A stretch of DNA of 64,000 nt, from the NCBI GenBank assembly GCA_945878865.1, contig CAMCUD010000001.1:310001-374000 (forward strand). Reading direction: 5' to 3'. Position 1 is the stretch's first letter; every line of letters starts with the position of its first letter. This stretch comes from Bifidobacterium breve (GTDB lineage: Bacteria; Actinomycetota; Thermoleophilia; Solirubrobacterales; Solirubrobacteraceae). Below, in pieces: positions 1 to 64,000 of this stretch. The notes below the pieces were generated by a model. The model had not been told where the DNA came from. It saw only the letters and a program-made list of their open reading frames with translations, and did no database searches. The position numbers and the translations under genes are program-made.

Positions 1-690
1 TACGCGCTGCTGCGCCGCTGGGAGGCCGAGACGGTCGCGGCCGCAGGCGCCGTCGTGGTGACGAGCGACGACGAGGCCGTGCGCTTCCGCGACCTCTACG
101 GAAGCGAGCCGGTCGTCGTTCCCAGCGCCATCCCCACGCCGCCGCGCGTCGCGGACCCGGCCGCCGCGGAGAAGAACGTCGTCTGGCTCGGCGATCATCG
201 CTACGCGCCGAACGCCGACGGGCTGCTGCGCTTCGCGCGCGCCTGGGCGCCGTTGGGCGAGGCCGGCGCGCGACTGCTCGTCGTGGGCCGCGACCCGTCT
301 CCGGCCGTGCAAGCGCTTACGGACCTGCCGGGCGTCGAGATCCTCGGGTTCGTCGACGACCTCGACGCGCTGCTGGCGACGTGCCGCGCCGCGGTCGCGC
401 CCGTCTGGGAGGGCGCCGGGATCAAGATGAAGACGCTGACGCTCATGGGGGCCGGCCTTCCGGTCGCGGGCACGACCGTCGCCTTCGAGGGGATCGCGGT
501 CCGCGACGACCAGGACGGCCTGGTCGCCGACGACGAGGACCGGCTGGCGGCCGCGCTGGCACGCGTGCTCGACACGCCCGCCGAGGCCGCGCGGATCGGC
601 CTGGCGGCGCACGAGACGATCGTGCGCGACCACACGTGGGGAAGCGTCGTCGCGCGCTACGACGACGCGCTGGCCCGCGCCGTCGCGTAG
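1..690 (+). CDS. GT4-like glycosyltransferase, 3' part (5' end outside window)
   Basis: The reading frame is open from base 1, so the start lies upstream; 229 residues are visible. They form the C-terminal nucleotide-sugar-binding half of a GT-B glycosyltransferase: the segment VVWLGDHRYAPNADGL opens the domain, followed by LLVVGRDPS, LGFVDDLDALL and the donor-site stretch WEGAGIKMKTL with a conserved Glu. Such enzymes transfer a sugar from a nucleotide donor to a lipid-linked or polysaccharide acceptor on the cytoplasmic side. The neighbouring polysaccharide genes support a role in envelope glycan synthesis. Its 3' end overlaps the convergent DUF3089 gene by 34 bases. Donor and acceptor cannot be read from the sequence. 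Confidence 0.85.
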   Translation, partial: YALLRRWEAETVAAAGAVVVTSDDEAVRFRDLYGSEPVVVPSAIPTPPRVADPAAAEKNVVWLGDHRYAPNADGLLRFARAWAPLGEAGARLLVVGRDPSPAVQALTDLPGVEILGFVDDLDALLATCRAAVAPVWEGAGIKMKTLTLMGAGLPVAGTTVAFEGIAVRDDQDGLVADDEDRLAAALARVLDTPAEAARIGLAAHETIVRDHTWGSVVARYDDALARAVA

Positions 691-1862
691 GCCGCGCGCT
701 CGCTGCGCACCACGTCGATGAGGTTCCCCAGCGGGAAGTTCAGGTCGCCGAGGTGCAGGCCCCAGTCGGGGTACGGCGCGGGGAACGGCAGGATCGTCGC
801 GCTGTTCGCGGCACGGACCCGGAGCACGTGCGCGCCGTTGGTCGCCCGCACGCACGATGCCGTGTACTTCTCGCCCGGGACCACCCACGGCGTGCTCGCC
901 CGCGGCGGCAGGCCGTAGAAGAGCAGCTGGAGGCCGAGCCCGATGACGCCCGGGAACGGCTCGGTCCGGGTGATCGGCCGCAGCCGCCCGCCGTCACCCG
1001 ACATCTCGGCGGGGTTCACGCAGGCGACCTCGGCATCGGGCGGGGTCGGGATCCCGGTCGACTCGCGCAGCGACGAGTTCGCAAAGCCGAACACCGCGTT
1101 GCGGCCCGGCAGCTGCCCGAACAGCGACCACGCCATGACGCAGCCGGTCTCCGTCGCGCTCGCACACGTCGGGATGTGCTGGAGGTCGCCGCCGACCCGC
1201 TGCCCCGCCGGCACGACGAGGTTGCCGCCCGGGACGATCGCCGAGACGAGCAGCGCGCGCTGCGCCGGGTTCGGATCGATCTCCTCGCGCAGCAGCCGGA
1301 TGAGCATCCCGCTGCCCTGCGAGTGTCCGATGAGCACGACGCCGCGGCCGTGGTTCTCTTTGGCGAGGTAGTCGCGCCACGCGCCGAGCACGTCGCCGTA
1401 CGCGCGGTCGAACACCCGCCGCGTCTGCTCCAGCGCCGACGCGCTCTCCCCCTGGAAGACGGGCGCGGCGATCCCCGCGAGCGTCGCCTGCCGGTAGATC
1501 GGCGCGTACACCTTGCAGACCTGCGAGAAGCGCGCGGCCTGGTAGCGGTAGATCGACCGCACGTCGCTCGTCATCCGCTTGGGCGCGGACGCCGCCGTCG
1601 ACGTGACGACCGTGGGATACACGTAGAAGCAGTCGATGGACCGGTCGGCGTCGGGCGCCGGCGTCGCGACCCCCGCGACCTTCCGCGGCTGGATCGTCGT
1701 CGAGCTCAGCGTCGTGGTCGCCAGCGAGCCCTCGCACGGATTGGGCGTCGCGCCCGGATAGCAGCCCCAGACGGTGTCGGGCGAGGGCGTGACGTCGGCG
1801 CGCGCGGTCGCCGGGATCAGCGCGAGCGCGACCGCCGCCAGCAGGGTGAGACGCGGGAGCAT
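657..1862 (-). CDS. Secreted DUF3089 alpha/beta-hydrolase-like protein
   Basis: This 401-residue protein starts with a short signal peptide (MLPRLTLLAAVALALIPATA). The start at 1862 is preferred over an in-frame upstream start because it gives a compact signal peptide and has a TATGGT hexamer 6 bases before it. The mature part matches the DUF3089 family: a VWGCYPGATPNPCEG segment, a CFYVYPTVV motif, and a nucleophile elbow GHSQGSG with the putative catalytic Ser. The family has a lipase/esterase-like fold, and substrates are generally unknown. It lies 16 bases downstream of another secreted hydrolase on the same strand, so the two may be cotranscribed, although the hexamer also suggests its own promoter. 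Confidence 0.8.
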   Translation of the reverse strand: MLPRLTLLAAVALALIPATARADVTPSPDTVWGCYPGATPNPCEGSLATTTLSSTTIQPRKVAGVATPAPDADRSIDCFYVYPTVVTSTAASAPKRMTSDVRSIYRYQAARFSQVCKVYAPIYRQATLAGIAAPVFQGESASALEQTRRVFDRAYGDVLGAWRDYLAKENHGRGVVLIGHSQGSGMLIRLLREEIDPNPAQRALLVSAIVPGGNLVVPAGQRVGGDLQHIPTCASATETGCVMAWSLFGQLPGRNAVFGFANSSLRESTGIPTPPDAEVACVNPAEMSGDGGRLRPITRTEPFPGVIGLGLQLLFYGLPPRASTPWVVPGEKYTASCVRATNGAHVLRVRAANSATILPFPAPYPDWGLHLGDLNFPLGNLIDVVRSERAAYATARASASS

Positions 1863-1868
1863 GCGCGA

Positions 1869-1874
1869 ACCATA
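1869..1874 (-). promoter_or_regulatory. Candidate -10 element of the DUF3089 gene
   Basis: Read on the minus strand this is TATGGT, 6 bases before the ATG at 1862. No clear -35 hexamer is visible. The spacing implies a leaderless transcript. Confidence 0.4.
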
Positions 1875-1878
1875 CACA

Positions 1879-2754
1879 TCATGTGTTCTCATCCGCGCGG
1901 GCACTGACGCGATCGATGAGACGGTCCAGCGGTACCCAGAAGCGGCGCTGCTCGGCGAGTCCCGTGCGCGTCGGCGCGAAGTGGTCGCCGTAGGCGAACT
2001 GGCGGATGATGATGAGCTTGCGCGGCGCGGACTTCGGCGCCTTGGCCATCATGAACGACGCCTCCCGCGTGCCCGCGAGCAGGTCGTAGACGCTGGCGAC
2101 CTCCACCACCTCGGTGTCCGGCGAGATCGACCCGCGCTGGCGCGGCAGGTAGACCGCGCCCTTCTTCAGCGCCCGGCCGCTGAACACCGCGTAGAGCCCG
2201 TAGGGCTTGGGCAGCCCCTCCGCCCGCCAGCCGAGCGCGTAGTCGTTGGCCAGCGCCCCGCCGAGCGAGTAGCCGCCGACGATGACCTTCTGCGGGTCGT
2301 ACTGGAGCCTGGGCAGCGCCTGGCGCAGCGACCGCGCGAGGATCGGCCAGGCGATCTGCCCGAAGCGCGGACCCACCGGATACGGCGGCTTCGTGTACGC
2401 CGGGAAGACGACGGTGGCCTTGCGCGTCATGTGCGTCAGCCACTTCTCCTGGCTGCCAACGCTGTTCGTGCCGTAGCCGTGCATCCAGATGAGCAGCGGC
2501 TGGTCCTTCGGAGCGTCGACCCGCTTCATCACGTAGACGGCGTTCTCGCCGGTCCCGATCCGTCCCATCGCCACCGAGCGCGGCATGCCGAGCCGCTCGC
2601 CCTGCGTCACCGGCTCGAACCCGGGGATGCCCGGGCCCTGCACCGGTCCGGACGGCTCCCCGGCGACGATCGTCTCCCCGCGGAACCGCTCACCACACCC
2701 GGCCAGCGCCGCCGCGACGGCGGCGCACAGCACGATCCACCGCGCGAGACGCAT
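1879..2754 (-). CDS. Lipoprotein esterase-like alpha/beta hydrolase
   Basis: The 291-residue product begins MRLARWIVLCAAVAAALAGCG, a lipoprotein signal ending in the lipobox LAGC, so it is probably membrane-anchored outside the cell. The start at 2754 gives this signal directly; an upstream in-frame start would add only eight residues. The hydrolase core shows an oxyanion-hole-like segment WMHGYGTNS, a nucleophile elbow GGYSLGG and a C-terminal AYGDHFAP that could supply the catalytic His. This resembles poly(3-hydroxybutyrate) depolymerase/feruloyl-esterase-type enzymes, but the substrate is unknown. It sits upstream of the DUF3089 gene on the same strand. Confidence 0.75.
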   Translation of the reverse strand: MRLARWIVLCAAVAAALAGCGERFRGETIVAGEPSGPVQGPGIPGFEPVTQGERLGMPRSVAMGRIGTGENAVYVMKRVDAPKDQPLLIWMHGYGTNSVGSQEKWLTHMTRKATVVFPAYTKPPYPVGPRFGQIAWPILARSLRQALPRLQYDPQKVIVGGYSLGGALANDYALGWRAEGLPKPYGLYAVFSGRALKKGAVYLPRQRGSISPDTEVVEVASVYDLLAGTREASFMMAKAPKSAPRKLIIIRQFAYGDHFAPTRTGLAEQRRFWVPLDRLIDRVSARADENT

Positions 2755-2774
2755 CAGGCCAGTATGCAAAACGC

Positions 2775-2803
2775 CCACACCCGGCCTGAACGGCCGGCGG
2801 GCT
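2775..2803 (-). terminator. Probable terminator after the FkbM gene
   Basis: A 6-base GC stem (CCGGCC at 2781-2786, GGCCGG at 2792-2797) with a 5-base loop lies just past the minus-strand stop at 2803. On that strand it is followed about ten bases later by a short T run. Confidence 0.5.
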
Positions 2804-3783
2804 CAGCGCTTGAGCAGCAGGAGGTTCGTCGAGTCGTACGGATGGACGAACTTGCGGTCGAACGCCTCGAGCGCGTCGAGGTCGACCGGCGTGGGCGGGC
2901 CGTCGTCGCGCTCCTCGCCGACCTCCCACGCCTCGGTGAAATGCGCGCGCAGCTGCTCGTGCATCGCGTCGAGGCCGCCAGCGCGCTTCAGGCCGTACGG
3001 CCAGTACTCCAGCAGCACCGGCGCGCCCGACGCGAGCGTCTCGGCAGCGCCGGCGAGCACCTGCGGCTCGTGGCCCTGCACGTCGATCCACACGAGGCCG
3101 ACGTCGCCGATCTCCACCCGCGCGCGGCCGAGCGCCTCGTCGAGCGTGACGGCTTCGACGCGCACGGTCTCGCGGCGGTCCTCGCCGAGGTCGGCGGCAC
3201 CGGCCTCGTCGCCGGTGCGGATGCGGTGGTCGCCGACGTTCTCCGGCGCGATCTCCAGCAGGAGCTCGCCGGGCTTGTCGGAGATCGCCATCTGGACCGG
3301 CAGCGCGCGGTCCTCGAGGTCGTTGGCGATGAGGTTGAGCTTGAGGAACTTGTAGTTCTTCGGCTCGGGCTCGAAGGCGACCGCCCGGCCGGCGTCGAAC
3401 CGCTTGAGCGCGCACAGCGTCGCGGTGCCGATGTTGCCGCCGACGTCGAGGAAGACGCGGTCGCGCAGCGGGTGCGGGCGGTCGAGCAGCTTCGTGATGA
3501 GCTCGAGGGTGCGGGCCATGAGCGGCTCGTCCCAGCGCTTCTCCCCCACCAGGCCGACCGTGATCGGACCCTTGTCCGAGACGTCCACGAGGTAGCGGAT
3601 GTCCCCCTCGTCCACGGCGATCACCGGGGACACGAAACGCTCGGTCAATCCGAGCAGCCACTGCGTGCGCATCGTCTTGCGCCGGCTCGCCGGCCCGTCG
3701 ATGTACGCCTTCACGCCGCCGGCGTGGTAGCGCAAGTTCCCCACGGGGTCCTTGCGAAAGTCGGGCCTCTCCTTCGCCACCAT
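2803..3783 (-). CDS. FkbM-family methyltransferase
   Basis: This 326-residue protein has the class I SAM-dependent methyltransferase core of the FkbM family. The SAM-binding loop is VFLDVGGNIGTATL, followed by the acidic strand end VAFEPEPKNYKFLK, and the second half carries IDVQGHEPQVLAG, a diagnostic FkbM signature. The start at 3783 (MVAKERPDF) was chosen because longer forms would run into the divergently transcribed chain-length gene. Family members O-methylate sugars or natural products. Among glycosyltransferases, it most likely methylates a hydroxyl of the exported glycan. The 43-base gap to the divergent gene implies a shared promoter region. Confidence 0.85.
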   Translation of the reverse strand: MVAKERPDFRKDPVGNLRYHAGGVKAYIDGPASRRKTMRTQWLLGLTERFVSPVIAVDEGDIRYLVDVSDKGPITVGLVGEKRWDEPLMARTLELITKLLDRPHPLRDRVFLDVGGNIGTATLCALKRFDAGRAVAFEPEPKNYKFLKLNLIANDLEDRALPVQMAISDKPGELLLEIAPENVGDHRIRTGDEAGAADLGEDRRETVRVEAVTLDEALGRARVEIGDVGLVWIDVQGHEPQVLAGAAETLASGAPVLLEYWPYGLKRAGGLDAMHEQLRAHFTEAWEVGEERDDGPPTPVDLDALEAFDRKFVHPYDSTNLLLLKR

Positions 3784-3826
3784 GGGCGGGGATTCAATCA
3801 GGCCCCGGTGTGAGAGGCTGTACGGG

Positions 3827-5287
3827 ATGACGTCGAGCTCGGACGGCCGGGGGCAGGGCTCCGGCGGCATCCTGCGGCGCGCCTGGCTTCCCGCGCTGTG
3901 TGGCCTGCTGCTGGGCGGCTTCATGTTCACCGTGATCAGTGCCCGTGAGGTCTCCTACGAGACGTGCGCCTACCTGCGGATCAACAGCGGCCCGGTCGAC
4001 CAGGCGGTGCTCGGGCTGCCCGCCAGCGACAAGCCGATCACGAACCTCATCGGCGAGACCGCCGAGGAGATCGAGCAGGAGAGCACCGCGCGCGCCGCGG
4101 TGAAGCTCCTCGACGGCCGGCCGTACTCCGACCCGGCCGACCTCCTCGACGCGACGGCGGCCAAGCCGGACCTCAACAGCGGCCTCATCGGCGTGTGCGG
4201 CAAGGCCGACACGGCCCGCCAGGCCCAGCGGGTCGCCAACGGGACCGCGCGGGCGTACGTGCTGCTCAACCGCAAGGAGCAGAAGGCGAACATCCGCGCC
4301 GCGCGCCGCGAGCTCATCCGCCTGCAAGCCGCGCGGGTCGCGCTGCTCAAGCGCGAGGGCGGCAGCAACGTCGCGATCCGCGACGCCGTCGAGAAGGGCA
4401 AGGACCAGATCGAGCGACTCACGCTCGCCGAGCGGATCAACACGGACTCGGTGGTCGTGATCAAGCCGGCCGACCTCCCCGGTGGCCCCGCCGGCATCCC
4501 CGCCGCCGCCGTGGGCTTCATCGGCTTCCTGCTCGGCGCGGGCATCGTCTTCGCGCTCACCGCGGTGCGTGAGCAGACCGATCGCAACATCCGCTCGCGC
4601 GCGGAGCTCGAGCAGATCGCCGGGCTCCCGATCCTCGCGGCGGTGCGCCGGCGCCGGACGCTCAAGCGCCGGCGCCCGCTGGAACAGCTGCGGCGCAGGG
4701 AGGCCGAGCCGTTCCGGCTCCTGTACGCGCGATTGTGCAACGCGACGGACGCGAAGGACCGCAAGGCGATCGCGATCGTGGCCGTCGGCGACTCGGGGAC
4801 CGGGAGCAGCGTGACGTGGTACCTCAGCGCCACGGCGGCGGGGGCCGGCGCGCGGGTCCTCCTGCTCGAAGCCGACCCCGACCGGCCGAGCTCCGTCGAC
4901 ACGCCGGACGGCCGGCCGGCCGGCGTCACGGACGTGCTCGCGGGGACGTCGCAGCTCGAGGACGTCGTCTTCCACGTCGCGGCCGATGACCGGCACGCCG
5001 TCGACGTGCTGTCCCCGGGTGAGCGCCAGGGCGGCCCGCGGCTGCCCGACGGCCCGGTGCTCGAGGCGCTCCTCGACCAGACCCGTGCGGGCTACGACCA
5101 TGTCTTCATCGACACGGCGCCGGTGACCGACGCCGACGCGGTCCCGTTCGTCCGGCAGGCCGAGGCGGCGATCGTCGTCTTCCGCCGCGGCGGCGGGGAC
5201 CGCGACGCGTTGCGCGAGGCGCTGACGCAGATCGCCGTGACCGGGACCCCGGTCCTCGGGCTCGTCGCGGTCGGCTTCGCCCGCTAG
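3827..5287 (+). CDS. Polysaccharide co-polymerase / tyrosine-kinase-like protein with degenerate P-loop
   Basis: The 486-residue protein has the layout of Wzz/CpsCD fusions. A cytoplasmic N-tail precedes a first membrane segment (about residues 20-40), then an extracytoplasmic region with coiled-coil-like charged helices, a second membrane segment (about 225-245), and a cytoplasmic MinD/BY-kinase-like ATPase domain. The Walker A position reads GDSGTGSSVT and lacks the usual GKT/GKS lysine. The second acidic motif LLLEADPDRPS is kept, and there is no C-terminal tyrosine cluster. It probably controls glycan chain length or export, but may not be an active kinase. Its stop codon overlaps that of the convergent glycosyltransferase. 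Confidence 0.75.
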   Translation: MTSSSDGRGQGSGGILRRAWLPALCGLLLGGFMFTVISAREVSYETCAYLRINSGPVDQAVLGLPASDKPITNLIGETAEEIEQESTARAAVKLLDGRPYSDPADLLDATAAKPDLNSGLIGVCGKADTARQAQRVANGTARAYVLLNRKEQKANIRAARRELIRLQAARVALLKREGGSNVAIRDAVEKGKDQIERLTLAERINTDSVVVIKPADLPGGPAGIPAAAVGFIGFLLGAGIVFALTAVREQTDRNIRSRAELEQIAGLPILAAVRRRRTLKRRRPLEQLRRREAEPFRLLYARLCNATDAKDRKAIAIVAVGDSGTGSSVTWYLSATAAGAGARVLLLEADPDRPSSVDTPDGRPAGVTDVLAGTSQLEDVVFHVAADDRHAVDVLSPGERQGGPRLPDGPVLEALLDQTRAGYDHVFIDTAPVTDADAVPFVRQAEAAIVVFRRGGGDRDALREALTQIAVTGTPVLGLVAVGFAR

Positions 5288-6417
5288 GCGGGGACGAGGG
5301 TGCGCCCGGCGGCGCGTTCGAGCGAGGTGAGCACGCCGCGCGCCGTGGCCTCCCAGGTGCGCGGCGCGGCGACCTCGTACGCGGCGCGGGCCAGGCGCGT
5401 CCGCAGCGCAGCGTCGTCGGCGATCTCCGTGAGCGCCGCGGCGAGCGCCGCCTCGTCCCCGGCCGGGACGTAGCGCGCCGCGTCGTCGCCGAGCACCTCG
5501 CGCAGGGCAGGCAGGTCGCTGACGATCGCCGCAGTGCCGCGCAGCGCGGCTTCCTGCGGCGGGAAGCCGTAGCCCTCGAGCATGCTGGGGTAACAGAGCG
5601 CGAGCGCCCCGGCGTACAGGACGTCGAGGTCGTCGTCGGGCACCCAGCCGAGCATGTGGACCCCGGGGTACGCGGCGGGATCCTCGATCCGCCCGGCGCC
5701 GGCGAACACGAGCGCGGTGCCGGCGTTCGCCCGCGCGTGCGCCTGGGCGAGGAGGAGCGGGCGCTTGCGCGGCTCCAGCGCGCCGACCTGCAGGAAGTAC
5801 CGCTCGGGCAGGCCGTAGCGCTCGCGCACGGAGGCGATGAGCCCCGCGGGCGGGTGCGGCAGGCCGTCGTCGCCCAGCGGCCAGTCAGGCCGGACGATGC
5901 CGGGGTTGATGACGTCGATGTCCTCCGGGTCGGCGCCCCACCGGTCCACGACGTCGTCGCGCACGGTGTCGGTGGTCACCATGATGCGATCCGCGCGGCG
6001 TGCCTGGTGACGGGGCCGGGTGATCCGATGGTTGATGCGATCCGAGAGCGTGAAATCGTGCGGACGCAGTTCGAACGACAGGTCGTGGACGGTGAGGACC
6101 ATCGGCACGTCGCGGCTGACGGAGCCGGCGTTGTTCGCGGGTAGCCAGAACACCTCGATGTCACCGCCCAGCGCCCGGTCCATGCGCGGGACGCCGAAGA
6201 TCGAGGACGCCGCGTAGTACACCCGGGAGCGGACCCGCGGCCGGACGAGCGTGACGTTCGGCGCGTCGGGCGGATCGAGCAGCGGGCGGGCGCCGGGCAC
6301 GAGCAGGCGGAACTCCGTCTCCGGCGCGATCCGCGCGAGCTCGTGGAGCGTCGAGGACAGGTAGCGCCAGACCCCGCGGGACGTCTGCAGCGCTCGGGCG
6401 TCGATCCCGATGGTCAT
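5284..6417 (-). CDS. GT4-family glycosyltransferase
   Basis: This 377-residue GT-B enzyme begins MTIGIDARALQTSRGVWRYL, the typical first strand and glycine-rich loop of family GT4, which fixes the start at 6417. A longer in-frame extension has no family similarity. The C-terminal domain shows FLQVGALEPRKRPLLLAQA, LVFAGAG and the donor-site motif PSMLEGYGFPPQEAAL with the conserved E-x7-E spacing. It likely transfers a sugar (mannose or rhamnose-like donors are common) during assembly of the polysaccharide repeat. It converges on the co-polymerase gene with a four-base overlap formed by the stop codons (CTAG). Confidence 0.88.
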   Translation of the reverse strand: MTIGIDARALQTSRGVWRYLSSTLHELARIAPETEFRLLVPGARPLLDPPDAPNVTLVRPRVRSRVYYAASSIFGVPRMDRALGGDIEVFWLPANNAGSVSRDVPMVLTVHDLSFELRPHDFTLSDRINHRITRPRHQARRADRIMVTTDTVRDDVVDRWGADPEDIDVINPGIVRPDWPLGDDGLPHPPAGLIASVRERYGLPERYFLQVGALEPRKRPLLLAQAHARANAGTALVFAGAGRIEDPAAYPGVHMLGWVPDDDLDVLYAGALALCYPSMLEGYGFPPQEAALRGTAAIVSDLPALREVLGDDAARYVPAGDEAALAAALTEIADDAALRTRLARAAYEVAAPRTWEATARGVLTSLERAAGRTLVPA

Positions 6418-6570
6418 GTGCCGGCGTGGCGGGCGAGGGTCATCCGTCGGGATGAGCATACGTCCGACGTCGGCCTTCGACGCCGCCCGCACGAGCCCCA
6501 AACGGGCCGGAATGGACGGATCGCCCGAAACGGCGGCGAACTGAAGGAGATTCACTTCTTCGGCGCCGCC

Positions 6571-6599
6571 TTGCCGCGGCGACTCGACAGGGCTACGTT
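6571..6599 (+). promoter_or_regulatory. Promoter of the second FkbM gene
   Basis: TTGCCG (6571-6576) and TACGTT (6594-6599) are separated by 17 bases, fitting sigma70-type -35 and -10 elements. The GTG start follows 7 bases later, so the transcript should be leaderless. Confidence 0.5.
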
Positions 6600-6606
6600 T
6601 GCGCAG

Positions 6607-7428
6607 GTGTCGTCGATCACTCCTGAGCGCTTGCAGGCGAGGTTTGTCCGCGCCGCGACACGTATTCCCCCCCTGTCGAACGCGCGCCTGCGTCGTGAGC
6701 TCGTCCGCGCCCGCCGTGAACGGCGACGCGACAGGCGCCTCCGTGCCGAGGCTGTGGGCGACTGGTCCCTGTCGCGGCCGGCGCTCTACGACATGGACCT
6801 GAAGATCGATCGCTGGCTCCCGCACCACGGCGGATGGTTCATTGAGGCAGGCGGCAACGACGGATTCTCACAATCGAACACGTACCACCTCGAGCGCCGC
6901 CGGGGGTGGTCCGGCCTGCTCGTCGAGCCGGTGCCTGCCCTCGCCGCGCAGGCGGCCCGGGAGCGTCCACGGTCATCCGTCGTCAACGCCGCGCTCGTCG
7001 CGCCTGACCACACCGCCCCGACGGCACGCATCCGCTACGGCGGGTTGATGTCCGTCACCGTCGGCGCGCGCGGGGACGACGCAGCGGACCGGGCGTGGGT
7101 TGAACAGGGCCTCACGTCAACAGCGCTGGGCCTGGAAGACGAGTACGAGGTCGACGTGCCCGCGCGCACTCTCTCGTCCGTGCTCGACGAGCTGGATCCG
7201 CCGGAGATCGATCTGCTCTCCCTCGACGTCGAGGGGTTCGAGCCGCAGGTCCTCGCCGGGCTCGACCTCGCGCGCCATGCGCCGCGATTCGCCCTCGTCG
7301 AGGTCCGCGATGACGAGGCCCGAAGCGAGGCCGCGGCTGCGCTCGGCGATGACTACGTGCTGGCGGACATGTTCTCGCCCTGGGACGCGTTCTTCCGGCG
7401 CAGCGATCAGCCCGCCGGCACCCGGTAG
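6607..7428 (+). CDS. FkbM-family methyltransferase
   Basis: This 273-residue protein is a second FkbM methyltransferase. The SAM-binding motif is WFIEAGGNDGFSQSNT, followed by GLLVEPVPALAAQ, and LLSLDVEGFEPQVLAGLDL is the family signature near residue 200. There is no early ATG, and the GTG at 6607 is chosen because it lies 7 bases after a well-formed -10 hexamer. The 189-base divergent gap to the glycosyltransferase holds this promoter. It is expected to O-methylate a sugar of the same glycan. It is only distantly similar to the FkbM protein at 2803-3783, so the two probably modify different positions. Confidence 0.82.
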   Translation: MSSITPERLQARFVRAATRIPPLSNARLRRELVRARRERRRDRRLRAEAVGDWSLSRPALYDMDLKIDRWLPHHGGWFIEAGGNDGFSQSNTYHLERRRGWSGLLVEPVPALAAQAARERPRSSVVNAALVAPDHTAPTARIRYGGLMSVTVGARGDDAADRAWVEQGLTSTALGLEDEYEVDVPARTLSSVLDELDPPEIDLLSLDVEGFEPQVLAGLDLARHAPRFALVEVRDDEARSEAAAALGDDYVLADMFSPWDAFFRRSDQPAGTR

Positions 7429-7575
7429 CAACCGCCCCAGCTCGCCGGCGTTCGTTGCGTGCCGCCGCGCGCTGCTTCACGCCGACGCGCCAGGAAGCGG
7501 CGCCGGATCGAGGTTCGCGTCCTGAAAGTCGTTCAGTTCGGTGAGCACGCCTTGACCAGTGGCGGCCGATGGATC

Positions 7576-7581
7576 TACGGT
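7576..7581 (+). promoter_or_regulatory. Candidate -10 element of the small secreted protein gene
   Basis: TACGGT lies 6 bases before the ATG at 7588. No -35 hexamer is obvious. Confidence 0.35.
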
Positions 7582-7587
7582 CCCCCC

Positions 7588-8070
7588 ATGCCCCGCTCCG
7601 CAAGCAGCCTCGTCAGGCTGTTCGTCCCGCTCGCCTTCCTGGCGCTGCCACTCACCAGCACCAGCGCGGCGCACGGCTACTCCAACGCCGTCCCGGTGTA
7701 CTTCTCGTCGCCCGCCCCGGTCTCGACCTCCGTCTCGGTGACGACCGGCCGCTACGCCGACCCGATCGTGAAGTTCACGCTGGGCACCGCCGAGCCCACA
7801 GCAGATCCCTACCCCGACCTCTCCGTTCGCGCGTGCCTCACCGCCCTCCGCGGGACGGTGACGCTCGGCTGCAGGGGCGCGGTTCGGCGGATCGGTGCCT
7901 ACGCGATCCCGCTTCGCGACCTCACCGGGGTCCGGCTCTCGCCGGCCATGGCGTTCTTCGGCCGGCTCGATCTCGGCATCACGTCGCGCCGTCTGCCCCC
8001 CTACGACTACGGGCCCACGATCTCGTCAGCCGGAGCGGACATACCAGTGGGCCTTCGGCTCACGCGGTAG
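7588..8070 (+). CDS. Small secreted protein of unknown function
   Basis: The 160-residue product has a Sec signal peptide (about residues 1-28, ending near TSTSAAHG) and no further membrane segment. I do not recognise the mature part. It is rich in Ser, Thr, Pro and small residues, with two cysteines near residues 80 and 95 that could form a disulfide. The start at 7588 gives the signal peptide directly and follows a TACGGT hexamer. The end overlaps the convergent glycosyltransferase gene by 11 bases. Codon use is somewhat less GC-biased at third positions than in neighbours. Confidence 0.55.
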   Translation: MPRSASSLVRLFVPLAFLALPLTSTSAAHGYSNAVPVYFSSPAPVSTSVSVTTGRYADPIVKFTLGTAEPTADPYPDLSVRACLTALRGTVTLGCRGAVRRIGAYAIPLRDLTGVRLSPAMAFFGRLDLGITSRRLPPYDYGPTISSAGADIPVGLRLTR

Positions 8071-9250
8071 CGCCGAACCGCCGGACCAGCTCGCCCACGT
8101 TCGTCTCCAGGTCGAAGCGCTCGGCGATCACGTCCCGTGCGCCCGCCACGAGCTGGTCGCGCAACGCGACGTCGCCGAGCAGCCGATCGAGCGCGTCGGC
8201 GAGCGCCGCGGGGTCATCGGGCTCGACGATGAGCCCGCTGCGGCCGTCGATGACCGCCTCGGGGATGCCGGCGATCGCGGTGGTGACCACCGGGATACCG
8301 AGCTGCATCGCCTCGAGGATCGCCAGCGGCAGGTTGTCCTCGTCGCCGTCGTCCTCGCGGCGGCAGGGCAGCGCGAACACCTGCGCGCGGCCGAGCGCGG
8401 CGTCGACCTCGGCCCGGGGGCGCGGACCGGCGAGGTGCACGACGCCCAGCAAGCCGAGCTCCAGTGCGAGCTCGCGCAGCTCGTCCTCCTGCGGGCCGCC
8501 GCCGATGATCTCCAACCGGGCGGCCAGGCCCCGCTCGTGCAGCAGCGCGACGGCACGCAGCAGCGTCGGCAGGCCCTTCTTCGGCACGAGCCGGGCGACG
8601 GCGAGGATCAAGCCGTCCTCCGGCGCGCGGGTGACTTGGGGCGGCGCCGCGAGGCCGTTGCGCACCGCGATGACCTTCTCGGCGTCGGCGGGTGCGACCA
8701 TCGGCTGCACGCGCGAGACCGAGTACTCCGACTCGACCGCCGCGAACGTGCTGCGCGCGACCTTGTCGGCGAGGAACGCCGGCGACGTCACCGCGAACAG
8801 GTCCTTTGCGTGGCCGGTGAACGAGACCGTCTGGCCGCCGAGGATCGACAGCGCCATCGCGACGGTCGTCGGCGTGTTGGCGAAGTGCGCGTGCACGTGC
8901 GCATCAGCCGGGATCCGGCGGGCCAGGAAGGCCGCATAGGGCACGGCGGCGAGGTGGCGCGGGTCGCGCTCGGCCACGGCCCAGCGCGCGCACCACGCAA
9001 CGGCGCGGGCAAACCGCACGGGGTGCGCGAGCGCCTTTCGCACGGCGGCGCCCACCAGCCCGCGCCCGCCGGGCAGGTCGCGCACGCACGCCTGGACCTC
9101 CGGGCTGAGCGCGACCGCGGCGTCGGGCTCGGCGGGAATGAGGTTCCACACCGTCAGCGGCTGCCCGCGGCGCACGAGCTCGGTGACCTCGCGCTGCACG
9201 AACGACTCGGACAGCTGCGGGAACGTGCGGACGACGTAGTGCAGGCTCAC
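8060..9250 (-). CDS. GT4-family glycosyltransferase coupled to the flippase gene
   Basis: The 396-residue protein begins with SLHYVVRTFPQLSESFVQRE, the N-terminal pattern of exopolysaccharide GT4 enzymes related to colanic-acid glycosyltransferases (FPxxSETFV). The C-terminal domain has ILAVARLVPKKGLPTLLRA, LEIIGGGPQEDELRELA and EDNLPLAILEAMQLGIPVV, which holds the donor-binding acidic pair. The GTG start at 9250 overlaps the flippase stop as GTGA, implying translational coupling. It should act on a lipid-linked intermediate before the flippase moves it across the membrane. Confidence 0.88.
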   Translation of the reverse strand: MSLHYVVRTFPQLSESFVQREVTELVRRGQPLTVWNLIPAEPDAAVALSPEVQACVRDLPGGRGLVGAAVRKALAHPVRFARAVAWCARWAVAERDPRHLAAVPYAAFLARRIPADAHVHAHFANTPTTVAMALSILGGQTVSFTGHAKDLFAVTSPAFLADKVARSTFAAVESEYSVSRVQPMVAPADAEKVIAVRNGLAAPPQVTRAPEDGLILAVARLVPKKGLPTLLRAVALLHERGLAARLEIIGGGPQEDELRELALELGLLGVVHLAGPRPRAEVDAALGRAQVFALPCRREDDGDEDNLPLAILEAMQLGIPVVTTAIAGIPEAVIDGRSGLIVEPDDPAALADALDRLLGDVALRDQLVAGARDVIAERFDLETNVGELVRRFGATA

Positions 9251-10731
9251 GCCGTCGCGACCCCCACCCCGCGGCCCGCCAGGCGGCCCAGCCGCCGCAG
9301 GCTCGGGAAGTCCAGGACGACCATGAGCGCGAAGTACAGGCCGAGGCCCACCGCGAGGCCCGCGCCGATGCCCACCCAGTCGTTCGTCATCCGCAGCGCG
9401 GCCTCGTATCCGCAGAACGACGCGATCGCCGCCGCGATCGTCGGGGCGAGACCGCCCCACACCGCGCGCGGGGTGAAGAGGTCACGCGACCAGATGTAGC
9501 AGGAGACGAAGAACGTCGCCTGGCCCGCGAAGTAGCCGATGCCCGCGCCCTCGACGCCCATCGACGGCAGCAGTGCCGCGCCGAGGCCGAGCGAGAGGAT
9601 CACCGACGGGATGCCCATGTAGAGCACCCGGTCGGCGTCGTTCTTGACCCAGAGGAGGCTGACGAGCACGGTGCCCACGGGCACGCCGAGCATCATGCCG
9701 CCGGCCATCCACGGGACCACGGTGACCGTCCCGCTCCACTCGTCACCGAACAGGGCCGGGACGAGCGCGGGCACGGTCGCGATGAGACCGACGACGGGCA
9801 CGCCCGTGCCCAGCGCGGCGAACGCGAGGCCCTGCTCCATGATCCGCTTCGTCGATTCCCCGGCCTCCATGAGGCGCGCGAGGCCGGGCAGCGCGACGCG
9901 CCACGCCGTCTCGAAGACCGTCGTCAAGACGATGAGCAGCCTGCGCGCCAGCGACCAGGCGCCGAGGGCGGCCGTGCCGGAGATGACCCCGATGAGGATG
10001 CCCAGGCCCTCGTCGCGGACGAGCGTCAGCACCCACGAGAGCTGGAAGAACACGCCAAACCGGACCTGCTCCTTGAGCGGGCCGAGCTTCAGCGATGGGC
10101 GGATCAGCCCGATCGGGCCGCCGAAGACGAGGATCGACGTGCCGACGAGCGCCTTCAGCGCGGTGGCGATACCGACGCCCAGCACGCCGAACCCGGCGAT
10201 CACGAGCCCGATCGCCAGCGCGTTGTAGACGAGCGCCTCGGAGATGTCCGCGCGGATGATGAGCCGGTACTGCAGGTCGCGCTCGAGCACGACCGACGTC
10301 GGCACACGCGGCACCGAGAGCGGGAGCGACGAGGCCATGAGCGCGATCGCAATCGCGTTGCTGCCCCAGATCGGGACGAACGCCCACGCGATCACCGCGA
10401 CCAGGCCGGTGGCGGCCATCTGGAAGCCGACCATCGCCTGCATCTCGCGCTTGCTCGGCGGCGTCTCGCGCCCGAGGAACGCGGCGTTCAGCCCGCCGTC
10501 GGAGACGAAGCGGCTGACCGTCATGAAGATCATGCCGATCGCGACGATGCCGTAGCCCGAGGGGCCCAGCAGCGGCGCGATGACGAGGTTGCCCGCGAGG
10601 CCGAGGACGCGGATGACGACCGCGCGCATGCCCATCGCGGCCATGCCCTTGACCGCCTTGTCTGTCAGCTCGGTGGTGGCCGCAGGCGTCTCGTCCTGCG
10701 GGTCGGCCCCCTGCGGCTCCCGTTCCGTCAT
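9247..10731 (-). CDS. Wzx-like oligosaccharide flippase (MATE/PST superfamily)
   Basis: The 494-residue protein is almost entirely hydrophobic, with about 12-14 predicted membrane segments, and begins its first segment with MRAVVIRVLGLAGNLVIAPLLGPSGYG, as in polysaccharide transporters of the PST/Wzx type. It likely flips undecaprenyl-linked glycan repeats to the outer leaflet. The start at 10731 is preferred over a GTG four codons upstream because the latter overlaps a TAGAGT hexamer that ends 10 bases before the ATG. It is the first gene of a two-gene operon with the coupled glycosyltransferase. Confidence 0.85.
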   Translation of the reverse strand: MTEREPQGADPQDETPAATTELTDKAVKGMAAMGMRAVVIRVLGLAGNLVIAPLLGPSGYGIVAIGMIFMTVSRFVSDGGLNAAFLGRETPPSKREMQAMVGFQMAATGLVAVIAWAFVPIWGSNAIAIALMASSLPLSVPRVPTSVVLERDLQYRLIIRADISEALVYNALAIGLVIAGFGVLGVGIATALKALVGTSILVFGGPIGLIRPSLKLGPLKEQVRFGVFFQLSWVLTLVRDEGLGILIGVISGTAALGAWSLARRLLIVLTTVFETAWRVALPGLARLMEAGESTKRIMEQGLAFAALGTGVPVVGLIATVPALVPALFGDEWSGTVTVVPWMAGGMMLGVPVGTVLVSLLWVKNDADRVLYMGIPSVILSLGLGAALLPSMGVEGAGIGYFAGQATFFVSCYIWSRDLFTPRAVWGGLAPTIAAAIASFCGYEAALRMTNDWVGIGAGLAVGLGLYFALMVVLDFPSLRRLGRLAGRGVGVATA

Positions 10732-10741
10732 CCCCGCGGAC

Positions 10742-10747
10742 ACTCTA
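10742..10747 (-). promoter_or_regulatory. Candidate -10 element of the flippase operon
   Basis: On the minus strand this reads TAGAGT, 10 bases before the ATG at 10731. It overlaps the alternative GTG start, which argues against that start. Confidence 0.35.
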
Positions 10748-10792
10748 CGGACGCGCAGCCGTGCGCGCAGCCCGGATTCGGGTGGTGCCGCG

Positions 10793-10798
10793 TATGAT
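10793..10798 (+). promoter_or_regulatory. Candidate -10 element of glycosyltransferase gene
   Basis: TATGAT matches the -10 consensus at five of six positions and ends 11 bases before the ATG at 10810. A matching -35 is not evident. Confidence 0.4.
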
Positions 10799-10809
10799 CG
10801 CGGGCGGAG

Positions 10810-12081
10810 ATGCGCGTCCTGGGTCTCATCGGCACGCTGCCCGACGCCAGTTCACCGGCGGGGCCGCCCCGCCCCCTCGCTCTGCTGCGGCTGCTCGCCG
10901 ACGCGGGGCACGACGTGCAGCTGCTCTGCGGGGAGCCGCTCGACGGGCCCCGCCGCCCGCTCGCCGACCTGGCCGAGACCGCGATCGGCGGCCCGGTCGC
11001 CTCCGTCGCGGGCGCCGAGACGCTGCCGCCTGGCACCGACGCGCTGCGCTGGGCGCTGCCGCTGCGCCTGGCCGCCGAGCACGCCACGCCGCTGGCCCGC
11101 GCGGCCCGCGCGCACGCGCCCTCGGTCGACGTGATCCTCAGCTTCGACGACCCCGGCCACGGCGCCGCCTCGGCGGTCTCGGGCCGCGTGCCGACGGTCA
11201 TGGATCTGCACGACATCCGCGGCGTGACCGCGGAGGGCGACTGGGCGCGCACGAGCGCCACGCGCTGGACGATCCAGCCCCACCGCTCGTGGGAGCGCCG
11301 GATCCTCGCGCGCGGCATGGGCGTCATCACGCCCTCGGTGGAGACCCGCCACCGCGTCGACCGCCTCTACTACCGCCGCCCGGTGATCGTGCCGACGCCG
11401 GTGCTCACCCCGCTCTCCGCGGTGTCGCCGGGCGCGGCCGACGAGGGGTTCGTCGTCGGCTGGTACGGCGACACGCGTGAGCCCGGCGAGCGCGACGGTC
11501 TCGCCCGACTCGCCGCGGAGCTGTGGCCGCTCGTCGGCGGCAGCGCCCAGCTGCTGGTCGCCGACGCCGCCCGGCCCTCGGAGCTCGCCGCCGCCAGCGC
11601 GATCCCCGGCGCCCTGCCGCTGCACCCCGATGGCGGCCTCGCCGAGCTCGCCGCCCGCTCGACGATCGCCATCCGCCCGCTGTGGCGCGCCGGCGGCGAC
11701 GGTGCCGCGACCTTGGCGCTCATGGCTGCGGGCCTGCCGGTCGTCGGCACCCCGCAGGCGTTCGAGGGCGTCGAGATCCGCCCGGGCATGGAAGGCCTCA
11801 TCGCCGACACGCCGAGCGGCCTGGCGATCGCGCTGCGCAAACTCGCCGCCGACCCGGCCTCCACCCGGCAGATCGCCGACCAGGGCCGCCAGCACGTGCT
11901 GCGCCGCCACGCGCCCGAGCCGGTCACCGCGCTGCTCGAGGGCGCGATCGCCAAGGCCATCGAGCGGTTCGGCGACTACCAGGCCGGCAAGGTGCCGCAC
12001 CCCCTCGATCCCGCCGGGGTCAAGCAGGAGATCGAGGAGACGCTGCAGCACGCCCGGGCCGCCGGCGCACCACGCCGGTAG
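10810..12081 (+). CDS. GT4-like glycosyltransferase
   Basis: This 423-residue GT-B protein starts MRVLGLIGTLPDASSPAG and has a Rossmann-like N-domain with IPHRSWERRILARG-type acceptor-side helices. Its C-terminal domain contains VGWYGDTREPGERDGL, a short LLVADA strand and LALMAAGLPVVGTPQAFEG, the same organisation as the partial enzyme at base 1. The usual C-terminal E-x7-E acidic pair is not obvious, so donor binding may differ. The C-terminal 60 residues are helical and charged. It runs divergently from the flippase operon and is probably part of the same glycan pathway. Confidence 0.78.
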   Translation: MRVLGLIGTLPDASSPAGPPRPLALLRLLADAGHDVQLLCGEPLDGPRRPLADLAETAIGGPVASVAGAETLPPGTDALRWALPLRLAAEHATPLARAARAHAPSVDVILSFDDPGHGAASAVSGRVPTVMDLHDIRGVTAEGDWARTSATRWTIQPHRSWERRILARGMGVITPSVETRHRVDRLYYRRPVIVPTPVLTPLSAVSPGAADEGFVVGWYGDTREPGERDGLARLAAELWPLVGGSAQLLVADAARPSELAAASAIPGALPLHPDGGLAELAARSTIAIRPLWRAGGDGAATLALMAAGLPVVGTPQAFEGVEIRPGMEGLIADTPSGLAIALRKLAADPASTRQIADQGRQHVLRRHAPEPVTALLEGAIAKAIERFGDYQAGKVPHPLDPAGVKQEIEETLQHARAAGAPRR

Positions 12082-12100
12082 CGCGGGACCCGTCCGGCAG

Positions 12101-12141
12101 ACGGTGACGTTTGTCTCGCTCAGCGAAGCAAACGTCACCGT
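12101..12141. terminator. 41-base near-perfect palindrome between glycosyltransferase and toxin-antitoxin genes
   Basis: Arms ACGGTGACGTTTG (12101-12113) and CAAACGTCACCGT (12129-12141) are perfectly complementary. The inner bases TCGCT/AGCGA pair as well, giving about 19 paired positions out of 20 around a single central base. It lies 19 bases after the glycosyltransferase stop, so a bidirectional terminator is most likely. A protein-binding palindrome is an alternative. Confidence 0.5.
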
Positions 12142-12171
12142 CGACATGACGGCGCGGCGCTGTTCGCGTGG

Positions 12172-12199
12172 TATAACGGACTAGATGACTAAGTCCGTT
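12172..12199 (+). promoter_or_regulatory. Promoter and candidate operator of the Phd/VapC operon
   Basis: TATAAC (12172-12177) ends 7 bases before the ATG at 12185. An inverted repeat, AACGGACT (12175-12182) and AGTCCGTT (12192-12199), overlaps both this hexamer and the start codon. This is the expected position for autorepression by the antitoxin. Confidence 0.5.
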
Positions 12200-12415
12200 G
12201 GTGTTCACGAGGCGAAGACCCAGCTGTCCGCCCTGCTTGAACGCGTCGCAGCGGGCGAGGAGATCGTGATCACACGCCGCGGGCATGCCGTTGCGAAGCT
12301 CAGCGCGGTCACGCCTCCAATCCGCGAGTTCGGAACGGACGCGGGCCTATTCACCGTGCCGGACGACTTCGACGCGCCGCTGCCCGACGACCTGCTCGAC
12401 GCCTTCGAGCAGTGA
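12185..12415 (+). CDS. Phd/YefM-family antitoxin
   Basis: This 76-residue protein matches the Phd/YefM antitoxin fold: an N-terminal VGVHEAKTQLSALLERV followed by GEEIVITRRGHAVAKL, which forms the DNA-binding dimer. The acidic C-terminal tail (DDFDAPLPDDLLDAFEQ) is the expected toxin-neutralising helix. Its stop overlaps the toxin start as GTGA. The start codon lies inside an inverted repeat that may be the operator. Third-position GC is lower than in neighbouring genes, consistent with horizontal acquisition into the polysaccharide region. Confidence 0.9.
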   Translation: MTKSVGVHEAKTQLSALLERVAAGEEIVITRRGHAVAKLSAVTPPIREFGTDAGLFTVPDDFDAPLPDDLLDAFEQ

Positions 12416-12801
12416 AGCTGCTGCTGGACACGCACGTCTTTCTCTGGCTGCAGACCGAGCCCGAGCGGGTCGGGCCGGCAGCAGAGACCCTGGTGGACGA
12501 CGCGCATGAGCTCCTCCTCTCGGCCGCAAGCTCCTGGGAGATCGCGATTAAGCACGCACTCGGCCGCCTCCCGCTCCCCGTCGGGCCCAGCGACTACGTG
12601 CCTTCCCGCGCCCGGCGCAGCGGAGTCGATCTGATGGCCGTCGAGCACGGCGACGCGCTGGCCGTGGCCGACCTGCCGCCGCACCATCGCGACCCGTTCG
12701 ATCGACTCCTCGTGGCGCAGGCGCGTCGCCACGACCTCACGCTCGTCACGGCCGACCGCGGGCTGGGGCGCTACGACGTCCCCATCCTCGCTGTCGTCTG
12801 A
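12412..12801 (+). CDS. VapC-like PIN-domain toxin
   Basis: The 129-residue protein is a PIN-domain ribonuclease. The acidic metal-binding residues are all present: Asp in LLLDTHVFLWL, Glu in SSWEIAIKHALGRL, Asp in HRDPFDRLLVAQA and Asp in LVTADRGLGRYDV. VapC toxins cleave RNA (often tRNA or rRNA) when not held by their antitoxin. It starts with GTG overlapping the antitoxin stop, giving translational coupling. It ends 8 bases before the convergent fabD stop. Confidence 0.9.
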   Translation: MKLLLDTHVFLWLQTEPERVGPAAETLVDDAHELLLSAASSWEIAIKHALGRLPLPVGPSDYVPSRARRSGVDLMAVEHGDALAVADLPPHHRDPFDRLLVAQARRHDLTLVTADRGLGRYDVPILAVV

Positions 12802-12809
12802 CCGTCGAC

Positions 12810-13724
12810 CTATCCCGCGGCGCCCGCCGCTTCCAGGTCGTGGATCGCGTGCGCCTCGATCCCGTCAGTCCCCAGCGTCTTGCGCACCAGTCCCGCGAGG
12901 ACATGGCCCGGGCCCGACTCCACGAAGGTCGTCGCGCCCGCCGCGTTGAGGTTGACCACCAGCTCGCGCCAGCGCACGTTGCGCATGACCGCCGTCGCCA
13001 GCTGCTCCGCCGGGTCGGTGAAGGGCGCCGCCTCGGCAGCCGACCAGATCTGCGAGACCGGTTCGCGGAACGTCACCGTCGACAGCGCCTCACGGAACCG
13101 CGGCACGATCGGCCCGATCCGCGGGGTGTGCCCGGCGCCGCCGTTCATCGGCAGCTTGACGACGCGGAACCCGGCGGCCTTGCCCGCGTCGTAGCACCAG
13201 TCCATCGCCTCCTGCGAACCGGCCACCACGACCTGCACCGGCGAGTTGTCGTTGGCCATCATCACGCCGTGCTCCTCGGCGCTCGCGACGAAGTCCTGCA
13301 CGCCCGGCCCGATCATCGCCATCATCGCGCCCTTCGCGTCGATGTGGCGGACCTCCTCGAGCAGCTCGCCGCGGACCTTGACCATCCGCAGCGCGTCCTC
13401 AGGAGACAGGGCGCCGGACGCCGCGATCGCCCCGAACTCGCCGAGGGAGTGGCCGCAGAACGCGCGCTCGTGCTCCTCGCCGAGGTCGAGCTTGCCGGCC
13501 TCGTGCATCCGCTTGATGCGCTCCCAACCGGCCATGACCGCGCAGAACAGCGCGGGCTGGAACAGGCCGAGCGATTCCTTGGCCCGCTCGAAGATGTCCG
13601 GCGCGACGAGCTCGCGGGCCAGCGCCCCGAGCTCGGGGACGTACTCGTCCACGCGCGCGCCCATGTCGCTGATCTCGCTCCCCTGGCCGGGGAACAGCAG
13701 GACATGGGTGACGCGGTCGCTCAT
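12810..13724 (-). CDS. fabD: Malonyl-CoA:ACP transacylase-like FabD
   Basis: This 304-residue acyltransferase moves malonyl from CoA to acyl carrier protein. It has the FPGQGS oxyanion motif, the nucleophile elbow GHSLGEF, an Arg in KVRGELL for carboxylate binding, and a GHTP segment supplying the catalytic His where FabD proteins usually have FHSP. The length is normal for FabD. Its ATG overlaps the ACP stop by four bases, so the two should be cotranslated. No ketosynthase gene lies in the operon, so chain extension would need an enzyme encoded elsewhere, or the malonyl-ACP has another use. A broader acyltransferase specificity cannot be excluded. Confidence 0.87.
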   Translation of the reverse strand: MSDRVTHVLLFPGQGSEISDMGARVDEYVPELGALARELVAPDIFERAKESLGLFQPALFCAVMAGWERIKRMHEAGKLDLGEEHERAFCGHSLGEFGAIAASGALSPEDALRMVKVRGELLEEVRHIDAKGAMMAMIGPGVQDFVASAEEHGVMMANDNSPVQVVVAGSQEAMDWCYDAGKAAGFRVVKLPMNGGAGHTPRIGPIVPRFREALSTVTFREPVSQIWSAAEAAPFTDPAEQLATAVMRNVRWRELVVNLNAAGATTFVESGPGHVLAGLVRKTLGTDGIEAHAIHDLEAAGAAG

Positions 13725-13972
13725 TCCGTCGCGCCCGCCTTCGCGTAGACGCCCTCGAGCGCGTCGCCCACCGTGCGGATCTCGCCGAGGTCGCCCTGCT
13801 CGATCTGGATGCCCATCTCCTCGTCGAGGATCTGCGCGAGCTCGACGAGATCGAGCGAGTCGATGTCGAGCTCCTCGAGCGTCGCCTCCTCGGTGATCGC
13901 GTCGGGGTCGGCGCCGAAGTTCTCGAGCGCGTCGTAGATCTTCGCCTTGATCTCAGCCTTGGTGTGGGCCAC
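13721..13972 (-). CDS. acpP: Acyl carrier protein
   Basis: The 83-residue acidic protein has the ACP four-helix pattern, with the phosphopantetheine attachment Ser in LDIDSLDLVELAQ and a typical EEATLEELDIDSLD context. The GTG start at 13972 gives a normal ACP length; longer readings run into the upstream gene with no similarity. It needs a phosphopantetheinyl transferase, which is not in the window. Position between fabG-like and fabD-like genes suggests a dedicated carrier for this operon or the main fatty-acid ACP. Confidence 0.92.
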   Translation of the reverse strand: MAHTKAEIKAKIYDALENFGADPDAITEEATLEELDIDSLDLVELAQILDEEMGIQIEQGDLGEIRTVGDALEGVYAKAGATE

Positions 13973-13989
13973 GAACGGTCTCCTCCAGA

Positions 13990-14787
13990 TCAGGTGGTTG
14001 AGGCGGGAAGCATGCCAAGCGGGACGGGTGAAGCCGACAGACCCCCGTCGACGGTCAGGACGATGCCGTTGACGTACGCCGCGCCCGGCGACGCGAGGAA
14101 CCGGACGCACGCCGCGACGTCCTCCGCCGTTCCGGCCCGTTTGGCCGGGATGAGCTGCGGCGCGGCGTCGATGAGCGCCTGGAACTCCTTGGGGTGGTAG
14201 TCGGCCTCGATGAGGCCGGGGGCGACGGTGTTCGCCGTCACGCCCTTGCGCGCGACCTCGGCGGTCACCGCGCGTGTCAGCGCCTCGAGCCCGCCCTTCG
14301 ACGCCGTGTAGCTCGACTGGCCGGCGACAGGCATGTCCGCCGAGAACGAGCTGACGTTGACGATCCGGCCCCACCGGTGCTTGAGCATCTTCGGCACCGC
14401 GCGGCGGATCGCGCGGAATGGCGCGGAGAGGTTGACGTCGAGCACGGGATCCCAGTGCTCGTCCTTCGTCCCGCCGAGCGTGCGGTGCGACCACGCGCCC
14501 GCGTTGTTGACGAGCACGAAGACCGGGCCGAACGCCTCCTCGAGCCGCGCGAAGATCGACTCCAGCGCGTCGGGGTCCGCGAGGTCGCCGCCCACGGCGA
14601 TCGCCTCGCCGCCCGCGGCGCGGATCTCCTCGACGACCGCGTCAGCGCCGGCCGCGTTGGTGTTGAAGTGCACCCCGACCCGCCAGCCGTCGGCCGCCAG
14701 CCCCTTCGCACACGCCGCACCGATCCCGCGCCCGGCGCCCGTGACGAGGGCGCACCCGTCGCGCTGCGGGTCCTGCGTCGCGGCCAT
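13990..14787 (-). CDS. fabG: FabG-like short-chain dehydrogenase/reductase
   Basis: This 265-residue SDR has the NAD(P)-binding motif TGAGRGIGAA, the NNAG motif (VLVNNAGAWS), the catalytic Ser in NVSSFSAD, and YTASKGG with the catalytic Tyr and Lys. The C-terminal GIVLTVDGGLSAS is typical of FabG-type 3-oxoacyl-ACP reductases. The neighbouring ACP and FabD genes support an acyl-ACP substrate. A sugar or polyol dehydrogenase role remains possible given the polysaccharide context. It starts 6 bases after the SGNH gene stop, so the four genes form one operon. Confidence 0.85.
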   Translation of the reverse strand: MAATQDPQRDGCALVTGAGRGIGAACAKGLAADGWRVGVHFNTNAAGADAVVEEIRAAGGEAIAVGGDLADPDALESIFARLEEAFGPVFVLVNNAGAWSHRTLGGTKDEHWDPVLDVNLSAPFRAIRRAVPKMLKHRWGRIVNVSSFSADMPVAGQSSYTASKGGLEALTRAVTAEVARKGVTANTVAPGLIEADYHPKEFQALIDAAPQLIPAKRAGTAEDVAACVRFLASPGAAYVNGIVLTVDGGLSASPVPLGMLPASTT

Positions 14788-14793
14788 CGCCGG

Positions 14794-15714
14794 TCAGACC
14801 GCGGCGCGCTCGCGCTCGCCGGTCTCGACCCGCAGCGGCAGGTCGGCGAACTCGGGCTGCTCGAGCAGCCAGTCGGCGAAGTGCCGGCCGACGACCCGCG
14901 CGCCCGCTTCGTTGACGTTGTAGCCGTTGGAGATGCGCAGCCGCATGTCGAGGCCGAGCTCGGGGCGCGGCATCACGCGGACGTTCGGGCCGTGGCGCTC
15001 GGCGGCCGCATGCAGTTCGGCGGTGACCGCCTCGAGCTTCTTGCGGTCCAGCCCGCCCTCGAGGACCGGCGATGTCGGCTCGTACAGCGCGACGACGCAC
15101 TCCGGCCATATCTCCTTGACGACGTTCAGGAAGCCGTCGAGCTGCTCGTTGCCGGGGTACGGCGGCGTGGGGAACCCGCCCCAGCGCAGCGCCTTGCTGA
15201 TGACGCGCCACACCGGGTAGATGCCCTTGCCGATGCGCTTGCCCATGTTCTCGCGCAGGCCGATGATCCGGCGGTGCCCGCCGAGGAAGTGCCTGCCGGT
15301 GTAGATCGGGCCGACCTGGAAGAGGATGACCTCGGGCGCCGGGCGGTTCATCCGTCGGCGCTTGAGCAGCTCCTTCTTCGTCTGCGGCAGCTCCTCGAAC
15401 GTCCAGATCCACATGTTCTGGTAGCCGCAGCGAATGCCGTCCGCGGCCAGGCGCTTGAGCATGAAGCGCGGGAAGCCCATCGGCCCGTTGGCCTGATGAT
15501 TGTCGGGCATCGCGCGGTCCTCGCAGGAGCCGATCCGCAGGATGTCGAGCGTGGGCCCGGGATCGTCGGCAGGCGGGGTCGGCAGCGACCAGAACATCCA
15601 CCGGTCACGCGGACGCACCCACAACCATGCTGAGACGTACTTCTTGAACACCTCGCGCGCGAACGACTTCCCCGCCGCGAGACGCCCCCCAGCGCCTGCC
15701 CCCAAGTCGGCCAT
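14794..15714 (-). CDS. SGNH/GDSL-hydrolase-like protein with degenerate catalytic motifs
   Basis: The 306-residue protein has no signal peptide. It has segments resembling SGNH hydrolases: LRIGSCEDRA near residue 60 in the position of the GDS block, VILFQVGPIYTG in the place of the Gly/Asn blocks, and GYNVNEAGARVVGRHFADWL, which matches the last block in all but its catalytic residues. The usual D-x-x-H pair is replaced by asparagines (SNGYN). It may therefore be an altered esterase/acyltransferase or a non-catalytic binding protein. As first gene of the FabG-ACP-FabD operon it could load or remove an acyl group. Function unproven. Confidence 0.6.
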   Translation of the reverse strand: MADLGAGAGGRLAAGKSFAREVFKKYVSAWLWVRPRDRWMFWSLPTPPADDPGPTLDILRIGSCEDRAMPDNHQANGPMGFPRFMLKRLAADGIRCGYQNMWIWTFEELPQTKKELLKRRRMNRPAPEVILFQVGPIYTGRHFLGGHRRIIGLRENMGKRIGKGIYPVWRVISKALRWGGFPTPPYPGNEQLDGFLNVVKEIWPECVVALYEPTSPVLEGGLDRKKLEAVTAELHAAAERHGPNVRVMPRPELGLDMRLRISNGYNVNEAGARVVGRHFADWLLEQPEFADLPLRVETGERERAAV

Positions 15715-15721
15715 GGGCCCG

Positions 15722-15727
15722 AGTGTA
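15722..15727 (-). promoter_or_regulatory. Candidate -10 element of the SGNH-FabG-ACP-FabD operon
   Basis: Minus-strand TACACT lies 7 bases before the ATG at 15714, consistent with one leaderless promoter driving the four-gene operon. Confidence 0.4.
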
Positions 15728-15779
15728 CCGACGCCCGCCGGGACGACAAAGCCCGCTGTGGCCAGCTCCTACGGAGTTC

Positions 15780-16898
15780 CTACCCGGCCCACGGCTCGGC
15801 GAGGCGAGGGAGCAGGAGCGTCTGCAGGTCGCTGACGGTCGCCCCGTCCCAGTGCTGCCCCCCGCGCTCCAGCAGCGTGACGTCGAACCCCGCGCCTCGC
15901 AGCGCGCCGACCTCGGCGCGCACCCCGGCGAGCGGGTACGTCGTGTCGCCGGTGTGCGCGAGATGGACGACGGGGAACCGGGCCGCGCCCACGGCGGCGA
16001 GCGCCTGCCCGGACGTGAGGCCGGTGTCGCGAAACGGCGAGGTGTTCTCGGCCAGCACCCCCGCGACGCGATCGGGGTGCAGGAACGCGAGCCGGTAGGC
16101 GAGGTCACCGCCGGACGAGTAGCCGCCGAGCACGACGTGCGCCGGGTCGACGTTGAAGTGGCGGCGGACCTCGTCGACGGCGCCGAGGACCGCGACATCG
16201 TCCGCGCCCATCTGCCAGCACCCGCCCTCCCGGCCGCCCGGCGCGAGCACGAGCCGCCGCGACGACGTCGCCGGCGCAACGTCGAGGATGTCCCACCGGC
16301 TCTCACCGCCGCACCCGTGCAGCCACACGAACAGTGGCGACGGCGTCCGGTGCGTCGCGTCGTAGCCAGAGGGCACCTGCAGCCACGCGCCAGCGAGCTG
16401 GAAGGGCGTGTCCGCGGTGAACGCGAGAGGGTCCGGCGGGACCGTGGTGCCCTGCGGGAGTGGCGGACCGCCCGGCGCAGCGGCCGGGCCGGGCGGGTCC
16501 CCGTCGATCGGAACGCCCTTCGACGAGGGGCCGAACGCCGCCGCGCGCCCCACCACGCGGCAGCTCAAGGCCGGCAGGCACGCGCGCAGCAGGCGGGGTG
16601 CGAACAAAGGCCACGTCGGCACGGGCGCGCGCACCGTCACCCGCTTGGTCCGGTGCGGCCGCACCGCGCCCGTCCGGACGCGCGCGACGACCTGCGGGTG
16701 CCCGCCCAGCACCACGGTGAGCCGCGCGGTTCCCGCGCCTGCCCGCGGCCCGGTGTTGCGCACGACGAGCGTGCCGCGCAGCTGCGCGGCCTCGACGCGG
16801 ACCGCGCCGCGTGTGAGCCGCAGCCCGGCCTCGGCAGGCGGAGCGGCGGCGAGGGCCGTGAGCGCGGCAGCGAGCAGGATGCCCGGCCGGCGCAGCAC
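15780..16898 (-). CDS. Secreted PHB-depolymerase/esterase-like protein
   Basis: This 372-residue protein has a signal peptide (MLRRPGILLAAALTALAAAP, cleavage near AEA). Next is an immunoglobulin-like or CARDB-like beta domain (about residues 25-110), then an alpha/beta hydrolase domain. Catalytic features are WLHGCGGES for the oxyanion hole, GGYSSGG for the nucleophile elbow, HTGDTTYP with the likely Asp, and RGGQHWD with the likely His. It resembles extracellular poly(hydroxyalkanoate) depolymerase or feruloyl-esterase families, which cleave polymer or plant-derived esters. It lies 7 bases after the zinc-ribbon gene, so cotranscription is likely. Confidence 0.75.
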   Translation of the reverse strand: MLRRPGILLAAALTALAAAPPAEAGLRLTRGAVRVEAAQLRGTLVVRNTGPRAGAGTARLTVVLGGHPQVVARVRTGAVRPHRTKRVTVRAPVPTWPLFAPRLLRACLPALSCRVVGRAAAFGPSSKGVPIDGDPPGPAAAPGGPPLPQGTTVPPDPLAFTADTPFQLAGAWLQVPSGYDATHRTPSPLFVWLHGCGGESRWDILDVAPATSSRRLVLAPGGREGGCWQMGADDVAVLGAVDEVRRHFNVDPAHVVLGGYSSGGDLAYRLAFLHPDRVAGVLAENTSPFRDTGLTSGQALAAVGAARFPVVHLAHTGDTTYPLAGVRAEVGALRGAGFDVTLLERGGQHWDGATVSDLQTLLLPRLAEPWAG

Positions 16899-16905
16899 GG
16901 CCGGG

Positions 16906-17943
16906 CTATCCGAGGACCTGCAGACGCCCCAGCGACGCGCGCGGATCGTCGGCCTTCGCCGGCGTCGTGAAGAAGAAGACGAGACGGCGGACCTTCACGC
17001 CGTCACCGTCGAAGTCCACCGTGACGTCGCGCTCGTCGGATGACAGGTCGGGCTCTTTGAGCAGCCGCCAGCCGGCCTTCAGGCCGTTGGGATCCCCCGA
17101 CGCGAGCCCGTAGATCTGCAGTCCCATGCCGGGCGTCGTCGTCCGGAACGTGATCTGCGTGACCTGCCGCACGGCGCCGAGGTCAACCTTCAGCCCGGCC
17201 CCGATGTCCTCGTTGTCGGCAGGGACCGTGACGTCGAAGTACGGCTCGTTCTTGTTCAGCGCGTCCGCGGGATCGCCGAACTCCGCGCCGGGGCGCTTGT
17301 ACGGGTCGTAGACGAAGAGGTTGTCGTCCTTGATCGTGAACGGCTCGGCCGCGGAGGTGCCGCCCGTCGAGTCGTCCGTCGTCGGAGTCGTCGTCGTGTT
17401 GTCGGTCGTGTCCGGCACGGGCGTGACCGGGTCGATCGTGGTGGAGTCGTCCACCGGCGCGACGGGCTGGATGTCGCTCGCGGTGTCGCTCGGCGTCGAC
17501 GTCGCGGGCGGCGCCTCGATCGTCTTCGGCTGGCTCGTCGGCTTCGCGGGCGCGGGGACCTGCGCGACCTGGGCGGGGACCGGCGTGCCGGGATCGGTGC
17601 TCTGCGCGGCCGTCTGGCGCTCGGCGTCGCCCGTCACCGCGGCGTACCCGGCGACCGACGCGCCGCCGACGAGCAGCAGCGTCAGTCCGAGGACAACCGC
17701 ACCGAGGCGCCAGCCCGGGCGCTGGCCGAGCCGGCCGGGCGCCGCGGTGCCGCACTCCAGGCACCAGTCCTGCCCGGCGAGCATCGGCGCGCCGCAGGTG
17801 CGGCACTCGGCCGTGGCGGGCTCCGCGGCCGGCGCGGGGGCGCCGGCGCCGTTCGCGCTCGGGGGCGCCTCCGCCTCGGGGGCGGCGCCCAGGGCCGGGG
17901 CCTCGGCGGGCTCCGGCGTGCGCTTGCGCAGCAGCGTCCTCAC
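16906..17943 (-). CDS. Zinc-ribbon, single-pass membrane protein with discoidin-like C-terminus
   Basis: The 345-residue protein has an N-terminal Ala/Pro-rich tail, then a zinc ribbon with two CxxC knuckles (CRTCG and CLECG, about residues 48-70). A membrane helix follows at about 80-105, then a long Thr/Pro/Asp-rich linker, and a C-terminal beta-rich domain (about 205-345) resembling F5/8 type C carbohydrate-binding domains. The cytoplasmic ribbon and external domain suggest a sensor or anchoring role, but no function is established. The GTG at 17943 is preferred over an upstream TTG because TAGCCT lies 7 bases before it. Confidence 0.6.
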   Translation of the reverse strand: MRTLLRKRTPEPAEAPALGAAPEAEAPPSANGAGAPAPAAEPATAECRTCGAPMLAGQDWCLECGTAAPGRLGQRPGWRLGAVVLGLTLLLVGGASVAGYAAVTGDAERQTAAQSTDPGTPVPAQVAQVPAPAKPTSQPKTIEAPPATSTPSDTASDIQPVAPVDDSTTIDPVTPVPDTTDNTTTTPTTDDSTGGTSAAEPFTIKDDNLFVYDPYKRPGAEFGDPADALNKNEPYFDVTVPADNEDIGAGLKVDLGAVRQVTQITFRTTTPGMGLQIYGLASGDPNGLKAGWRLLKEPDLSSDERDVTVDFDGDGVKVRRLVFFFTTPAKADDPRASLGRLQVLG

Positions 17944-17950
17944 ACCCGTG

Positions 17951-17956
17951 AGGCTA
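17951..17956 (-). promoter_or_regulatory. Candidate -10 element of the zinc-ribbon gene
   Basis: Minus-strand TAGCCT lies 7 bases before the GTG at 17943, within the 40-base gap after the helicase gene. Confidence 0.35.
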
Positions 17957-17983
17957 CCCAACCGCTCCGGCGGGCGGCCGCGG

Positions 17984-19405
17984 TCAGCTCGCGGCGGGCT
18001 CGAGGCGCAGCGTCACGTCGCCGACCTTCTGGCCGTCGACGGCGGAGACGACCCGATCGACCTCGGAGGCCGGGACCGACAGGAACGAGAAGCGCGTCAG
18101 CACCTTCACGTCGCGGACCGCCTCGCCGTCGAGCCCGGCGTGCTGCACGACGGCGTGCACGATGTCCGCGACCTCCAGGCCGTCGGCCTTGCCGCCGCCG
18201 AGGACGAGCTTCTTGTACGGCTCCGAGCCGTTGCGCGAGAGCTGCGGCTTGCTGTGGCGCCGCGGCGGCTCCTCGACCTTCGCAGGAGCGACGTGCTTGC
18301 CCGGCTCCCACTGGGCGATCTTCGTGCCGATGTGCTCCTCGATCGCCTCGAGCTCGCGCTTCTGGCGCGGCTCGACGAACGTCACCGCGCGGCCGGACCG
18401 GCCGATGCGGCCCGTGCGGCCGATGCGGTGGACGTAGACGTCCGGCGACGTCGGAACGTCGAAGTTGACGACGTGCGTCACGGTGGAGATGTCGATGCCG
18501 CGCGCCGCGACGTCCGTCGCGACGAGGATCGGGACGCGCCCGCCCTTGAAGCCGAGCATGACGCCGTCGCGGCCGCCCTGGCTCATGTCGCCGTGCAGCG
18601 CCTTGACGTTCATCCCGCTGTCGCGGAGCTTGCGGTAGAGCTGGTCGCAGCGGACCTTCGTGCGGACGAAGACGATCGCCTGGTCGGGGCGCTCCTCGCG
18701 CAGGACCTTGGCGAGCAGCTCGGCCTTGTCCTGAGACTTGACCTCGACCTGGAACTGCTCGACCGAGTCGACGGTGAGCGTCTGCGCCTTGACCTTCACG
18801 AGCGCGGGGTCGTAGAGGTAGCGGTCGGCGAGCTTGCGGATCGGCGGCGGCATCGTCGCGCTGAAGAGCGCAGTCTGGCGGCCGTTGGGCGTGAGCGCGA
18901 GGATCTTCTCGACGTCCTCGAGGAACCCGAGGTCGAGCATCTCGTCGGCCTCGTCGAGCACGACGTAGCGGCAGTCGTGCAGCACGAGCGAGTGGCGGCT
19001 GATGAGGTCCTTCACGCGGCCGACCGTGCCGACCACGATGTGGCCGCCGGCGCGCAGCTGCGCCTGCTGGGTGCGGATCGGCGCGCCGCCGAAGACCGCG
19101 ACGACGTCGACGCCCTTGTGCACGCCGTACGACCGGATCGCCTGCGTGACCTGGATGCAGAGCTCGCGGGTCGGCGTCAGGACGAGCGCCTGGACCTCGG
19201 AGACCGACGGGTCGACGTTCTCGATGAGCGGCAGCCCGAACGCGGCGGTCTTGCCCGAGCCGGTCTGGGCCTGGCCGATCATGTCCCGACCCTCCATGAG
19301 CGGCGGGATCGCCTGCTCCTGGATGGGGGACGGCTTCTCATACCCCACGTCCTGGAGCGCCCGCAGCACGGGCTCGGAGAGGCGAAGGTCGGCGAAGCTC
19401 GTCAT
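17984..19405 (-). CDS. DEAD-box RNA helicase with DbpA-like RNA-binding domain
   Basis: This 473-residue ATP-dependent RNA helicase carries the full motif set. The Q motif is YEKPSPIQEQAIPP and motif I is AQTGSGKT. PTREL, DEAD and SAT follow in order, and motif VI is HRIGRTGRIGRSGR. The C-terminal 75 residues (from about 395) match the DbpA RNA-binding domain, here as KLVLGGGKADGLEVADIV and later FSFLSVPASEVDRVV. DbpA-type enzymes act in 50S ribosome assembly, while DeaD/CshA types also act in RNA decay and cold response. It is divergent from the GT gene at 19493. Confidence 0.92.
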   Translation of the reverse strand: MTSFADLRLSEPVLRALQDVGYEKPSPIQEQAIPPLMEGRDMIGQAQTGSGKTAAFGLPLIENVDPSVSEVQALVLTPTRELCIQVTQAIRSYGVHKGVDVVAVFGGAPIRTQQAQLRAGGHIVVGTVGRVKDLISRHSLVLHDCRYVVLDEADEMLDLGFLEDVEKILALTPNGRQTALFSATMPPPIRKLADRYLYDPALVKVKAQTLTVDSVEQFQVEVKSQDKAELLAKVLREERPDQAIVFVRTKVRCDQLYRKLRDSGMNVKALHGDMSQGGRDGVMLGFKGGRVPILVATDVAARGIDISTVTHVVNFDVPTSPDVYVHRIGRTGRIGRSGRAVTFVEPRQKRELEAIEEHIGTKIAQWEPGKHVAPAKVEEPPRRHSKPQLSRNGSEPYKKLVLGGGKADGLEVADIVHAVVQHAGLDGEAVRDVKVLTRFSFLSVPASEVDRVVSAVDGQKVGDVTLRLEPAAS

Positions 19406-19414
19406 CGGGCCACC

Positions 19415-19420
19415 ACTCTA
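19415..19420 (-). promoter_or_regulatory. Candidate -10 element of the helicase gene
   Basis: Minus-strand TAGAGT ends 9 bases before the ATG at 19405. Confidence 0.35.
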
Positions 19421-19492
19421 GGTGGTTCGGGCATGTTCGGCGGTCTTCGCGGGCGCGCCGCTGGCCACATCCGTAGGGTGCGCAGCGGGGGC

Positions 19493-20662
19493 ATGAAGGT
19501 TCTGTACGTCAATCAGACGTCGCAGATGAGCGGAGCCGAGCACTCGCTGCTCACGCTCATCCACGGCTTGCGTCACCGGGTCCACGCTGAACTGGCGTGC
19601 CCCGAAGGCGATCTCGCGGACGCCGCGCGCGAGCGCGGCCTCGCCGTCCACCCCATCCAGGGCACAGACGTCACGCTGCAGCTCGACCCGTTCGCCACGC
19701 CGAAGGCGCTGGCCGAGATCGCCGTCGACGGCGCGCGGATCGCACGGCTGTCACGCCGCGGCGGGTTCGACCTCGTCCATGCGAACACGACCCGCGCGGG
19801 ACTCATCGCGACGATGTTCGCCGGGGTCGGCGCGAAGCCGACCGTGGTGCACGTGCGTGACTGGACCCCCGAGGGCGTCGTCTCCGGCGCGATCCTCCAG
19901 TACGCGCGGATCCGGGCCAGCGCGCTCATCTGCATCTCCCAGCTCGTCGCCGACGAGTTCCCCGCCCACCCCGCGAGCACGCCGCTGCACGTCATCCACA
20001 ACCCGATCGACCTGCGGCGCTTCGACCCCGATCGGATCGACCGCGCGGCGGCGCGTGCGGCGCTCGGCCTGGCCGAGGACGAGTTCGCGGTCGCGGTCGT
20101 CGCGCAGCTCACGCCGTGGAAGGGTCAGGAGGAGGCGATCCGCGCGGTCGCCCAGCTGCGCGAGCGCCACCCGAGCCTGCGGCTGCTCGTCGTGGGCTCG
20201 CCGAAGTTCCAGTCCGCGCGACTCGACAACCAGGCCTACGCCGACGCGCTTCACGCGCTGCCGGCCGAGCTCGGCGCCTCCGACATCGTGCGGTTCCTCG
20301 GTGAACGCAAGGACATCCCCGAGATCCTGCGCGCCCTGGACGTGCTGCTCGTGCCGTCCTGGAAGGAGGCGTTCGGGCGGATCGTCGTCGAGGGAATGGC
20401 GATGGAGCTGCCCGTGATGGCCACCGACGTCGGCGGTCCGAAGGAGATCATTACCTCAGGCGTCGACGGGATCCTCGCGCCGCCGCAGGACCCGGCGGCG
20501 TGGGCGGCGGCGCTCGAGCGGCTCATCGGCGGCCCCGGTCTGCGCGCCGACCTCGCGTCCCAAGCACGGGTGTCCGCCGTGGAACGATTTACGCCTGAAC
20601 TGGCTGCTGAGCGGGTATGGGCGGTGTATGAGCGAACAGCCGGGCTTGGTTTCGCCTCCTGA
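19493..20662 (+). CDS. GT4-family glycosyltransferase
   Basis: This 389-residue enzyme begins MKVLYVNQTSQMSGAEHSLL, a textbook GT4 N-terminus with the GGAE-like acceptor loop, which fixes the start at 19493. Later motifs are VHANTTRAGLIA, VHVRDWTPEG, VAQLTPWKGQEEAIRA, and the donor-site segment PSWKEAFGRIVVEGMAMELPV with both conserved acidic residues. It is followed, after 42 bases, by a second GT4 gene on the same strand. The pair likely adds sugars to the polysaccharide built by the genes in the first 12 kb. Confidence 0.9.
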   Translation: MKVLYVNQTSQMSGAEHSLLTLIHGLRHRVHAELACPEGDLADAARERGLAVHPIQGTDVTLQLDPFATPKALAEIAVDGARIARLSRRGGFDLVHANTTRAGLIATMFAGVGAKPTVVHVRDWTPEGVVSGAILQYARIRASALICISQLVADEFPAHPASTPLHVIHNPIDLRRFDPDRIDRAAARAALGLAEDEFAVAVVAQLTPWKGQEEAIRAVAQLRERHPSLRLLVVGSPKFQSARLDNQAYADALHALPAELGASDIVRFLGERKDIPEILRALDVLLVPSWKEAFGRIVVEGMAMELPVMATDVGGPKEIITSGVDGILAPPQDPAAWAAALERLIGGPGLRADLASQARVSAVERFTPELAAERVWAVYERTAGLGFAS

Positions 20663-20665
20663 ACA

Positions 20666-20695
20666 TTGGCGTTTCCCGCCAGGTTCCGCTACCGT
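20666..20695 (+). promoter_or_regulatory. Promoter of the WbaZ-like glycosyltransferase
   Basis: TTGGCG (20666-20671) and TACCGT (20690-20695) are 18 bases apart. The ATG at 20705 follows 9 bases later. The position supports that start over an in-frame TTG at 20666. Confidence 0.4.
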
Positions 20696-20704
20696 CCGAT
20701 CGGG

Positions 20705-21889
20705 ATGAGGGACGGGGCGACCAGGGGGGTTGCTCTTGCGCACGACTACTTGCTGGTCCTGCGCGGGGCCGAGCGCGTGTTCAGCGCGATGGCTGACTGC
20801 TGGCCGGACGCGCCGATCTCGACGCTCCTCTACGACGGCGATGCGACGCAGGGCCGCTTCGGCGACCACGAGATCCACACGTCGTACCTCCAGCGGCTCG
20901 GCGTCCGCCAGCAGGGGTTCCGCCGGCTCATGCCGTTCTACCCGCGCGCGGTCGAGCGCCTGCACGTGCCGGACGCCGAGGTCGTCATCTCGAGCTCCAG
21001 CGCGTTCGCGCACGGCCTGACGCCGCCCGGTGACGCGCCGCACATCTGCTACTGCCACTCGCCGTTCCGCTACGTCTGGCACGAGCGCCAGCGCGCGATC
21101 GACGAGATGCCCGGCTGGACGGGCCCGTTCGGCCCGCGCGTGCTCGACCGCATCCAGGACTGGGACCGCCAGGCCTCGCGCCGCGTCACGCACTACATCT
21201 CGAACTCCGAGCTGACCCGTGATCGCATCGGCGAGTTCTACGGCCGTGACTCAGCGGTGATCCACCCGCCGGTGGCCGTCGACCGGTTCACGCCGTCGAC
21301 CGACCACGACGACTACTTCCTCGTCGTCTGCGAGCTCGTGCGGCACAAGAACGTCTACGTCGCGCTGGGCGCCGCCGAGAAGGCGGGCGTGCCGATCAAG
21401 GTCGTCGGCACCGGGCCGGACGAGTACTGGCTCAAGCGCGACTACCCGAACGCGGAGTTCCTCGGGCGGGTCAGCGACGAAGAGCTCGCGCGCGTCTATG
21501 AGCGGGCTCGCGCGTTCGTCATGCCGGCGATCGAGGAGTTCGGCATCGTCGCCGCAGAGGCGCACGCTGCCGGCCGGCCGGTGCTCGCCGCCGGCGCGGG
21601 CGGCGCGCTCGAGATCGTGGTTGAAGGCGAGACCGGCGTGTTCGCCACCCCGCATGACGTCGACGCGTTCGCCGACGCGATGCGCAACGTCGATTGGGAC
21701 GCGTTCGACCCGGCCGTCATCCGCGCGCGCGCCGAGGACTTCTCCGTGCCGACGTTCCAGGCGCGGCTGCGCGAGGAGATCGACCGGGTGCTCGGGCGCA
21801 ACATCGCGCCGCTGCGTCAGCCGGCCGCTCAGGAGGTCGGGTCGAGCAGCAACTTCCCCGACGTCCGGCGCTCGGCCAGCGCCACCTGA
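20705..21889 (+). CDS. WbaZ-like GT4 glycosyltransferase (probable mannosyltransferase)
   Basis: The 394-residue protein has the pattern of WbaZ-type GT4 enzymes. An N-terminal ALAHDYLLVLRGAERVF leads into a HICYCHSPFRYVWHERQRA segment that is characteristic of this subgroup. The C-terminal domain shows YFLVVCELVRHKNVYVAL, VGTGPDEYWLK and PAIEEFGIVAAEAHAAGRPV, which binds the nucleotide-sugar. Characterised relatives transfer mannose in O-antigen or capsule synthesis; this specificity is inferred. The 3' end overlaps the convergent oxidoreductase gene by 61 bases. Confidence 0.87.
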   Translation: MRDGATRGVALAHDYLLVLRGAERVFSAMADCWPDAPISTLLYDGDATQGRFGDHEIHTSYLQRLGVRQQGFRRLMPFYPRAVERLHVPDAEVVISSSSAFAHGLTPPGDAPHICYCHSPFRYVWHERQRAIDEMPGWTGPFGPRVLDRIQDWDRQASRRVTHYISNSELTRDRIGEFYGRDSAVIHPPVAVDRFTPSTDHDDYFLVVCELVRHKNVYVALGAAEKAGVPIKVVGTGPDEYWLKRDYPNAEFLGRVSDEELARVYERARAFVMPAIEEFGIVAAEAHAAGRPVLAAGAGGALEIVVEGETGVFATPHDVDAFADAMRNVDWDAFDPAVIRARAEDFSVPTFQARLREEIDRVLGRNIAPLRQPAAQEVGSSSNFPDVRRSASAT

Positions 21890-22779
21890 GCCTCGGCGGC
21901 CCGCGAGAGCGGGTACGTCGCCCCGACGACCACGCGCACGGCGCCGTCGGCGATCTGCGCGAAGAGGTCCTGCAGCGGCGGGCCGACCATCTCCGGGCGC
22001 TCGAGCAGCGGCTGGATCCAGAAGCCGATGACCTGCCGGTTCGTGCGCATGAGCTTGCCGGTGCGGACCTCGTTCTGCTCGCGGCTGGCGATCCCGTAGA
22101 CCACCATGCGGCCGAGCGGCGCCAGCGCGTTGTAGCTCTCCTCGAAGACCTGGCCGCCGGCGAGCTCGAACACGACGTCGACCGGCTCCCCGGCGTTGGC
22201 CTGCAGGATCCGATCGCGCAGGCCCTCCGCCTCGCTGGCGATCGCCGCGTGGGCGCCGAGCTCCTTCGTCAGCGCGCGCTTCTCCTCCGAGGAGGCGGTC
22301 GCGATGACCTTCGCGCCGAGCCGCACGCCGAGCTGGACCGCGAGGCTGCCGACACCGCCCGCGGCGCTGCCGACGACGACCGTGTCCCCCGGCTGCACGC
22401 GCCCGAAGGTGTGGTGCAGGTGCCACGCGGTGAGCCCTTGCATGATCGAGGCGAGCGCCTGCTCGTCGGTGACGCCGGCGGGGATCGGAACGGTGAGAGC
22501 CTCCGGCGCCGTCGCGTACTCGGCGTACCCACCGCGGCCGCACAGCGCGACGACGCGCTCCCCGGTGTCCTCGCGCGTGCCCGCGACCTCCACCCCGGGG
22601 ACGAGCGGCAGCTCGCGCGCTTCGACGTACTGGTTGTGGCGCTGGTGGGTGTCGGCGAAGTTCAGTCCCGCGCGCGAGACCTTGATGAGCACCTCCCCGT
22701 CCGCGGGCTCGGGCACCGGGATGTCGACGAGCTTGAGGACCTCGGGGCCGCCGAACTCCTCGATCTGGATGGCGCGCAT
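21829..22779 (-). CDS. Zinc-free NADPH:quinone oxidoreductase-like MDR protein
   Basis: This 316-residue medium-chain dehydrogenase/reductase begins MRAIQIEEFGGPEVLKLVDI, the standard quinone-oxidoreductase N-terminus, and has the cofactor loop VVVGSAAGGVGSLAVQLG (AAGGVG). Zinc ligands of alcohol dehydrogenases are absent. Such enzymes reduce quinones or activated alkenes with NADPH, often as detoxification. Longer N-terminal readings cross the divergent pfkB gene and are not credible. A TAGCCT hexamer precedes the ATG by 7 bases, and a structured repeat lies directly behind it. Confidence 0.88.
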   Translation of the reverse strand: MRAIQIEEFGGPEVLKLVDIPVPEPADGEVLIKVSRAGLNFADTHQRHNQYVEARELPLVPGVEVAGTREDTGERVVALCGRGGYAEYATAPEALTVPIPAGVTDEQALASIMQGLTAWHLHHTFGRVQPGDTVVVGSAAGGVGSLAVQLGVRLGAKVIATASSEEKRALTKELGAHAAIASEAEGLRDRILQANAGEPVDVVFELAGGQVFEESYNALAPLGRMVVYGIASREQNEVRTGKLMRTNRQVIGFWIQPLLERPEMVGPPLQDLFAQIADGAVRVVVGATYPLSRAAEAQVALAERRTSGKLLLDPTS

Positions 22780-22786
22780 GGGCGCG

Positions 22787-22792
22787 AGGCTA
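22787..22792 (-). promoter_or_regulatory. Candidate -10 element of the oxidoreductase gene
   Basis: Minus-strand TAGCCT lies 7 bases before the ATG at 22779. The structured repeat at 22795-22844 covers the region where a -35 contact would fall. Confidence 0.4.
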
Positions 22793-22794
22793 CC

Positions 22795-22844
22795 GGGGTG
22801 ATGCCGGAAACGATCGAGATCGGACCGTTTCGGGACACACCCCC
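22795..22844. repeat. 50-base structured intergenic repeat, copy A
   Basis: GGGGTG and a terminal CACCCC pair across the element. Inside, CCGGAAACG and CGTTTCGG pair with one bulged base. The segment AGATCGGACCG, TTTCGG and the CACACCCC end are shared with the inverted copy at 55452-55500. It lies between divergent genes, between their two candidate -10 elements, so an operator role is plausible. Confidence 0.6.
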
Positions 22845-22871
22845 GAGACGGCGCTGATCTCCGCACGCCGT

Positions 22872-22877
22872 TACCCT
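22872..22877 (+). promoter_or_regulatory. Candidate -10 element of the PfkB-kinase gene
   Basis: TACCCT lies 7 bases before the ATG at 22885. No clear -35 is seen. Confidence 0.4.
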
Positions 22878-22884
22878 CCGCGCC

Positions 22885-23820
22885 ATGGCCGTCACCGTTG
22901 TTGGATCCATCGCATACGACGCAGTCAAGACCCCGTTCGGCGAGCGCGAGCGCATGCTCGGCGGCGCCGCCGTGCACTTCGCTCTCGCGGCGTCGTTCTT
23001 CGACGAGGTCCGCGTCGTCGGCCCGGTCGGTGACGACTTCGGCGACGCCGAGTACAAGGTCCTGCACGACCGCGGCGTCATCACCGACGACATCGAGCAC
23101 GTCGCCGGCGGCAAGACCTTCTTCTGGAAGGGCGTCTACAGCGAGAATCTCAACCAGCGCGAGACGCTCGTCACCGACCTCAACGTCTTCGAGACGTTCG
23201 AGCCGAAGCTCTCGCAGGCGAGCAAGGACGCCGAGACGCTGTTCCTCGCGAACATCCAGCCCGACCTCCAGCTCGCCGTCCGTGAGCAGTGCTCGGGCGC
23301 GCGGTTCGTCGCGATGGACTCGATGGATCTCTGGATCAACATCGCGCACGAGTCGCTGACCGAGGTCATGAAGAACGTCGACGTGGTCATCCTCAACGAC
23401 GAGGAGGTGGAGATGTACTCGGGCAAGACCCCGATCATCAACGCCGCGAACCACATCCTCGACCTCGGCCCGAAGGCCGTGCTCGCCAAGCAGGGCAAGT
23501 ACGGCGTCGGCGTGATCATGCGCGAGGGGACGTTCTGGCTGCCGGCGTACCCGATGGAGCAGGTCATCGACCCCACGGGCGCCGGCGACTCGTTCGCCGG
23601 CGGGTTCGTCGGCTTCCTCGCCCAGCACGCCGGCGACGAGCAGACGCTCGACCTCTACGCGCGCGCGGCGGCGTACGGGACGGCGGTCGCGTCGTTCAAC
23701 GTGCAGGAGTTCGGCACCGAGCGCGTCGCGCGGCTCACGGGTGACGAGATCGCCGAGCGGGTCGGGCACCTGCAGCGCATCACCCAGTTCAGTGATACCC
23801 CGATCGCGCTGCGCGGCTAG
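22885..23820 (+). CDS. PfkB-family carbohydrate/nucleoside kinase
   Basis: The 311-residue protein starts MAVTVVGSIAYDAVKTPFGE and has the PfkB pattern: a GG motif near residue 27 (MLGGAAVHFA), VILNDEEVEMYSG in the middle, and the C-terminal signature DPTGAGDSFAGG containing the catalytic Asp and anion hole. PfkB enzymes phosphorylate sugars or nucleosides with ATP. The Phe-rich N-terminal part and length fit adenosine/ribokinase-like members, but the substrate cannot be fixed. It is divergent from the quinone oxidoreductase gene. Confidence 0.9.
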   Translation: MAVTVVGSIAYDAVKTPFGERERMLGGAAVHFALAASFFDEVRVVGPVGDDFGDAEYKVLHDRGVITDDIEHVAGGKTFFWKGVYSENLNQRETLVTDLNVFETFEPKLSQASKDAETLFLANIQPDLQLAVREQCSGARFVAMDSMDLWINIAHESLTEVMKNVDVVILNDEEVEMYSGKTPIINAANHILDLGPKAVLAKQGKYGVGVIMREGTFWLPAYPMEQVIDPTGAGDSFAGGFVGFLAQHAGDEQTLDLYARAAAYGTAVASFNVQEFGTERVARLTGDEIAERVGHLQRITQFSDTPIALRG

Positions 23821-23846
23821 AACGCCCGTCCAGCCGGGCTGAATTT

Positions 23847-23862
23847 CGCTCGATTCCGAGCG
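23847..23862 (+). terminator. Hairpin downstream of the PfkB-kinase gene
   Basis: CGCTCG (23847-23852) and CGAGCG (23857-23862) form a 6-base stem with a 4-base ATTC loop, 26 bases after the stop. No long T run follows, so factor-independent termination is uncertain. Confidence 0.35.
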
Positions 23863-23989
23863 ATCAGACAGAGGTCCAACGAACGTAAGGACAGCGTAGG
23901 AACGGGCCCCTCCCGCCGATAGCCCTCGTGCAACGGCCGACGCACCATCGGCCGTCACGCAGGGAAATCGGAGCCAGGGAGGGCCCCAC

Positions 23990-25342
23990 GTGCTGTTCAA
24001 CCCGCGCGGTGCGCTGTGCGCCGTAGCAACGTCCATCGCCGTCGTCCTGACGGCCGCCACCGGGGCCAGCGCCGCGGGCACGGACGGGGTCCTGATCCAG
24101 CACACCGACGGGTCGATCACCGTCGAGCATCCGAACGCCCAGCTCTCGAAGCTCACCGGGTTCGCCGCGAAGGCGTCGCGCCGCAAGGGCGTGCGCTTCG
24201 CCGAGCCCAACCGCCTCTACGCCGCGGCGTCCTCGCCCGGCGACCCGCTGTTCGGCGACCAGTGGTCGCTGGCCGATGACACGGTGATCGGCGCGGGCCC
24301 CGCGTGGGACCAGACCACAGGCGGCGACGTCACGGTCGCGGTCATCGACTCGGGCGTCGACACGACGCACCCCGATCTCGCGCCGAACATCTGGACGAAT
24401 CCGCGCGAGGTGCCCGGCAACGGCGTCGACGACGACGGCAACGGCTACGTCGATGACACGCAGGGCTGGAACTTCGTTAACAACTCGCCCAACGCACGGG
24501 ACGACAACGGGCACGGCACGCACGTCGCGGGGATCATCGGCGCGAAGGGCGGCAACGGCATCGGGGTCGCCGGAGTCGCGTGGAACGTGAAGATCATGCC
24601 GGTGAAGGTGCTCGACGCGACGGCCGTCGGCTCGGCCGCCACGCTCGCCCAGGGCATCCGCTACGCCGTGGCCAGCGGCGCGCAGGTCATCAACCTGTCG
24701 GTGTCCGGGCCCGGCTACAGCAAGGCCTTCGAGGATGCCGTGCAGTTCGCCAGCGACAACGGCGTGATCGTCGTCGGCGCGGCGGGCAACGACGGGCGCA
24801 GCGTCGACGCCTCACCGGTCTACCCCGCGGCCTTCAATGCGCCGCTCATGCTGGCCGTCGCGGCGACGGCGCCGGGCGGCGGCCTCGCGTCGATCTCGAA
24901 CTACGGGGCGGGCAACGTCGAGCTCGCCGCGCCCGGCCAGGACATCGTCTCCACGGCGATGGGCGGCGGCTACGAGCGCCGGACCGGCACATCGATGGCC
25001 ACGCCCCACGTCGTCGGTGCGCTCGTCCTGCTCGCCGCGGCGCGCCCGGATCTCGGCCCGGTCGGCTGGCGCGACGCGCTGCTGGCCACCGCCCGTAAGG
25101 GGCTGCCGGTCAGCGGCGGCATGATCAACATGTCCGGAGCCCTGCAGAGCGTCCTTGGGACGAGCTTCAAGGCGACGCTGAAGCGCACGGGCTCGTCGGT
25201 GAAGCGCAGCGCCTGCTCGCTGCGGCGCGCCAAGGCGATCTCGGCGGCGATCCGCAAGCGCGAGCGCGGCAACCTCTACGTGCGGGCGCAGAGCTCGTGC
25301 ACGAGCAGCGCGCCGACGGCGGTCAGCGCCGGCAGCCGCTGA
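23990..25342 (+). CDS. Secreted subtilisin-like (S8) serine protease
   Basis: This 450-residue protein has a signal peptide (about residues 1-28, ending ATGASAAG), a short prosegment, and an S8 catalytic domain. The triad is visible as Asp120 in AVIDSGVDTTHPDL, His175 in DDNGHGTHVAG and Ser335 in TGTSMATPHVVGA, and ASGAQVINLSVS marks the core sheet. The C-terminal 80 residues are basic with two Cys. It should degrade proteins outside the cell. The GTG start at 23990 has a good ribosome site (GGGAGGG, 6 bases upstream). Confidence 0.92.
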   Translation: MLFNPRGALCAVATSIAVVLTAATGASAAGTDGVLIQHTDGSITVEHPNAQLSKLTGFAAKASRRKGVRFAEPNRLYAAASSPGDPLFGDQWSLADDTVIGAGPAWDQTTGGDVTVAVIDSGVDTTHPDLAPNIWTNPREVPGNGVDDDGNGYVDDTQGWNFVNNSPNARDDNGHGTHVAGIIGAKGGNGIGVAGVAWNVKIMPVKVLDATAVGSAATLAQGIRYAVASGAQVINLSVSGPGYSKAFEDAVQFASDNGVIVVGAAGNDGRSVDASPVYPAAFNAPLMLAVAATAPGGGLASISNYGAGNVELAAPGQDIVSTAMGGGYERRTGTSMATPHVVGALVLLAAARPDLGPVGWRDALLATARKGLPVSGGMINMSGALQSVLGTSFKATLKRTGSSVKRSACSLRRAKAISAAIRKRERGNLYVRAQSSCTSSAPTAVSAGSR

Positions 25343-25364
25343 TCGACCCGCCCCGCCCCCTTCC

Positions 25365-25486
25365 GGGCCGAACGTCTGTCCTGCGGGGTCAGGGCCCTGC
25401 GTGACGTACGTTCGGCGGGCCGGGCCGGGTGAGCGTCTGTCCTGCGGGGTCAGGGCCCCGCGTGACGTACGTTCGGCGTGTCGGCG
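25365..25486. repeat. Tandem pair of 61-base palindromic repeats, locus 1
   Basis: Two 61-base units lie head to tail (25365-25425 and 25426-25486) between the protease and a small membrane protein gene. Each begins near GCGTCTGTCCTGCGGGGTC or the same with GAACG, and ends in GTGACGTACGTTCGGC. The ends pair as GCCGAACGT and ACGTTCGGC, so each unit can form a hairpin. The first 24 bases of the unit are shared with the second locus at 52845-52966. Confidence 0.7.
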
Positions 25487-25501
25487 CGCGGTCCGGCCGG
25501 G

Positions 25502-25507
25502 TACCCT
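25502..25507 (+). promoter_or_regulatory. Candidate -10 element of the small membrane protein gene
   Basis: TACCCT lies 6 bases before the GTG at 25514. Confidence 0.35.
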
Positions 25508-25513
25508 TCGGCT

Positions 25514-25780
25514 GTGGGCTGGACGTTCTTCTTCCTGATGGTCGTCCTGAAGGTCCCCATCGTCGCGCTCCTGTGGATCGTGTGGTGGGCGATCAGGGCC
25601 GCCCCCGACGCCGAGGCGGGCGGCCAGGACGACGGCGGCACGCACCGCCCGAACGCGCCGCAGCCGCACACCGGCCCGGGCCCCGGTCGTCCTCGTGGGC
25701 CGCACGGCGAGCCGTCACCGCCGAGCCCGCCGCGCACGCGCCCGGCGCGTCGTCCGGCATCCCGCCCCGTCCGGCCGTAG
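25514..25780 (+). CDS. Small single-pass membrane protein, Pro-rich tail
   Basis: The 88-residue product has one clear membrane helix at its N-terminus (FFFLMVVLKVPIVALLWIVW, residues 4-23), followed by a hydrophilic tail rich in Pro, Gly, Arg and His. I do not recognise a family. The GTG start at 25514 follows a TACCCT hexamer and begins directly at the helix. Its stop codon is part of the candidate -10 element of the dCTP deaminase gene, so the two are closely packed. A membrane-anchoring or small regulatory role is possible but unsupported. Confidence 0.5.
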   Translation: MGWTFFFLMVVLKVPIVALLWIVWWAIRAAPDAEAGGQDDGGTHRPNAPQPHTGPGPGRPRGPHGEPSPPSPPRTRPARRPASRPVRP

Positions 25781-25783
25781 ACT
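25778..25783 (+). promoter_or_regulatory. Candidate -10 element of dcd
   Basis: TAGACT, which includes the stop codon of the preceding gene, ends 7 bases before the GTG at 25791. Confidence 0.4.
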
Positions 25784-25790
25784 GCCGCGC

Positions 25791-26375
25791 GTGAGCGCCA
25801 CCTCGGTCCTCTCCGACGGCACGATCCGCCGCCTCATCGCCGACGGCGCGATCAAGGTCGATCCCTGGGACGACGGCATGGTCCAGCCGGCGTCGGTGGA
25901 CCTGCGCCTCGGGCACAGCTTCCGCGTGTTCCACAACCACCGCGCGTCGGCCATCGACCTGAAGGACCCGCCGCGCAACCTCACCGAGCAGGTGACGATC
26001 GCCGACGACGAGCCGTTCCTCATCCACCCCGGCGAGTTCGTCCTCGGCCGGACACTCGAGTGGGTGGAGCTGCCGGACGACATCGTCGCCCGCATCGAGG
26101 GCAAGTCGAGCATCGGGCGCCTCGGGCTCATCGTGCACGCCACCGCCGGGTTCGTCGATCCGGGCTGGAAGGGCACGCTCACGCTCGAGATCACGAACCT
26201 CACCCGCATCCCGATCAAGCTCTGGGCCAACCTCCCGATCGCCCAGCTGTCGTTCATGACGCTCGACCGCGCCGCCGAGCGGCCGTACGGGCACCCGGAG
26301 CTCGGCTCGCACTACCACGGCCAGGTCGAAGCGACCGAGTCGCGGTACGAGGGCGGGCCCGCCAAGACCGCCTGA
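25791..26375 (+). CDS. dcd: dCTP deaminase (possibly bifunctional with dUTPase activity)
   Basis: The 194-residue protein matches Dcd: SDGTIRRLIADGAIKVDP at the N-terminus, QPASVDLRLGHSF, the catalytic segment RIEGKSSIGRLGLIVHATAG, and FVDPGWKGTLTLEITNL. The C-terminal PYGHPELGSHYHGQ loop closes over the nucleotide. It converts dCTP to dUTP, and actinobacterial homologues of this length often go on to dUMP, so both steps are possible here. The GTG start is supported by length and by the hexamer just upstream. Confidence 0.93.
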   Translation: MSATSVLSDGTIRRLIADGAIKVDPWDDGMVQPASVDLRLGHSFRVFHNHRASAIDLKDPPRNLTEQVTIADDEPFLIHPGEFVLGRTLEWVELPDDIVARIEGKSSIGRLGLIVHATAGFVDPGWKGTLTLEITNLTRIPIKLWANLPIAQLSFMTLDRAAERPYGHPELGSHYHGQVEATESRYEGGPAKTA

Positions 26376-26503
26376 CCGCGGTCCCGAATCGGTCCCAGGC
26401 GCTGGCCTCAGGCGGCCGATCGCGCCAGTCTCCCGCCGGATGAACGATGTTCCGGGCCATTGCACGCCCGGACGACGCGATGCTCGAGACGAGGACCTTG
26501 CCC

Positions 26504-29500
26504 ATGCCCGCCGCCACCCGTGACGCCCGGAACCCGAAGGCGCTGACGGCGGCGCGACGCGCCATCGCCGCCGCGACGCTCGCGGCGACGCTGCTGTGCG
26601 CCCCCGCCGCGCTTGCGGCCGACCCCGGGATCACCGGGCAGTGGCACCTCGACACGGTCGCCGGGTCCGGTGCCTCGTCGACCACCGAAGACGTCTCCGG
26701 CGGCGGCCAGACCGGCAAGTTCACCGCGACGCCGACGCTCGTCCCCGGCCGGTTCGGCAAGGCGCTGTCGGGCGCGTGGATGAACGTGACCCGCCCCCCG
26801 GGCGGCGCGTGGGGCCTCGAGTCCCCGCAGGTGTCCTTCACCGTCTGGATCAAGCAGTCAGGCTTCCCGGGCACCCTGAAGTACATCGGCGGCAAGGGCG
26901 CCATCGGCGCGTACCCGGTCTGCGGCGGCAGTTCGTGGGGGATGTACACGGGCTACAACCCGGGCAAGGCGGGCCTCGCGTTCTACGTCAAGGGCGGCGT
27001 CGGCAGCGGGGACCTCTCGCCGCAACTCGGCCCGTCGTCGACCGTCTGGGACGGCCAGTGGCACGCGGTCACGGGAACGTATGACGGCGCGGCCATCCGG
27101 CTGTACGTCGACGGCGCGCAGGTCGGTGCCGGCACGCCGTACACCACGCCGATCCAGTACGCGGGCGCGAACGTGGCGCAGGACAACTTCACCGTCGGCA
27201 CCTACGCCGACAAGACGAGCGGCGCCCCGTGCGGCAACTCGGACTGGCCAGGCGCGATCGACGAGGTCCGCGTCCACAACCGCGCGCTCACCCAGGCCGA
27301 GATCACCAAGCTCCACGACCCGACCGCGACGACGCCGCCCGACCTCGCCGTCGCCCCCGGCGAAGAGCCTCCCGCGACGACCCCACCGCCCGCGCCGCGC
27401 CCGCCGATCGACATCGCGGAGCTCCCGGCGCGGAACATCACGCCGCCCGAGGTCACGCGCGGCCCGGTCACGAACGGCAAGGCGACGTACAGGTGCAGCG
27501 AGGGCGTGTGGGAGGGCCTCGCCGACGACCCGCAGTTCCTGAAGGCCATCTGGGCCCGGGGCGAAGGCCTGACCAACGGCAAGCCGACGCCCGACAAGAA
27601 CCTGCTGGCGGGCGGCGGCATCAGCATCGGCGGGACGGCCGCACGGCGGCAGCTCTACTGCGTGGTGAGCGCCAAGACCCGATCGGGCGGCAGGATCAGC
27701 GCGAGCGGACCGCAGCGGATGGCCCCGGACTTCCGGATCGGCTTCCCGGTCATCACCAAGCCGCGGATCGTCGGCGACCTGCGGATCCGCGGCATCGACG
27801 TCTTCCAGGTCGTCCAGCCGCTCAGCGGGTCCGGCCAGTACCGCTACAACGACGTCCCGGACAAGGGCGGCCTCGGGTTCCCGACGACCTGCGGCGGCGG
27901 CACGCCGACCGCACTCGTCCTGCCCGGCTGCACGCCGAACGGCGCCGCGACGCAGCAGGCGCAGTACAACGGCGTGCTGCTCGACGCGGACAAGCCGACC
28001 ACGGCCGTGGTCTACCTCGACCGTGCACCCGACACCCTGACGTCCCACGAGAACGCGCAGCTCCAGGTCAAACTGCGGATGACCGCGGGCGCGCGAGTGA
28101 ACGCATCGCGGACGCAGAGCCTGAAGGCCATCGAGCTCTTCAGCTCCACCAGCAACGCGGTCACGGCGACTGAGCGCGGCGACGAGACGATGGGGGTGGA
28201 GTTCGAGCTCCCGCAGTCGTGGGTCCAGGCCGCCGCGAACGGCACGTTCGACCTCACGGCGAAGGTCAGCATCGTCGATGCATCCGACCTCAAGCAGTGC
28301 AGCCAGACGCTGATCCCGGTCCTCAATCCGGACGCGGCGTGCAGCGCGAACGACACGTTCACGCTGACCGGCGTCTTCTCGCGGATCCTCACGTTCCCCG
28401 GTGTGATCAAGGCGATCGGCCTGACGACATCGGGCCAGACGCTGGCGTCGCTGAAGTCGCCCCAGAGCGCGATGCAGTCAGCCGTCGACCTGCTGCCCGG
28501 CGGCGAGCATCTCCAGATCTCGAACTACGCGGTGCAGCTTGCGATCGACCCCGCGACGGCGTCGAACGGGACGAACTGCCCGATCCCGAAGGGCGCGGAC
28601 GCCGGCTCGACCAGGCGGGACTGCGCGAGCGCACACGTGAAGAGCGTCGTCCGCGCGTGGGTCGCCAGCGGCCCGGCGACCACCGTGGAGGCGTCGCCGA
28701 CCGACGGGTTTCACGTGCTCGCCGCGTTCCACAACTACCAGTACGCGCCCGGCGCGACCGAGCCGGGCTCGAGCTTCAACGGCGGCGGGGTGGGCAAGTG
28801 GGGCCGCGGGAGCAACCAACCGTACCTCCAGATCAACGACGGCACGATCAACCGCCCGATGACGGCCGCGGCCCACGAGCTCCTGCACGCGATGGACGCC
28901 CCGCACGCCGGTGTCAAGCTCCAGGGCCTCGGCGGCGATCCGTCCTGCGGCGGCGACAACAACGGGCAGGTTGGCGAGCCGTGGCCCAACGACCAGGCCG
29001 GCCGGCTGCAGGGCGTGAAGTTCGACGCGAAGACCGGTGAGCGGACCGTCGACGACGACCTCACGGTCGCGAACATCCAACAGCCGCTGTGGGACTTCAT
29101 GTCGTACTGCACGGGCGACCCGACGGCCTGGCTGTCCGCGCGCAACTGGAACCGGGCGTTCTCGTTCATGGTCCAGGCCGAGACCGTCGCGCCGACGGTC
29201 TTCCAGGTGCCGGTCAAGGTGCGCGCAGCGGCCGCCCAGTCGGGCCTCGTGCCGACGGTGGCGGGTGCGGGCTTCGCCGTCGGCACCGTCGTCGGCGACC
29301 AGGCGCGAATCACGGCCCTGGAGCCCGCCGATCCCGACCACCGCGTCCCCGCGGCCGACCCGGGCTCGGCGCTGAAGGTGCGAGCCCTGCGCGCCGACGG
29401 CTCGACGATCGCCGAGGTCGGCGCGCGCGTGTCGACCGACACCGAGGGCGGCGGCAAGACGTTCATCGCTCCGGTCCCCGCCGGCGCCGCCACCGTCCAG

Positions 29501-30346
29501 CTCGTGTCGAACGGGTCGGTCGTGGACACCCGCACGAAGGGACCCGCGCCGAAGGTGACCCTCACCGCGCCCGGCAAGGGCAAGCGCGTGCGCCGGTCGC
29601 TGCAGGTGCGCTACCGCGCGAGCAACGCGCAGACCGCTGCGATCGAGTTCTCCCCCGACGGCCGCACGAAGTGGCGGACCGTGTACCGCGGGCCGGCCAC
29701 CGGCACGGCCACCCTGCCGATGACGCTGCTGCGCACCGGCACCGCCGCGAAGATCCGGGTGAAGGTCAGTAACGGCTTCGACACCGCCGAGGTGACCTCG
29801 CCCGCGCTGCGCGTCGACGGCCGTCCGCCGACTGCGGCCATCATCCGGCCGACCAAGGGCGAGCGGGGCACGGCGGCCTCGAAGGTCGTCCTCCTCGGCC
29901 AGGGCGCCGACGAGGCGGGCAAGCGCCTGAAGGGCAAGGCGCTGACGTGGTTCGCCGGGAAGAAGCGCCTCGGCGCGGGCGAGCGCCTGCGCGTGACGCT
30001 GCCCGCCGGGCGGACCACGGTGCGGCTGGTGGTCAAGGACAAGCTGGGCCGAACGACGACGGCGAAGCGGACCGTGCGCGTCGACCCGGTCGCGCTGGAG
30101 CTCAAGACGCTGAAGGCCGGCGCGGTCAAGGCGGGCGCCCGGCGCGTGACGGTCACGGTGGCGACGAACGTGCCGGCGACGCTGCGCGCCGGCAAGACGA
30201 CGGTCCGCGTCGGGCCGAAGACGCGCCGGGTGCGCCTGGCGCTTGCGGCGAAGCCCGCCGTCGGCGTGCTCCGGCTGGCGCTGCGCCTCACGCCCGTCGG
30301 CGGGGGCGAGACGCTGCGGCCGGCGCTGGAGGTGCTCCGCGGTTAG
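26504..30346 (+). CDS. Large secreted LamG protein with metzincin-like zinc-protease motif
   Basis: This 1280-residue protein has a signal peptide (cleavage near APAALAADPG). A LamG/concanavalin-like domain follows (about residues 45-250), then a Pro-rich linker and a central region containing HELLHAMDAPH (His791 first). That matches the metzincin zinc site HExxHxxxxxH, although the usual Gly is Asp. A Met-turn-like FMSYC follows about 75 residues later (Met866). The last 350 residues look like repeated Ig-like domains. It is probably an extracellular zinc protease that binds a glycan or surface. An ATG 19 codons upstream is possible but gives a poorer signal peptide. Confidence 0.72.
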   Translation: MPAATRDARNPKALTAARRAIAAATLAATLLCAPAALAADPGITGQWHLDTVAGSGASSTTEDVSGGGQTGKFTATPTLVPGRFGKALSGAWMNVTRPPGGAWGLESPQVSFTVWIKQSGFPGTLKYIGGKGAIGAYPVCGGSSWGMYTGYNPGKAGLAFYVKGGVGSGDLSPQLGPSSTVWDGQWHAVTGTYDGAAIRLYVDGAQVGAGTPYTTPIQYAGANVAQDNFTVGTYADKTSGAPCGNSDWPGAIDEVRVHNRALTQAEITKLHDPTATTPPDLAVAPGEEPPATTPPPAPRPPIDIAELPARNITPPEVTRGPVTNGKATYRCSEGVWEGLADDPQFLKAIWARGEGLTNGKPTPDKNLLAGGGISIGGTAARRQLYCVVSAKTRSGGRISASGPQRMAPDFRIGFPVITKPRIVGDLRIRGIDVFQVVQPLSGSGQYRYNDVPDKGGLGFPTTCGGGTPTALVLPGCTPNGAATQQAQYNGVLLDADKPTTAVVYLDRAPDTLTSHENAQLQVKLRMTAGARVNASRTQSLKAIELFSSTSNAVTATERGDETMGVEFELPQSWVQAAANGTFDLTAKVSIVDASDLKQCSQTLIPVLNPDAACSANDTFTLTGVFSRILTFPGVIKAIGLTTSGQTLASLKSPQSAMQSAVDLLPGGEHLQISNYAVQLAIDPATASNGTNCPIPKGADAGSTRRDCASAHVKSVVRAWVASGPATTVEASPTDGFHVLAAFHNYQYAPGATEPGSSFNGGGVGKWGRGSNQPYLQINDGTINRPMTAAAHELLHAMDAPHAGVKLQGLGGDPSCGGDNNGQVGEPWPNDQAGRLQGVKFDAKTGERTVDDDLTVANIQQPLWDFMSYCTGDPTAWLSARNWNRAFSFMVQAETVAPTVFQVPVKVRAAAAQSGLVPTVAGAGFAVGTVVGDQARITALEPADPDHRVPAADPGSALKVRALRADGSTIAEVGARVSTDTEGGGKTFIAPVPAGAATVQLVSNGSVVDTRTKGPAPKVTLTAPGKGKRVRRSLQVRYRASNAQTAAIEFSPDGRTKWRTVYRGPATGTATLPMTLLRTGTAAKIRVKVSNGFDTAEVTSPALRVDGRPPTAAIIRPTKGERGTAASKVVLLGQGADEAGKRLKGKALTWFAGKKRLGAGERLRVTLPAGRTTVRLVVKDKLGRTTTAKRTVRVDPVALELKTLKAGAVKAGARRVTVTVATNVPATLRAGKTTVRVGPKTRRVRLALAAKPAVGVLRLALRLTPVGGGETLRPALEVLRG

Positions 30347-30975
30347 CGGCCGATGGTCTTGTGCGAGATCACTTCGCAGTTCGTGATCTCGTACTTCGGC
30401 TTGGCGCGGCGTGAGACGTTGAACACGTCGCGCCCGGGCCCGCAGTCCACCCGGCCGCGGCCCTTGAACGCCTTGATGTAGTCGTTGCCCGCCCCGGCCT
30501 CGATGACGTTCTGGCCCCACGATGCGTAGATGAAGTCGTTGCCCGCGCCGCCGGTCAGCCGGTCGAACTGGCCCGTCGGCTGCCCACCGGGCTTGTAGTC
30601 GCCCCAGATCACGTCGCCGGTGCGCCCGGCGTAGATCGTGTCCGAGCCGTGGCCGCCGAGCAGCTTGTTGTGCCGGTGCTTGGACGGGACGATCCACCGC
30701 GGCTTGCCGTTGACCCGGCCGTCGCGCTCGTAGCACTTCGTGCCGCCGCCCTTGCAGATCGCCTTGGCGATCTGATCCCACGAGTAGGAGCGGTCCTGGC
30801 CGCCGTGCGGGTCACGGCCCCAGCGGGCATCCAGCGGGCGCTCGCCGTCCTTCTTGTTCATGAGCAGCAGGCCGTCGATCGTCGGCCAGTCGCTCTGGTC
30901 GGTCTTCGCGATGGCGGCGCCAGGGGACAGAAGCGCCGCCGCGCCAAGAACAGCCAGAATCCGGAGAGACATCAT
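30343..30975 (-). CDS. Secreted RTX-like calcium-binding protein
   Basis: The 210-residue protein has a signal peptide (MMSLRILAVLGAAALLSPGA). Its C-terminal half has glycine/aspartate nonapeptide-like repeats (GGHGSDTIYAG, GGAGNDFIYAS, AGAGNDYIKAF) that resemble RTX parallel beta-roll calcium sites. Four cysteines lie outside the repeats. The protein is short for an RTX toxin, so an adhesin or matrix role is more likely. Its end overlaps the large metzincin-like gene by four bases in convergent orientation. A GTG three codons upstream is an alternative start. Confidence 0.65.
   Translation of the reverse strand: MMSLRILAVLGAAALLSPGAAIAKTDQSDWPTIDGLLLMNKKDGERPLDARWGRDPHGGQDRSYSWDQIAKAICKGGGTKCYERDGRVNGKPRWIVPSKHRHNKLLGGHGSDTIYAGRTGDVIWGDYKPGGQPTGQFDRLTGGAGNDFIYASWGQNVIEAGAGNDYIKAFKGRGRVDCGPGRDVFNVSRRAKPKYEITNCEVISHKTIGR
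30364..30391 (+). terminator. Hairpin downstream of the metzincin-like gene
   Basis: CGAGATCAC (30364-30372) and GTGATCTCG (30383-30391) are perfect 9-base arms around a 10-base loop, 17 bases after the stop of the large secreted protein. They lie inside the coding 3' end of the convergent gene, so the pairing may be coincidental. Confidence 0.3.
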
Positions 30976-31001
30976 CCGCCGCACGCTAGCGAAGGCGCCG
31001 G

Positions 31002-31007
31002 TATGGT
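31002..31007 (+). promoter_or_regulatory. Candidate -10 element of the small membrane protein gene
   Basis: TATGGT lies 6 bases before the ATG at 31014. Confidence 0.4.
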
Positions 31008-31013
31008 CGGCGT

Positions 31014-31250
31014 ATGGGTCTCATCACGCTCCTCGCCTCCGCCGCCGAGGGCGGCAAGGAGGTCTCGCACGACTACACGCCCTTCTACATCGTGGGTGGC
31101 GTGCTGGCCGCGTTCGCGGTCCTCCTCTCGGCCTTCGGCTGGATGCGGCCGGACTTCCCGAAGGGCGACGGTCCGGCGCGGGCGGTGATGGCGCTCGGCG
31201 TCGTGCTGGCCGGCGGCGCCATGGTGACCGCCGTGTACGTCACGTCCTGA
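31014..31250 (+). CDS. Small two-pass membrane protein
   Basis: The 78-residue protein has two predicted membrane helices (about residues 24-43 and 57-75) joined by a short WMRPDFPKGDGP loop. I do not recognise a characterised family. It lies 95 bases upstream of citrate synthase on the same strand. The start at 31014 follows a TATGGT hexamer. Its hydrophobic pattern and codon use argue that it is a real gene. Function unknown. Confidence 0.6.
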   Translation: MGLITLLASAAEGGKEVSHDYTPFYIVGGVLAAFAVLLSAFGWMRPDFPKGDGPARAVMALGVVLAGGAMVTAVYVTS

Positions 31251-31345
31251 CGCGCCACGCCAAGATTGTCCCGTCAGGCGACCGGCTCGCGACGCGCAAG
31301 TCGCCATACTCTGTTCGTACTCCCCTCTCACGACCGAGGACGCGG

Positions 31346-32674
<1,329 letters not shown>

Positions 32675-32687
32675 GCGACTGCCTGGG

Positions 32688-33758
32688 CTACGCCGCCGCG
32701 GCTGACGCGGCGGCGTGGTCCTCGACCACGACCCGGTTGCGCCCGCCGCGCTTGGCTTCGTAGAGCGCGGCGTCCGCACGCTCGAAGAGGCTCTTCCACT
32801 CGAAGTCCTCCCCCGGGGCCGTGCAGGCCGCGCCGACGGAGATGTGGATCTCCAGCCCCTGGATCGGCTCGGCGGCGACGGCCGCGCGCAGCCGCTCGGC
32901 CATCGCGCCGGTCTCCACGATGCTGCCCCCGGGCAGCAGCACGGCGAACTCCTCCCCGCCCATGCGGTAGGCGAGATCGTAGGCGCGCAGCTCGCGGCGC
33001 AGGACGTACGCGACGTCGCGCAGCACGGCGTCGCCCATGTTGTGGCCGTGGTTGTCGTTGACCGACTTGAAGTGGTCGAGGTCGGCGACGATGACGCCGA
33101 CGGGGCGGCCGGTGAGGCGCGACTGCTCCTCGATCTCCGGGATGCGGTTGTTCAGCGCGTGGCGGTTGAGCATCCCCGTGAGCGGGTCGAGGATCGCCGC
33201 GCCGCGGTTGTCGATGTCCGAGTCGCGCAGGACCGCGCCGACGGACGCCGCCGCGATGATCGCCGCGACGATGAGCGTGACGTGCAGTGGATCGGTCGTG
33301 AGGATCCCGGGCTCGGCGATCATGATCGCGCCGGCGGCGATCACGCAGGTGTAGCCCGTCGCGACGATGAGCACGCGCCGGGCGTATCTGCCCGCGATGC
33401 CGGCGATCGGCCAGGTCACGAGCGCCATGCCCGCCGAATCGGCGGCGCCGTAGAAGTACAGCGCCACGACGATGCAGGTCAGCGCCCCGATCAGCCCGAT
33501 GAAGCAGATGATCTGCGGGTTGGGCAGCCGGCTCGCCGCCCGCTGGAGCGCGCCGAAAAAGATCACGCCGAACACCGCCGGGCCCACGGACCGCAGGTCG
33601 CCGCCGAAGAAGATCGCCGGCGCCACGGCGACCATCACGAGCGCCATGACCTTCGTGTTGACGGGGAGCAGCCGCGCGTTCATGTCCAGGAAGCGCTGGT
33701 GCTCGAGCTCGTCCCGGCAGAACCAGGAACGGCGGAAGGTGGTGGCGGGAGGCGCCAT
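32688..33758 (-). CDS. Membrane diguanylate cyclase (GGDEF)
   Basis: The 356-residue protein has about five membrane helices in its first 175 residues and a GGDEF domain in the last 170. Cyclase features are DPLTGMLNRHALNN, IVADLDHFKSVNDNHGH with the metal-binding Asp, and the active-site GGEEF. An inhibitory RxxD site (RAYD) lies five residues before GGEEF, so product feedback is expected. It should make c-di-GMP in response to a membrane or envelope cue. The polysaccharide genes are a plausible downstream target, but that link is inference. It is divergent from the GNAT gene. Confidence 0.9.
   Translation of the reverse strand: MAPPATTFRRSWFCRDELEHQRFLDMNARLLPVNTKVMALVMVAVAPAIFFGGDLRSVGPAVFGVIFFGALQRAASRLPNPQIICFIGLIGALTCIVVALYFYGAADSAGMALVTWPIAGIAGRYARRVLIVATGYTCVIAAGAIMIAEPGILTTDPLHVTLIVAAIIAAASVGAVLRDSDIDNRGAAILDPLTGMLNRHALNNRIPEIEEQSRLTGRPVGVIVADLDHFKSVNDNHGHNMGDAVLRDVAYVLRRELRAYDLAYRMGGEEFAVLLPGGSIVETGAMAERLRAAVAAEPIQGLEIHISVGAACTAPGEDFEWKSLFERADAALYEAKRGGRNRVVVEDHAAASAAAA
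32690..32716. terminator. Strong GC hairpin between citrate synthase and diguanylate cyclase genes
   Basis: Perfect 11-base arms (32690-32700 and 32706-32716) with a 5-base GCTGA loop, all GC apart from the outer A-T pair. It lies 15 bases past the citrate synthase stop and inside the Ala-rich end of the convergent gene, so it can serve both strands. Confidence 0.5.
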
Positions 33759-33837
33759 GGTCAGAACATCGGCGGACGGACGGGCCGGCTACCACCACAT
33801 CCGGGGATGACGGACGAACGTCCAAGGAAGTGGGTTG

Positions 33838-33843
33838 TATGAT
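33838..33843 (+). promoter_or_regulatory. Candidate -10 element of the GNAT gene
   Basis: TATGAT ends 9 bases before the ATG at 33853. An imperfect palindrome GGACGAACGTCC (33812-33823) lies just upstream and could be an operator. Confidence 0.4.
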
Positions 33844-33852
33844 GAAACGGCA

Positions 33853-34350
33853 ATGTCGGCCGAAGCCTCACCCTTCGATCCTCGCGACGTACGGCTGCGG
33901 CCCATCCGCCCGGACGACAAGGTCCTGCTCCAGCGCGGGTTGGCCAACCTCTCGCTCGAGTCGACCGTCCAGCGGTTCCTCGGCCCCAAGCCCTCGTTCT
34001 CCGGCGCGGAGCTGCGCTACCTCACCGAGGTCGACATGACCGACCACGTCGCGCTCGTCGCGATGCTCGGGGACGAGCTCATCGCCGTCGGGCGGTTCGT
34101 GCGCGACCCCAAGCACCCGCACCAGGCCGAGGTGGCGATCACCGTCGGCGACCCGTGGCAGGGCAAGGGGCTCGGCACCCTGCTCGGCGACGCGCTCGTC
34201 GAGGCGGCCCGCGAACGCGGGATTACGGAGTTCACCGCGCTGCTGCAGGGCACGAACCGCGCCGCGCACCGCCTCTTCTCCCACGTCGCCGGGCAGCTGA
34301 CGACCCGCACCGCCGACGGGGTGGACGAGCTGGTCGGCGCCCTGGCGTAG
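33853..34350 (+). CDS. GNAT-family acetyltransferase
   Basis: The 165-residue protein has the GNAT fold. DVRLRPIRPDD forms the first strand, VAITVGDPWQGKGLGTLL holds the acetyl-CoA pyrophosphate loop (Q/RxxGxG/A as QGKGLG), and LQGTNRAAHRLF follows. It probably transfers an acetyl group to a small molecule or a protein amine; the target is unknown. An in-frame TTG six codons upstream falls inside the candidate promoter, so the ATG at 33853 is preferred. It is followed by a small hypothetical gene. Confidence 0.85.
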   Translation: MSAEASPFDPRDVRLRPIRPDDKVLLQRGLANLSLESTVQRFLGPKPSFSGAELRYLTEVDMTDHVALVAMLGDELIAVGRFVRDPKHPHQAEVAITVGDPWQGKGLGTLLGDALVEAARERGITEFTALLQGTNRAAHRLFSHVAGQLTTRTADGVDELVGALA

Positions 34351-34353
34351 GCT
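34348..34353 (+). promoter_or_regulatory. Candidate -10 element of the 111-residue protein gene
   Basis: TAGGCT, which includes the GNAT stop codon, ends 8 bases before the GTG at 34362. Confidence 0.35.
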
Positions 34354-34361
34354 GCGCGCCC

Positions 34362-34697
34362 GTGTGGCGCGTGACGATCCGGATCGGTTCGAAGGTCACG
34401 AAGCACCAGGCGGACGATCTGGGGTCCGCCGTCGCCGTGCTTGAGCGCTCGCTCACCGACGCCGGCGCCCGCCGCGACGAGACCCGCGCGCTCGCACGGA
34501 CGTACAGCCCGCAGCAGCAGGTGGCCGCCCGCGGTGAGCTGACCGGACCGGGCGCGCCATGGCGCCGCGCGCACGGCGGCGTCGACGTTCGCGGCGACGG
34601 CGCGATGGAGGCCTACACCGGCCGGGTGACCCGCCAGCTCGTGACGCAGCACGACGGCGAGACGCCGTTCGCGGCGCTGGAGCGCGCGCTCAGCTGA
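34362..34697 (+). CDS. Hypothetical protein, 111 residues
   Basis: The product begins MWRVTIRIGSKVTKHQADDL and is cytoplasmic, with alternating strands and charged helices. I do not recognise the family. The C-terminal region (VRGDGAMEAYTGRVTRQLV) has a beta-hairpin look. The GTG start is supported by a TAGGCT hexamer and by spacing from the GNAT gene. Its 3' end overlaps the convergent YgjP-like gene by eight bases. Coding GC pattern supports a real gene. Confidence 0.5.
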   Translation: MWRVTIRIGSKVTKHQADDLGSAVAVLERSLTDAGARRDETRALARTYSPQQQVAARGELTGPGAPWRRAHGGVDVRGDGAMEAYTGRVTRQLVTQHDGETPFAALERALS

Positions 34698-35346
34698 GGA
34701 CGAGCGTGCCGCCGTGCAGGCGCAGCCAGCGCTGGGGGCGCCGGTAGTCGGGGCGGTGGGCGCCCAGCAGCCCCCAGAAGGCCTGGGAATGGTCGAGGTG
34801 CACGAGGTGGCATGCCTCGTGCCAGACGACGTAGTCGAGGACCTCCTCGGGCCCGAGCAGCAGCCGCCAGTTGAAGGACAGCGCGCCGGACGCCGAGCAC
34901 GAGCCCCAGCGGCTGCGCTGGTTGCGGATCGTGATCTTCGTCGCGGCGACGCCCAGCGCCGCGGTGGCTTCGGCGACGCGCGGTTCGACCTCGGCCCGCG
35001 CGGCCCGGCGATACCAGCGCTCGATCGCCGGCTCGGCGTCCGCGGCCGGGACGAGGAGGAGGTCGCCCCGGCGGTGCACGCGGGTGCGGCCGGGCTCGGC
35101 GCGGACGGTCAGCGTCTCGTCGAGATAGGGCAGCGTGCCGTTGCGCGCGGCCACCCGCGCGCGGACGGCATCGACCTCGGCGCGGCGCCTCGCGATCCAC
35201 GGCGCGAGTTCCACGACCGCCTCGTCGGCGAGGCGCGCGGGGGCCCGGCGGGGCAGCACGACCTCCACCATCCCGTCGTCGCGGACGCTCACGCGCACGC
35301 GCCGCGCGCGGTCGGAGCGGCGCAGGGCGTAGGCGGGCGAGGACAC
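34690..35346 (-). CDS. YgjP/DUF45-like zinc metallopeptidase
   Basis: This 218-residue protein matches the YgjP-like (DUF45, M48-related) family. The conserved IRNQRSRWGSCSASGALSFN motif precedes the zinc site VVWHEACHLVHLDHS, which supplies HExxH and a third His. Members are predicted cytoplasmic zinc peptidases of unclear substrate, sometimes linked to restriction or repair loci, which is not the case here. The GTG start follows a TATCCT hexamer at 8 bases. It is divergent from the 94-residue protein gene. Confidence 0.85.
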   Translation of the reverse strand: MSSPAYALRRSDRARRVRVSVRDDGMVEVVLPRRAPARLADEAVVELAPWIARRRAEVDAVRARVAARNGTLPYLDETLTVRAEPGRTRVHRRGDLLLVPAADAEPAIERWYRRAARAEVEPRVAEATAALGVAATKITIRNQRSRWGSCSASGALSFNWRLLLGPEEVLDYVVWHEACHLVHLDHSQAFWGLLGAHRPDYRRPQRWLRLHGGTLVLS

Positions 35347-35354
35347 GGCGCTGG

Positions 35355-35360
35355 AGGATA
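35355..35360 (-). promoter_or_regulatory. Candidate -10 element of the YgjP-like gene
   Basis: Minus-strand TATCCT lies 8 bases before the GTG at 35346. Confidence 0.35.
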
Positions 35361-35376
35361 GGACCCGCTCCGGGGG

Positions 35377-35382
35377 TATCGT
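35377..35382 (+). promoter_or_regulatory. Candidate -10 element of the 94-residue protein and MFS genes
   Basis: TATCGT lies 8 bases before the ATG at 35391, back to back with the divergent promoter. Confidence 0.35.
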
Positions 35383-35390
35383 CCGCGGCG

Positions 35391-35675
35391 ATGACCGGGT
35401 CCGTCGTCCACCTGCCGCCGCAGGTCCAGCCGCCCTTCACCGTCTACATCAACGGCGTCCCGCAGCAGGAGGGGCGCGACTTCGAGCTGCACGACGGGGC
35501 GCTGCACTTCACGCGGTCGCTCGCCCAGGAGGGCAAGCTCGGCTTCTGGCGCTGGTTCCTCGGCGCATGGGGCATCGGGACCTACCGGGCGCACGACAGC
35601 GTGGACGTCCGGTACGAGGTCGACGGGCGCCCCGCCGTCGCGGAGGGCCTGGCCCCGGAGCCGGAGTCCGCGTAG
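35391..35675 (+). CDS. Hypothetical protein, 94 residues
   Basis: The protein begins MTGSVVHLPPQVQPPFTVYI and contains VYINGVPQQEGRDFELHDG, a pattern like small beta-sandwich or phage-tail-type domains. It continues with a Trp-rich stretch GFWRWFLGAWGIGTY. There is no signal peptide. I do not recognise a named family. It sits 3 bases before the MFS transporter gene, so the two are probably cotranscribed, possibly as an accessory factor. This link is inference from spacing only. Confidence 0.5.
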   Translation: MTGSVVHLPPQVQPPFTVYINGVPQQEGRDFELHDGALHFTRSLAQEGKLGFWRWFLGAWGIGTYRAHDSVDVRYEVDGRPAVAEGLAPEPESA

Positions 35676-35678
35676 CTC

Positions 35679-37634
35679 GTGCGGAGGTTCCTGCCCGCCC
35701 TGGCCGCCGGCCTCGTGCTGGCGGACTCGTCCGTCGTCACCCTGGCGCTGCCGGAGATCCTCCGGTCGCTCGACGCGAGCGTCGCGGGCGTCGCGTGGGT
35801 CCTCATCGCGTTCAACCTCGCCCTCGCACTGGCCGCCGTGCCCGCCGCCCGGCTGGCGCCCCGGCCGGCATACGCCGGCGGGCTCGTGGTGTTCGCCGCG
35901 GCCTGCCTGCTGTGCGCGGTGTCCTCATCGCTGGGCGTGCTCATCACCGGCCGGGTGATCCAGGGCGTCGCGGGCGCGGCGGTCGTCGCCGCGGCGCTGG
36001 CGCTGCTGCGCGCCGGCGAGGATCCGCAGGCGCCCTCACGCGGGCTGCGGACGTGGGCGCTGGCCGGCGTGCTCGGCGCGGCGCTCGGCCCGGCCGCCGG
36101 CGGAGTGCTGACCGAGGCGTTCTCGTGGGAGGCGATGTTCGCGGTCCAGGCGCCGGTCGCGCTGCTGGCGCTCGGCGGGCTCGTGGCGGTCCACGTGCGG
36201 CGCCGCATCGAGCCCGCGCCGGCGAACCCTCCTGAAGAAAAGGGCGCCCTGCGGACCTTTCCTCAGGCCGATCCGCGGACGACCGGCGACGGCGAGCTCC
36301 TGCCCCAGCACGGCGGGCGCCTGCTCGTCCCCGAGCCCGAGGTCGAGCCGGTCCACGAGCCGGCTGCACCGGCACCGCCGCCCGCCGCCGCACCGCTGCC
36401 CGTCCCGGCAGCCACCACCGTCCTCCCCGCGCTGCCCACCGACGACGCCCGCGGCCGCCCGGCCCTCGGCCCGCTCTTGGCGCTCGCCCTGCTGAGCGCC
36501 GCACTGACGGCTGCGCTGTTCCTCCTCGTCGTCATGCTCATCGAGGGGTGGCGCTACGGCCCCGCGGGCGCCGCGCTGGCCGTCAGCGTCATGCCGCTCG
36601 CCGCCATCCTCGCGCGGCCGCTGGAGGCGCGCCTGCCCGCGGCCACCGCAGCGGGCGCGGGCACCGTGGCGGTCGCCGGCGGGCTGCTGTGCCTCGGCCT
36701 GCTGCCTGGCGCGCAGTGGGGCTGGCTCGTCCTTCCTCAGGTACTCATCGGCTTCGGCCTCGGCGCCGCGCTTCCGGCGCTCACCGCCGTCGCCATCCCT
36801 CACGCCACCGTGATCGCGGGCCCGGCCAGCTGGACGATCGCCGCCCGACACGCAGGCGTCGTCGTCGGCCTGCTGCTGCTCACGCCCGTCTTCACCGCCG
36901 ACCTCGACACGCAGCAGTCCAAGACCGAGCAGGCCGGGCTCGCCGCGCTGCTCGATGCTCCGCTCGGCCTCGAGCAGAAGATCGACCTTGCCACGCGCCT
37001 CGCCGCGCGCGTGAGCGCGGCCGACGGCCGGCTGCCCGACCTCGCACCCGCCTTCCGCGGGGTCGACGCCGACCCGGCCGAGCTGCAGAAGCTCGAAGCC
37101 GTCCTCGACGACCAGCTCGACCGCGCGGGCACCGCCGCGTTCTCCCGTTCCCTGCGCCTCGCCGGCGGCCTGGCCCTGCTCGCGCTCATCCCGCTGCTGC
37201 TCAGCGCAGGCGCGAGGCGCCGCGACGCGCTGACCGGCGCGCTGGCCGCCGCCGTCCTCGGCGGCGGCCTGGTGATCGCCTACGTCGCTGCGGGCGGCGG
37301 CACATACGCGCCGACGAGGACCGCGAACCCGTGCGCCGCCCGCGCGCGCCCGGACAGCGACGAGCGCTACGACGACGTGCAGCGCGCGCTGCTCTCCGTC
37401 CTCGACGGCGGCGCGTGCAAGCTGGGCATCAGCCGCGAGCAGCTCCTGCTCGAGCTCCTCGACGACAGGACCCGCCGGTCCCTCGACGAGAACGAGCTCG
37501 CCGAGGGCCTGCGCGCCGGCGTGGCCCGCGCGCGCGACGACGGCACGATCAGCTTCCCCGTCGCCGCGGGGCTGCAGCTGGCCCTGTCGACCGGCTTGAC
37601 CGACAGGGTCATCGAGCAGCTGCTCAGCCCGTAG
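35679..37634 (+). CDS. MFS (EmrB/QacA-like) transporter with extra loop and C-terminal domain
   Basis: The 651-residue protein begins RRFLPALAAGLVLADSSVVT, like drug:H+ antiporters of the MFS DHA2 group, with about 13 predicted membrane helices. Two features are unusual. A 60-residue Pro/Ala/Glu-rich loop (about residues 185-260) separates the halves. A soluble C-terminal domain of about 110 residues (from TYAPTRTANPC) carries a charged helix-rich stretch ending in VIEQLLSP. The start is GTG at 35679, three bases after the small upstream gene. Substrate unknown; export of a small hydrophobic compound is likely. Confidence 0.8.
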   Translation: MRRFLPALAAGLVLADSSVVTLALPEILRSLDASVAGVAWVLIAFNLALALAAVPAARLAPRPAYAGGLVVFAAACLLCAVSSSLGVLITGRVIQGVAGAAVVAAALALLRAGEDPQAPSRGLRTWALAGVLGAALGPAAGGVLTEAFSWEAMFAVQAPVALLALGGLVAVHVRRRIEPAPANPPEEKGALRTFPQADPRTTGDGELLPQHGGRLLVPEPEVEPVHEPAAPAPPPAAAPLPVPAATTVLPALPTDDARGRPALGPLLALALLSAALTAALFLLVVMLIEGWRYGPAGAALAVSVMPLAAILARPLEARLPAATAAGAGTVAVAGGLLCLGLLPGAQWGWLVLPQVLIGFGLGAALPALTAVAIPHATVIAGPASWTIAARHAGVVVGLLLLTPVFTADLDTQQSKTEQAGLAALLDAPLGLEQKIDLATRLAARVSAADGRLPDLAPAFRGVDADPAELQKLEAVLDDQLDRAGTAAFSRSLRLAGGLALLALIPLLLSAGARRRDALTGALAAAVLGGGLVIAYVAAGGGTYAPTRTANPCAARARPDSDERYDDVQRALLSVLDGGACKLGISREQLLLELLDDRTRRSLDENELAEGLRAGVARARDDGTISFPVAAGLQLALSTGLTDRVIEQLLSP

Positions 37635-37637
37635 CCG

Positions 37638-38537
37638 CTACACCGCGGCGGCGGCGCGCTCCCACGGCTTCATGAGCCGCAGCGCGCTGAGGATCGCCCG
37701 CGTGGAGGGCGACTTGTTCAGCGTGTAGAAGTGGATGCCGGGCGCCCCGTTGGCGAGCAGGTCGGCGCACTGCAGCGTCGCGTAGGCGACGCCGAGCTCC
37801 GCCGCGGCAGCCGGATCGTCGGCGCGCTGCTCGAGCTGCTCCTGGAGCGGCTCGGGGATCTCCGCTCCGCACATCGCCGTCATGCGCTTGACCTGGCCGG
37901 CGTTCATGATCGGCATGATCCCCGGGACGATCGGGACGTCGATCCCGAGCTCACGCGCCCGCTCGACGAACGCGTAGTAGTGCGCGTTGTCGAAGAACAG
38001 CTGGGTGATGAGGAACTTCGCGCCCGCGTCGACCTTCTCCTTGAGGTAGCGCAGGTCGCTCTCGGCGTCGACGGCGTCGATGTGGACCTCCGGGAACGCA
38101 GCCGCGCCGATGGCGAAGTCGTACTCGTCGCCGATGAGCTCGATGAGCTCGCGGGAGAACTCCAGGCCACCCTCGGTCTTCGTCCAGCGCTCCTGGCCCT
38201 GCGGCGGGTCGCCGCGCAGCGCGAGCACGTTGTCGATCCCGACCTCGCGCATCTCGTTCAGGACGCTGCGCAGGTCGTCGGTCGTCGCGTTGACGCACGT
38301 GAAGTGCGCCATGGCCTCCAGGCCGTGCTCGTCCTTGATCTGCCGGATGATCTCGATGGTCTTGCCGCGCGTGGAGCCACCCGCGCCGTACGTGACGGAG
38401 ACGAAATCAGGCTGCAGCGCCTGCAGCTCAGCCAGCGCGCGCTGGAGGTTCGCCTCGCCGTCCTCGGTCTTGGGCGGGAAGAACTCGAAGCTGAACACCG
38501 GGCGGTCGGCGTTCTCGATGATCTGGTCGATGCGCAT
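37638..38537 (-). CDS. metF: 5,10-methylenetetrahydrofolate reductase
   Basis: This 299-residue FAD enzyme reduces methylene-THF to methyl-THF for methionine synthesis. It shows VFSFEFFPPKTEDGEANL, SVTYGAGGSTRGKTIEI, AHFTCVNATTDDL, NVLALRGDPPQG, KEKVDAGAKFLITQLFFDN and VPIVPGIMPI, in the order typical of MetF. Length and motif order are normal. TACCCT lies 10 bases before the ATG. It is convergent with the MFS gene (3-base gap) and follows an MBL hydrolase gene on the same strand. Confidence 0.95.
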   Translation of the reverse strand: MRIDQIIENADRPVFSFEFFPPKTEDGEANLQRALAELQALQPDFVSVTYGAGGSTRGKTIEIIRQIKDEHGLEAMAHFTCVNATTDDLRSVLNEMREVGIDNVLALRGDPPQGQERWTKTEGGLEFSRELIELIGDEYDFAIGAAAFPEVHIDAVDAESDLRYLKEKVDAGAKFLITQLFFDNAHYYAFVERARELGIDVPIVPGIMPIMNAGQVKRMTAMCGAEIPEPLQEQLEQRADDPAAAAELGVAYATLQCADLLANGAPGIHFYTLNKSPSTRAILSALRLMKPWERAAAAV

Positions 38538-38547
38538 CCGACCGCAG

Positions 38548-38553
38548 AGGGTA
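38548..38553 (-). promoter_or_regulatory. Candidate -10 element of metF
   Basis: Minus-strand TACCCT ends 10 bases before the ATG at 38537. Confidence 0.3.
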
Positions 38554-38558
38554 AAGGC

Positions 38559-39563
38559 TCAGGCCAGCTCGAACTTGTCCGGCTCGCCCGGCTCGGACAC
38601 GTTGCGCACCCGTCCCGTCACTTCGAGGTGGCGCATGTAGGCGATCATCTTTGTCGTCCACCAGTACGGCGGGATGTGCCGGATCGCGTCGCCGTAGACG
38701 CCGGGCGCCGCGTCGAACGGCGCGATCGGCCCCTTCTCCCGGACGACCTCGAGCGCCTTGTCCAGGCGCTCGTGCACGAGGGCGCGGTTCGCCTCGATGT
38801 GCGCCTGCAGGTCGCTGAACGTGCGGCCGTGGCCGGCGAGGCACAGGCGCGCGTCGAGCCCCTCGACCACGTCGAGCGAGTGCAGGAACTCGCCGGCCGG
38901 GTCGGGCGTGTACCCCACGTCGAAGTACAGGGAGACGCGGCCGAGGAGGTGGTCGCCGCTGATCAGCAGGCGGTGGTCGGGCTGGTAGAGGCAGACGTGA
39001 TTGGGCGCGTGGCCGGGGGTCTCGTGGACGCTCCACGTGCCCAGGTCCGTCTCGACCTCGACGCCCGGCAGCAGCGGCCGGTCCGGCGCGATGACCCGCG
39101 CGATGCCGGGGTTGTCGTTCTTGCGCTGCTCCATGAAGGCGCGCAGCGGCGCTTCGGGCACGCCGCTCTGCAGCGCGATCTCGATCCGGCGACTGACCGC
39201 GGCCTCCGGGTCGTCGGCGTGCTTGAGCATCTCCTCGTAGTTGGGATGCATCCACAGCTCGCACCCGGTGGCGTCGACGATCGACGCGGCCTGGCCGTAG
39301 TGGTCGGAGTGCGCGTGCGTGCAGACGAGCAGCTTGATGTGCTCGAGCTTGAGGTTGACCTGGTCGAGCGCCCGGACGAGCTGATCCATCGACCCGGGCT
39401 CGTGGATGCCCGTGTCGACGAGAACGATGCCGTCACCGGCGGCCAGCGCCCACGCGTTGCCGTGCGGCACGCCCGGCCACGGCAACGGGAGGCGCAGGCG
39501 CCACACGCCGGGCAGCACGCGCTCGCCGCGGCCCAGCTCTCGCTTTCGCGTGGTCTGACTCAC
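38559..39563 (-). CDS. Metallo-beta-lactamase-fold hydrolase
   Basis: The 334-residue protein is a cytoplasmic MBL-fold enzyme. The metal motif THAHSDHYG (HxHxDH) is followed by further ligands in VHETPGHAPNH, LLISGDHLLG and LCLAGHGRTF. A C-terminal helical domain (about residues 255-330), as in LACTB2- or RNase-Z-like relatives, follows. Family members hydrolyse thioesters, lactones or RNA, so the substrate is open. The GTG at 39563 is chosen because the longer reading is not family-like and TACGCT lies 8 bases upstream. It is divergent from the histidine kinase gene. Confidence 0.87.
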   Translation of the reverse strand: MSQTTRKRELGRGERVLPGVWRLRLPLPWPGVPHGNAWALAAGDGIVLVDTGIHEPGSMDQLVRALDQVNLKLEHIKLLVCTHAHSDHYGQAASIVDATGCELWMHPNYEEMLKHADDPEAAVSRRIEIALQSGVPEAPLRAFMEQRKNDNPGIARVIAPDRPLLPGVEVETDLGTWSVHETPGHAPNHVCLYQPDHRLLISGDHLLGRVSLYFDVGYTPDPAGEFLHSLDVVEGLDARLCLAGHGRTFSDLQAHIEANRALVHERLDKALEVVREKGPIAPFDAAPGVYGDAIRHIPPYWWTTKMIAYMRHLEVTGRVRNVSEPGEPDKFELA

Positions 39564-39571
39564 GGAACGGC

Positions 39572-39577
39572 AGCGTA
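39572..39577 (-). promoter_or_regulatory. Candidate -10 element of the MBL gene
   Basis: Minus-strand TACGCT lies 8 bases before the GTG at 39563, in the 64-base gap to the kinase gene. Confidence 0.4.
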
Positions 39578-39627
39578 CTGGCCGCCTGGCCAGCGTCGTC
39601 GGCTGACCCGGCTGGTAGAACCCGAGC

Positions 39628-41652
39628 GTGCCCGAGGAGCGCCCAGCGGCCGGCGTCGATCTGGACCTGGCGATCGACGAGCACCTCGATCCGTTCGCGA
39701 TCCTGTCGGCGGTGCGCGGCCCCGACGGCGCGATCGCCGACCTGCGCCCCGACTTCGTCAACCGCGCGGTCTGCGATTTCCTCGGGATCCCGAAGGAGCG
39801 CCTCTACGGCCGCGGGATCGTGGCCGACCACGACCCGCCGCTCATCGACGATGAGACGTTCGCGCGGTACGCGCACGTCATCGAGACCGGCGAGCCGCTG
39901 TTCCGCGACGAGGTCGATCTCGTCACGTGGTTCGGCGGGCAGGCGCGGCGCATCTGCGTGGACCTGCGGGTCGTCCGCTACGGCGACGGCATCGTGCTGG
40001 GCTTCCGTGACTCGACCGAGCGCCACGAGGTGCGCCGGCGCGGCGAGCTCATGCGGCGGCTGTACGCGACGCTCTCGAGCGTCAACGAGGCGATCGTCGC
40101 GGCCACCGACCGCGAGACGCTCTACCGGGCGATCTGTGACGCCGCCGTCGAGCACGCCGGGATCGCCCTCGCCTGGATCGGCGTGCCCGACCCGGCCACC
40201 GGAGACGTGCTCGTCGCCGAGTCCTCCGGCGACGCGGCCGCCTACCTGGAGGAGGTCGCGATCTCGATCCGCGACGAGCCGAGCGGGCGGGGGCCGACCG
40301 GCACGGCGCTGCGCGAGGGACGGCACATGATCACGCCGGACATGGAGGCCGACCCGGCCCTCACGCCGTGGCGCGAGCGGGCGACGCGCTACGGGCTGCG
40401 GTCCTCCGCGGTGTTCCCGCTGCGCTGCCGGGGCGAGGTCGTCGCGGTGATCTCGCTGTACGCGCACGTCCCGCGCTTCTTCGACGACGAGGAGGTCCGG
40501 CTGCTCGACCAGCTCGCCGCCGACGTCTCGTTCGCCCTCGACGCGTTCGATCACGAGGAGCGCCGCCGCGCCGCCGAGCGCGAGCTGACCCGCACGGCGG
40601 CGCTGCTGGCCGACGGCGAGGAGGTCGCCGGCTTCGGGTCGTGGGACTGGGAGGCCGACGGCGACCGCATCACGTGGTCGAACGGGCTGTGCCGCCTGCT
40701 CGGGCTGGCGCCGGACGAGCGCGCCGGGTGGGAGCCGCTGGAGCGCAAGTTCGGCCGCAAGACCGTCGAGCTGCTGCGGGCCGATGACGGCCCGATCGGC
40801 GCAGCCGTCGCCACCTCCGCCGGCGAGCCGGTCGAGCTGACGTTCGGCGGCCCGGGCGCCGACCGCGTCCTGCAGATCGCCGCGCGTCCGATCCGCGACG
40901 CCGACGGTGAGCTCGTGCGGCTCGTCGGCACCGCCCAGGACGTCACGGCGCGCACCCACAGCGACCGGGAGCTGCGGGCCGCGCGAGACGTGCTCGCCGA
41001 GGCGGAGGCACGCGCGAGCGAGCTCGCCGAACAGCGCCGGCTGCTCGTCACCGAAGCGCTGAACGCCGAGGACCGCGAGCGCACGCGGCTCTCCGAGACG
41101 ATCCACGACGACACGCTGCAGGTGCTGCTCGCCGCCCAGCAGGAGCTCACCGCCGCCGCGCGCGGGGACGCCGAGTCACTCGCCCGGGCGCAGGACCACG
41201 TCAAGTACGCCCAGACGCGGCTGCGGGAGATCGTCGCCGACCTCTCGCCGGTCGTCTACGAGTTCTCGACCCTGGCCGAGGCGATCCGCAACGTCGCCCG
41301 GCACCAGTTGGGCGGCGACGGCGTGCGGGTCGACCTCCACCTCGACGAGGAGGCGGTCACCCCGCACGCCCGGCTCGTCATCCGCGCCGCGGGCGAGCTC
41401 CTGAGCAACGTCGCCAAGCACGCGCGGGCGTCCACCGTGCGCGTGCGGCTGCGCAAGGCGCGCGGTGACGTCGAGCTCCTCGTCGAGGACGACGGGGTCG
41501 GCTGCAGCCCGGACCTCACGGCCGCAGTGCGGGGCGGCCACATCGGACTGGCGTCGCTGACCAGCCGCGCGTCGGCGGTCGGCGGTGAGTTGACCATCGG
41601 CGAGACGACGGGCGGCGGCACCCGCGCGACGCTGCGCGTCCCCTCCGCGTGA
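39628..41652 (+). CDS. NarL-type sensor histidine kinase with PAS, GAF and PAS domains
   Basis: This 674-residue soluble kinase has a PAS-like domain (about residues 20-130), a GAF domain (about 145-305), a second PAS domain (about 325-440) and a HisKA_3/HATPase module (about 460-674). The phospho-accepting His is in LSETIHDDTLQVLL, the ATP site includes LSNVAKHARAS (N box) and VEDDGVGC (G1 box). No membrane segments are seen, so it senses an internal signal, perhaps a ligand or redox state. The cognate regulator is probably the NarL-type protein at 43077, two genes downstream. Confidence 0.9.
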   Translation: MPEERPAAGVDLDLAIDEHLDPFAILSAVRGPDGAIADLRPDFVNRAVCDFLGIPKERLYGRGIVADHDPPLIDDETFARYAHVIETGEPLFRDEVDLVTWFGGQARRICVDLRVVRYGDGIVLGFRDSTERHEVRRRGELMRRLYATLSSVNEAIVAATDRETLYRAICDAAVEHAGIALAWIGVPDPATGDVLVAESSGDAAAYLEEVAISIRDEPSGRGPTGTALREGRHMITPDMEADPALTPWRERATRYGLRSSAVFPLRCRGEVVAVISLYAHVPRFFDDEEVRLLDQLAADVSFALDAFDHEERRRAAERELTRTAALLADGEEVAGFGSWDWEADGDRITWSNGLCRLLGLAPDERAGWEPLERKFGRKTVELLRADDGPIGAAVATSAGEPVELTFGGPGADRVLQIAARPIRDADGELVRLVGTAQDVTARTHSDRELRAARDVLAEAEARASELAEQRRLLVTEALNAEDRERTRLSETIHDDTLQVLLAAQQELTAAARGDAESLARAQDHVKYAQTRLREIVADLSPVVYEFSTLAEAIRNVARHQLGGDGVRVDLHLDEEAVTPHARLVIRAAGELLSNVAKHARASTVRVRLRKARGDVELLVEDDGVGCSPDLTAAVRGGHIGLASLTSRASAVGGELTIGETTGGGTRATLRVPSA

Positions 41653-41658
41653 GGACCT

Positions 41659-41672
41659 CCACCGATCGGTGG
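41659..41672. promoter_or_regulatory. Palindrome CCACCGATCGGTGG, copy 1
   Basis: A perfect 14-base palindrome, 7 bases after the kinase stop and 91 bases before the EAL gene start. The same core recurs at 43027-43044. A related half-site, CTCCGATCGACGGA, lies at about 41681. This is a candidate binding site for the NarL-type regulator. Confidence 0.45.
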
Positions 41673-41763
41673 GGACGCCTCCTCCGATCGACGGACGCGG
41701 CACCGGGCGAGGTTCCCCTGCTCGGCTGATGCGCGCGCGGGGCGCGCATCCGATCATCGTGGC

Positions 41764-43080
41764 GTGTTCCCACAACCGAACACCGCCAGAGCGGATGACG
41801 CCGCCGGTCGCGAGATCGACCCGCGCGACATCCGCGCGGCGCTGGCCACGGACGAGCTGTCGTTGGCCTTCCAGCCGATCGTCGCCGCCGGCGCCGGCGC
41901 GCTGACCGGCTTCGAGGCGCTGCTGCGCTGGCATCACCCGACGCACGGCGCGATCCCGCCCGTCGAGGTCATCCCGGTCGCCGAACGCTCCAGCCTCATC
42001 CTCGACCTCGGCGACTGGGTGCTCCGGCGCGCCTGCGCGCAGGCGGCGGGCTGGCGGACCCGTCCCGGCGGCGACGGTCCGGCGCCGACCGTGTGGGTCA
42101 ACATCTCCGCGCGCCAGCTCGAAGACGAGCGGTTTCCCGAACGTGTCGCCTCCGCGCTGTACGAGACGGGCCTCGACGGCTCCGCGCTGTGCCTCGAGGT
42201 CACCGAGAGCTCGCTCGTCAACGTCCACACGACGTGCGCGCTGGCCGTCATGAGCGAACTGCGATCGCTCGGCGTCCGCCTCGCCCTTGACGACTTCGGC
42301 ACCGGCTACTCCTCGCTGAGCTATCTCCGCCACCTGCCGATCGACTGCCTGAAGCTCGACCGCTCCTTCGCCGGGCAGGTCACGAGCGACGCGTCCGTCG
42401 CGCCGATCCTCAAGGGCGTGGCCGACATGGCGCACGCGCTGGGGCTCGCGCTCGTCGCCGAGGGCATCGAGACCGAGGCGCAGCTCGCGGTCGTCCGCGA
42501 CTGCGGCATCGACCTCCTCCAAGGCTTCCTGCTCGGGCGACCCAGCGCGCCGGAGCACCTCGAGCGGTGGGCGGGTGTCACCGATGTCGCCCCCACCGAG
42601 CGGGTCGACTACCCCGCCGATCTGGCCGTCGCGCACGTCCCGCGCGGCGCAGCGCCGGCGGTGGCCCACCTCCTCGAGCGCGAGGGCGAGCGCCTCGTCG
42701 ACGAGGCGACCGAGAGCGTCTACGCCGGGGACGACCGGGGATGGTTCGGGACCGCCGCATCGGCCGGCGCGCGGCGCCGCTGGGTGACGACCCTGAGCTG
42801 GGACTGCAGCAGCGGCACGTACGAGGGCTCGCTCCGCATGACCGACGCGTTCCTGCGCCAGGCGGCGATGGCCGGCGCCCCGCCGCTCGAGCAGCACCTC
42901 TTCCTCACGAGCGTGCGCAAGGCGATCACCCGGGAGCTGCGCCGGGCCGGCGTGGTCGAAGCGCAGGTCCGATCGGCGTGGCAGCTCTTCACCGCGCTCG
43001 AGCATCGCCTGCTCCTCATCCTGCCGATCCACCGATCGGTGGATGGCCGCGTCCCCGCGACCGGGGATGATGCCGCGTGA
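41764..43080 (+). CDS. EAL-domain c-di-GMP phosphodiesterase with uncharacterised C-terminal domain
   Basis: The 438-residue protein begins with an EAL domain (about residues 20-265) in which all catalytic residues are visible: Glu in FEALLRW, Asn in NISARQL, Glu in EVTESS, two Asp in DDFGTGYSSL, Lys in CLKLDRSF, Glu in VAEGIET and Gln in LLQGFLLGRP. It should cleave c-di-GMP. The last 165 residues, from about DVAPTERVDYPADL, contain a WDCSSGTYEGSL segment and helices that I do not recognise. It lies between kinase and regulator, overlapping the regulator start as GTGA, so all three act together. It starts with GTG. Confidence 0.88.
   Translation: MFPQPNTARADDAAGREIDPRDIRAALATDELSLAFQPIVAAGAGALTGFEALLRWHHPTHGAIPPVEVIPVAERSSLILDLGDWVLRRACAQAAGWRTRPGGDGPAPTVWVNISARQLEDERFPERVASALYETGLDGSALCLEVTESSLVNVHTTCALAVMSELRSLGVRLALDDFGTGYSSLSYLRHLPIDCLKLDRSFAGQVTSDASVAPILKGVADMAHALGLALVAEGIETEAQLAVVRDCGIDLLQGFLLGRPSAPEHLERWAGVTDVAPTERVDYPADLAVAHVPRGAAPAVAHLLEREGERLVDEATESVYAGDDRGWFGTAASAGARRRWVTTLSWDCSSGTYEGSLRMTDAFLRQAAMAGAPPLEQHLFLTSVRKAITRELRRAGVVEAQVRSAWQLFTALEHRLLLILPIHRSVDGRVPATGDDAA
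43027..43044. promoter_or_regulatory. Palindrome ATCCACCGATCGGTGGAT, copy 2
   Basis: A perfect 18-base palindrome near the 3' end of the EAL gene, 33 bases before the regulator start at 43077. Its central 14 bases are identical to copy 1 at 41659-41672. It may bind the regulator or act as a hairpin; it also encodes part of the EAL protein tail. Confidence 0.45.
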
Positions 43081-43727
43081 CGTCCATGAGCCGCGAACGC
43101 GCCACCGTCGTCGTCGCCGACGACCACCCCGTCTACCGCGAAGGCCTGACCCGCGCGATCGGGCAGCGCGCGGATCTCGAACTGGTCGGCGAGGCCGCCG
43201 ACGGCCGCGCCGCGCTGGACGCCATCAAGGAGCTCCGGCCGGCGGTCGCGCTGCTCGACGTCAAGATGCCGGGCCTCGACGGACTGCAGGTCCTGCACGC
43301 GATACGCCGCGACGACCTGCCCACCGCCGTCGTCCTCGTTTCCGCCCACGCGGCCGAGGACCTCGTCTACCAGAGCATCGCCAGTGGAGCGTCGGGCTTC
43401 GTCGGCAAGCAGGCCGACCGCGACGAGATCTGCGACACGGTCGCCGCGGCCGCGCGCGGCGAGGTGCGGCTCCCGCCCGAGATCCAGGGGCAGCTCGTCC
43501 GCCAGATCCAGCTGCGCGCCGAGAACGACGCGCCGCGGCTGACCACCCGCGAGCGCGAGGTCCTGACGATGATCGCCGACGGGCTGTCCGCGCCGGACAT
43601 CGCCGAGCGGCTCACGCTCAGCCCCGCGACCGTCAAGAGCCACCTGCAGACGCTCTACGAGAAGCTCGACGTCAACGACCGAGCGGCGGCCGTGGCGACG
43701 GCGATGCGCGCCGGCCTGCTCGAGTAG
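43077..43727 (+). CDS. NarL/LuxR-type response regulator
   Basis: This 216-residue regulator has a receiver domain (about residues 8-125) with acidic pocket VVVADDHPVYREGL, phospho-acceptor Asp in VALLDVKMPGLDG and conserved Lys in FVGKQAD, then a LuxR helix-turn-helix (about 150-210) with LTTREREVLTMIADGLSAPD and ATVKSHLQTLYEKL. Its GTG start overlaps the EAL stop. It is expected to be phosphorylated by the kinase at 39628 and to bind DNA. The paired palindromes around the EAL gene are the obvious candidate sites. Confidence 0.93.
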   Translation: MTSMSRERATVVVADDHPVYREGLTRAIGQRADLELVGEAADGRAALDAIKELRPAVALLDVKMPGLDGLQVLHAIRRDDLPTAVVLVSAHAAEDLVYQSIASGASGFVGKQADRDEICDTVAAAARGEVRLPPEIQGQLVRQIQLRAENDAPRLTTREREVLTMIADGLSAPDIAERLTLSPATVKSHLQTLYEKLDVNDRAAAVATAMRAGLLE

Positions 43728-43814
43728 CGAACCGCGGGTTCCCCGCAGCCAAGATCAGGGACCTCCCCGTCGGCGAACTGCGCGCCGTGTCGCATACTGG
43801 AGAGAATGCAGACC

Positions 43815-44078
43815 ATGGATCGCCATCGGGTCATCTTCTTCGTCAGGTACGTCCTCCCCGCGCTCATCTGCATCGGGGGCATCGTCGCCTGGCTGTTCGA
43901 TCCCACGCTCGACCGGGCTGACGGCGCCGCGGCGCTCGTCGGCGCGGGGCTCTCGGTGTACCTCCTGAACTTCCTCTACCGCATGGGTGTCTCGGGCGAC
44001 CATGACCGGGACAAGGAGGACAAGGCACGCCGGTTCTTCGACGAGCACGGGTACTGGCCGGACGAGAAGAAGCGGTAG
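43815..44078 (+). CDS. Small two-pass membrane protein
   Basis: The 87-residue protein has two membrane helices (about residues 7-26 and 35-55) and a charged C-terminal tail (KARRFFDEHGYWPDE). The ATG at 43815 is preferred over one three codons upstream because a ribosome site GGAGAGA (43799-43805) is 9 bases from it and only touches the other. Family unknown. It follows the signalling operon after 87 bases and may be separate from it. Confidence 0.6.
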   Translation: MDRHRVIFFVRYVLPALICIGGIVAWLFDPTLDRADGAAALVGAGLSVYLLNFLYRMGVSGDHDRDKEDKARRFFDEHGYWPDEKKR

Positions 44079-44098
44079 TCCCCGCCACCCCCCGCGGG

Positions 44099-44104
44099 TA
44101 GTCT
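44099..44104 (+). promoter_or_regulatory. Candidate -10 element of the SnoaL-MBL gene
   Basis: TAGTCT lies 7 bases before the ATG at 44112. Confidence 0.4.
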
Positions 44105-44111
44105 CGCCCTC

Positions 44112-45296
44112 ATGGGTGAGGGAGCGAACGCGCGCGCCTACTTCGAGGCGATAGAGCGCGGCGAACACGATGCGCAGCGGCGGTTCTACGCCGAGGACGC
44201 GGAGGTGGAGATCCGCGGGGCGATGCCGCGCGGCGGCAAGGCCGAGATCGTCGCGTTCTTCGACGAGCTCTGGGCCGCCGTCCCGGACTTCACGTTCCAG
44301 ATCCTCGACTTCGTCAGCGAGGGCGAGCTCGCGGTCGTGCGCTGGCGGGCGACCGGCACCTTCGCCGGCCCCGGCACGCTGCAGGGGCTGGAGCCCAACG
44401 GCGCGAAGCTGCTGCTCGAGGGCGTCGACGTCGTGCGGATGCGCGGCGACAAGGTCATCCGCAACGACGCGTACTCCGACAGCGGGGCGCTCGCGCGCCA
44501 GCTCGGGGCGCTGCCCGCGGAGGGCTCGCGCGCAGAGGCGCTCGGCAAGAAGGCCTTCAACACGCGGGTGAACCTCGGCCGGCATCTCGCCGGGACGGCG
44601 GACGTCGACGAGGTCGCCGACGGGGTCTGGCGGCTGCAGGGCGAGCCGGGGCGCTGCAACGTGTACTTCGTGCGCGACGGCGACGGCGTGCTCATGTTCG
44701 ACGCGGGCGCGCGGACGATGGTCCCCGCCGTGCGCGCGGCCGGCGCGCGGCTCGGCGGCGTGACCCGCATCGTGCTCGGCCACGGCCACACCGACCACCG
44801 CGGCACGGCGCCGGCGCTGGGCGTGCCGGTGTACTGCCATGCCGACGAGCGCGAGGACGCCGAGGGCTCGGGCGGCTTTCGCTACTGGGATCCGAAGCTC
44901 CGCGACGTGCCGATCCCGCACCGGTGGTTCCACCGCGTGCTGCACAAGGCCGCGTGGGACGGCGGGCCGGTGAAGATCGCCGGCACCGTCGCCGAGGGCG
45001 ACGAGATCGCGGGCTTCCGCGTCGTGCACATCCCCGGCCACGCACCGGGGCAGATCGCGCTGTTCCGTCCCAGCGACCGGCTTGCGCTGACCACGGACGC
45101 GTTCTACACGCTGAACTTCTGGAGCCGCGACTGCCCGCCGTACGTGCCGCTCGACGCGTACAACTTCGACACGCAGCGGGCGCGTGATTCGCTGCGCAAG
45201 CTCGCCGCGCTGGAGCCCACCGCCGCGTGGCCGGGGCACGCCGAGCCGATCACCGGGAACGTGGGGGACCAGTTGCGCGCTGCCGCAAGCGCGTAA
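44112..45296 (+). CDS. SnoaL-like / metallo-beta-lactamase fusion protein
   Basis: The 394-residue protein joins an N-terminal NTF2/SnoaL-like domain (about residues 1-125, with RRFYAEDAEVEIRGAMP and VVRWRATGTFAGPGTLQGLE) to a C-terminal metallo-beta-lactamase domain (about 155-390). The MBL metal site is LGHGHTDHRG, with further ligands in VHIPGHAPGQ and ALTTDAFYT, and a late PGHAEPI His. SnoaL domains bind small hydrophobic compounds, and MBL domains hydrolyse esters or lactones. A single enzyme acting on a polyketide or aromatic substrate is likely. I know of no standard name. Confidence 0.78.
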   Translation: MGEGANARAYFEAIERGEHDAQRRFYAEDAEVEIRGAMPRGGKAEIVAFFDELWAAVPDFTFQILDFVSEGELAVVRWRATGTFAGPGTLQGLEPNGAKLLLEGVDVVRMRGDKVIRNDAYSDSGALARQLGALPAEGSRAEALGKKAFNTRVNLGRHLAGTADVDEVADGVWRLQGEPGRCNVYFVRDGDGVLMFDAGARTMVPAVRAAGARLGGVTRIVLGHGHTDHRGTAPALGVPVYCHADEREDAEGSGGFRYWDPKLRDVPIPHRWFHRVLHKAAWDGGPVKIAGTVAEGDEIAGFRVVHIPGHAPGQIALFRPSDRLALTTDAFYTLNFWSRDCPPYVPLDAYNFDTQRARDSLRKLAALEPTAAWPGHAEPITGNVGDQLRAAASA

Positions 45297-45299
45297 CGT
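45294..45299 (+). promoter_or_regulatory. Candidate -10 element of the 116-residue protein gene
   Basis: TAACGT, which overlaps the preceding stop codon, ends 8 bases before the ATG at 45308. Confidence 0.35.
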
Positions 45300-45307
45300 C
45301 CCGCCCC

Positions 45308-45658
45308 ATGGGCAAGCGCAACCGCCAGCGCGGCAAGCTGAAGGCACCGTCGTCGACGTACGACGGCGGCGCATGCGGCCTGCTCGAGCTGCGCGGGAGC
45401 ATGACCCCGGCGACACGGCGGGAGTACGCCGCCACGCTGCACGACCTCAGCCGCCAGACCGAGGACTCCTGGCACCGCGCCGTCGAGTTCCTGTTCGAGC
45501 GCCTGGCGGTGACCTGGACGATCAACGACGTGCCCACGTCCGGCCAGAAGGAACTGCTCATGCGGTTCCGCATGGCCACGCAGGACGAGCGCGCGTTCGT
45601 GCGCCGGGCGCTGCGCGAGCACCTGACCGAGCACTTCCCTGACCTGGAAACTCCGTGA
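45308..45658 (+). CDS. Hypothetical protein, 116 residues
   Basis: The protein begins MGKRNRQRGKLKAPSSTYDG, a basic tail, then a mainly helical body with LHDLSRQTEDSWHRAVEFLF and KELLMRFRMATQDERAFV. There is no signal peptide. I do not recognise the family. Its stop overlaps the aminotransferase start as GTGA, so the two are translated together. The basic N-terminus could bind nucleic acid, but this is a guess. The start follows a TAACGT hexamer. Confidence 0.5.
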   Translation: MGKRNRQRGKLKAPSSTYDGGACGLLELRGSMTPATRREYAATLHDLSRQTEDSWHRAVEFLFERLAVTWTINDVPTSGQKELLMRFRMATQDERAFVRRALREHLTEHFPDLETP

Positions 45659-46821
45659 CAGACACCAACGCACTCCCCGAGCGCCTGCTGCTGGGCTCCG
45701 GCCCGAGCCCCGTCCCCGAGCGCGTGCTCGCGGCGCTCGCGCTCCCGACGCTCGGCCACCTCGACCCCGCCTTCGGCGAGGTTATGGACGAGATCGGGGA
45801 CCTGCTCCGTCAGGCGCTCGTCACCGAGAACCGCGTGGCGTTCCCGGTCTCCGGCACAGGCAGCGCGGGCATGGAGGCGATGGTCGCCAACCTCATCGAG
45901 CCGGGCGACCGGGTCGTCGTCGGCGTCCACGGCCTGTTCGGCGAGCGCATGGCCGACGAGATCGCGCGCCACGGCGGCGAGGTCGTGCGCGTCGAGGGCG
46001 AATGGGGCCGCGCGCTCGACCCGCAGGCGCTCATCGACGCCGTCCATGACGGGCCCGCGCCCGCCGCGCTGTTCGTCGTCCACGGGGAGACGTCGACCGG
46101 CGTCGCCCAGCCGCTCGACGGGCTCGCCGACGCGATCCACGACCGCGACGGTCTGTTCCTCCTGGACTGCGTGACGTCGCTGACCGGCCACCCGCTGCGC
46201 CTCGACGAGGCCGGCGTCGACGCGGCGTTCAGCGGCTCACAGAAGTGCCTGAACGCCCCTCCCGGCCTCGCGCCGTTCACCGTCGGCGACCGGGCGCTGG
46301 AGAAGCTGCGCGCCCGCGCGACGCCGGTGCCGTCCTGGTACCTGGACCTCAACCTCATCCTCGCCTACGTCGACGGAGAGGGCGGCCGCACGTACCACCA
46401 CACGGCCCCGACGAACATGAACGTCGCGCTGCGCGAAGCGCTGCGCCTCGCCGTCGTCGACGAGTGGCTGCCGACCCGCTGGGAGCGCCACCGCCGCGCA
46501 CACGAGGCGCTGCGCGACGCGTTCGCCGCGCTCGGCTTCACCCGCCTGGCGCCCGACGGCGAGGGCCTGCACCCGCTGCTGGCGATCCGCGTCCCGGACG
46601 GGATCGACGAAGCCGCCGTGCGCAAGCGCCTCCTGCTCGACCACGACATCGAGATCTCGGGCGGGCTCGGACCGCTCGCGGGGAAGGTGTGGCGGATCGG
46701 CGTGATGGGCGTCGGCGCGGACAAGGCGCCGCAGGAGCTGCTCGTCGCGGCGGCGGCGAAGGAGCTGGGGCTGAATGCCGGGGAGGCGTTGGCGGCGCTG
46801 CACGAGGGCTGGTCCGCGTGA
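45655..46821 (+). CDS. Class V aminotransferase (alanine-glyoxylate / serine-glyoxylate type)
   Basis: This 388-residue PLP enzyme begins with LLLGSGPSPVPERVLAALAL and has the fold-type I layout of alanine-glyoxylate/serine-glyoxylate aminotransferases. VSGTGSAGMEAMVANLIEPG binds cofactor phosphate, VHGETSTGVAQPL and LLDCVTSLTGHPL carry the Asp, and SGSQKCLNAPPG holds the PLP-binding Lys. It moves amino groups between alanine or serine and glyoxylate or pyruvate. The GTG start is coupled to the preceding small gene. Exact amino-group donor is not readable. Confidence 0.88.
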   Translation: MTDTNALPERLLLGSGPSPVPERVLAALALPTLGHLDPAFGEVMDEIGDLLRQALVTENRVAFPVSGTGSAGMEAMVANLIEPGDRVVVGVHGLFGERMADEIARHGGEVVRVEGEWGRALDPQALIDAVHDGPAPAALFVVHGETSTGVAQPLDGLADAIHDRDGLFLLDCVTSLTGHPLRLDEAGVDAAFSGSQKCLNAPPGLAPFTVGDRALEKLRARATPVPSWYLDLNLILAYVDGEGGRTYHHTAPTNMNVALREALRLAVVDEWLPTRWERHRRAHEALRDAFAALGFTRLAPDGEGLHPLLAIRVPDGIDEAAVRKRLLLDHDIEISGGLGPLAGKVWRIGVMGVGADKAPQELLVAAAAKELGLNAGEALAALHEGWSA

Positions 46822-46822
46822 G

Positions 46823-46885
46823 TGACATCGCTCGGGCTGCGCCCTCGGATGTCATTGGGAGCATTCGCCAGGGGCTCATGCTCCC
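46823..46885 (+). promoter_or_regulatory. Double hairpin upstream of the M29-like peptidase gene
   Basis: Hairpin 1 pairs TGACATC (46823-46829) with GATGTCA (46848-46854) and has an inner GGGC/GCCC stem. Hairpin 2 pairs GGGAGCAT (46857-46864) with ATGCTCCC (46878-46885). They fill the gap between the aminotransferase stop and the peptidase ATG at 46918, and could form a terminator or a leader RNA. Confidence 0.4.
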
Positions 46886-46917
46886 GCGGCCCGTCGTCGT
46901 TCGCGGTCGGGGTGCGC

Positions 46918-48006
46918 ATGGGGATTGATCCGGCGAAGTTCGCCGATCTGCTCGCGGGCTACTGCCTTGAGGTGCTGCCCGATCAGCAGATCCTCGTGCG
47001 GTCGTCGACGCTCGCCCAGCCGCTGCTGCTCGAGCTCCAGCGCGCGATCCTCGACCGGGGGGCGTGGCCGATCATCCACGTCGAGCTGCCCGGCGCCGCG
47101 CGGACGTTCTACGAGCACGCACAGGACCGCCAGCTCGACGAGCCCTCGGACATCGCGTTCTACGAGGCGCGCAAGGCCGCGGCGCACCTCGGCATCCAGG
47201 CGCCGGACGACACGCGCGCCCTCGCCGACGTCGATCCTGAGGTCATCCAGCGGGCCGCGCTCGGGCGCGCACCCCTGCGGGAGATCACGCTGAAGAAGCG
47301 GTGGTGCAGCACGCTGTGGCCGACCCCCGCCCTGGCCGAGAGCGCCGGGATGACCCTCGAGGACTACGAGGACTTCGTCTCACGCGCGATGTTCCTCAAC
47401 CAGGTCCAACCCGTCCGGTCGTGGGGCGAGCTGCGCTGGTTCCAGGAGCGCCTGATCGACCGGCTGAAGAAGGTCCGCAAGATCAAGATCGAGAGCGAGG
47501 GGACCGACATCACGCTCGACGTCAAGGGCCGGACATGGGTCAACAGCGACGGCAAGCGCAACATGCCGTCGGGCGAGGTCTTCACCGGCCCGCAGGAGTC
47601 CTCGGCCAACGGCGTCATCACGTTCGACCTGCCGTCGTCGCCCTCCGGGGTCCACGTGCAGGGCGTGCGCCTCGTGTTCAAGGACGGCGTCGTCGTGGAG
47701 GCGACGGCCGAGGAGGGCGAGGAGTACCTGCGCCACGCGCTCGACGTCGACGACGGCGCCCGCCGGCTGGGTGAGATCGGCATCGGCACGAACTTCGGGA
47801 TCGATCGCCCGACCGGCACGATCCTGTTCGACGAGAAGATCGGCGGCACCGTGCACCTCGCACTCGGCCGCTCCTATCCGGAGACCGGTGGCAAGAACCG
47901 CAGCTCGCTGCACTGGGACCTCATCTGCGACCTGCGCACCGGCGGCAGGCTGTGGGCCGACGACGATCTCATCCAGCAGCACGGCCGGTTCATCGGCTTC
48001 ACCTGA
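46918..48006 (+). CDS. M29-like aminopeptidase
   Basis: The 362-residue protein matches thermophilic-type M29 aminopeptidases: MGIDPAKFADLLAGYCLEVL, LLLELQRAILDRGAWPIIHV, RNMPSGEVFTGPQESSANGV with a metal-binding Glu, EATAEEGEEYLRHALDVDDGA, GEIGIGTN, and LALGRSYPETGGKNRSSLHW with a metal-binding His. These exopeptidases release N-terminal residues with a two-metal centre. The ATG at 46918 is preferred since upstream residues are not family-like and contain the double hairpin. It ends 10 bases before the convergent EAL-GAF gene. Confidence 0.9.
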   Translation: MGIDPAKFADLLAGYCLEVLPDQQILVRSSTLAQPLLLELQRAILDRGAWPIIHVELPGAARTFYEHAQDRQLDEPSDIAFYEARKAAAHLGIQAPDDTRALADVDPEVIQRAALGRAPLREITLKKRWCSTLWPTPALAESAGMTLEDYEDFVSRAMFLNQVQPVRSWGELRWFQERLIDRLKKVRKIKIESEGTDITLDVKGRTWVNSDGKRNMPSGEVFTGPQESSANGVITFDLPSSPSGVHVQGVRLVFKDGVVVEATAEEGEEYLRHALDVDDGARRLGEIGIGTNFGIDRPTGTILFDEKIGGTVHLALGRSYPETGGKNRSSLHWDLICDLRTGGRLWADDDLIQQHGRFIGFT

Positions 48007-48016
48007 TCGGCCCGGA

Positions 48017-50134
48017 TCAGCGCACCCGCCAGCCCCCGGCCAGCGGCGACATCGCGGCGTCCGCGGCCGTGAGCGCGGAGACGACGTCCTGTTCGGCGCC
48101 GAGCTCGACGACGCCGAACTCGACGCCCGCGTCGGCCTCCCGCCGCGCGGCCATCTCGCTGAACGCCGTGGACGTCGCCGCCAGGAGGGTGTCGACGTCA
48201 CGCAGGTCGTGGCGGCCGAGCAGCACGATCGCCAGCCCGTGCTCGCCGACGCGTCCGATGAGGTCCATCGGCTGCGAAGCCGCGCGCAGCGCGGTGACGA
48301 GATCGCGCAGCACGAGGTCGGCGACCGCGCGGCCGAAGCGCTCGACGACCGCGCCGTACGCCCGCGGCTCGAAGCGGACGAGGTACCGCGTGGTGTCCGC
48401 CGGGCGCGGGCGGCGCAGCGCCTCGGCGCACGCCTCGGCAAAGCCGGCGGGATTCAGGGCGTGGGTCACCGGGTCGCGCTGCGCGATGCGCCGCAGGTGC
48501 GCCGCGACCTCCGCGGGGTGCAGTTCGCGCACCTCCTCGGCGGCCGCGCCGCTCAGCAGCTCGGCAAGCCCGTGGAGCATCGCCAGGTCGCGCCGGTCGA
48601 ACGCGTTGCGCCGCTGGGAGGCGCAGCTGATGGCGCCGAACCGCGTGCCGTCGGCCAGCACCAGCGGCACGGACATGAAAGCCCCGAAGTCCGGGTGCCT
48701 GGCGACGGCCAGCGCGCCGTAGACCGGGTCGCGCTCGACGTCCGGGCACAGCCGCGGCCCCTCGCCGCGAACCATCCAGTACTCAGGAACCTCGGTCAGC
48801 GGGAACGTGGTGCCGGGCCGCAGGACGGCCGCGGCAGGCCCGCTCGCGGTGAGCGTCACAGCGCGCCGGCGGGCGAAGTCGAGCTGGGAGATCACGGTGG
48901 AGTCGCCGGGCAGCTCGGCCTCCAGGAACCGGACGACCGCCTGCATCGCGGCCTGCAGGTCCCCCGCCGCGCGGCGCGGCAGCGAGAACGCGTGGATGAC
49001 CTCCGGGATGTCGCCCCCGTCCCGGGCCGCCGACACCGGAAACGGCCCGGGCGGCAGATCGGCGGGGGCGCACGGCGGCGCGATGAGGAACCCCTGGGCG
49101 TACCGCACGCCGGCGCCGCGCAGCGCGTCGGCCTCCGCGGCTGACTCGATCCCCTCGGCGATGGTCTCGGCGCCGATCTCCTGGGCGAAGGCGGTGAGGG
49201 CCCGCACGAGCGCGAGGCTCGCGCGATCGGCGGCGATGCCGCGGACGAGCGCCCGGTCGATCTTCAGATAGGCGGGGCGCAGCTGCGCGGCGCGCGCGAT
49301 CGAGTGCAGGCCGGCGCCGCTGTCGTCGATCGAGATCCGCGCTCCGAGGAGCCGCAGCGCGGCCGCGGCGCCCGCGAGCATCTCGTAGTCCTCGATGTCG
49401 TGGTGATCGGTCAGCTCCAGGACGATCCGCCGCGCGTCAGCGGTGCGCAGCAGCTCCGGCGTGCGCGGGTCCAGCATCGTCTCGGCGCCGAGGTTGATGG
49501 CCAGCAGGGTGTGCGCCCCGAGCGCCGGGAGAGCGTCGACCGCGGCGCTGGCCAGGGCGAGCTCGAGCTCCACCCGCAACCCGCCCTGCCTCGCGAGTTC
49601 GAGCCAGGCCTGCGGCGGGCGCGGCGTGGACCCGCCGAACCGGGCGAGTGCCTCGACGGCGAAGAGATGGCCGCCTTGCAGGTCGACGATGGGCTGGGTG
49701 ACGATCTCGAACCGGCGCTCGGCGAGCAGGGACAGGACGTCGGCCGCCGCCTCCCCCGGCAGGGGCTCCACCGCCTGGCGTCGCGGATCGCGGACCATGA
49801 CCTCCCCGAGCACCTCGGCGACGTCCTCCGGAGAAGCGCCCCACCGCAGCGTGCCCGCCAGCCCGAGTGACAGCAGCTCGATCAGCAGCGGCCCCGGCGG
49901 CGGGCCATCGGAGACCACGACGCAGCGAGGCGCCTGCACGCCGCCACCCGGCCACGCCACGACCCGGAGCTCCTGCGCCACACCCGGCAGGTCCGCGTCG
50001 AAGAGCACGACGTCGGCCTCCAGCGGCTCGTCGACGACCACCACGGAGACGGCGGTGAGCGTGAGGGCCAGCGCGGCATGGCGACGCGGGTCTTCGGTGC
50101 GGATCGCGGCGGCGAGCGTGGAATCGGACGGCAT
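48017..50134 (-). CDS. EAL-GAF-degenerate GGDEF c-di-GMP protein
   Basis: The 705-residue soluble protein has four parts. The first is an N-terminal receiver-like region (about residues 1-115) without a clear phospho-acceptor. The second is an EAL domain (about 125-365) with its residues kept: Glu in VEALARF, Asn in AINLGAET, Glu in LELTDHHD, DD in SIDDSGAG, Lys in LKIDRALV, Glu in IAEGIES and Gln in AQGFLIAP. The third is a GAF domain (about 390-545) and the fourth a GGDEF fold (about 565-705). There the active loop reads GEHGL instead of GGDEF and no cyclase activity is expected. It is probably a phosphodiesterase controlled by its GAF and GGDEF domains. The start at 50134 is one of two close ATGs. 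Confidence 0.82.
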   Translation of the reverse strand: MPSDSTLAAAIRTEDPRRHAALALTLTAVSVVVVDEPLEADVVLFDADLPGVAQELRVVAWPGGGVQAPRCVVVSDGPPPGPLLIELLSLGLAGTLRWGASPEDVAEVLGEVMVRDPRRQAVEPLPGEAAADVLSLLAERRFEIVTQPIVDLQGGHLFAVEALARFGGSTPRPPQAWLELARQGGLRVELELALASAAVDALPALGAHTLLAINLGAETMLDPRTPELLRTADARRIVLELTDHHDIEDYEMLAGAAAALRLLGARISIDDSGAGLHSIARAAQLRPAYLKIDRALVRGIAADRASLALVRALTAFAQEIGAETIAEGIESAAEADALRGAGVRYAQGFLIAPPCAPADLPPGPFPVSAARDGGDIPEVIHAFSLPRRAAGDLQAAMQAVVRFLEAELPGDSTVISQLDFARRRAVTLTASGPAAAVLRPGTTFPLTEVPEYWMVRGEGPRLCPDVERDPVYGALAVARHPDFGAFMSVPLVLADGTRFGAISCASQRRNAFDRRDLAMLHGLAELLSGAAAEEVRELHPAEVAAHLRRIAQRDPVTHALNPAGFAEACAEALRRPRPADTTRYLVRFEPRAYGAVVERFGRAVADLVLRDLVTALRAASQPMDLIGRVGEHGLAIVLLGRHDLRDVDTLLAATSTAFSEMAARREADAGVEFGVVELGAEQDVVSALTAADAAMSPLAGGWRVR

Positions 50135-50203
50135 GCCCTCCTGGAATCGACGCCGGCCGCACGGTTCCATCCCGCGCTCGACCGATGTCGACACCGCGAC
50201 CCC

Positions 50204-50236
50204 ACGACCGGCGACGGGGTTCGCCCCGCCGGTCGT
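50204..50236. promoter_or_regulatory. Hairpin with TTCG loop between EAL-GAF and pyruvate kinase genes
   Basis: ACGACCGG (50204-50211) and CCGGTCGT (50229-50236) pair on the outside. GGGG and CCCC pair inside around a TTCG tetraloop, with a short bulge on one side. It lies upstream of the proposed pyk -10 element, so it is more likely an operator or upstream terminator than part of the pyk leader. Confidence 0.35.
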
Positions 50237-50281
50237 CCGGGATTTCCCGTTGCAGGACGCTGGTCCGGCCCGGCCATGTCG

Positions 50282-50287
50282 TACCGT
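50282..50287 (+). promoter_or_regulatory. Candidate -10 element of pyk
   Basis: TACCGT lies 7 bases before the GTG at 50295. Confidence 0.4.
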
Positions 50288-50294
50288 GCTTCGC

Positions 50295-51713
50295 GTGACC
50301 AGGCGGACGAAGATCGTGGCGACCATCGGCCCCGCCTCGCGCGATCCGGAGACGCTCAAGCAGATGGTCGCCGCGGGCATGGATGTCGCCCGCCTGAACT
50401 TCTCCCACGGCACGCCGGAGCTGCACGCCGAGAACGTCGCGCTCGTCCGCCAGGCCGCCAACGCCGCGGGCCGCCCGGTCGCCGTGCTCCAGGACCTCCC
50501 GGGCCCGAAGCTCCGCATCGGCCCGGTGCAGGACGAGACGATCATGCTCGAGAGCGACAGCACCGTGGAGTTCGTCTGCGGCGAGGAGTTCGAGGGCACG
50601 TCGAAGCGCCTGGCCGTCGGCAACAGCGCGCTCTCCGACGCGCTCGGCGAGGGCGAGATCTTCTACCTCTCCGACGGCCGGATCCGGCTGCGCGCGCAGG
50701 AGGTCGACCGTGACGCGCACCGCTTCACCGCGACCGTCGAGTTCGGCGGGCGCGTTGGCAGCCGCGCCGGCCTGAACGTCCCCGGCGAGGCCAACGCGCT
50801 CCCGTCCGTGCCCGACGAGGACCTGCGGCTGCTGGGGATCGGCGAGCAGATCGGCGTCGACCTCGTCGCGCTGTCCTTCGTGCGCCGGCCCGAGGACATC
50901 GACGTCGTCCGGCGCTACACGCGCCTGCCGCTCATCGCGAAGATCGAGAAGCCGCAGGCCGTCGAGCGCGCCGACGCGATCACGCGCGCCGCGGACTGCA
51001 TCATGGTCGCGCGCGGCGACCTCGGCATCGAGCTGCCGATCGAGGAGGTGCCGCTCACGCAGAAGCGGCTCATCTCGCTCTCCGGGTCGCTGGCGCGCCC
51101 GTCGATCACCGCGACGCAGATGCTCGACTCGATGGTCACGTCGTCGCGCCCCACCCGCGCGGAGGCCACCGACGTCGCCAACGCGATCCTCGACGGGACC
51201 GACGCGGTCATGCTCAGCCAGGAGACCGCCATCGGCGCGCACCCCATCGGCGCGGTGGCGATGATGGCGTCGATCGCCACGTACACCGAGCGCGCGCTGC
51301 CGTTCGAGCGCTGGAACGAGGGCCGGGTGCACCGCGACGAGCGCGATCCCGCCTACACGCTGGCGCATTCGGCGTGTGTCGCCGCGCGCGAGCTGCAGCT
51401 CGACGCGCTCGTCATCCCGACCCTGTCGGGCCGCTCGGCCCGGCTCGTGAGCGCGCACCGGCCCACCGTGCCGATCTACGCGCTCTCTCCGGGGAAGGAG
51501 ACCGTGCGGCGCTGCGGCCTGATGTGGGGCGTGCGCGCCGCGTCGATGCCGCGGATGGAGACCACCGAGGAGCTCATCGCCGACGCCTGCCGTCGGGTCG
51601 TCGAGCTCGGCTGGTGCCAGCCCGGCCAGCGGGTGGGCGTCACCGCGGGCCTGCCGAGCGGGCGCCCGGGAACCACCTCCCTGCTCCAGGTTCAGGTCCT
51701 CCGCGGCGCCTGA
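50295..51713 (+). CDS. pyk: Pyruvate kinase
   Basis: This 472-residue enzyme makes ATP and pyruvate from PEP and ADP. It begins TRRTKIVATIGPASRDPETL, contains the active-site region ARLNFSHGTP, the catalytic segment PLIAKIEKPQAV (Lys), the metal site MVARGDLGIELPIEEVPL, and ITATQMLDSM and DAVMLSQETAIG, followed by the regulatory C-domain. Length and motif order are normal. The GTG at 50295 follows TACCGT at 7 bases; a GTG three codons upstream would overlap the hexamer. It is divergent from the EAL-GAF gene. Confidence 0.96.
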   Translation: MTRRTKIVATIGPASRDPETLKQMVAAGMDVARLNFSHGTPELHAENVALVRQAANAAGRPVAVLQDLPGPKLRIGPVQDETIMLESDSTVEFVCGEEFEGTSKRLAVGNSALSDALGEGEIFYLSDGRIRLRAQEVDRDAHRFTATVEFGGRVGSRAGLNVPGEANALPSVPDEDLRLLGIGEQIGVDLVALSFVRRPEDIDVVRRYTRLPLIAKIEKPQAVERADAITRAADCIMVARGDLGIELPIEEVPLTQKRLISLSGSLARPSITATQMLDSMVTSSRPTRAEATDVANAILDGTDAVMLSQETAIGAHPIGAVAMMASIATYTERALPFERWNEGRVHRDERDPAYTLAHSACVAARELQLDALVIPTLSGRSARLVSAHRPTVPIYALSPGKETVRRCGLMWGVRAASMPRMETTEELIADACRRVVELGWCQPGQRVGVTAGLPSGRPGTTSLLQVQVLRGA

Positions 51714-51716
51714 ATC

Positions 51717-51742
51717 CCGTTCACGGGGCGGAATTCGCCCGA
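51717..51742 (+). terminator. Short hairpins after pyk
   Basis: CCCGT/ACGGG (51717-51728) and GGCG/CGCC (51729-51742) form two small stems just after the pyk stop. Weak evidence for termination. Confidence 0.25.
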
Positions 51743-51782
51743 GCACCGCACGTTTGGCTGTCATCGTGTGTTGGAAGTGCAG

Positions 51783-52823
51783 ATGCATCAGCCGATGCCG
51801 ATCACCCGTGGCGTGAGCACCCGCCGTCACCCAGGTCTCATGCTGGCCGCGCTCGGCGCGGTCGTCGTCGCCCTGCTGGCGTTCGCGGCCCGCCCCGCGA
51901 TGGCCAGCTACGCCGTGGGCGTGGCCGACAACAAGCCCGCGACGTTCTCCGACCCGCGGTTGAAGCAGATCGGGATCAAGACGGCGCGGGTGGTGTTCCC
52001 GTGGAACGCCATCAGCCGGGACCCGCAGACGATCGCCGACTACATGTCGGCCGCCAAGGCCCACAACATCCAGGTGCTCGTCGCCTTCGACCGCACGCGC
52101 GGCAACCAGTGCCCGCAGAAGCCGTGCACGCTGCCGTCGGTCAAGCAGTACAAGCGCGAGTTCACGCGCTTCCACAAGAAGTACCGGTACGTGAAGTACT
52201 TCAGCCCATGGAACGAGGCCAACCACCCGGGACAGCCGACCGCCAAGCGGCCCGACCGCGTCGCCGACTTCCACGACGTGATCATGGACACGTGCCGGAA
52301 GTGCACCGTCGTCGCGGGCGATCCGCTGGACTCCAGCGGCGTCGGCGGCTGGATGCGCTCGTACGAGAAGCGCCTGCGCGTCAAGCACAAGCGCAAGGTC
52401 AAGATCTGGGGCCTGCACAACTACATCTCGGCGAACTACTTCTCCACCGCGGGCACGCGGGAGGCGCTGAAGGCCACGAAGGCGAGCATCTGGCTCACCG
52501 AGACGGGCGGCATCGTCCAGATGCTCACGTTCGACTCGACGCGCCTGAACTACGACGAGGGCCGCGCCGCCCGCGCGCTGCAGTTCGCGTTCGACCTCAA
52601 GGCGAGCTGGCCCTGCCGGATCATGCGGATGTACGTCTACAACTGGCAGGCGGCGCCGAAGGACCGGTTCGACACCGGGGTCATCAACCCAGACGGCCGG
52701 GCGCGCCCCGCCTTCGGGGTGCTCTCGCAGGCGATGCAGCCGTCGTCGCCGGTGCAGCAGGGCAAGGCCAGGTGCGCGGACTTCCGCGCGATCCAGGCCA
52801 AGCAGCGCCAGAAGAAGCGTTGA
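51783..52823 (+). CDS. Secreted clan-A glycosidase-like protein
   Basis: The 346-residue protein has a signal peptide or anchor (LMLAALGAVVVALLAFAARP, cleavage near AMASYA) and a TIM-barrel-like body. KYFSPWNEANHPG holds the expected acid/base (Asn144-Glu145) and SIWLTETGG the likely nucleophile (Glu240). This spacing fits clan-A glycoside hydrolases, which cleave polysaccharides by a retaining mechanism. Family assignment and substrate are unclear. A basic Lys/Arg/Gln-rich tail ends the protein. The ATG at 51783 is chosen over a GTG five codons upstream. It could process the polymer made by the genes at 1-12 kb, which is inference. Confidence 0.7.
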   Translation: MHQPMPITRGVSTRRHPGLMLAALGAVVVALLAFAARPAMASYAVGVADNKPATFSDPRLKQIGIKTARVVFPWNAISRDPQTIADYMSAAKAHNIQVLVAFDRTRGNQCPQKPCTLPSVKQYKREFTRFHKKYRYVKYFSPWNEANHPGQPTAKRPDRVADFHDVIMDTCRKCTVVAGDPLDSSGVGGWMRSYEKRLRVKHKRKVKIWGLHNYISANYFSTAGTREALKATKASIWLTETGGIVQMLTFDSTRLNYDEGRAARALQFAFDLKASWPCRIMRMYVYNWQAAPKDRFDTGVINPDGRARPAFGVLSQAMQPSSPVQQGKARCADFRAIQAKQRQKKR

Positions 52824-52844
52824 CGCGCGGTCCCGGGCCCCCGG

Positions 52845-52966
52845 GGGCCGAGCGTACGTCCTGCGGGGCTCTGACCCCGGTGAACCACCGTTCACCCCGG
52901 GTGGCGGGCCGAGCGTACGTCAGGCGGGGCTATCACCCCGGTGAACCACCGTTCACCCGGACTGGG
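52845..52966. repeat. Tandem pair of 61-base repeats, locus 2
   Basis: Two 61-base units (52845-52905 and 52906-52966) lie between the glycosidase-like gene and the VTT gene. Each starts GGGCCGAGCGTACGTC and contains GGGG...CCCC and GTGAAC...GTTCAC inverted arms. The first 24 bases match the units at 25365-25486. The stop codon of the VTT gene lies inside the second unit. Confidence 0.7.
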
Positions 52967-53639
52967 CGGGGCGCGTGGCGGCGCGGACGTCGCGCGCCAG
53001 CAGCCACGCGCCGGCGATCGCCATGACGATGAGGACCGCGAGGGCGGCCAGTGCCTCCGGCGAGCGCAGGTCGCCGAACGACCCGCCGAGCGCGACGTAG
53101 GCGGCGGTGCGCGGCGCCGCGCCGAGCGCGGTCGCCGAGGCGAACGCCAGGAGGGACACGGGCGTCAGACCCGCCGCGTAGTTGACGAGGTTGTACGGCA
53201 GGCCCGGTGCCGCGCGGGCGAGCAGGATGGCGACGAACCCGCGGCGCCCCACCCACGCGCGCAGCGCGAGCACGCGCGCCCCGGCGGTGCGCTCCACCGC
53301 ATCGTGCGCCCACCAGCGCGCAAGCGAGAAGGCGAGCACGGCGCCCAGCACGATCGTCGCGAGGACCGTCGGGATCCCCACCGCGACGCCGAAGATCACG
53401 CCCCCGATCGCACACAGGACGGGGCCGGGGAACAGCGCGACGGTCAGCAGCGCACCCACGACGATGAACAGCAGCGGCCCGAGGATCCCCAGGTCGCGCA
53501 CGGGCTCGCGGATGTTGTCCTCGACCCAGCCCGACACCTCGTCGACGCTCAGCGTGCCCGACAGCGTGAGCACCGCCGTCGCGCCGAACACCACGACGAT
53601 CAGCGCGACGAGACTGCGCAGGCGTGCGCGGTCACTCAC
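52953..53639 (-). CDS. VTT/TVP38-family membrane protein
   Basis: The 228-residue protein has about five membrane helices and matches the SNARE-associated/DedA-related VTT family: LLFIVVGALLTVALFPGPVL, FGVAVGIPTVLATIVLGAVL and the signature RAAPGLPYNLVNYAAGLTPV. VTT proteins are implicated in lipid scrambling or membrane homeostasis. The GTG start overlaps the stop of the upstream UbiB-family kinase as GTGA, so the two are made together. The last codons lie in a 61-base repeat, so the repeat has shaped the C-terminus. Confidence 0.82.
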   Translation of the reverse strand: MSDRARLRSLVALIVVVFGATAVLTLSGTLSVDEVSGWVEDNIREPVRDLGILGPLLFIVVGALLTVALFPGPVLCAIGGVIFGVAVGIPTVLATIVLGAVLAFSLARWWAHDAVERTAGARVLALRAWVGRRGFVAILLARAAPGLPYNLVNYAAGLTPVSLLAFASATALGAAPRTAAYVALGGSFGDLRSPEALAALAVLIVMAIAGAWLLARDVRAATRPAQSG

Positions 53640-55018
53640 GACCGGCTCGCGTAGAACTCCGCCTCTTCGCGGCCGAGCTCGGTGCGCGGCGGATCGCCGA
53701 AGATCCACTCCCGCGCGATCGCGCCCCAGTTCGCCGTGGCACGCAGCTGCCCGATGACTGCCAGCGTGAGCATCTCCACCCGGCGGCCGAAGACGTGGTC
53801 GGGCGGCAGCGTCTCGTGGCGCATCTTCCCGAAGAACGACGAGCGCGGATCGCTCATCTCGAGCATGACCTTCGTCGCGTAGCCGGGCGAGAGGCGCACC
53901 TCTTCGTCCTTCGTGTACCACCCGATGAACTCGTCGAACTGGTGGAGCACCTCGTCGGGCTCGTAGTCCTTCTTGCCGCTGATCCAGCCGCCGCGCGAGA
54001 GATGGTCGATGAGCTCCGCGCCCTTGCGCTCGATGCCCAGCCGCTGGAGCTCGAGCTCGAACTCGGCGACCTCCTTCGGCAGGCGCTTGAACAGCCCGAA
54101 GTCCAGGAACGCCATGCGCCCGTCGTCGAGCAGCATCGAGTTGCCCGGGTGCGGGTCACCGCTGAACTGCTGGTGGCGGTACATCGAGCCGAAGTAGAAG
54201 CGGAAGATGATCTCGCCGATGCGGTTGCGCTCCTCGTCGGGGAGCTGCTTGCACTCCTCGAAGCCGCGGCCGGAGACGAACTCGCTGACGATGACCTTCT
54301 CGTGCGAGAGCGACGTAACGACGTCCGGGACGAAGATGAACGGGTGGCCGCGGTAGATGCGCGCGAGCGCCTTCTGGTTGCTGGCCTCCAGCTCGTAGTC
54401 GAGCTCCTCGTCGATGCGGTCGCGGATCTCCTGGCCCATCGCCTTGGGGTCCAGGCCGGGCGCGACGCTCTTCATGAGGCGCAGGATGAGCCCGAGGTTC
54501 TGCATGTCGGCGCGGACGGCCGCCGCGATCCCCGGGTACTGGACCTTCACCGCGACGTCGCGGCCGTCGTGCAGCCGCGCCTTGTAGACCTGGCCGATCG
54601 AGGCGGCGGCGATCGGCACCGGGTCGAAGGTCTCGAACACGTCCTCGAGCTTGTCGCCGTACTCGCCCTCGATGACCTTCTTCATCTCCTTGAAGGAGAC
54701 CTTCGGCGCGGCGTCGCGCAACTCGGCGAGCTTGGCCTGGAAGTCCGCGCGGAACTCCTCGGGCACGAGGCCGACGTCCATGAAGCTCAGCTGCTGGCCG
54801 AGCTTCATCGCCGCGCCCTTCATCGTCCCGAGCGCCGCGACGATCTGCTCGGCGGTCTCGAGCTGGCGTTTGCTCAGCGCCTCGTTGGCGGCCTCGTCGC
54901 TGCGCGTGAGGTTCGCCGCGCGGGTGCCCATCTGCTTCGCCGCCTGGGTGGCGGCGAGCCGGCCGACCTGGGTCGACCGGCGGATGCGGCCGGTCGGGAT
55001 CTTGTCGTCCTTGCTCAT
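53636..55018 (-). CDS. UbiB/ABC1-family atypical kinase
   Basis: This 460-residue protein belongs to the COQ8/UbiB family of atypical kinase-ATPases. It shows the KxGQ motif (GAAMKLGQQLSFMD), the Ala-rich loop VPIAAASIGQVYKA, the Lys in VAVKVQYPG, a catalytic-loop SGDPHPGN and the metal-binding FLDFG. These proteins support quinone or isoprenoid lipid metabolism through an unclear ATPase step. TAGCCT lies 12 bases before the ATG. It is coupled to the downstream VTT gene and divergent from the glyoxalase gene. Confidence 0.9.
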   Translation of the reverse strand: MSKDDKIPTGRIRRSTQVGRLAATQAAKQMGTRAANLTRSDEAANEALSKRQLETAEQIVAALGTMKGAAMKLGQQLSFMDVGLVPEEFRADFQAKLAELRDAAPKVSFKEMKKVIEGEYGDKLEDVFETFDPVPIAAASIGQVYKARLHDGRDVAVKVQYPGIAAAVRADMQNLGLILRLMKSVAPGLDPKAMGQEIRDRIDEELDYELEASNQKALARIYRGHPFIFVPDVVTSLSHEKVIVSEFVSGRGFEECKQLPDEERNRIGEIIFRFYFGSMYRHQQFSGDPHPGNSMLLDDGRMAFLDFGLFKRLPKEVAEFELELQRLGIERKGAELIDHLSRGGWISGKKDYEPDEVLHQFDEFIGWYTKDEEVRLSPGYATKVMLEMSDPRSSFFGKMRHETLPPDHVFGRRVEMLTLAVIGQLRATANWGAIAREWIFGDPPRTELGREEAEFYASRS

Positions 55019-55030
55019 GGCGCTGTGCGG

Positions 55031-55036
55031 AGGCTA
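55031..55036 (-). promoter_or_regulatory. Candidate -10 element of the UbiB-family gene
   Basis: Minus-strand TAGCCT ends 12 bases before the ATG at 55018. Confidence 0.3.
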
Positions 55037-55044
55037 CAGAGGGG

Positions 55045-55050
55045 TACGCT
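55045..55050 (+). promoter_or_regulatory. Candidate -10 element of the glyoxalase gene
   Basis: TACGCT lies 6 bases before the ATG at 55057. Confidence 0.4.
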
Positions 55051-55056
55051 CGGCCT

Positions 55057-55443
55057 ATGCCCGCGCTCATCCACACCTGCTACCGCATCGGCGACATCGA
55101 CCGCAGCGTCGCGTTCTACGAGAAGTTGGGCTTCGAGGAGCTCAGCCGGATGCCGATCCGCGACGAGGCGATCAACGTCTTCATGGGCCTGCCCGGCGAC
55201 GGCGCCCGCCTCGAGCTGACCTACAACTTCGGGGTCGACAGCTACGAGCTCGGAACGGGCTACAACCACATCGCCATCACGGTCGACGACATGGCCGCGA
55301 CGCTCGAGCGGCTCGCCGGCGTGGGGATCGAACCGGAGAAGCCGCCGTACACGGTGCGCGAGGGCGGATCGCTGCTGTGCTTCGTGCGCGACCCCGACGG
55401 CTACCGGATCGAGCTCATCGAGAAGGATCCCTCGAGCGACTGA
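55057..55443 (+). CDS. Glyoxalase I-like VOC metalloenzyme
   Basis: The 128-residue protein has the glyoxalase I/VOC fold with two beta-alpha-beta repeats. The likely metal ligands are His6 in ALIHTCYRIG, a Glu in LELTYNFG, His in GYNHIAITV and Glu in YRIELIEK, the expected H/E/H/E set. It may detoxify methylglyoxal as a thiol adduct; actinobacteria would use mycothiol rather than glutathione. The start is supported by TACGCT and by family length. A structured repeat begins 9 bases after the stop. Confidence 0.85.
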   Translation: MPALIHTCYRIGDIDRSVAFYEKLGFEELSRMPIRDEAINVFMGLPGDGARLELTYNFGVDSYELGTGYNHIAITVDDMAATLERLAGVGIEPEKPPYTVREGGSLLCFVRDPDGYRIELIEKDPSSD

Positions 55444-55451
55444 GCGCGCTC

Positions 55452-55500
55452 GGGGTGTGGCCGAAACCGGTCCGATCTGGACCGATCTCGGCTGCACCCC
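55452..55500. repeat. 49-base structured repeat, copy B
   Basis: Nested arms GGGGTG/CACCCC, GCCGA/TCGGC and CGGTCC/GGACCG, separated by symmetrical 2- and 3-base internal loops, form a long hairpin with a GATCT loop. It is the inverted relative of copy A at 22795-22844. It sits just after the glyoxalase gene, exactly where the truncated HTH gene begins to be recognisable. Confidence 0.65.
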
Positions 55501-55740
55501 GCCCAGGCGACCCTCTCCGCGTACGAGCGCGGCCGTAAGGACCCGTTCGCGGCCACGCTCGACCGCCTGCTGCGCGCCGCCGGGCGGCGGCTGACGAGCA
55601 TCGCCGCCGTCCGCGAGCCGACCCCGGCCGAGCTGCAGCGCGTCGAGGCGCAGCTCGCCGACGTCCTCGAGCTCGCGGCCGCGCTGCCCACCCGGCATCG
55701 GCCTGACCTGCGCTACCCGCCGCTGCGGCGGGCCGCGTGA
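55501..55740 (+). pseudogene. Remnant of an XRE/HTH-type regulator, N-terminus missing
   Basis: The frame reads AQATLSAYERGRKDPFAATL, the second half of an XRE helix-turn-helix (recognition helix onward), followed by DRLLRAAGRRL and a helical C-terminus. The first two helices and any ATG, GTG or TTG start are absent. Instead the frame runs back into the structured repeat and the stop of the glyoxalase gene. Its stop still overlaps the next gene as GTGA, so it was probably the first gene of a coupled pair. In relatives such an HTH protein is the antitoxin or regulator of an AbiEii-type nucleotidyltransferase. Confidence 0.65.
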
Positions 55741-56290
55741 CCCTCCCGCAGAAGCTCGTCGCGCTGCACCGCGCACTGGCCGCGGCCGATCTCCCCCACG
55801 CCTTCGGCGGCGCGATCGCCCTCGCCTACGCGACGCTCGATCCGCGCGGCACCAGTGACATCGACGTCAACGTCTTCGTGGACGCGGCCGAAGCCGGCCG
55901 CGCACTCGCGGTGCTGCCCGACGGGGTCGCCCAGCCCCCGGACACCGCGGAGCGGATCGCTCGCGACGGGCAGATCCGCTGTGGTGGGACGAGACGCCGG
56001 TCGACCTGTTCTTCGACACCGTCCCGATCCACGCCGATGCCGCCGCGCACCGCCGCGAGGTCCCGTTCGCGGGGACGACGGTTCCCGTGCTCGGCCCGAT
56101 CGAGCTCGCCGCCTTCAAGGCGATCTCAGATCGCGCCAGGGACTGGGCCGACATCGAGGAGATGGTCGCGGCCGGGACGCTCGACCTCGACGCCGTCCGG
56201 GACGCGCTCGACGACATGCTCGGCCCCGATGACCGGCGCTGGGAGCGGCTCGAGACAGCCGAGCGGGAAGCCGCCGGACGCCGCGGGTAG
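55737..56290 (+). pseudogene. Frameshifted AbiEii-like nucleotidyltransferase
   Basis: The first 80 codons encode LHRALAAADLPHAFGGAIAL and TSDIDVNVFV, the GG and DxD motifs of an AbiEii/AbiGii-type nucleotidyltransferase. Near base 55980 the coding frame changes. After the one-base loss the correct continuation (WWDETPVDLFFDTVPIHAD, then LGPIELAAFKAISDRARDW) is found in another frame to the stop at 56290. Read straight, the protein loses its catalytic C-terminal half. With the truncated HTH gene, this looks like a decayed toxin-antitoxin or abortive-infection module. A sequencing error is the main alternative. Confidence 0.7.
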
Positions 56291-56293
56291 CCT
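56288..56293 (+). promoter_or_regulatory. Candidate -10 element of the Ppx/GppA gene
   Basis: TAGCCT ends 9 bases before the ATG at 56303 and includes the preceding stop codon. Confidence 0.35.
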
Positions 56294-56302
56294 CCGGCGC
56301 GC

Positions 56303-57832
56303 ATGTCCAAAGCGCGGCGCACCGCGGTCATCGACCTCGGCTCGAACACGTTCCGCCTCGTTGTCTTCTCCGCCGGCAAGGGCTGGTGGCGCCGCAGCGA
56401 CGAGATCTACGAGCCCGTGCGGATCGGCGAGCACGTCAGCGCCGACGGCAAGCTCGGCAAGGCCCAGATGGCGCGCGCGCTCGACGCGATCGACGTCTTC
56501 GCGCACTTCTGCCGGGCGACGAAGATCCCCGACGACTGCATCCGGGCCGTCGCCACGAGCGCGATCCGCGACGCGACGAACCAGCAGAAGTTCGTCGCCG
56601 CCGCGCACGAGCGCAGCGGCCTGGAGATCGACGTCCTCTCTCGCGAGGAGGAAGCGCGCTACGGCTACCTCGCGGCGGTGAACTCCACGACGCTGCGTGA
56701 CGGCGCGGTGCTCGACCTCGGCGGCGGCTCGATGCAGCTCGTGCGGGTCCGCGACCGCCACGCCGACAAGCTCGCGTCCTGGCCGCTGGGCGCGGTGCGG
56801 ATGACCGAGCGGTTCCTGGAATCCGACGCGCCGGCGAAGAAGGGCGACCTCGACGCGCTGCGCGACCATGTCGCGCGCGAGCTGCAGGATGGGGGCGCGT
56901 GGCTGCCGAAGGCCGGCGACCGGATCGTCGGCATCGGCGGTACCGTGCGCAACCTCGCCGCGGCGACGTCCGCGGCGGCCGGGCTCCCGTCCATGGGCGT
57001 GCAGGGCTTCCCCATCGCAGCCGCCGCGTTGGATGAGCTCGTGGAGCGCCTGGCGTCGCTGCCGCCCTCCGAGCGCGGCGGCGTGCGCGGGATCAAGCCG
57101 GGACGCGCCGACGTCATCCTCGCGGGCGCCGTCGTCATCCAGACCGTGCTGCGCGAAGGCGGCTTCGACGAGCTGGAGGTCACGGAGGCCGGACTGCGCG
57201 AGGGCGTGTTCTTCAGCGAGCACCTCGCCGACCGCGACCCGCCGCTGTTCGATGACGTGCGCCGCGAGAGCGTGCTGAACCTCGCCGCGCAGTACCAGGT
57301 CGACCCCGCGCACACCGCGCACGTCGCGGCGCTCGCGCTGGGGATCTTCGACTCGCTCGCCGCCGACGGCGTCTTCACCGGCGACCCCGTCGAGCGCCGC
57401 CTGCTGTGGGCCGCCTGCATGCTCCACGACATCGGCATGCGGGTGGATTACGACGACCACCACAAGCACTCGCGCTATCTCATCCTCAACGGCGGCCTGC
57501 CGGGCTACTCGCCGATCGAAGTGGCGCTCATCGCCCAGGCGGCGCGCTATCACCGCAAGGGCATGTCCGAGCTCGGCCCCTACGCGAAGCTCGCCGGCCC
57601 CGGCGACGACCGGCGGCTGGACCGCCTCTCCGTCCTGCTGCGGCTCGGAGAGGACCTCGAGCGCAGCCGTGACCAGAGCGTCACCGCCGCGAAGGTCACG
57701 ACCGGCGACGACGGCACGGTGACGCTGACCCTCGAAGCCGACGAAGGGGTCGAGGTGGCGCGCTGGGCCGCGCAGCGGGAGACCGAGTTGTTCGAGCGCG
57801 CCTTCGACAGGAAGCTGAGGGTCGAGGCGTGA
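56303..57832 (+). CDS. ppx: Exopolyphosphatase / guanosine pentaphosphatase (Ppx/GppA) with HD-like domain
   Basis: The 509-residue protein has the actin-like ASKHA fold. VIDLGSNTFRLVVF binds phosphate, EEEARYGYLAAV and VLDLGGGSMQLVRV form the nucleotide cleft, and IVGIGGTVRNLA closes the domain. A C-terminal helical HD-like domain follows (about 310-509) with MLHDIGMRVDYDDHHKHSRY and AQAARYHRKG. It cleaves polyphosphate or the alarmone pppGpp. Its stop overlaps the AraC regulator start as GTGA. Confidence 0.9.
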   Translation: MSKARRTAVIDLGSNTFRLVVFSAGKGWWRRSDEIYEPVRIGEHVSADGKLGKAQMARALDAIDVFAHFCRATKIPDDCIRAVATSAIRDATNQQKFVAAAHERSGLEIDVLSREEEARYGYLAAVNSTTLRDGAVLDLGGGSMQLVRVRDRHADKLASWPLGAVRMTERFLESDAPAKKGDLDALRDHVARELQDGGAWLPKAGDRIVGIGGTVRNLAAATSAAAGLPSMGVQGFPIAAAALDELVERLASLPPSERGGVRGIKPGRADVILAGAVVIQTVLREGGFDELEVTEAGLREGVFFSEHLADRDPPLFDDVRRESVLNLAAQYQVDPAHTAHVAALALGIFDSLAADGVFTGDPVERRLLWAACMLHDIGMRVDYDDHHKHSRYLILNGGLPGYSPIEVALIAQAARYHRKGMSELGPYAKLAGPGDDRRLDRLSVLLRLGEDLERSRDQSVTAAKVTTGDDGTVTLTLEADEGVEVARWAAQRETELFERAFDRKLRVEA

Positions 57833-58725
57833 CCCGTGCCGCGGTGCTCCGCGGCCCGACGTTCGAGGTGGCCGCCCGGCCGCCGCACCCCGCGCTGGGG
57901 GCGTTCGTGCGCCGCCTCGTCGGCTTCGCCGAGCACGCGCCCGCGCCGATCCGGCGGCTGGAGATGCCGGCGAGCAGCGTCGCCCTCATCGTCGGCTTCG
58001 AGGGCGACGGCTGGGCGATCGAGCAGGGCGGCGCGGCGCGCGGGCGCCACGCCGCGTTCGCCGCCGGACTGCACGGGACCGCCGCGGTCACCGAGCAGCA
58101 CGGACGGGTCGCCGGCGTGCAGGCCGACCTGACGCCCGAGGGCGCCCACCGGCTGCTCGCCGTCTCGATGGCCGAGCTCGCCGGAACCGTCGCGCCGCTC
58201 GACGACGCCGCCGGCGGCGATCCCGCCACCCGCGCACTCGCCGAGCGCCTCGGTGACACCGCGGGCTGGGACGCCCGGCTCGACCTCACGGAGGCGTGGC
58301 TGGCCCGGCGGCTCGACCGGACGCCGGCCGGCGGGGCCCCGCACGTCGCCCACGCGGTCCGGCGCCTGCGCGAGACCGGCGGAACGGTCCCCGTCGGCGT
58401 GCTCTGCGAGGAGATCGGCTGGAGCCGCCGGCATCTCGCCAAGCGCTTCCGCGAACACACGGGCGTCACGCCGAAGGCGATGGCGCGGCTGGTGCGATTC
58501 GAGGGCGCCGTCGCGGCGCTGGCGAGAGAGGACCGGCCGGACCTCGCCCGCGTGGCGCTGGACTGCGGCTACGCCGACCAGGCGCACTTCACCCGCGAGT
58601 TCCACGGCTTCGCGGGACTGCCACCCGGGGCCTACGTCCGCCACCGCGCCGACCCGGCGGCCGGGATCAGCGGCGCGATCGCCGAGGTCACATCCGTGCA
58701 AGACCCGTCGAGCGCGGCGGCGTAG
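57829..58725 (+). CDS. AraC-family transcriptional regulator
   Basis: This 298-residue protein has an N-terminal ligand-binding-like region (about 1-180) and a C-terminal AraC double helix-turn-helix (about 185-285). VGVLCEEIGWSRRHLAKRF is the first helix-turn-helix, and VALDCGYADQAHFTREFHGF is the family signature with the second. Its first residues (LRGPTFEVAARPPHPAL) match DUF6597-type AraC regulators, which sense small molecules. The GTG start is coupled to ppx. The neighbouring VOC gene may be a target. Confidence 0.88.
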   Translation: MTRAAVLRGPTFEVAARPPHPALGAFVRRLVGFAEHAPAPIRRLEMPASSVALIVGFEGDGWAIEQGGAARGRHAAFAAGLHGTAAVTEQHGRVAGVQADLTPEGAHRLLAVSMAELAGTVAPLDDAAGGDPATRALAERLGDTAGWDARLDLTEAWLARRLDRTPAGGAPHVAHAVRRLRETGGTVPVGVLCEEIGWSRRHLAKRFREHTGVTPKAMARLVRFEGAVAALAREDRPDLARVALDCGYADQAHFTREFHGFAGLPPGAYVRHRADPAAGISGAIAEVTSVQDPSSAAA

Positions 58726-58734
58726 AACGACGGC

Positions 58735-59133
58735 ATGACCGCACCAACGTTCTATCCCGCCCTCCGCTACCGCGACCCCGACGCCGCCATCACGTGGCTC
58801 GGCGACGCGCTCGGGTTCACCCCGAAGGACGTCTACCGCGACGACACCGGCACCGTCCGCCATGCCGAGCTGCGCTTCGGCGACGGCATCGTCATGCTCG
58901 GCGGCTTCCCCGACGAGGGCGCCGAGGGCCGGCTGCACTACGAGCAGGGCGTCACCTCGACCTACGCGTACACGGCCGACCCCGACGCGCTGTTCGCGAA
59001 AGCGACCGGCGCCGGCGCCCAGGTCGCCATGCCCCTGCGCGACACGGACTACGGTTCGCGCGAGTTCAGCGTCTTCGACCTCGAGGGCCACCTCTGGAGC
59101 TTCGGCACGTATCGCCCCGCGACCGCGTCCTGA
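58735..59133 (+). CDS. VOC-family (glyoxalase/bleomycin-resistance-like) protein
   Basis: The 132-residue protein has the VOC fold: a first strand YPALRYRDPDAAITWL, then DALGFTP and HAELRFGDGIVMLGGF, and a second repeat ending EFSVFDLEGHLWSFGTY. The metal ligands are less complete than in glyoxalase I (one His near residue 44, a Glu in DLEGH), so binding rather than catalysis is possible. AraC-VOC pairs often handle a small antibiotic or aldehyde. It lies 9 bases after the AraC gene. Its stop overlaps a CTG that may start the next gene. Confidence 0.82.
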   Translation: MTAPTFYPALRYRDPDAAITWLGDALGFTPKDVYRDDTGTVRHAELRFGDGIVMLGGFPDEGAEGRLHYEQGVTSTYAYTADPDALFAKATGAGAQVAMPLRDTDYGSREFSVFDLEGHLWSFGTYRPATAS

Positions 59134-59693
59134 CCGTCCTCGCCGCGGCGTACTTCGTCGTCGCGGCGGTCGGCGTCGCCGGCCCGGATCTGCGGGCCAG
59201 CGCCGACGCGATCGGGGACGGGCGCGTCTGGCTGCTGCTCACCAGCGCGCTGAGCGCCGAGGGCGACCTCCCCGGCGCGCAGGTGGCGATCGCCGCGATC
59301 GCCGCGGGCGCCGTGATCCTCCGCGAGGGCCCGGTGACGTGGTGGCTGGCGGCGATCGCCGGGCACGTCGGCTCGGCGCTGCTCGCCTACGCGCTCATCG
59401 CGATCGCCGCGGTGCTGGGCTCCGCGGGCGCCGACCGCGCCTCCGACGACCCGGACTTCGGTGTCTCCTGCGTCCTCGGCGCGTCCGTCGGGGCGCTGCT
59501 CGCCAGCGCGGTGCTGGCCCGGCGCGACGGCGCGCGTGATGCGGGCACCACCGTCGCACTCGCCGCCGGGCTCACCGGGGCCGCGGCGATGCTCGCGCTC
59601 TCGGCCGGATGGCTCGACGCCGAGCACGGGCTCTCGGTCGCGCTCGGCGCCGGCGTCGTCATCGTGCGAAATAGTGGGCGGCGATGTCGCTGA
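59130..59693 (+). CDS. Rhomboid-like membrane protein, probable CTG start
   Basis: The 187-residue hydrophobic protein has about six membrane helices and resembles rhomboid-like membrane proteins of actinobacteria: DGRVWLLLTSALSAEGDL, WWLAAIAGHVGSALLAYALI and FGVSCVLGASVGALLAS. The last has Ser residues where rhomboid proteases hold GxS, but the catalytic His is not evident, so it may be inactive. No in-frame ATG, GTG or TTG lies before the first helix. A CTG at 59130 overlaps the VOC stop as CTGA, matching the coupled-start layout seen elsewhere here. Family match moderate. Confidence 0.6.
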   Translation: MTVLAAAYFVVAAVGVAGPDLRASADAIGDGRVWLLLTSALSAEGDLPGAQVAIAAIAAGAVILREGPVTWWLAAIAGHVGSALLAYALIAIAAVLGSAGADRASDDPDFGVSCVLGASVGALLASAVLARRDGARDAGTTVALAAGLTGAAAMLALSAGWLDAEHGLSVALGAGVVIVRNSGRRCR

Positions 59694-60501
59694 TCCTCGC
59701 GCTCGCCGCCGCGATCTTCTTCGCGGTCGGCACGGTCCTCCAGCAGCGGGTCGCGCGCACGGCCACCGAGGAGGAGGCCGCGAGCGCCGGGTTCCTCCTG
59801 CGCCTGGCGCGCAAGCCGCTGTGGCTGGCGGGGATCGTCGCCGACGCCGGCGGGTTCGTCTGCCAGGCGATCGCGCTGGGGATCGGGCGCATCGTCGTCG
59901 TGCAGCCCGTGCTGGCGACGAGCCTCGTCTTCGCCCTGCCGTTCGGCGCGTGGCTGGACGGCAGGCGGGTCACCCACCGCGAGATGTGGGCCGCGGCCGC
60001 GGTGACGGGCGGGCTCGCCGCGTTCCTTGTCCTCGCCGATCCGAGCGGCGGCAAGCCCGACGCGAGCACCGCGGCGTGGCTCGTCGCGTTCGCCGTCTCA
60101 GCCGTGCTGTGCGGCGCCGCGTGGGTTGCCGCGCGCGGCGCGTCCCCCATGCGCCGCGCCGTGCTGCTCGGCTGCGCGACGGGCATCCTCTTCGGCCTCA
60201 GCGCGGGCCTGACGAAGGCCACGGTCGAGGAGCTCGACGACGGGATCCTCAACGTCTTCGAGCACTGGCACGTCTACGCGCTGGCGGTCGTCGGCTACGT
60301 GAGCATGTCGCTCTCGCAGGCGTCGCTGCAGACCGGCGCCCTGGGCGCGGCGGTCGCCACGCAGATGGCGCTCGACCCGATCACAAGCGTCGTACTCGGC
60401 ACGCTCGCCTTCGACGAGCAGCTCCACGACACCCCGCTGGGCGCGATCGCCGCGCTCGGCGGCATCGCGGTGATGATCGGCGGGATCGTCGCGCTGGCGG
60501 T

Positions 60502-64000
<3,499 letters not shown>

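What the first reader, a model, noticed from the sequence alone, without database searches (positions are those of the whole stretch)
25365..25486. 61-base tandem palindromic repeat pair, locus 1
Two head-to-tail copies of a 61-base unit lie between the protease and a small membrane gene. Unit ends GCCGAACGT and ACGTTCGGC pair, so each copy can form a hairpin. The same period and first 24 bases recur at a second locus 27 kb away. The exact 61-base period at two unrelated sites points to a dispersed repeat family, possibly REP-like terminators or binding sites.
Basis: seen in the sequence. Interest (0 to 1): 0.6.

Follow-up and report, generated by a model that had tools for sequence, protein, structure and literature searches.

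The report
Dispersed hairpin repeats with nuclease partner
The two tandem hairpins belong to a family of about 84 copies of a 50-base DNA palindrome scattered at gene ends in this bacterium, and related copies bracket genes for a Vsr-like DNA-cutting enzyme, which may be a previously undescribed machine for spreading such repeats.

Summary
In detail: two 50-bp imperfect palindromes (25367-25416, 25428-25477), period 61, with a second pair at 52847-52957. The genome (a Svornostia species, Solirubrobacteraceae) has about 84 such units: arms of types A/B mostly as doublets spaced 61 or 71 bp, arms of type C as singles. They hug stop codons, often between convergent genes, and some orthologous junctions in S. 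abyssi lack them, so they spread. The REP transposase (RAYT) is absent. Instead, genes for an AbiEi-like + Vsr-like (DUF559) nuclease are bracketed by the same palindromes, each gene by its own arm type: two genes here, two in S. abyssi, two in a third congener, and one more in S. abyssi by an unrelated 50-bp palindrome family. Two of these loci were predicted from synteny before being fetched. In 1.14 Mb of S. abyssi, only such nuclease genes (3 of 4 homologs; 0 of about 1,080 other genes) are bracketed. I propose that the nuclease recognises and disperses the palindromes, as RAYTs do for REPs. The association is shown; the enzyme's role is inferred. A terminator or 3'-end RNA role is possible but weakly supported; there is no U-tract.

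The parts
25367..25416 (+). palindromic unit 1, arms type A/A, centre TCAGGG
25417..25427 (+). 11-bp linker (length fixed in the 61-bp class, sequence not conserved)
25428..25477 (+). palindromic unit 2, arms type A/A, centre TCAGGG
23990..25342 (+). subtilase-family protease (Peptidase_S8, E 2.8e-55) whose stop codon lies 24 bp before unit 1
25514..25780 (+). small predicted membrane protein, start 36 bp after unit 2; no Pfam match
25791..26375 (+). next gene, judged from its sequence a dCTP-deaminase-like protein; used to identify relatives (97% identical to Svornostia abyssi)
52847..52896 (-). palindromic unit of the second doublet, arms A/B, centre CTCTGA on + strand
52897..52907 (-). 11-bp linker of the second doublet
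52908..52957 (-). second palindromic unit of the second doublet, arms A/B; it supplies the TGA stop of the convergent VTT-domain gene
51840..52823 (+). gene converging on the second doublet (stop 23 bp before it)
52953..53639 (-). VTT-domain (DedA-like) membrane protein gene, stop codon inside the repeat

Best explanation
The feature is a doublet of a dispersed family of 50-bp palindromes (22-bp arms, 6-base centre, ends GARCG...CGYTC). It works like REP repeats: short non-coding elements copied to new places, surviving mainly just behind stop codons and between convergent genes. The proposed mobiliser is not a RAYT but a roughly 290-aa protein with an AbiEi-like N-terminal half and a Vsr-like (DUF559, EDxHD-type) nuclease C-terminal half. 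Each such gene sits between two palindromes, and its arm type is the one found dispersed in that genome: here gene C28 goes with the A/B doublets of the window, gene C77 with the C-type singles. Shown: the family, its positions, three empty orthologous sites, the gene-palindrome bracketing and the arm matching. Inferred: that the nuclease binds and cuts the palindrome (as hairpin or duplex) and so causes copying; that the hairpins have an RNA effect at gene ends is a further, weaker inference.
For: Census: 88 skeleton matches vs 4 control in this genome, 40 vs 0 in another genus (G028), 17 vs 1 and 8 vs 1 in two congeners with different arms. Elements absent at orthologous junctions of S. abyssi. 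Bracketed nuclease genes: G000 C28 and C77/C7, S. abyssi 3906k and 3925k, G002 C219 and C42, plus S. abyssi 1637k bracketed by the unrelated F2 palindromes. S. abyssi 3925k was predicted from synteny with G002 and found; G000 C77 likewise. In 1.14 Mb of S. abyssi only these nuclease genes are bracketed by same-family palindromes. All 50 other A/B doublet units and 2 A-type singles match the C28 flanks best; all 20 C-type singles match the C77 flanks. Model pLDDT 90.7: residues 1-188 match AbiEi 6y8q (Z 12.1, rmsd 4.2, 182 aligned), residues 193-293 match 3hrl (Z 11.8, rmsd 2.5, 92 aligned), homing nuclease I-Bth0305I 3r3p (Z 11.7, rmsd 2.3, 93 aligned) and Vsr 1cw0 (Z 9.7, rmsd 2.5, 96 aligned). 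E200, D227, E238, D240, H245, D251 are invariant in 8 homologs.
Against: No direct evidence of cutting or copying. DUF559 proteins are common in such genomes (my own knowledge) and this one may be a passenger; two of the more distant homologs (S. abyssi 1483k and its G002 counterpart) have no palindromes, and G000 C37 has only a short unrelated one at each end. The first gene was found by inspecting bracketed genes, so that case is post hoc; in this repeat-rich genome three non-nuclease genes also have elements on both sides. No nuclease gene was found in the sampled G028 loci. The S. abyssi 3925k gene is frameshifted. No target duplication was seen.
Confidence: 0.6

Rival explanations
1. REP-like repeats spread by some other, unidentified enzyme; the nuclease gene is only a favoured resident between two palindromes (for example a homing-type selfish gene that inserts into palindromes, or a gene protected by them).
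For: IS elements do insert into such palindromes: in S. abyssi an IS-like insert interrupts a palindrome at its centre. The C-terminal half resembles a mobile-intron homing endonuclease. The gene keeps its syntenic place between congeners.
Against: A passenger inserting into random palindromes would not be expected to have flanking arms matched to a dispersed subfamily per gene, nor would an unrelated palindrome family (F2) be expected to bracket a diverged homolog.
Confidence: 0.25
2. Host-encoded bidirectional transcription terminators or mRNA-end hairpins, kept by selection at gene ends and homogenised by gene conversion; mobility is secondary.
For: 22 of 46 sites lie between convergent genes against 66 of 353 gene pairs overall, and most lie within about 30 bp of a stop codon; in G028 20 of 38 are convergent, median distance to a 3' end 2 nt. 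In tandem contexts G.U outnumber A.C mismatches on the transcribed strand, 53 to 29.
Against: No U-tract. Most convergent junctions in the window are tight and have no such hairpin. The G.U excess is weak by site (11 vs 3, p 0.057) and in the second set (34 vs 25, p 0.30). Arms differ wholly between congeners and sites can be empty. REPs show the same location bias (PMC3733652).
Confidence: 0.1
3. Ordinary MITE of a classical DDE transposon.
For: Inverted-repeat structure, high copy number, empty sites.
Against: No target-site duplication signal at any length from 2 to 8; no IS with these ends was seen in the sequences read; the palindromes are flush 50-bp units rather than terminal repeats of a longer body.
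Confidence: 0.04

Closest known systems
REP / BIME repeats with RAYT (TnpA-REP), including REPINs
   Same: Short palindromes in tens to hundreds of copies, at gene 3' ends and between convergent genes, sometimes giving the stop codon, often as doublets of fixed spacing, arms specific to species, and an associated enzyme gene flanked by the repeats (PMC3733652, PMC3116915).
   Different: Unit is 50 bp with 22-bp arms, no GTAG or CGTC tag, doublet units are in direct orientation by sequence polarity, RAYT absent, and the flanked gene is an AbiEi-like/Vsr-like nuclease of an unrelated fold.
CGTC-tagged REPs
   Same: Palindromic repeats reported to lack a dedicated transposase (PMC3733652).
   Different: Those have 8-9 bp stems, an unpaired CGTC tag and CCA-like tails, and the paper does not mention Actinobacteria; here the ends are paired and no tag is present.
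EDxHD / Vsr-like homing endonucleases (I-Bth0305I)
   Same: Catalytic domain fold and invariant acidic/histidine residues of the partner protein.
   Different: Gene is free-standing, has an AbiEi-like N-terminal half, is bracketed by palindromes, and solo palindromes without the gene are dispersed.
IS200/IS605 elements
   Same: One gene between two hairpin ends, about 1 kb, no target-site duplication seen (comparison from general knowledge).
   Different: Enzyme is a Vsr-like nuclease, not an HUH transposase; the gene is syntenic between species and was not seen as multiple identical copies.

Membership tests
REP (GTAG/CGTC superfamilies) | dispersed extragenic palindromes, mostly behind genes and between convergent genes | tested here: met
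REP (GTAG/CGTC superfamilies) | unpaired terminal GTAG or CGTC tag | tested here: not met
   unit ends are GNNGARCG paired with CGYTCNNC; no unpaired tag (definition PMC3733652)
REP (GTAG/CGTC superfamilies) | 20-40 bp unit, stem 6-13 bp | tested here: not met
   50-bp unit with 22-bp arms
REP (GTAG/CGTC superfamilies) | RAYT (Y1_Tnp, PF01797) in the genome | tested here: not met
   none in G000, S. abyssi or G002 at E<=1, controls positive; two in G028, no palindrome of this family near them. CGTC REPs are not tied to RAYT.
REPIN | two repeats in inverted orientation forming one hairpin | tested here: not met
   units of one doublet are more alike in direct (38.8/50) than inverted (33.5/50) orientation, although being palindromes they can still fold as one long hairpin
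Intrinsic (Rho-independent) terminator | hairpin followed by a U-tract | tested here: not met
   20 bp after the elements are 55% G and 7% T (doublets), 47% G and 11% T (singles)
MITE of a DDE transposon | target-site duplication | tested here: not met
   no excess identity between flanks at k=2-8
Vsr-like / EDxHD nuclease (partner protein) | Vsr-like fold with conserved acidic and His residues | tested here: met
AbiEi antitoxin (partner protein, N-terminal half) | AbiEi-like fold | tested here: met
   6y8q Z 12.1 over residues 1-188; PADLOC AbiEi 1.5e-10
AbiEi antitoxin (partner protein, N-terminal half) | adjacent AbiEii toxin gene | not tested
   neighbouring genes were not all scanned
Proposed palindrome-dispersing nuclease | gene flanked on both sides by palindromes of its own arm type | tested here: met
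   7 loci in 3 genomes, two of them predicted beforehand
Proposed palindrome-dispersing nuclease | cuts or joins the palindrome | not testable with these tools
   needs a biochemical assay

The most novel reading that the evidence does not exclude
A new class of mobile DNA: palindromic repeats dispersed by an AbiEi-Vsr-like (DUF559) nuclease, evolved independently of the HUH/RAYT-REP system, with several palindrome families each co-evolving with its own nuclease lineage in Solirubrobacteraceae and perhaps beyond.
Probability: 0.55. Interest if true: 0.9.

Novelty: new variant of a known kind. Interest (0 to 1): 0.75.

Why it matters
REP-type repeats are known, but many families have no known mobiliser. 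If a Vsr-like nuclease plays the RAYT role, it gives a function to a DUF559 subfamily, a second enzymatic solution for spreading short hairpins, and a way to find the missing mobilisers of other orphan palindromes: look for the nuclease gene bracketed by the repeat. The library search found no paper that ties DUF559 to palindromic repeats.

Tried and rejected
Helical phasing of the 61 and 71 bp spacings: the long linkers (20-21 bp) resemble one another, so the 71 class looks like one subfamily; not used as evidence. Covariation inside single units of doublets: arms pair less well than shuffled, because halves are mosaics of arm types A and B; long-hairpin covariation also not above swaps. Complementary flanks: the C-rich left and G-rich right 20 bp are real but not site-specific pairs. 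Y2_Tnp (IS91-like) mobiliser: none found, but the controls rang weakly. Rfam: no family in the window. Viral contigs and plasmids: no copies of the arms in viral contigs, no relative of the nuclease in either. Pattern scan of the GTDB genome collection for the B arm: none, though near records may be left out. Gene calls come from my own codon-usage caller; it missed some nuclease genes, which were found by profile search instead.

Full report
Observation. The window holds two 50-bp imperfect palindromes at 25367-25416 and 25428-25477, separated by 11 bp, period 61. A second pair lies at 52847-52896 and 52908-52957. The match of the core is far beyond chance. Each copy folds as a hairpin; the pair folds best as one long hairpin on the + strand, as do 40 of 52 strand folds of the 26 doublets.

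Family. A core search of the window's own genome (G000, 4.96 Mb, 79 contigs) gave 16 places, a covariance model 133 strand matches, and a degenerate skeleton pattern 88 places against 4 for the reversed control. Three arm types exist: A (GARCGTNNGTCNTGCGGGG), B (GGTGAACSNTGGTTCACCGGGG) and C (GARCGTCYGATCACCGTCGC). A/B units form doublets spaced 60/61 or 70/71 bp (26 doublets); C units are single. In a doublet the two units are alike in direct orientation (38.8/50 in the same site, 34.1 between sites; inverted 33.5). Ends (GARCG), length and a GC-YNNR-GC-like centre are shared by related palindromes with other arms in two congeners and in one genome of another genus of the family, while most other family genomes stay at control level. 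Across families the arms change on both sides while remaining complementary.

Host. So the window comes from a Svornostia species.

Place. By my own gene calls, 22 of 46 sites lie between convergent genes, 19 tandem, 5 divergent, against 66/229/58 gene pairs in the same loci. In G028 it is 20 of 38 with a median distance of 2 nt from the nearest 3' end. Elements often contain the stop codon of the neighbour: TGA in GGTGAAC (distance -5) or TAG in a CTATAG/CATAG centre (distance -28). The same profile is described for REPs (PMC3733652).

Turnover. At three junctions (C1:168392, C30:23483, C35:30013) S. abyssi has the same two genes and no element. At the window locus S. abyssi has about 2.6 kb of other sequence, including a distant homolog of the nuclease described below, in place of the doublet. 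Elsewhere both species have an element, each of its own arm type: at the two sites flanking the C28 nuclease gene, where S. abyssi also has a doublet of period exactly 61, and at C7:123308 (S. abyssi 4052401). No target-site duplication was found.

Mobiliser. RAYT (PF01797) is absent from G000, S. abyssi and G002, with positive controls; the two in G028 are not near the palindromes. In G002 two genes are bracketed by palindromes, and both encode the same kind of protein as the gene bracketed at C28 in G000. From synteny with G002 I predicted a second gene near 3.9245 Mb in S. abyssi; it is there, frameshifted, with a GGCAGATC-type palindrome behind it and a palindrome interrupted by an IS-like insert before it. 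The same synteny predicted a second gene in G000: it lies on contig C77 (L327:3059-3976, minus strand), with a C-type element on each side, the outer one cut by the contig end and apparently continued at the start of contig C7. A more diverged homolog in S. abyssi (1636987-1637892) lies between two copies of an unrelated 50-bp palindrome family, F2, which I had found before looking at the gene. In 1.14 Mb of S. abyssi, 3 of 4 homologs and no other of about 1,080 genes are bracketed by same-family palindromes; the regions were partly chosen by synteny, so this is not a random sample. Arms follow the gene: every other A/B element in G000 resembles the flanks of C28 most, every C element those of C77, and in G002 the two subfamilies sort between C219 and C42 with one near-tie.

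Protein. Pfam gives DUF559 for most members, PADLOC gives AbiEi for the N-terminal half, and a profile search of solved structures gives 3hrl (1.1e-5) and 3r3p (0.007). The AlphaFold2 model (pLDDT 90.7) matches AbiEi antitoxin 6y8q over residues 1-188 (Z 12.1) and 3hrl, I-Bth0305I and Vsr over residues 193-293 (Z 11.8, 11.7, 9.7). Catalytic-type residues are invariant.

Mechanism and limits. I read this as a REP-like system whose enzyme is a Vsr-like nuclease: the AbiEi-like half may bind the palindrome, the nuclease half may nick it, and host repair or replication may copy it. Shown are association, arm matching, fold and repeat turnover; binding, cutting and copying are inferred. A role of the hairpins in RNA at gene ends is possible: G.U exceeds A.C on the sense strand in tandem sites (53 vs 29), but the effect is weak by site and in the second set.

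Noticed in passing
G000 sites vs S. abyssi: Where both flanking genes are found close together in S. abyssi, elements sit at junctions with an indel of 300 bp or more in 3 of 6 cases against 2 of 54 junctions without element (Fisher p 0.005); two more cases at C6:97186 and C28:44418.
   Followed up: partly
S. abyssi (G001) 64360, 315560, 1379957, 1420150, 1636935, 1637866: Unrelated 50-bp palindrome family F2 (GCATCGGGKCGNNAAGCGGGGAC...), also next to stop codons, two copies bracketing a nuclease homolog.
   Followed up: partly
S. abyssi 384531, 1618801, 1683814: A third palindrome type with ends GGTGTGA...TCACACC and different arms.
   Followed up: no
S. abyssi about 3926022: An IS-like insert interrupts a palindrome at its centre, next to the frameshifted nuclease gene.
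   Followed up: partly
G000 contigs C77 end, C7 start, C36 start: The assembly breaks inside C-type palindromes.
   Followed up: no
G000 doublets of the 70/71 class (C5:97689, C6:97186, C6:175819, C8:20468, C35:30013): Their 20-21 bp linkers resemble one another (GATACC...), unlike the 11-bp linkers, and nearly all have arms in the order B A A B.
   Followed up: partly
S. abyssi 3480611 (L262) vs G000 C48 (L269): Palindrome plus a MerR-like gene present in S. abyssi and G002 but both absent in G000 between threonine aldolase and dapB; the element is identical in the two relatives although flanks are about 85% identical.
   Followed up: partly
L343:16109-17113 (G000 C37): Another AbiEi/DUF559-like gene with a short palindrome AACTTCCCG-nnnn-GCGGGAA at its start and just after its stop.
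   Followed up: partly
L209 (G028 C168): A Y1_Tnp gene whose upstream sequence has its own short direct repeats, unrelated to the palindromes studied here.
   Followed up: no
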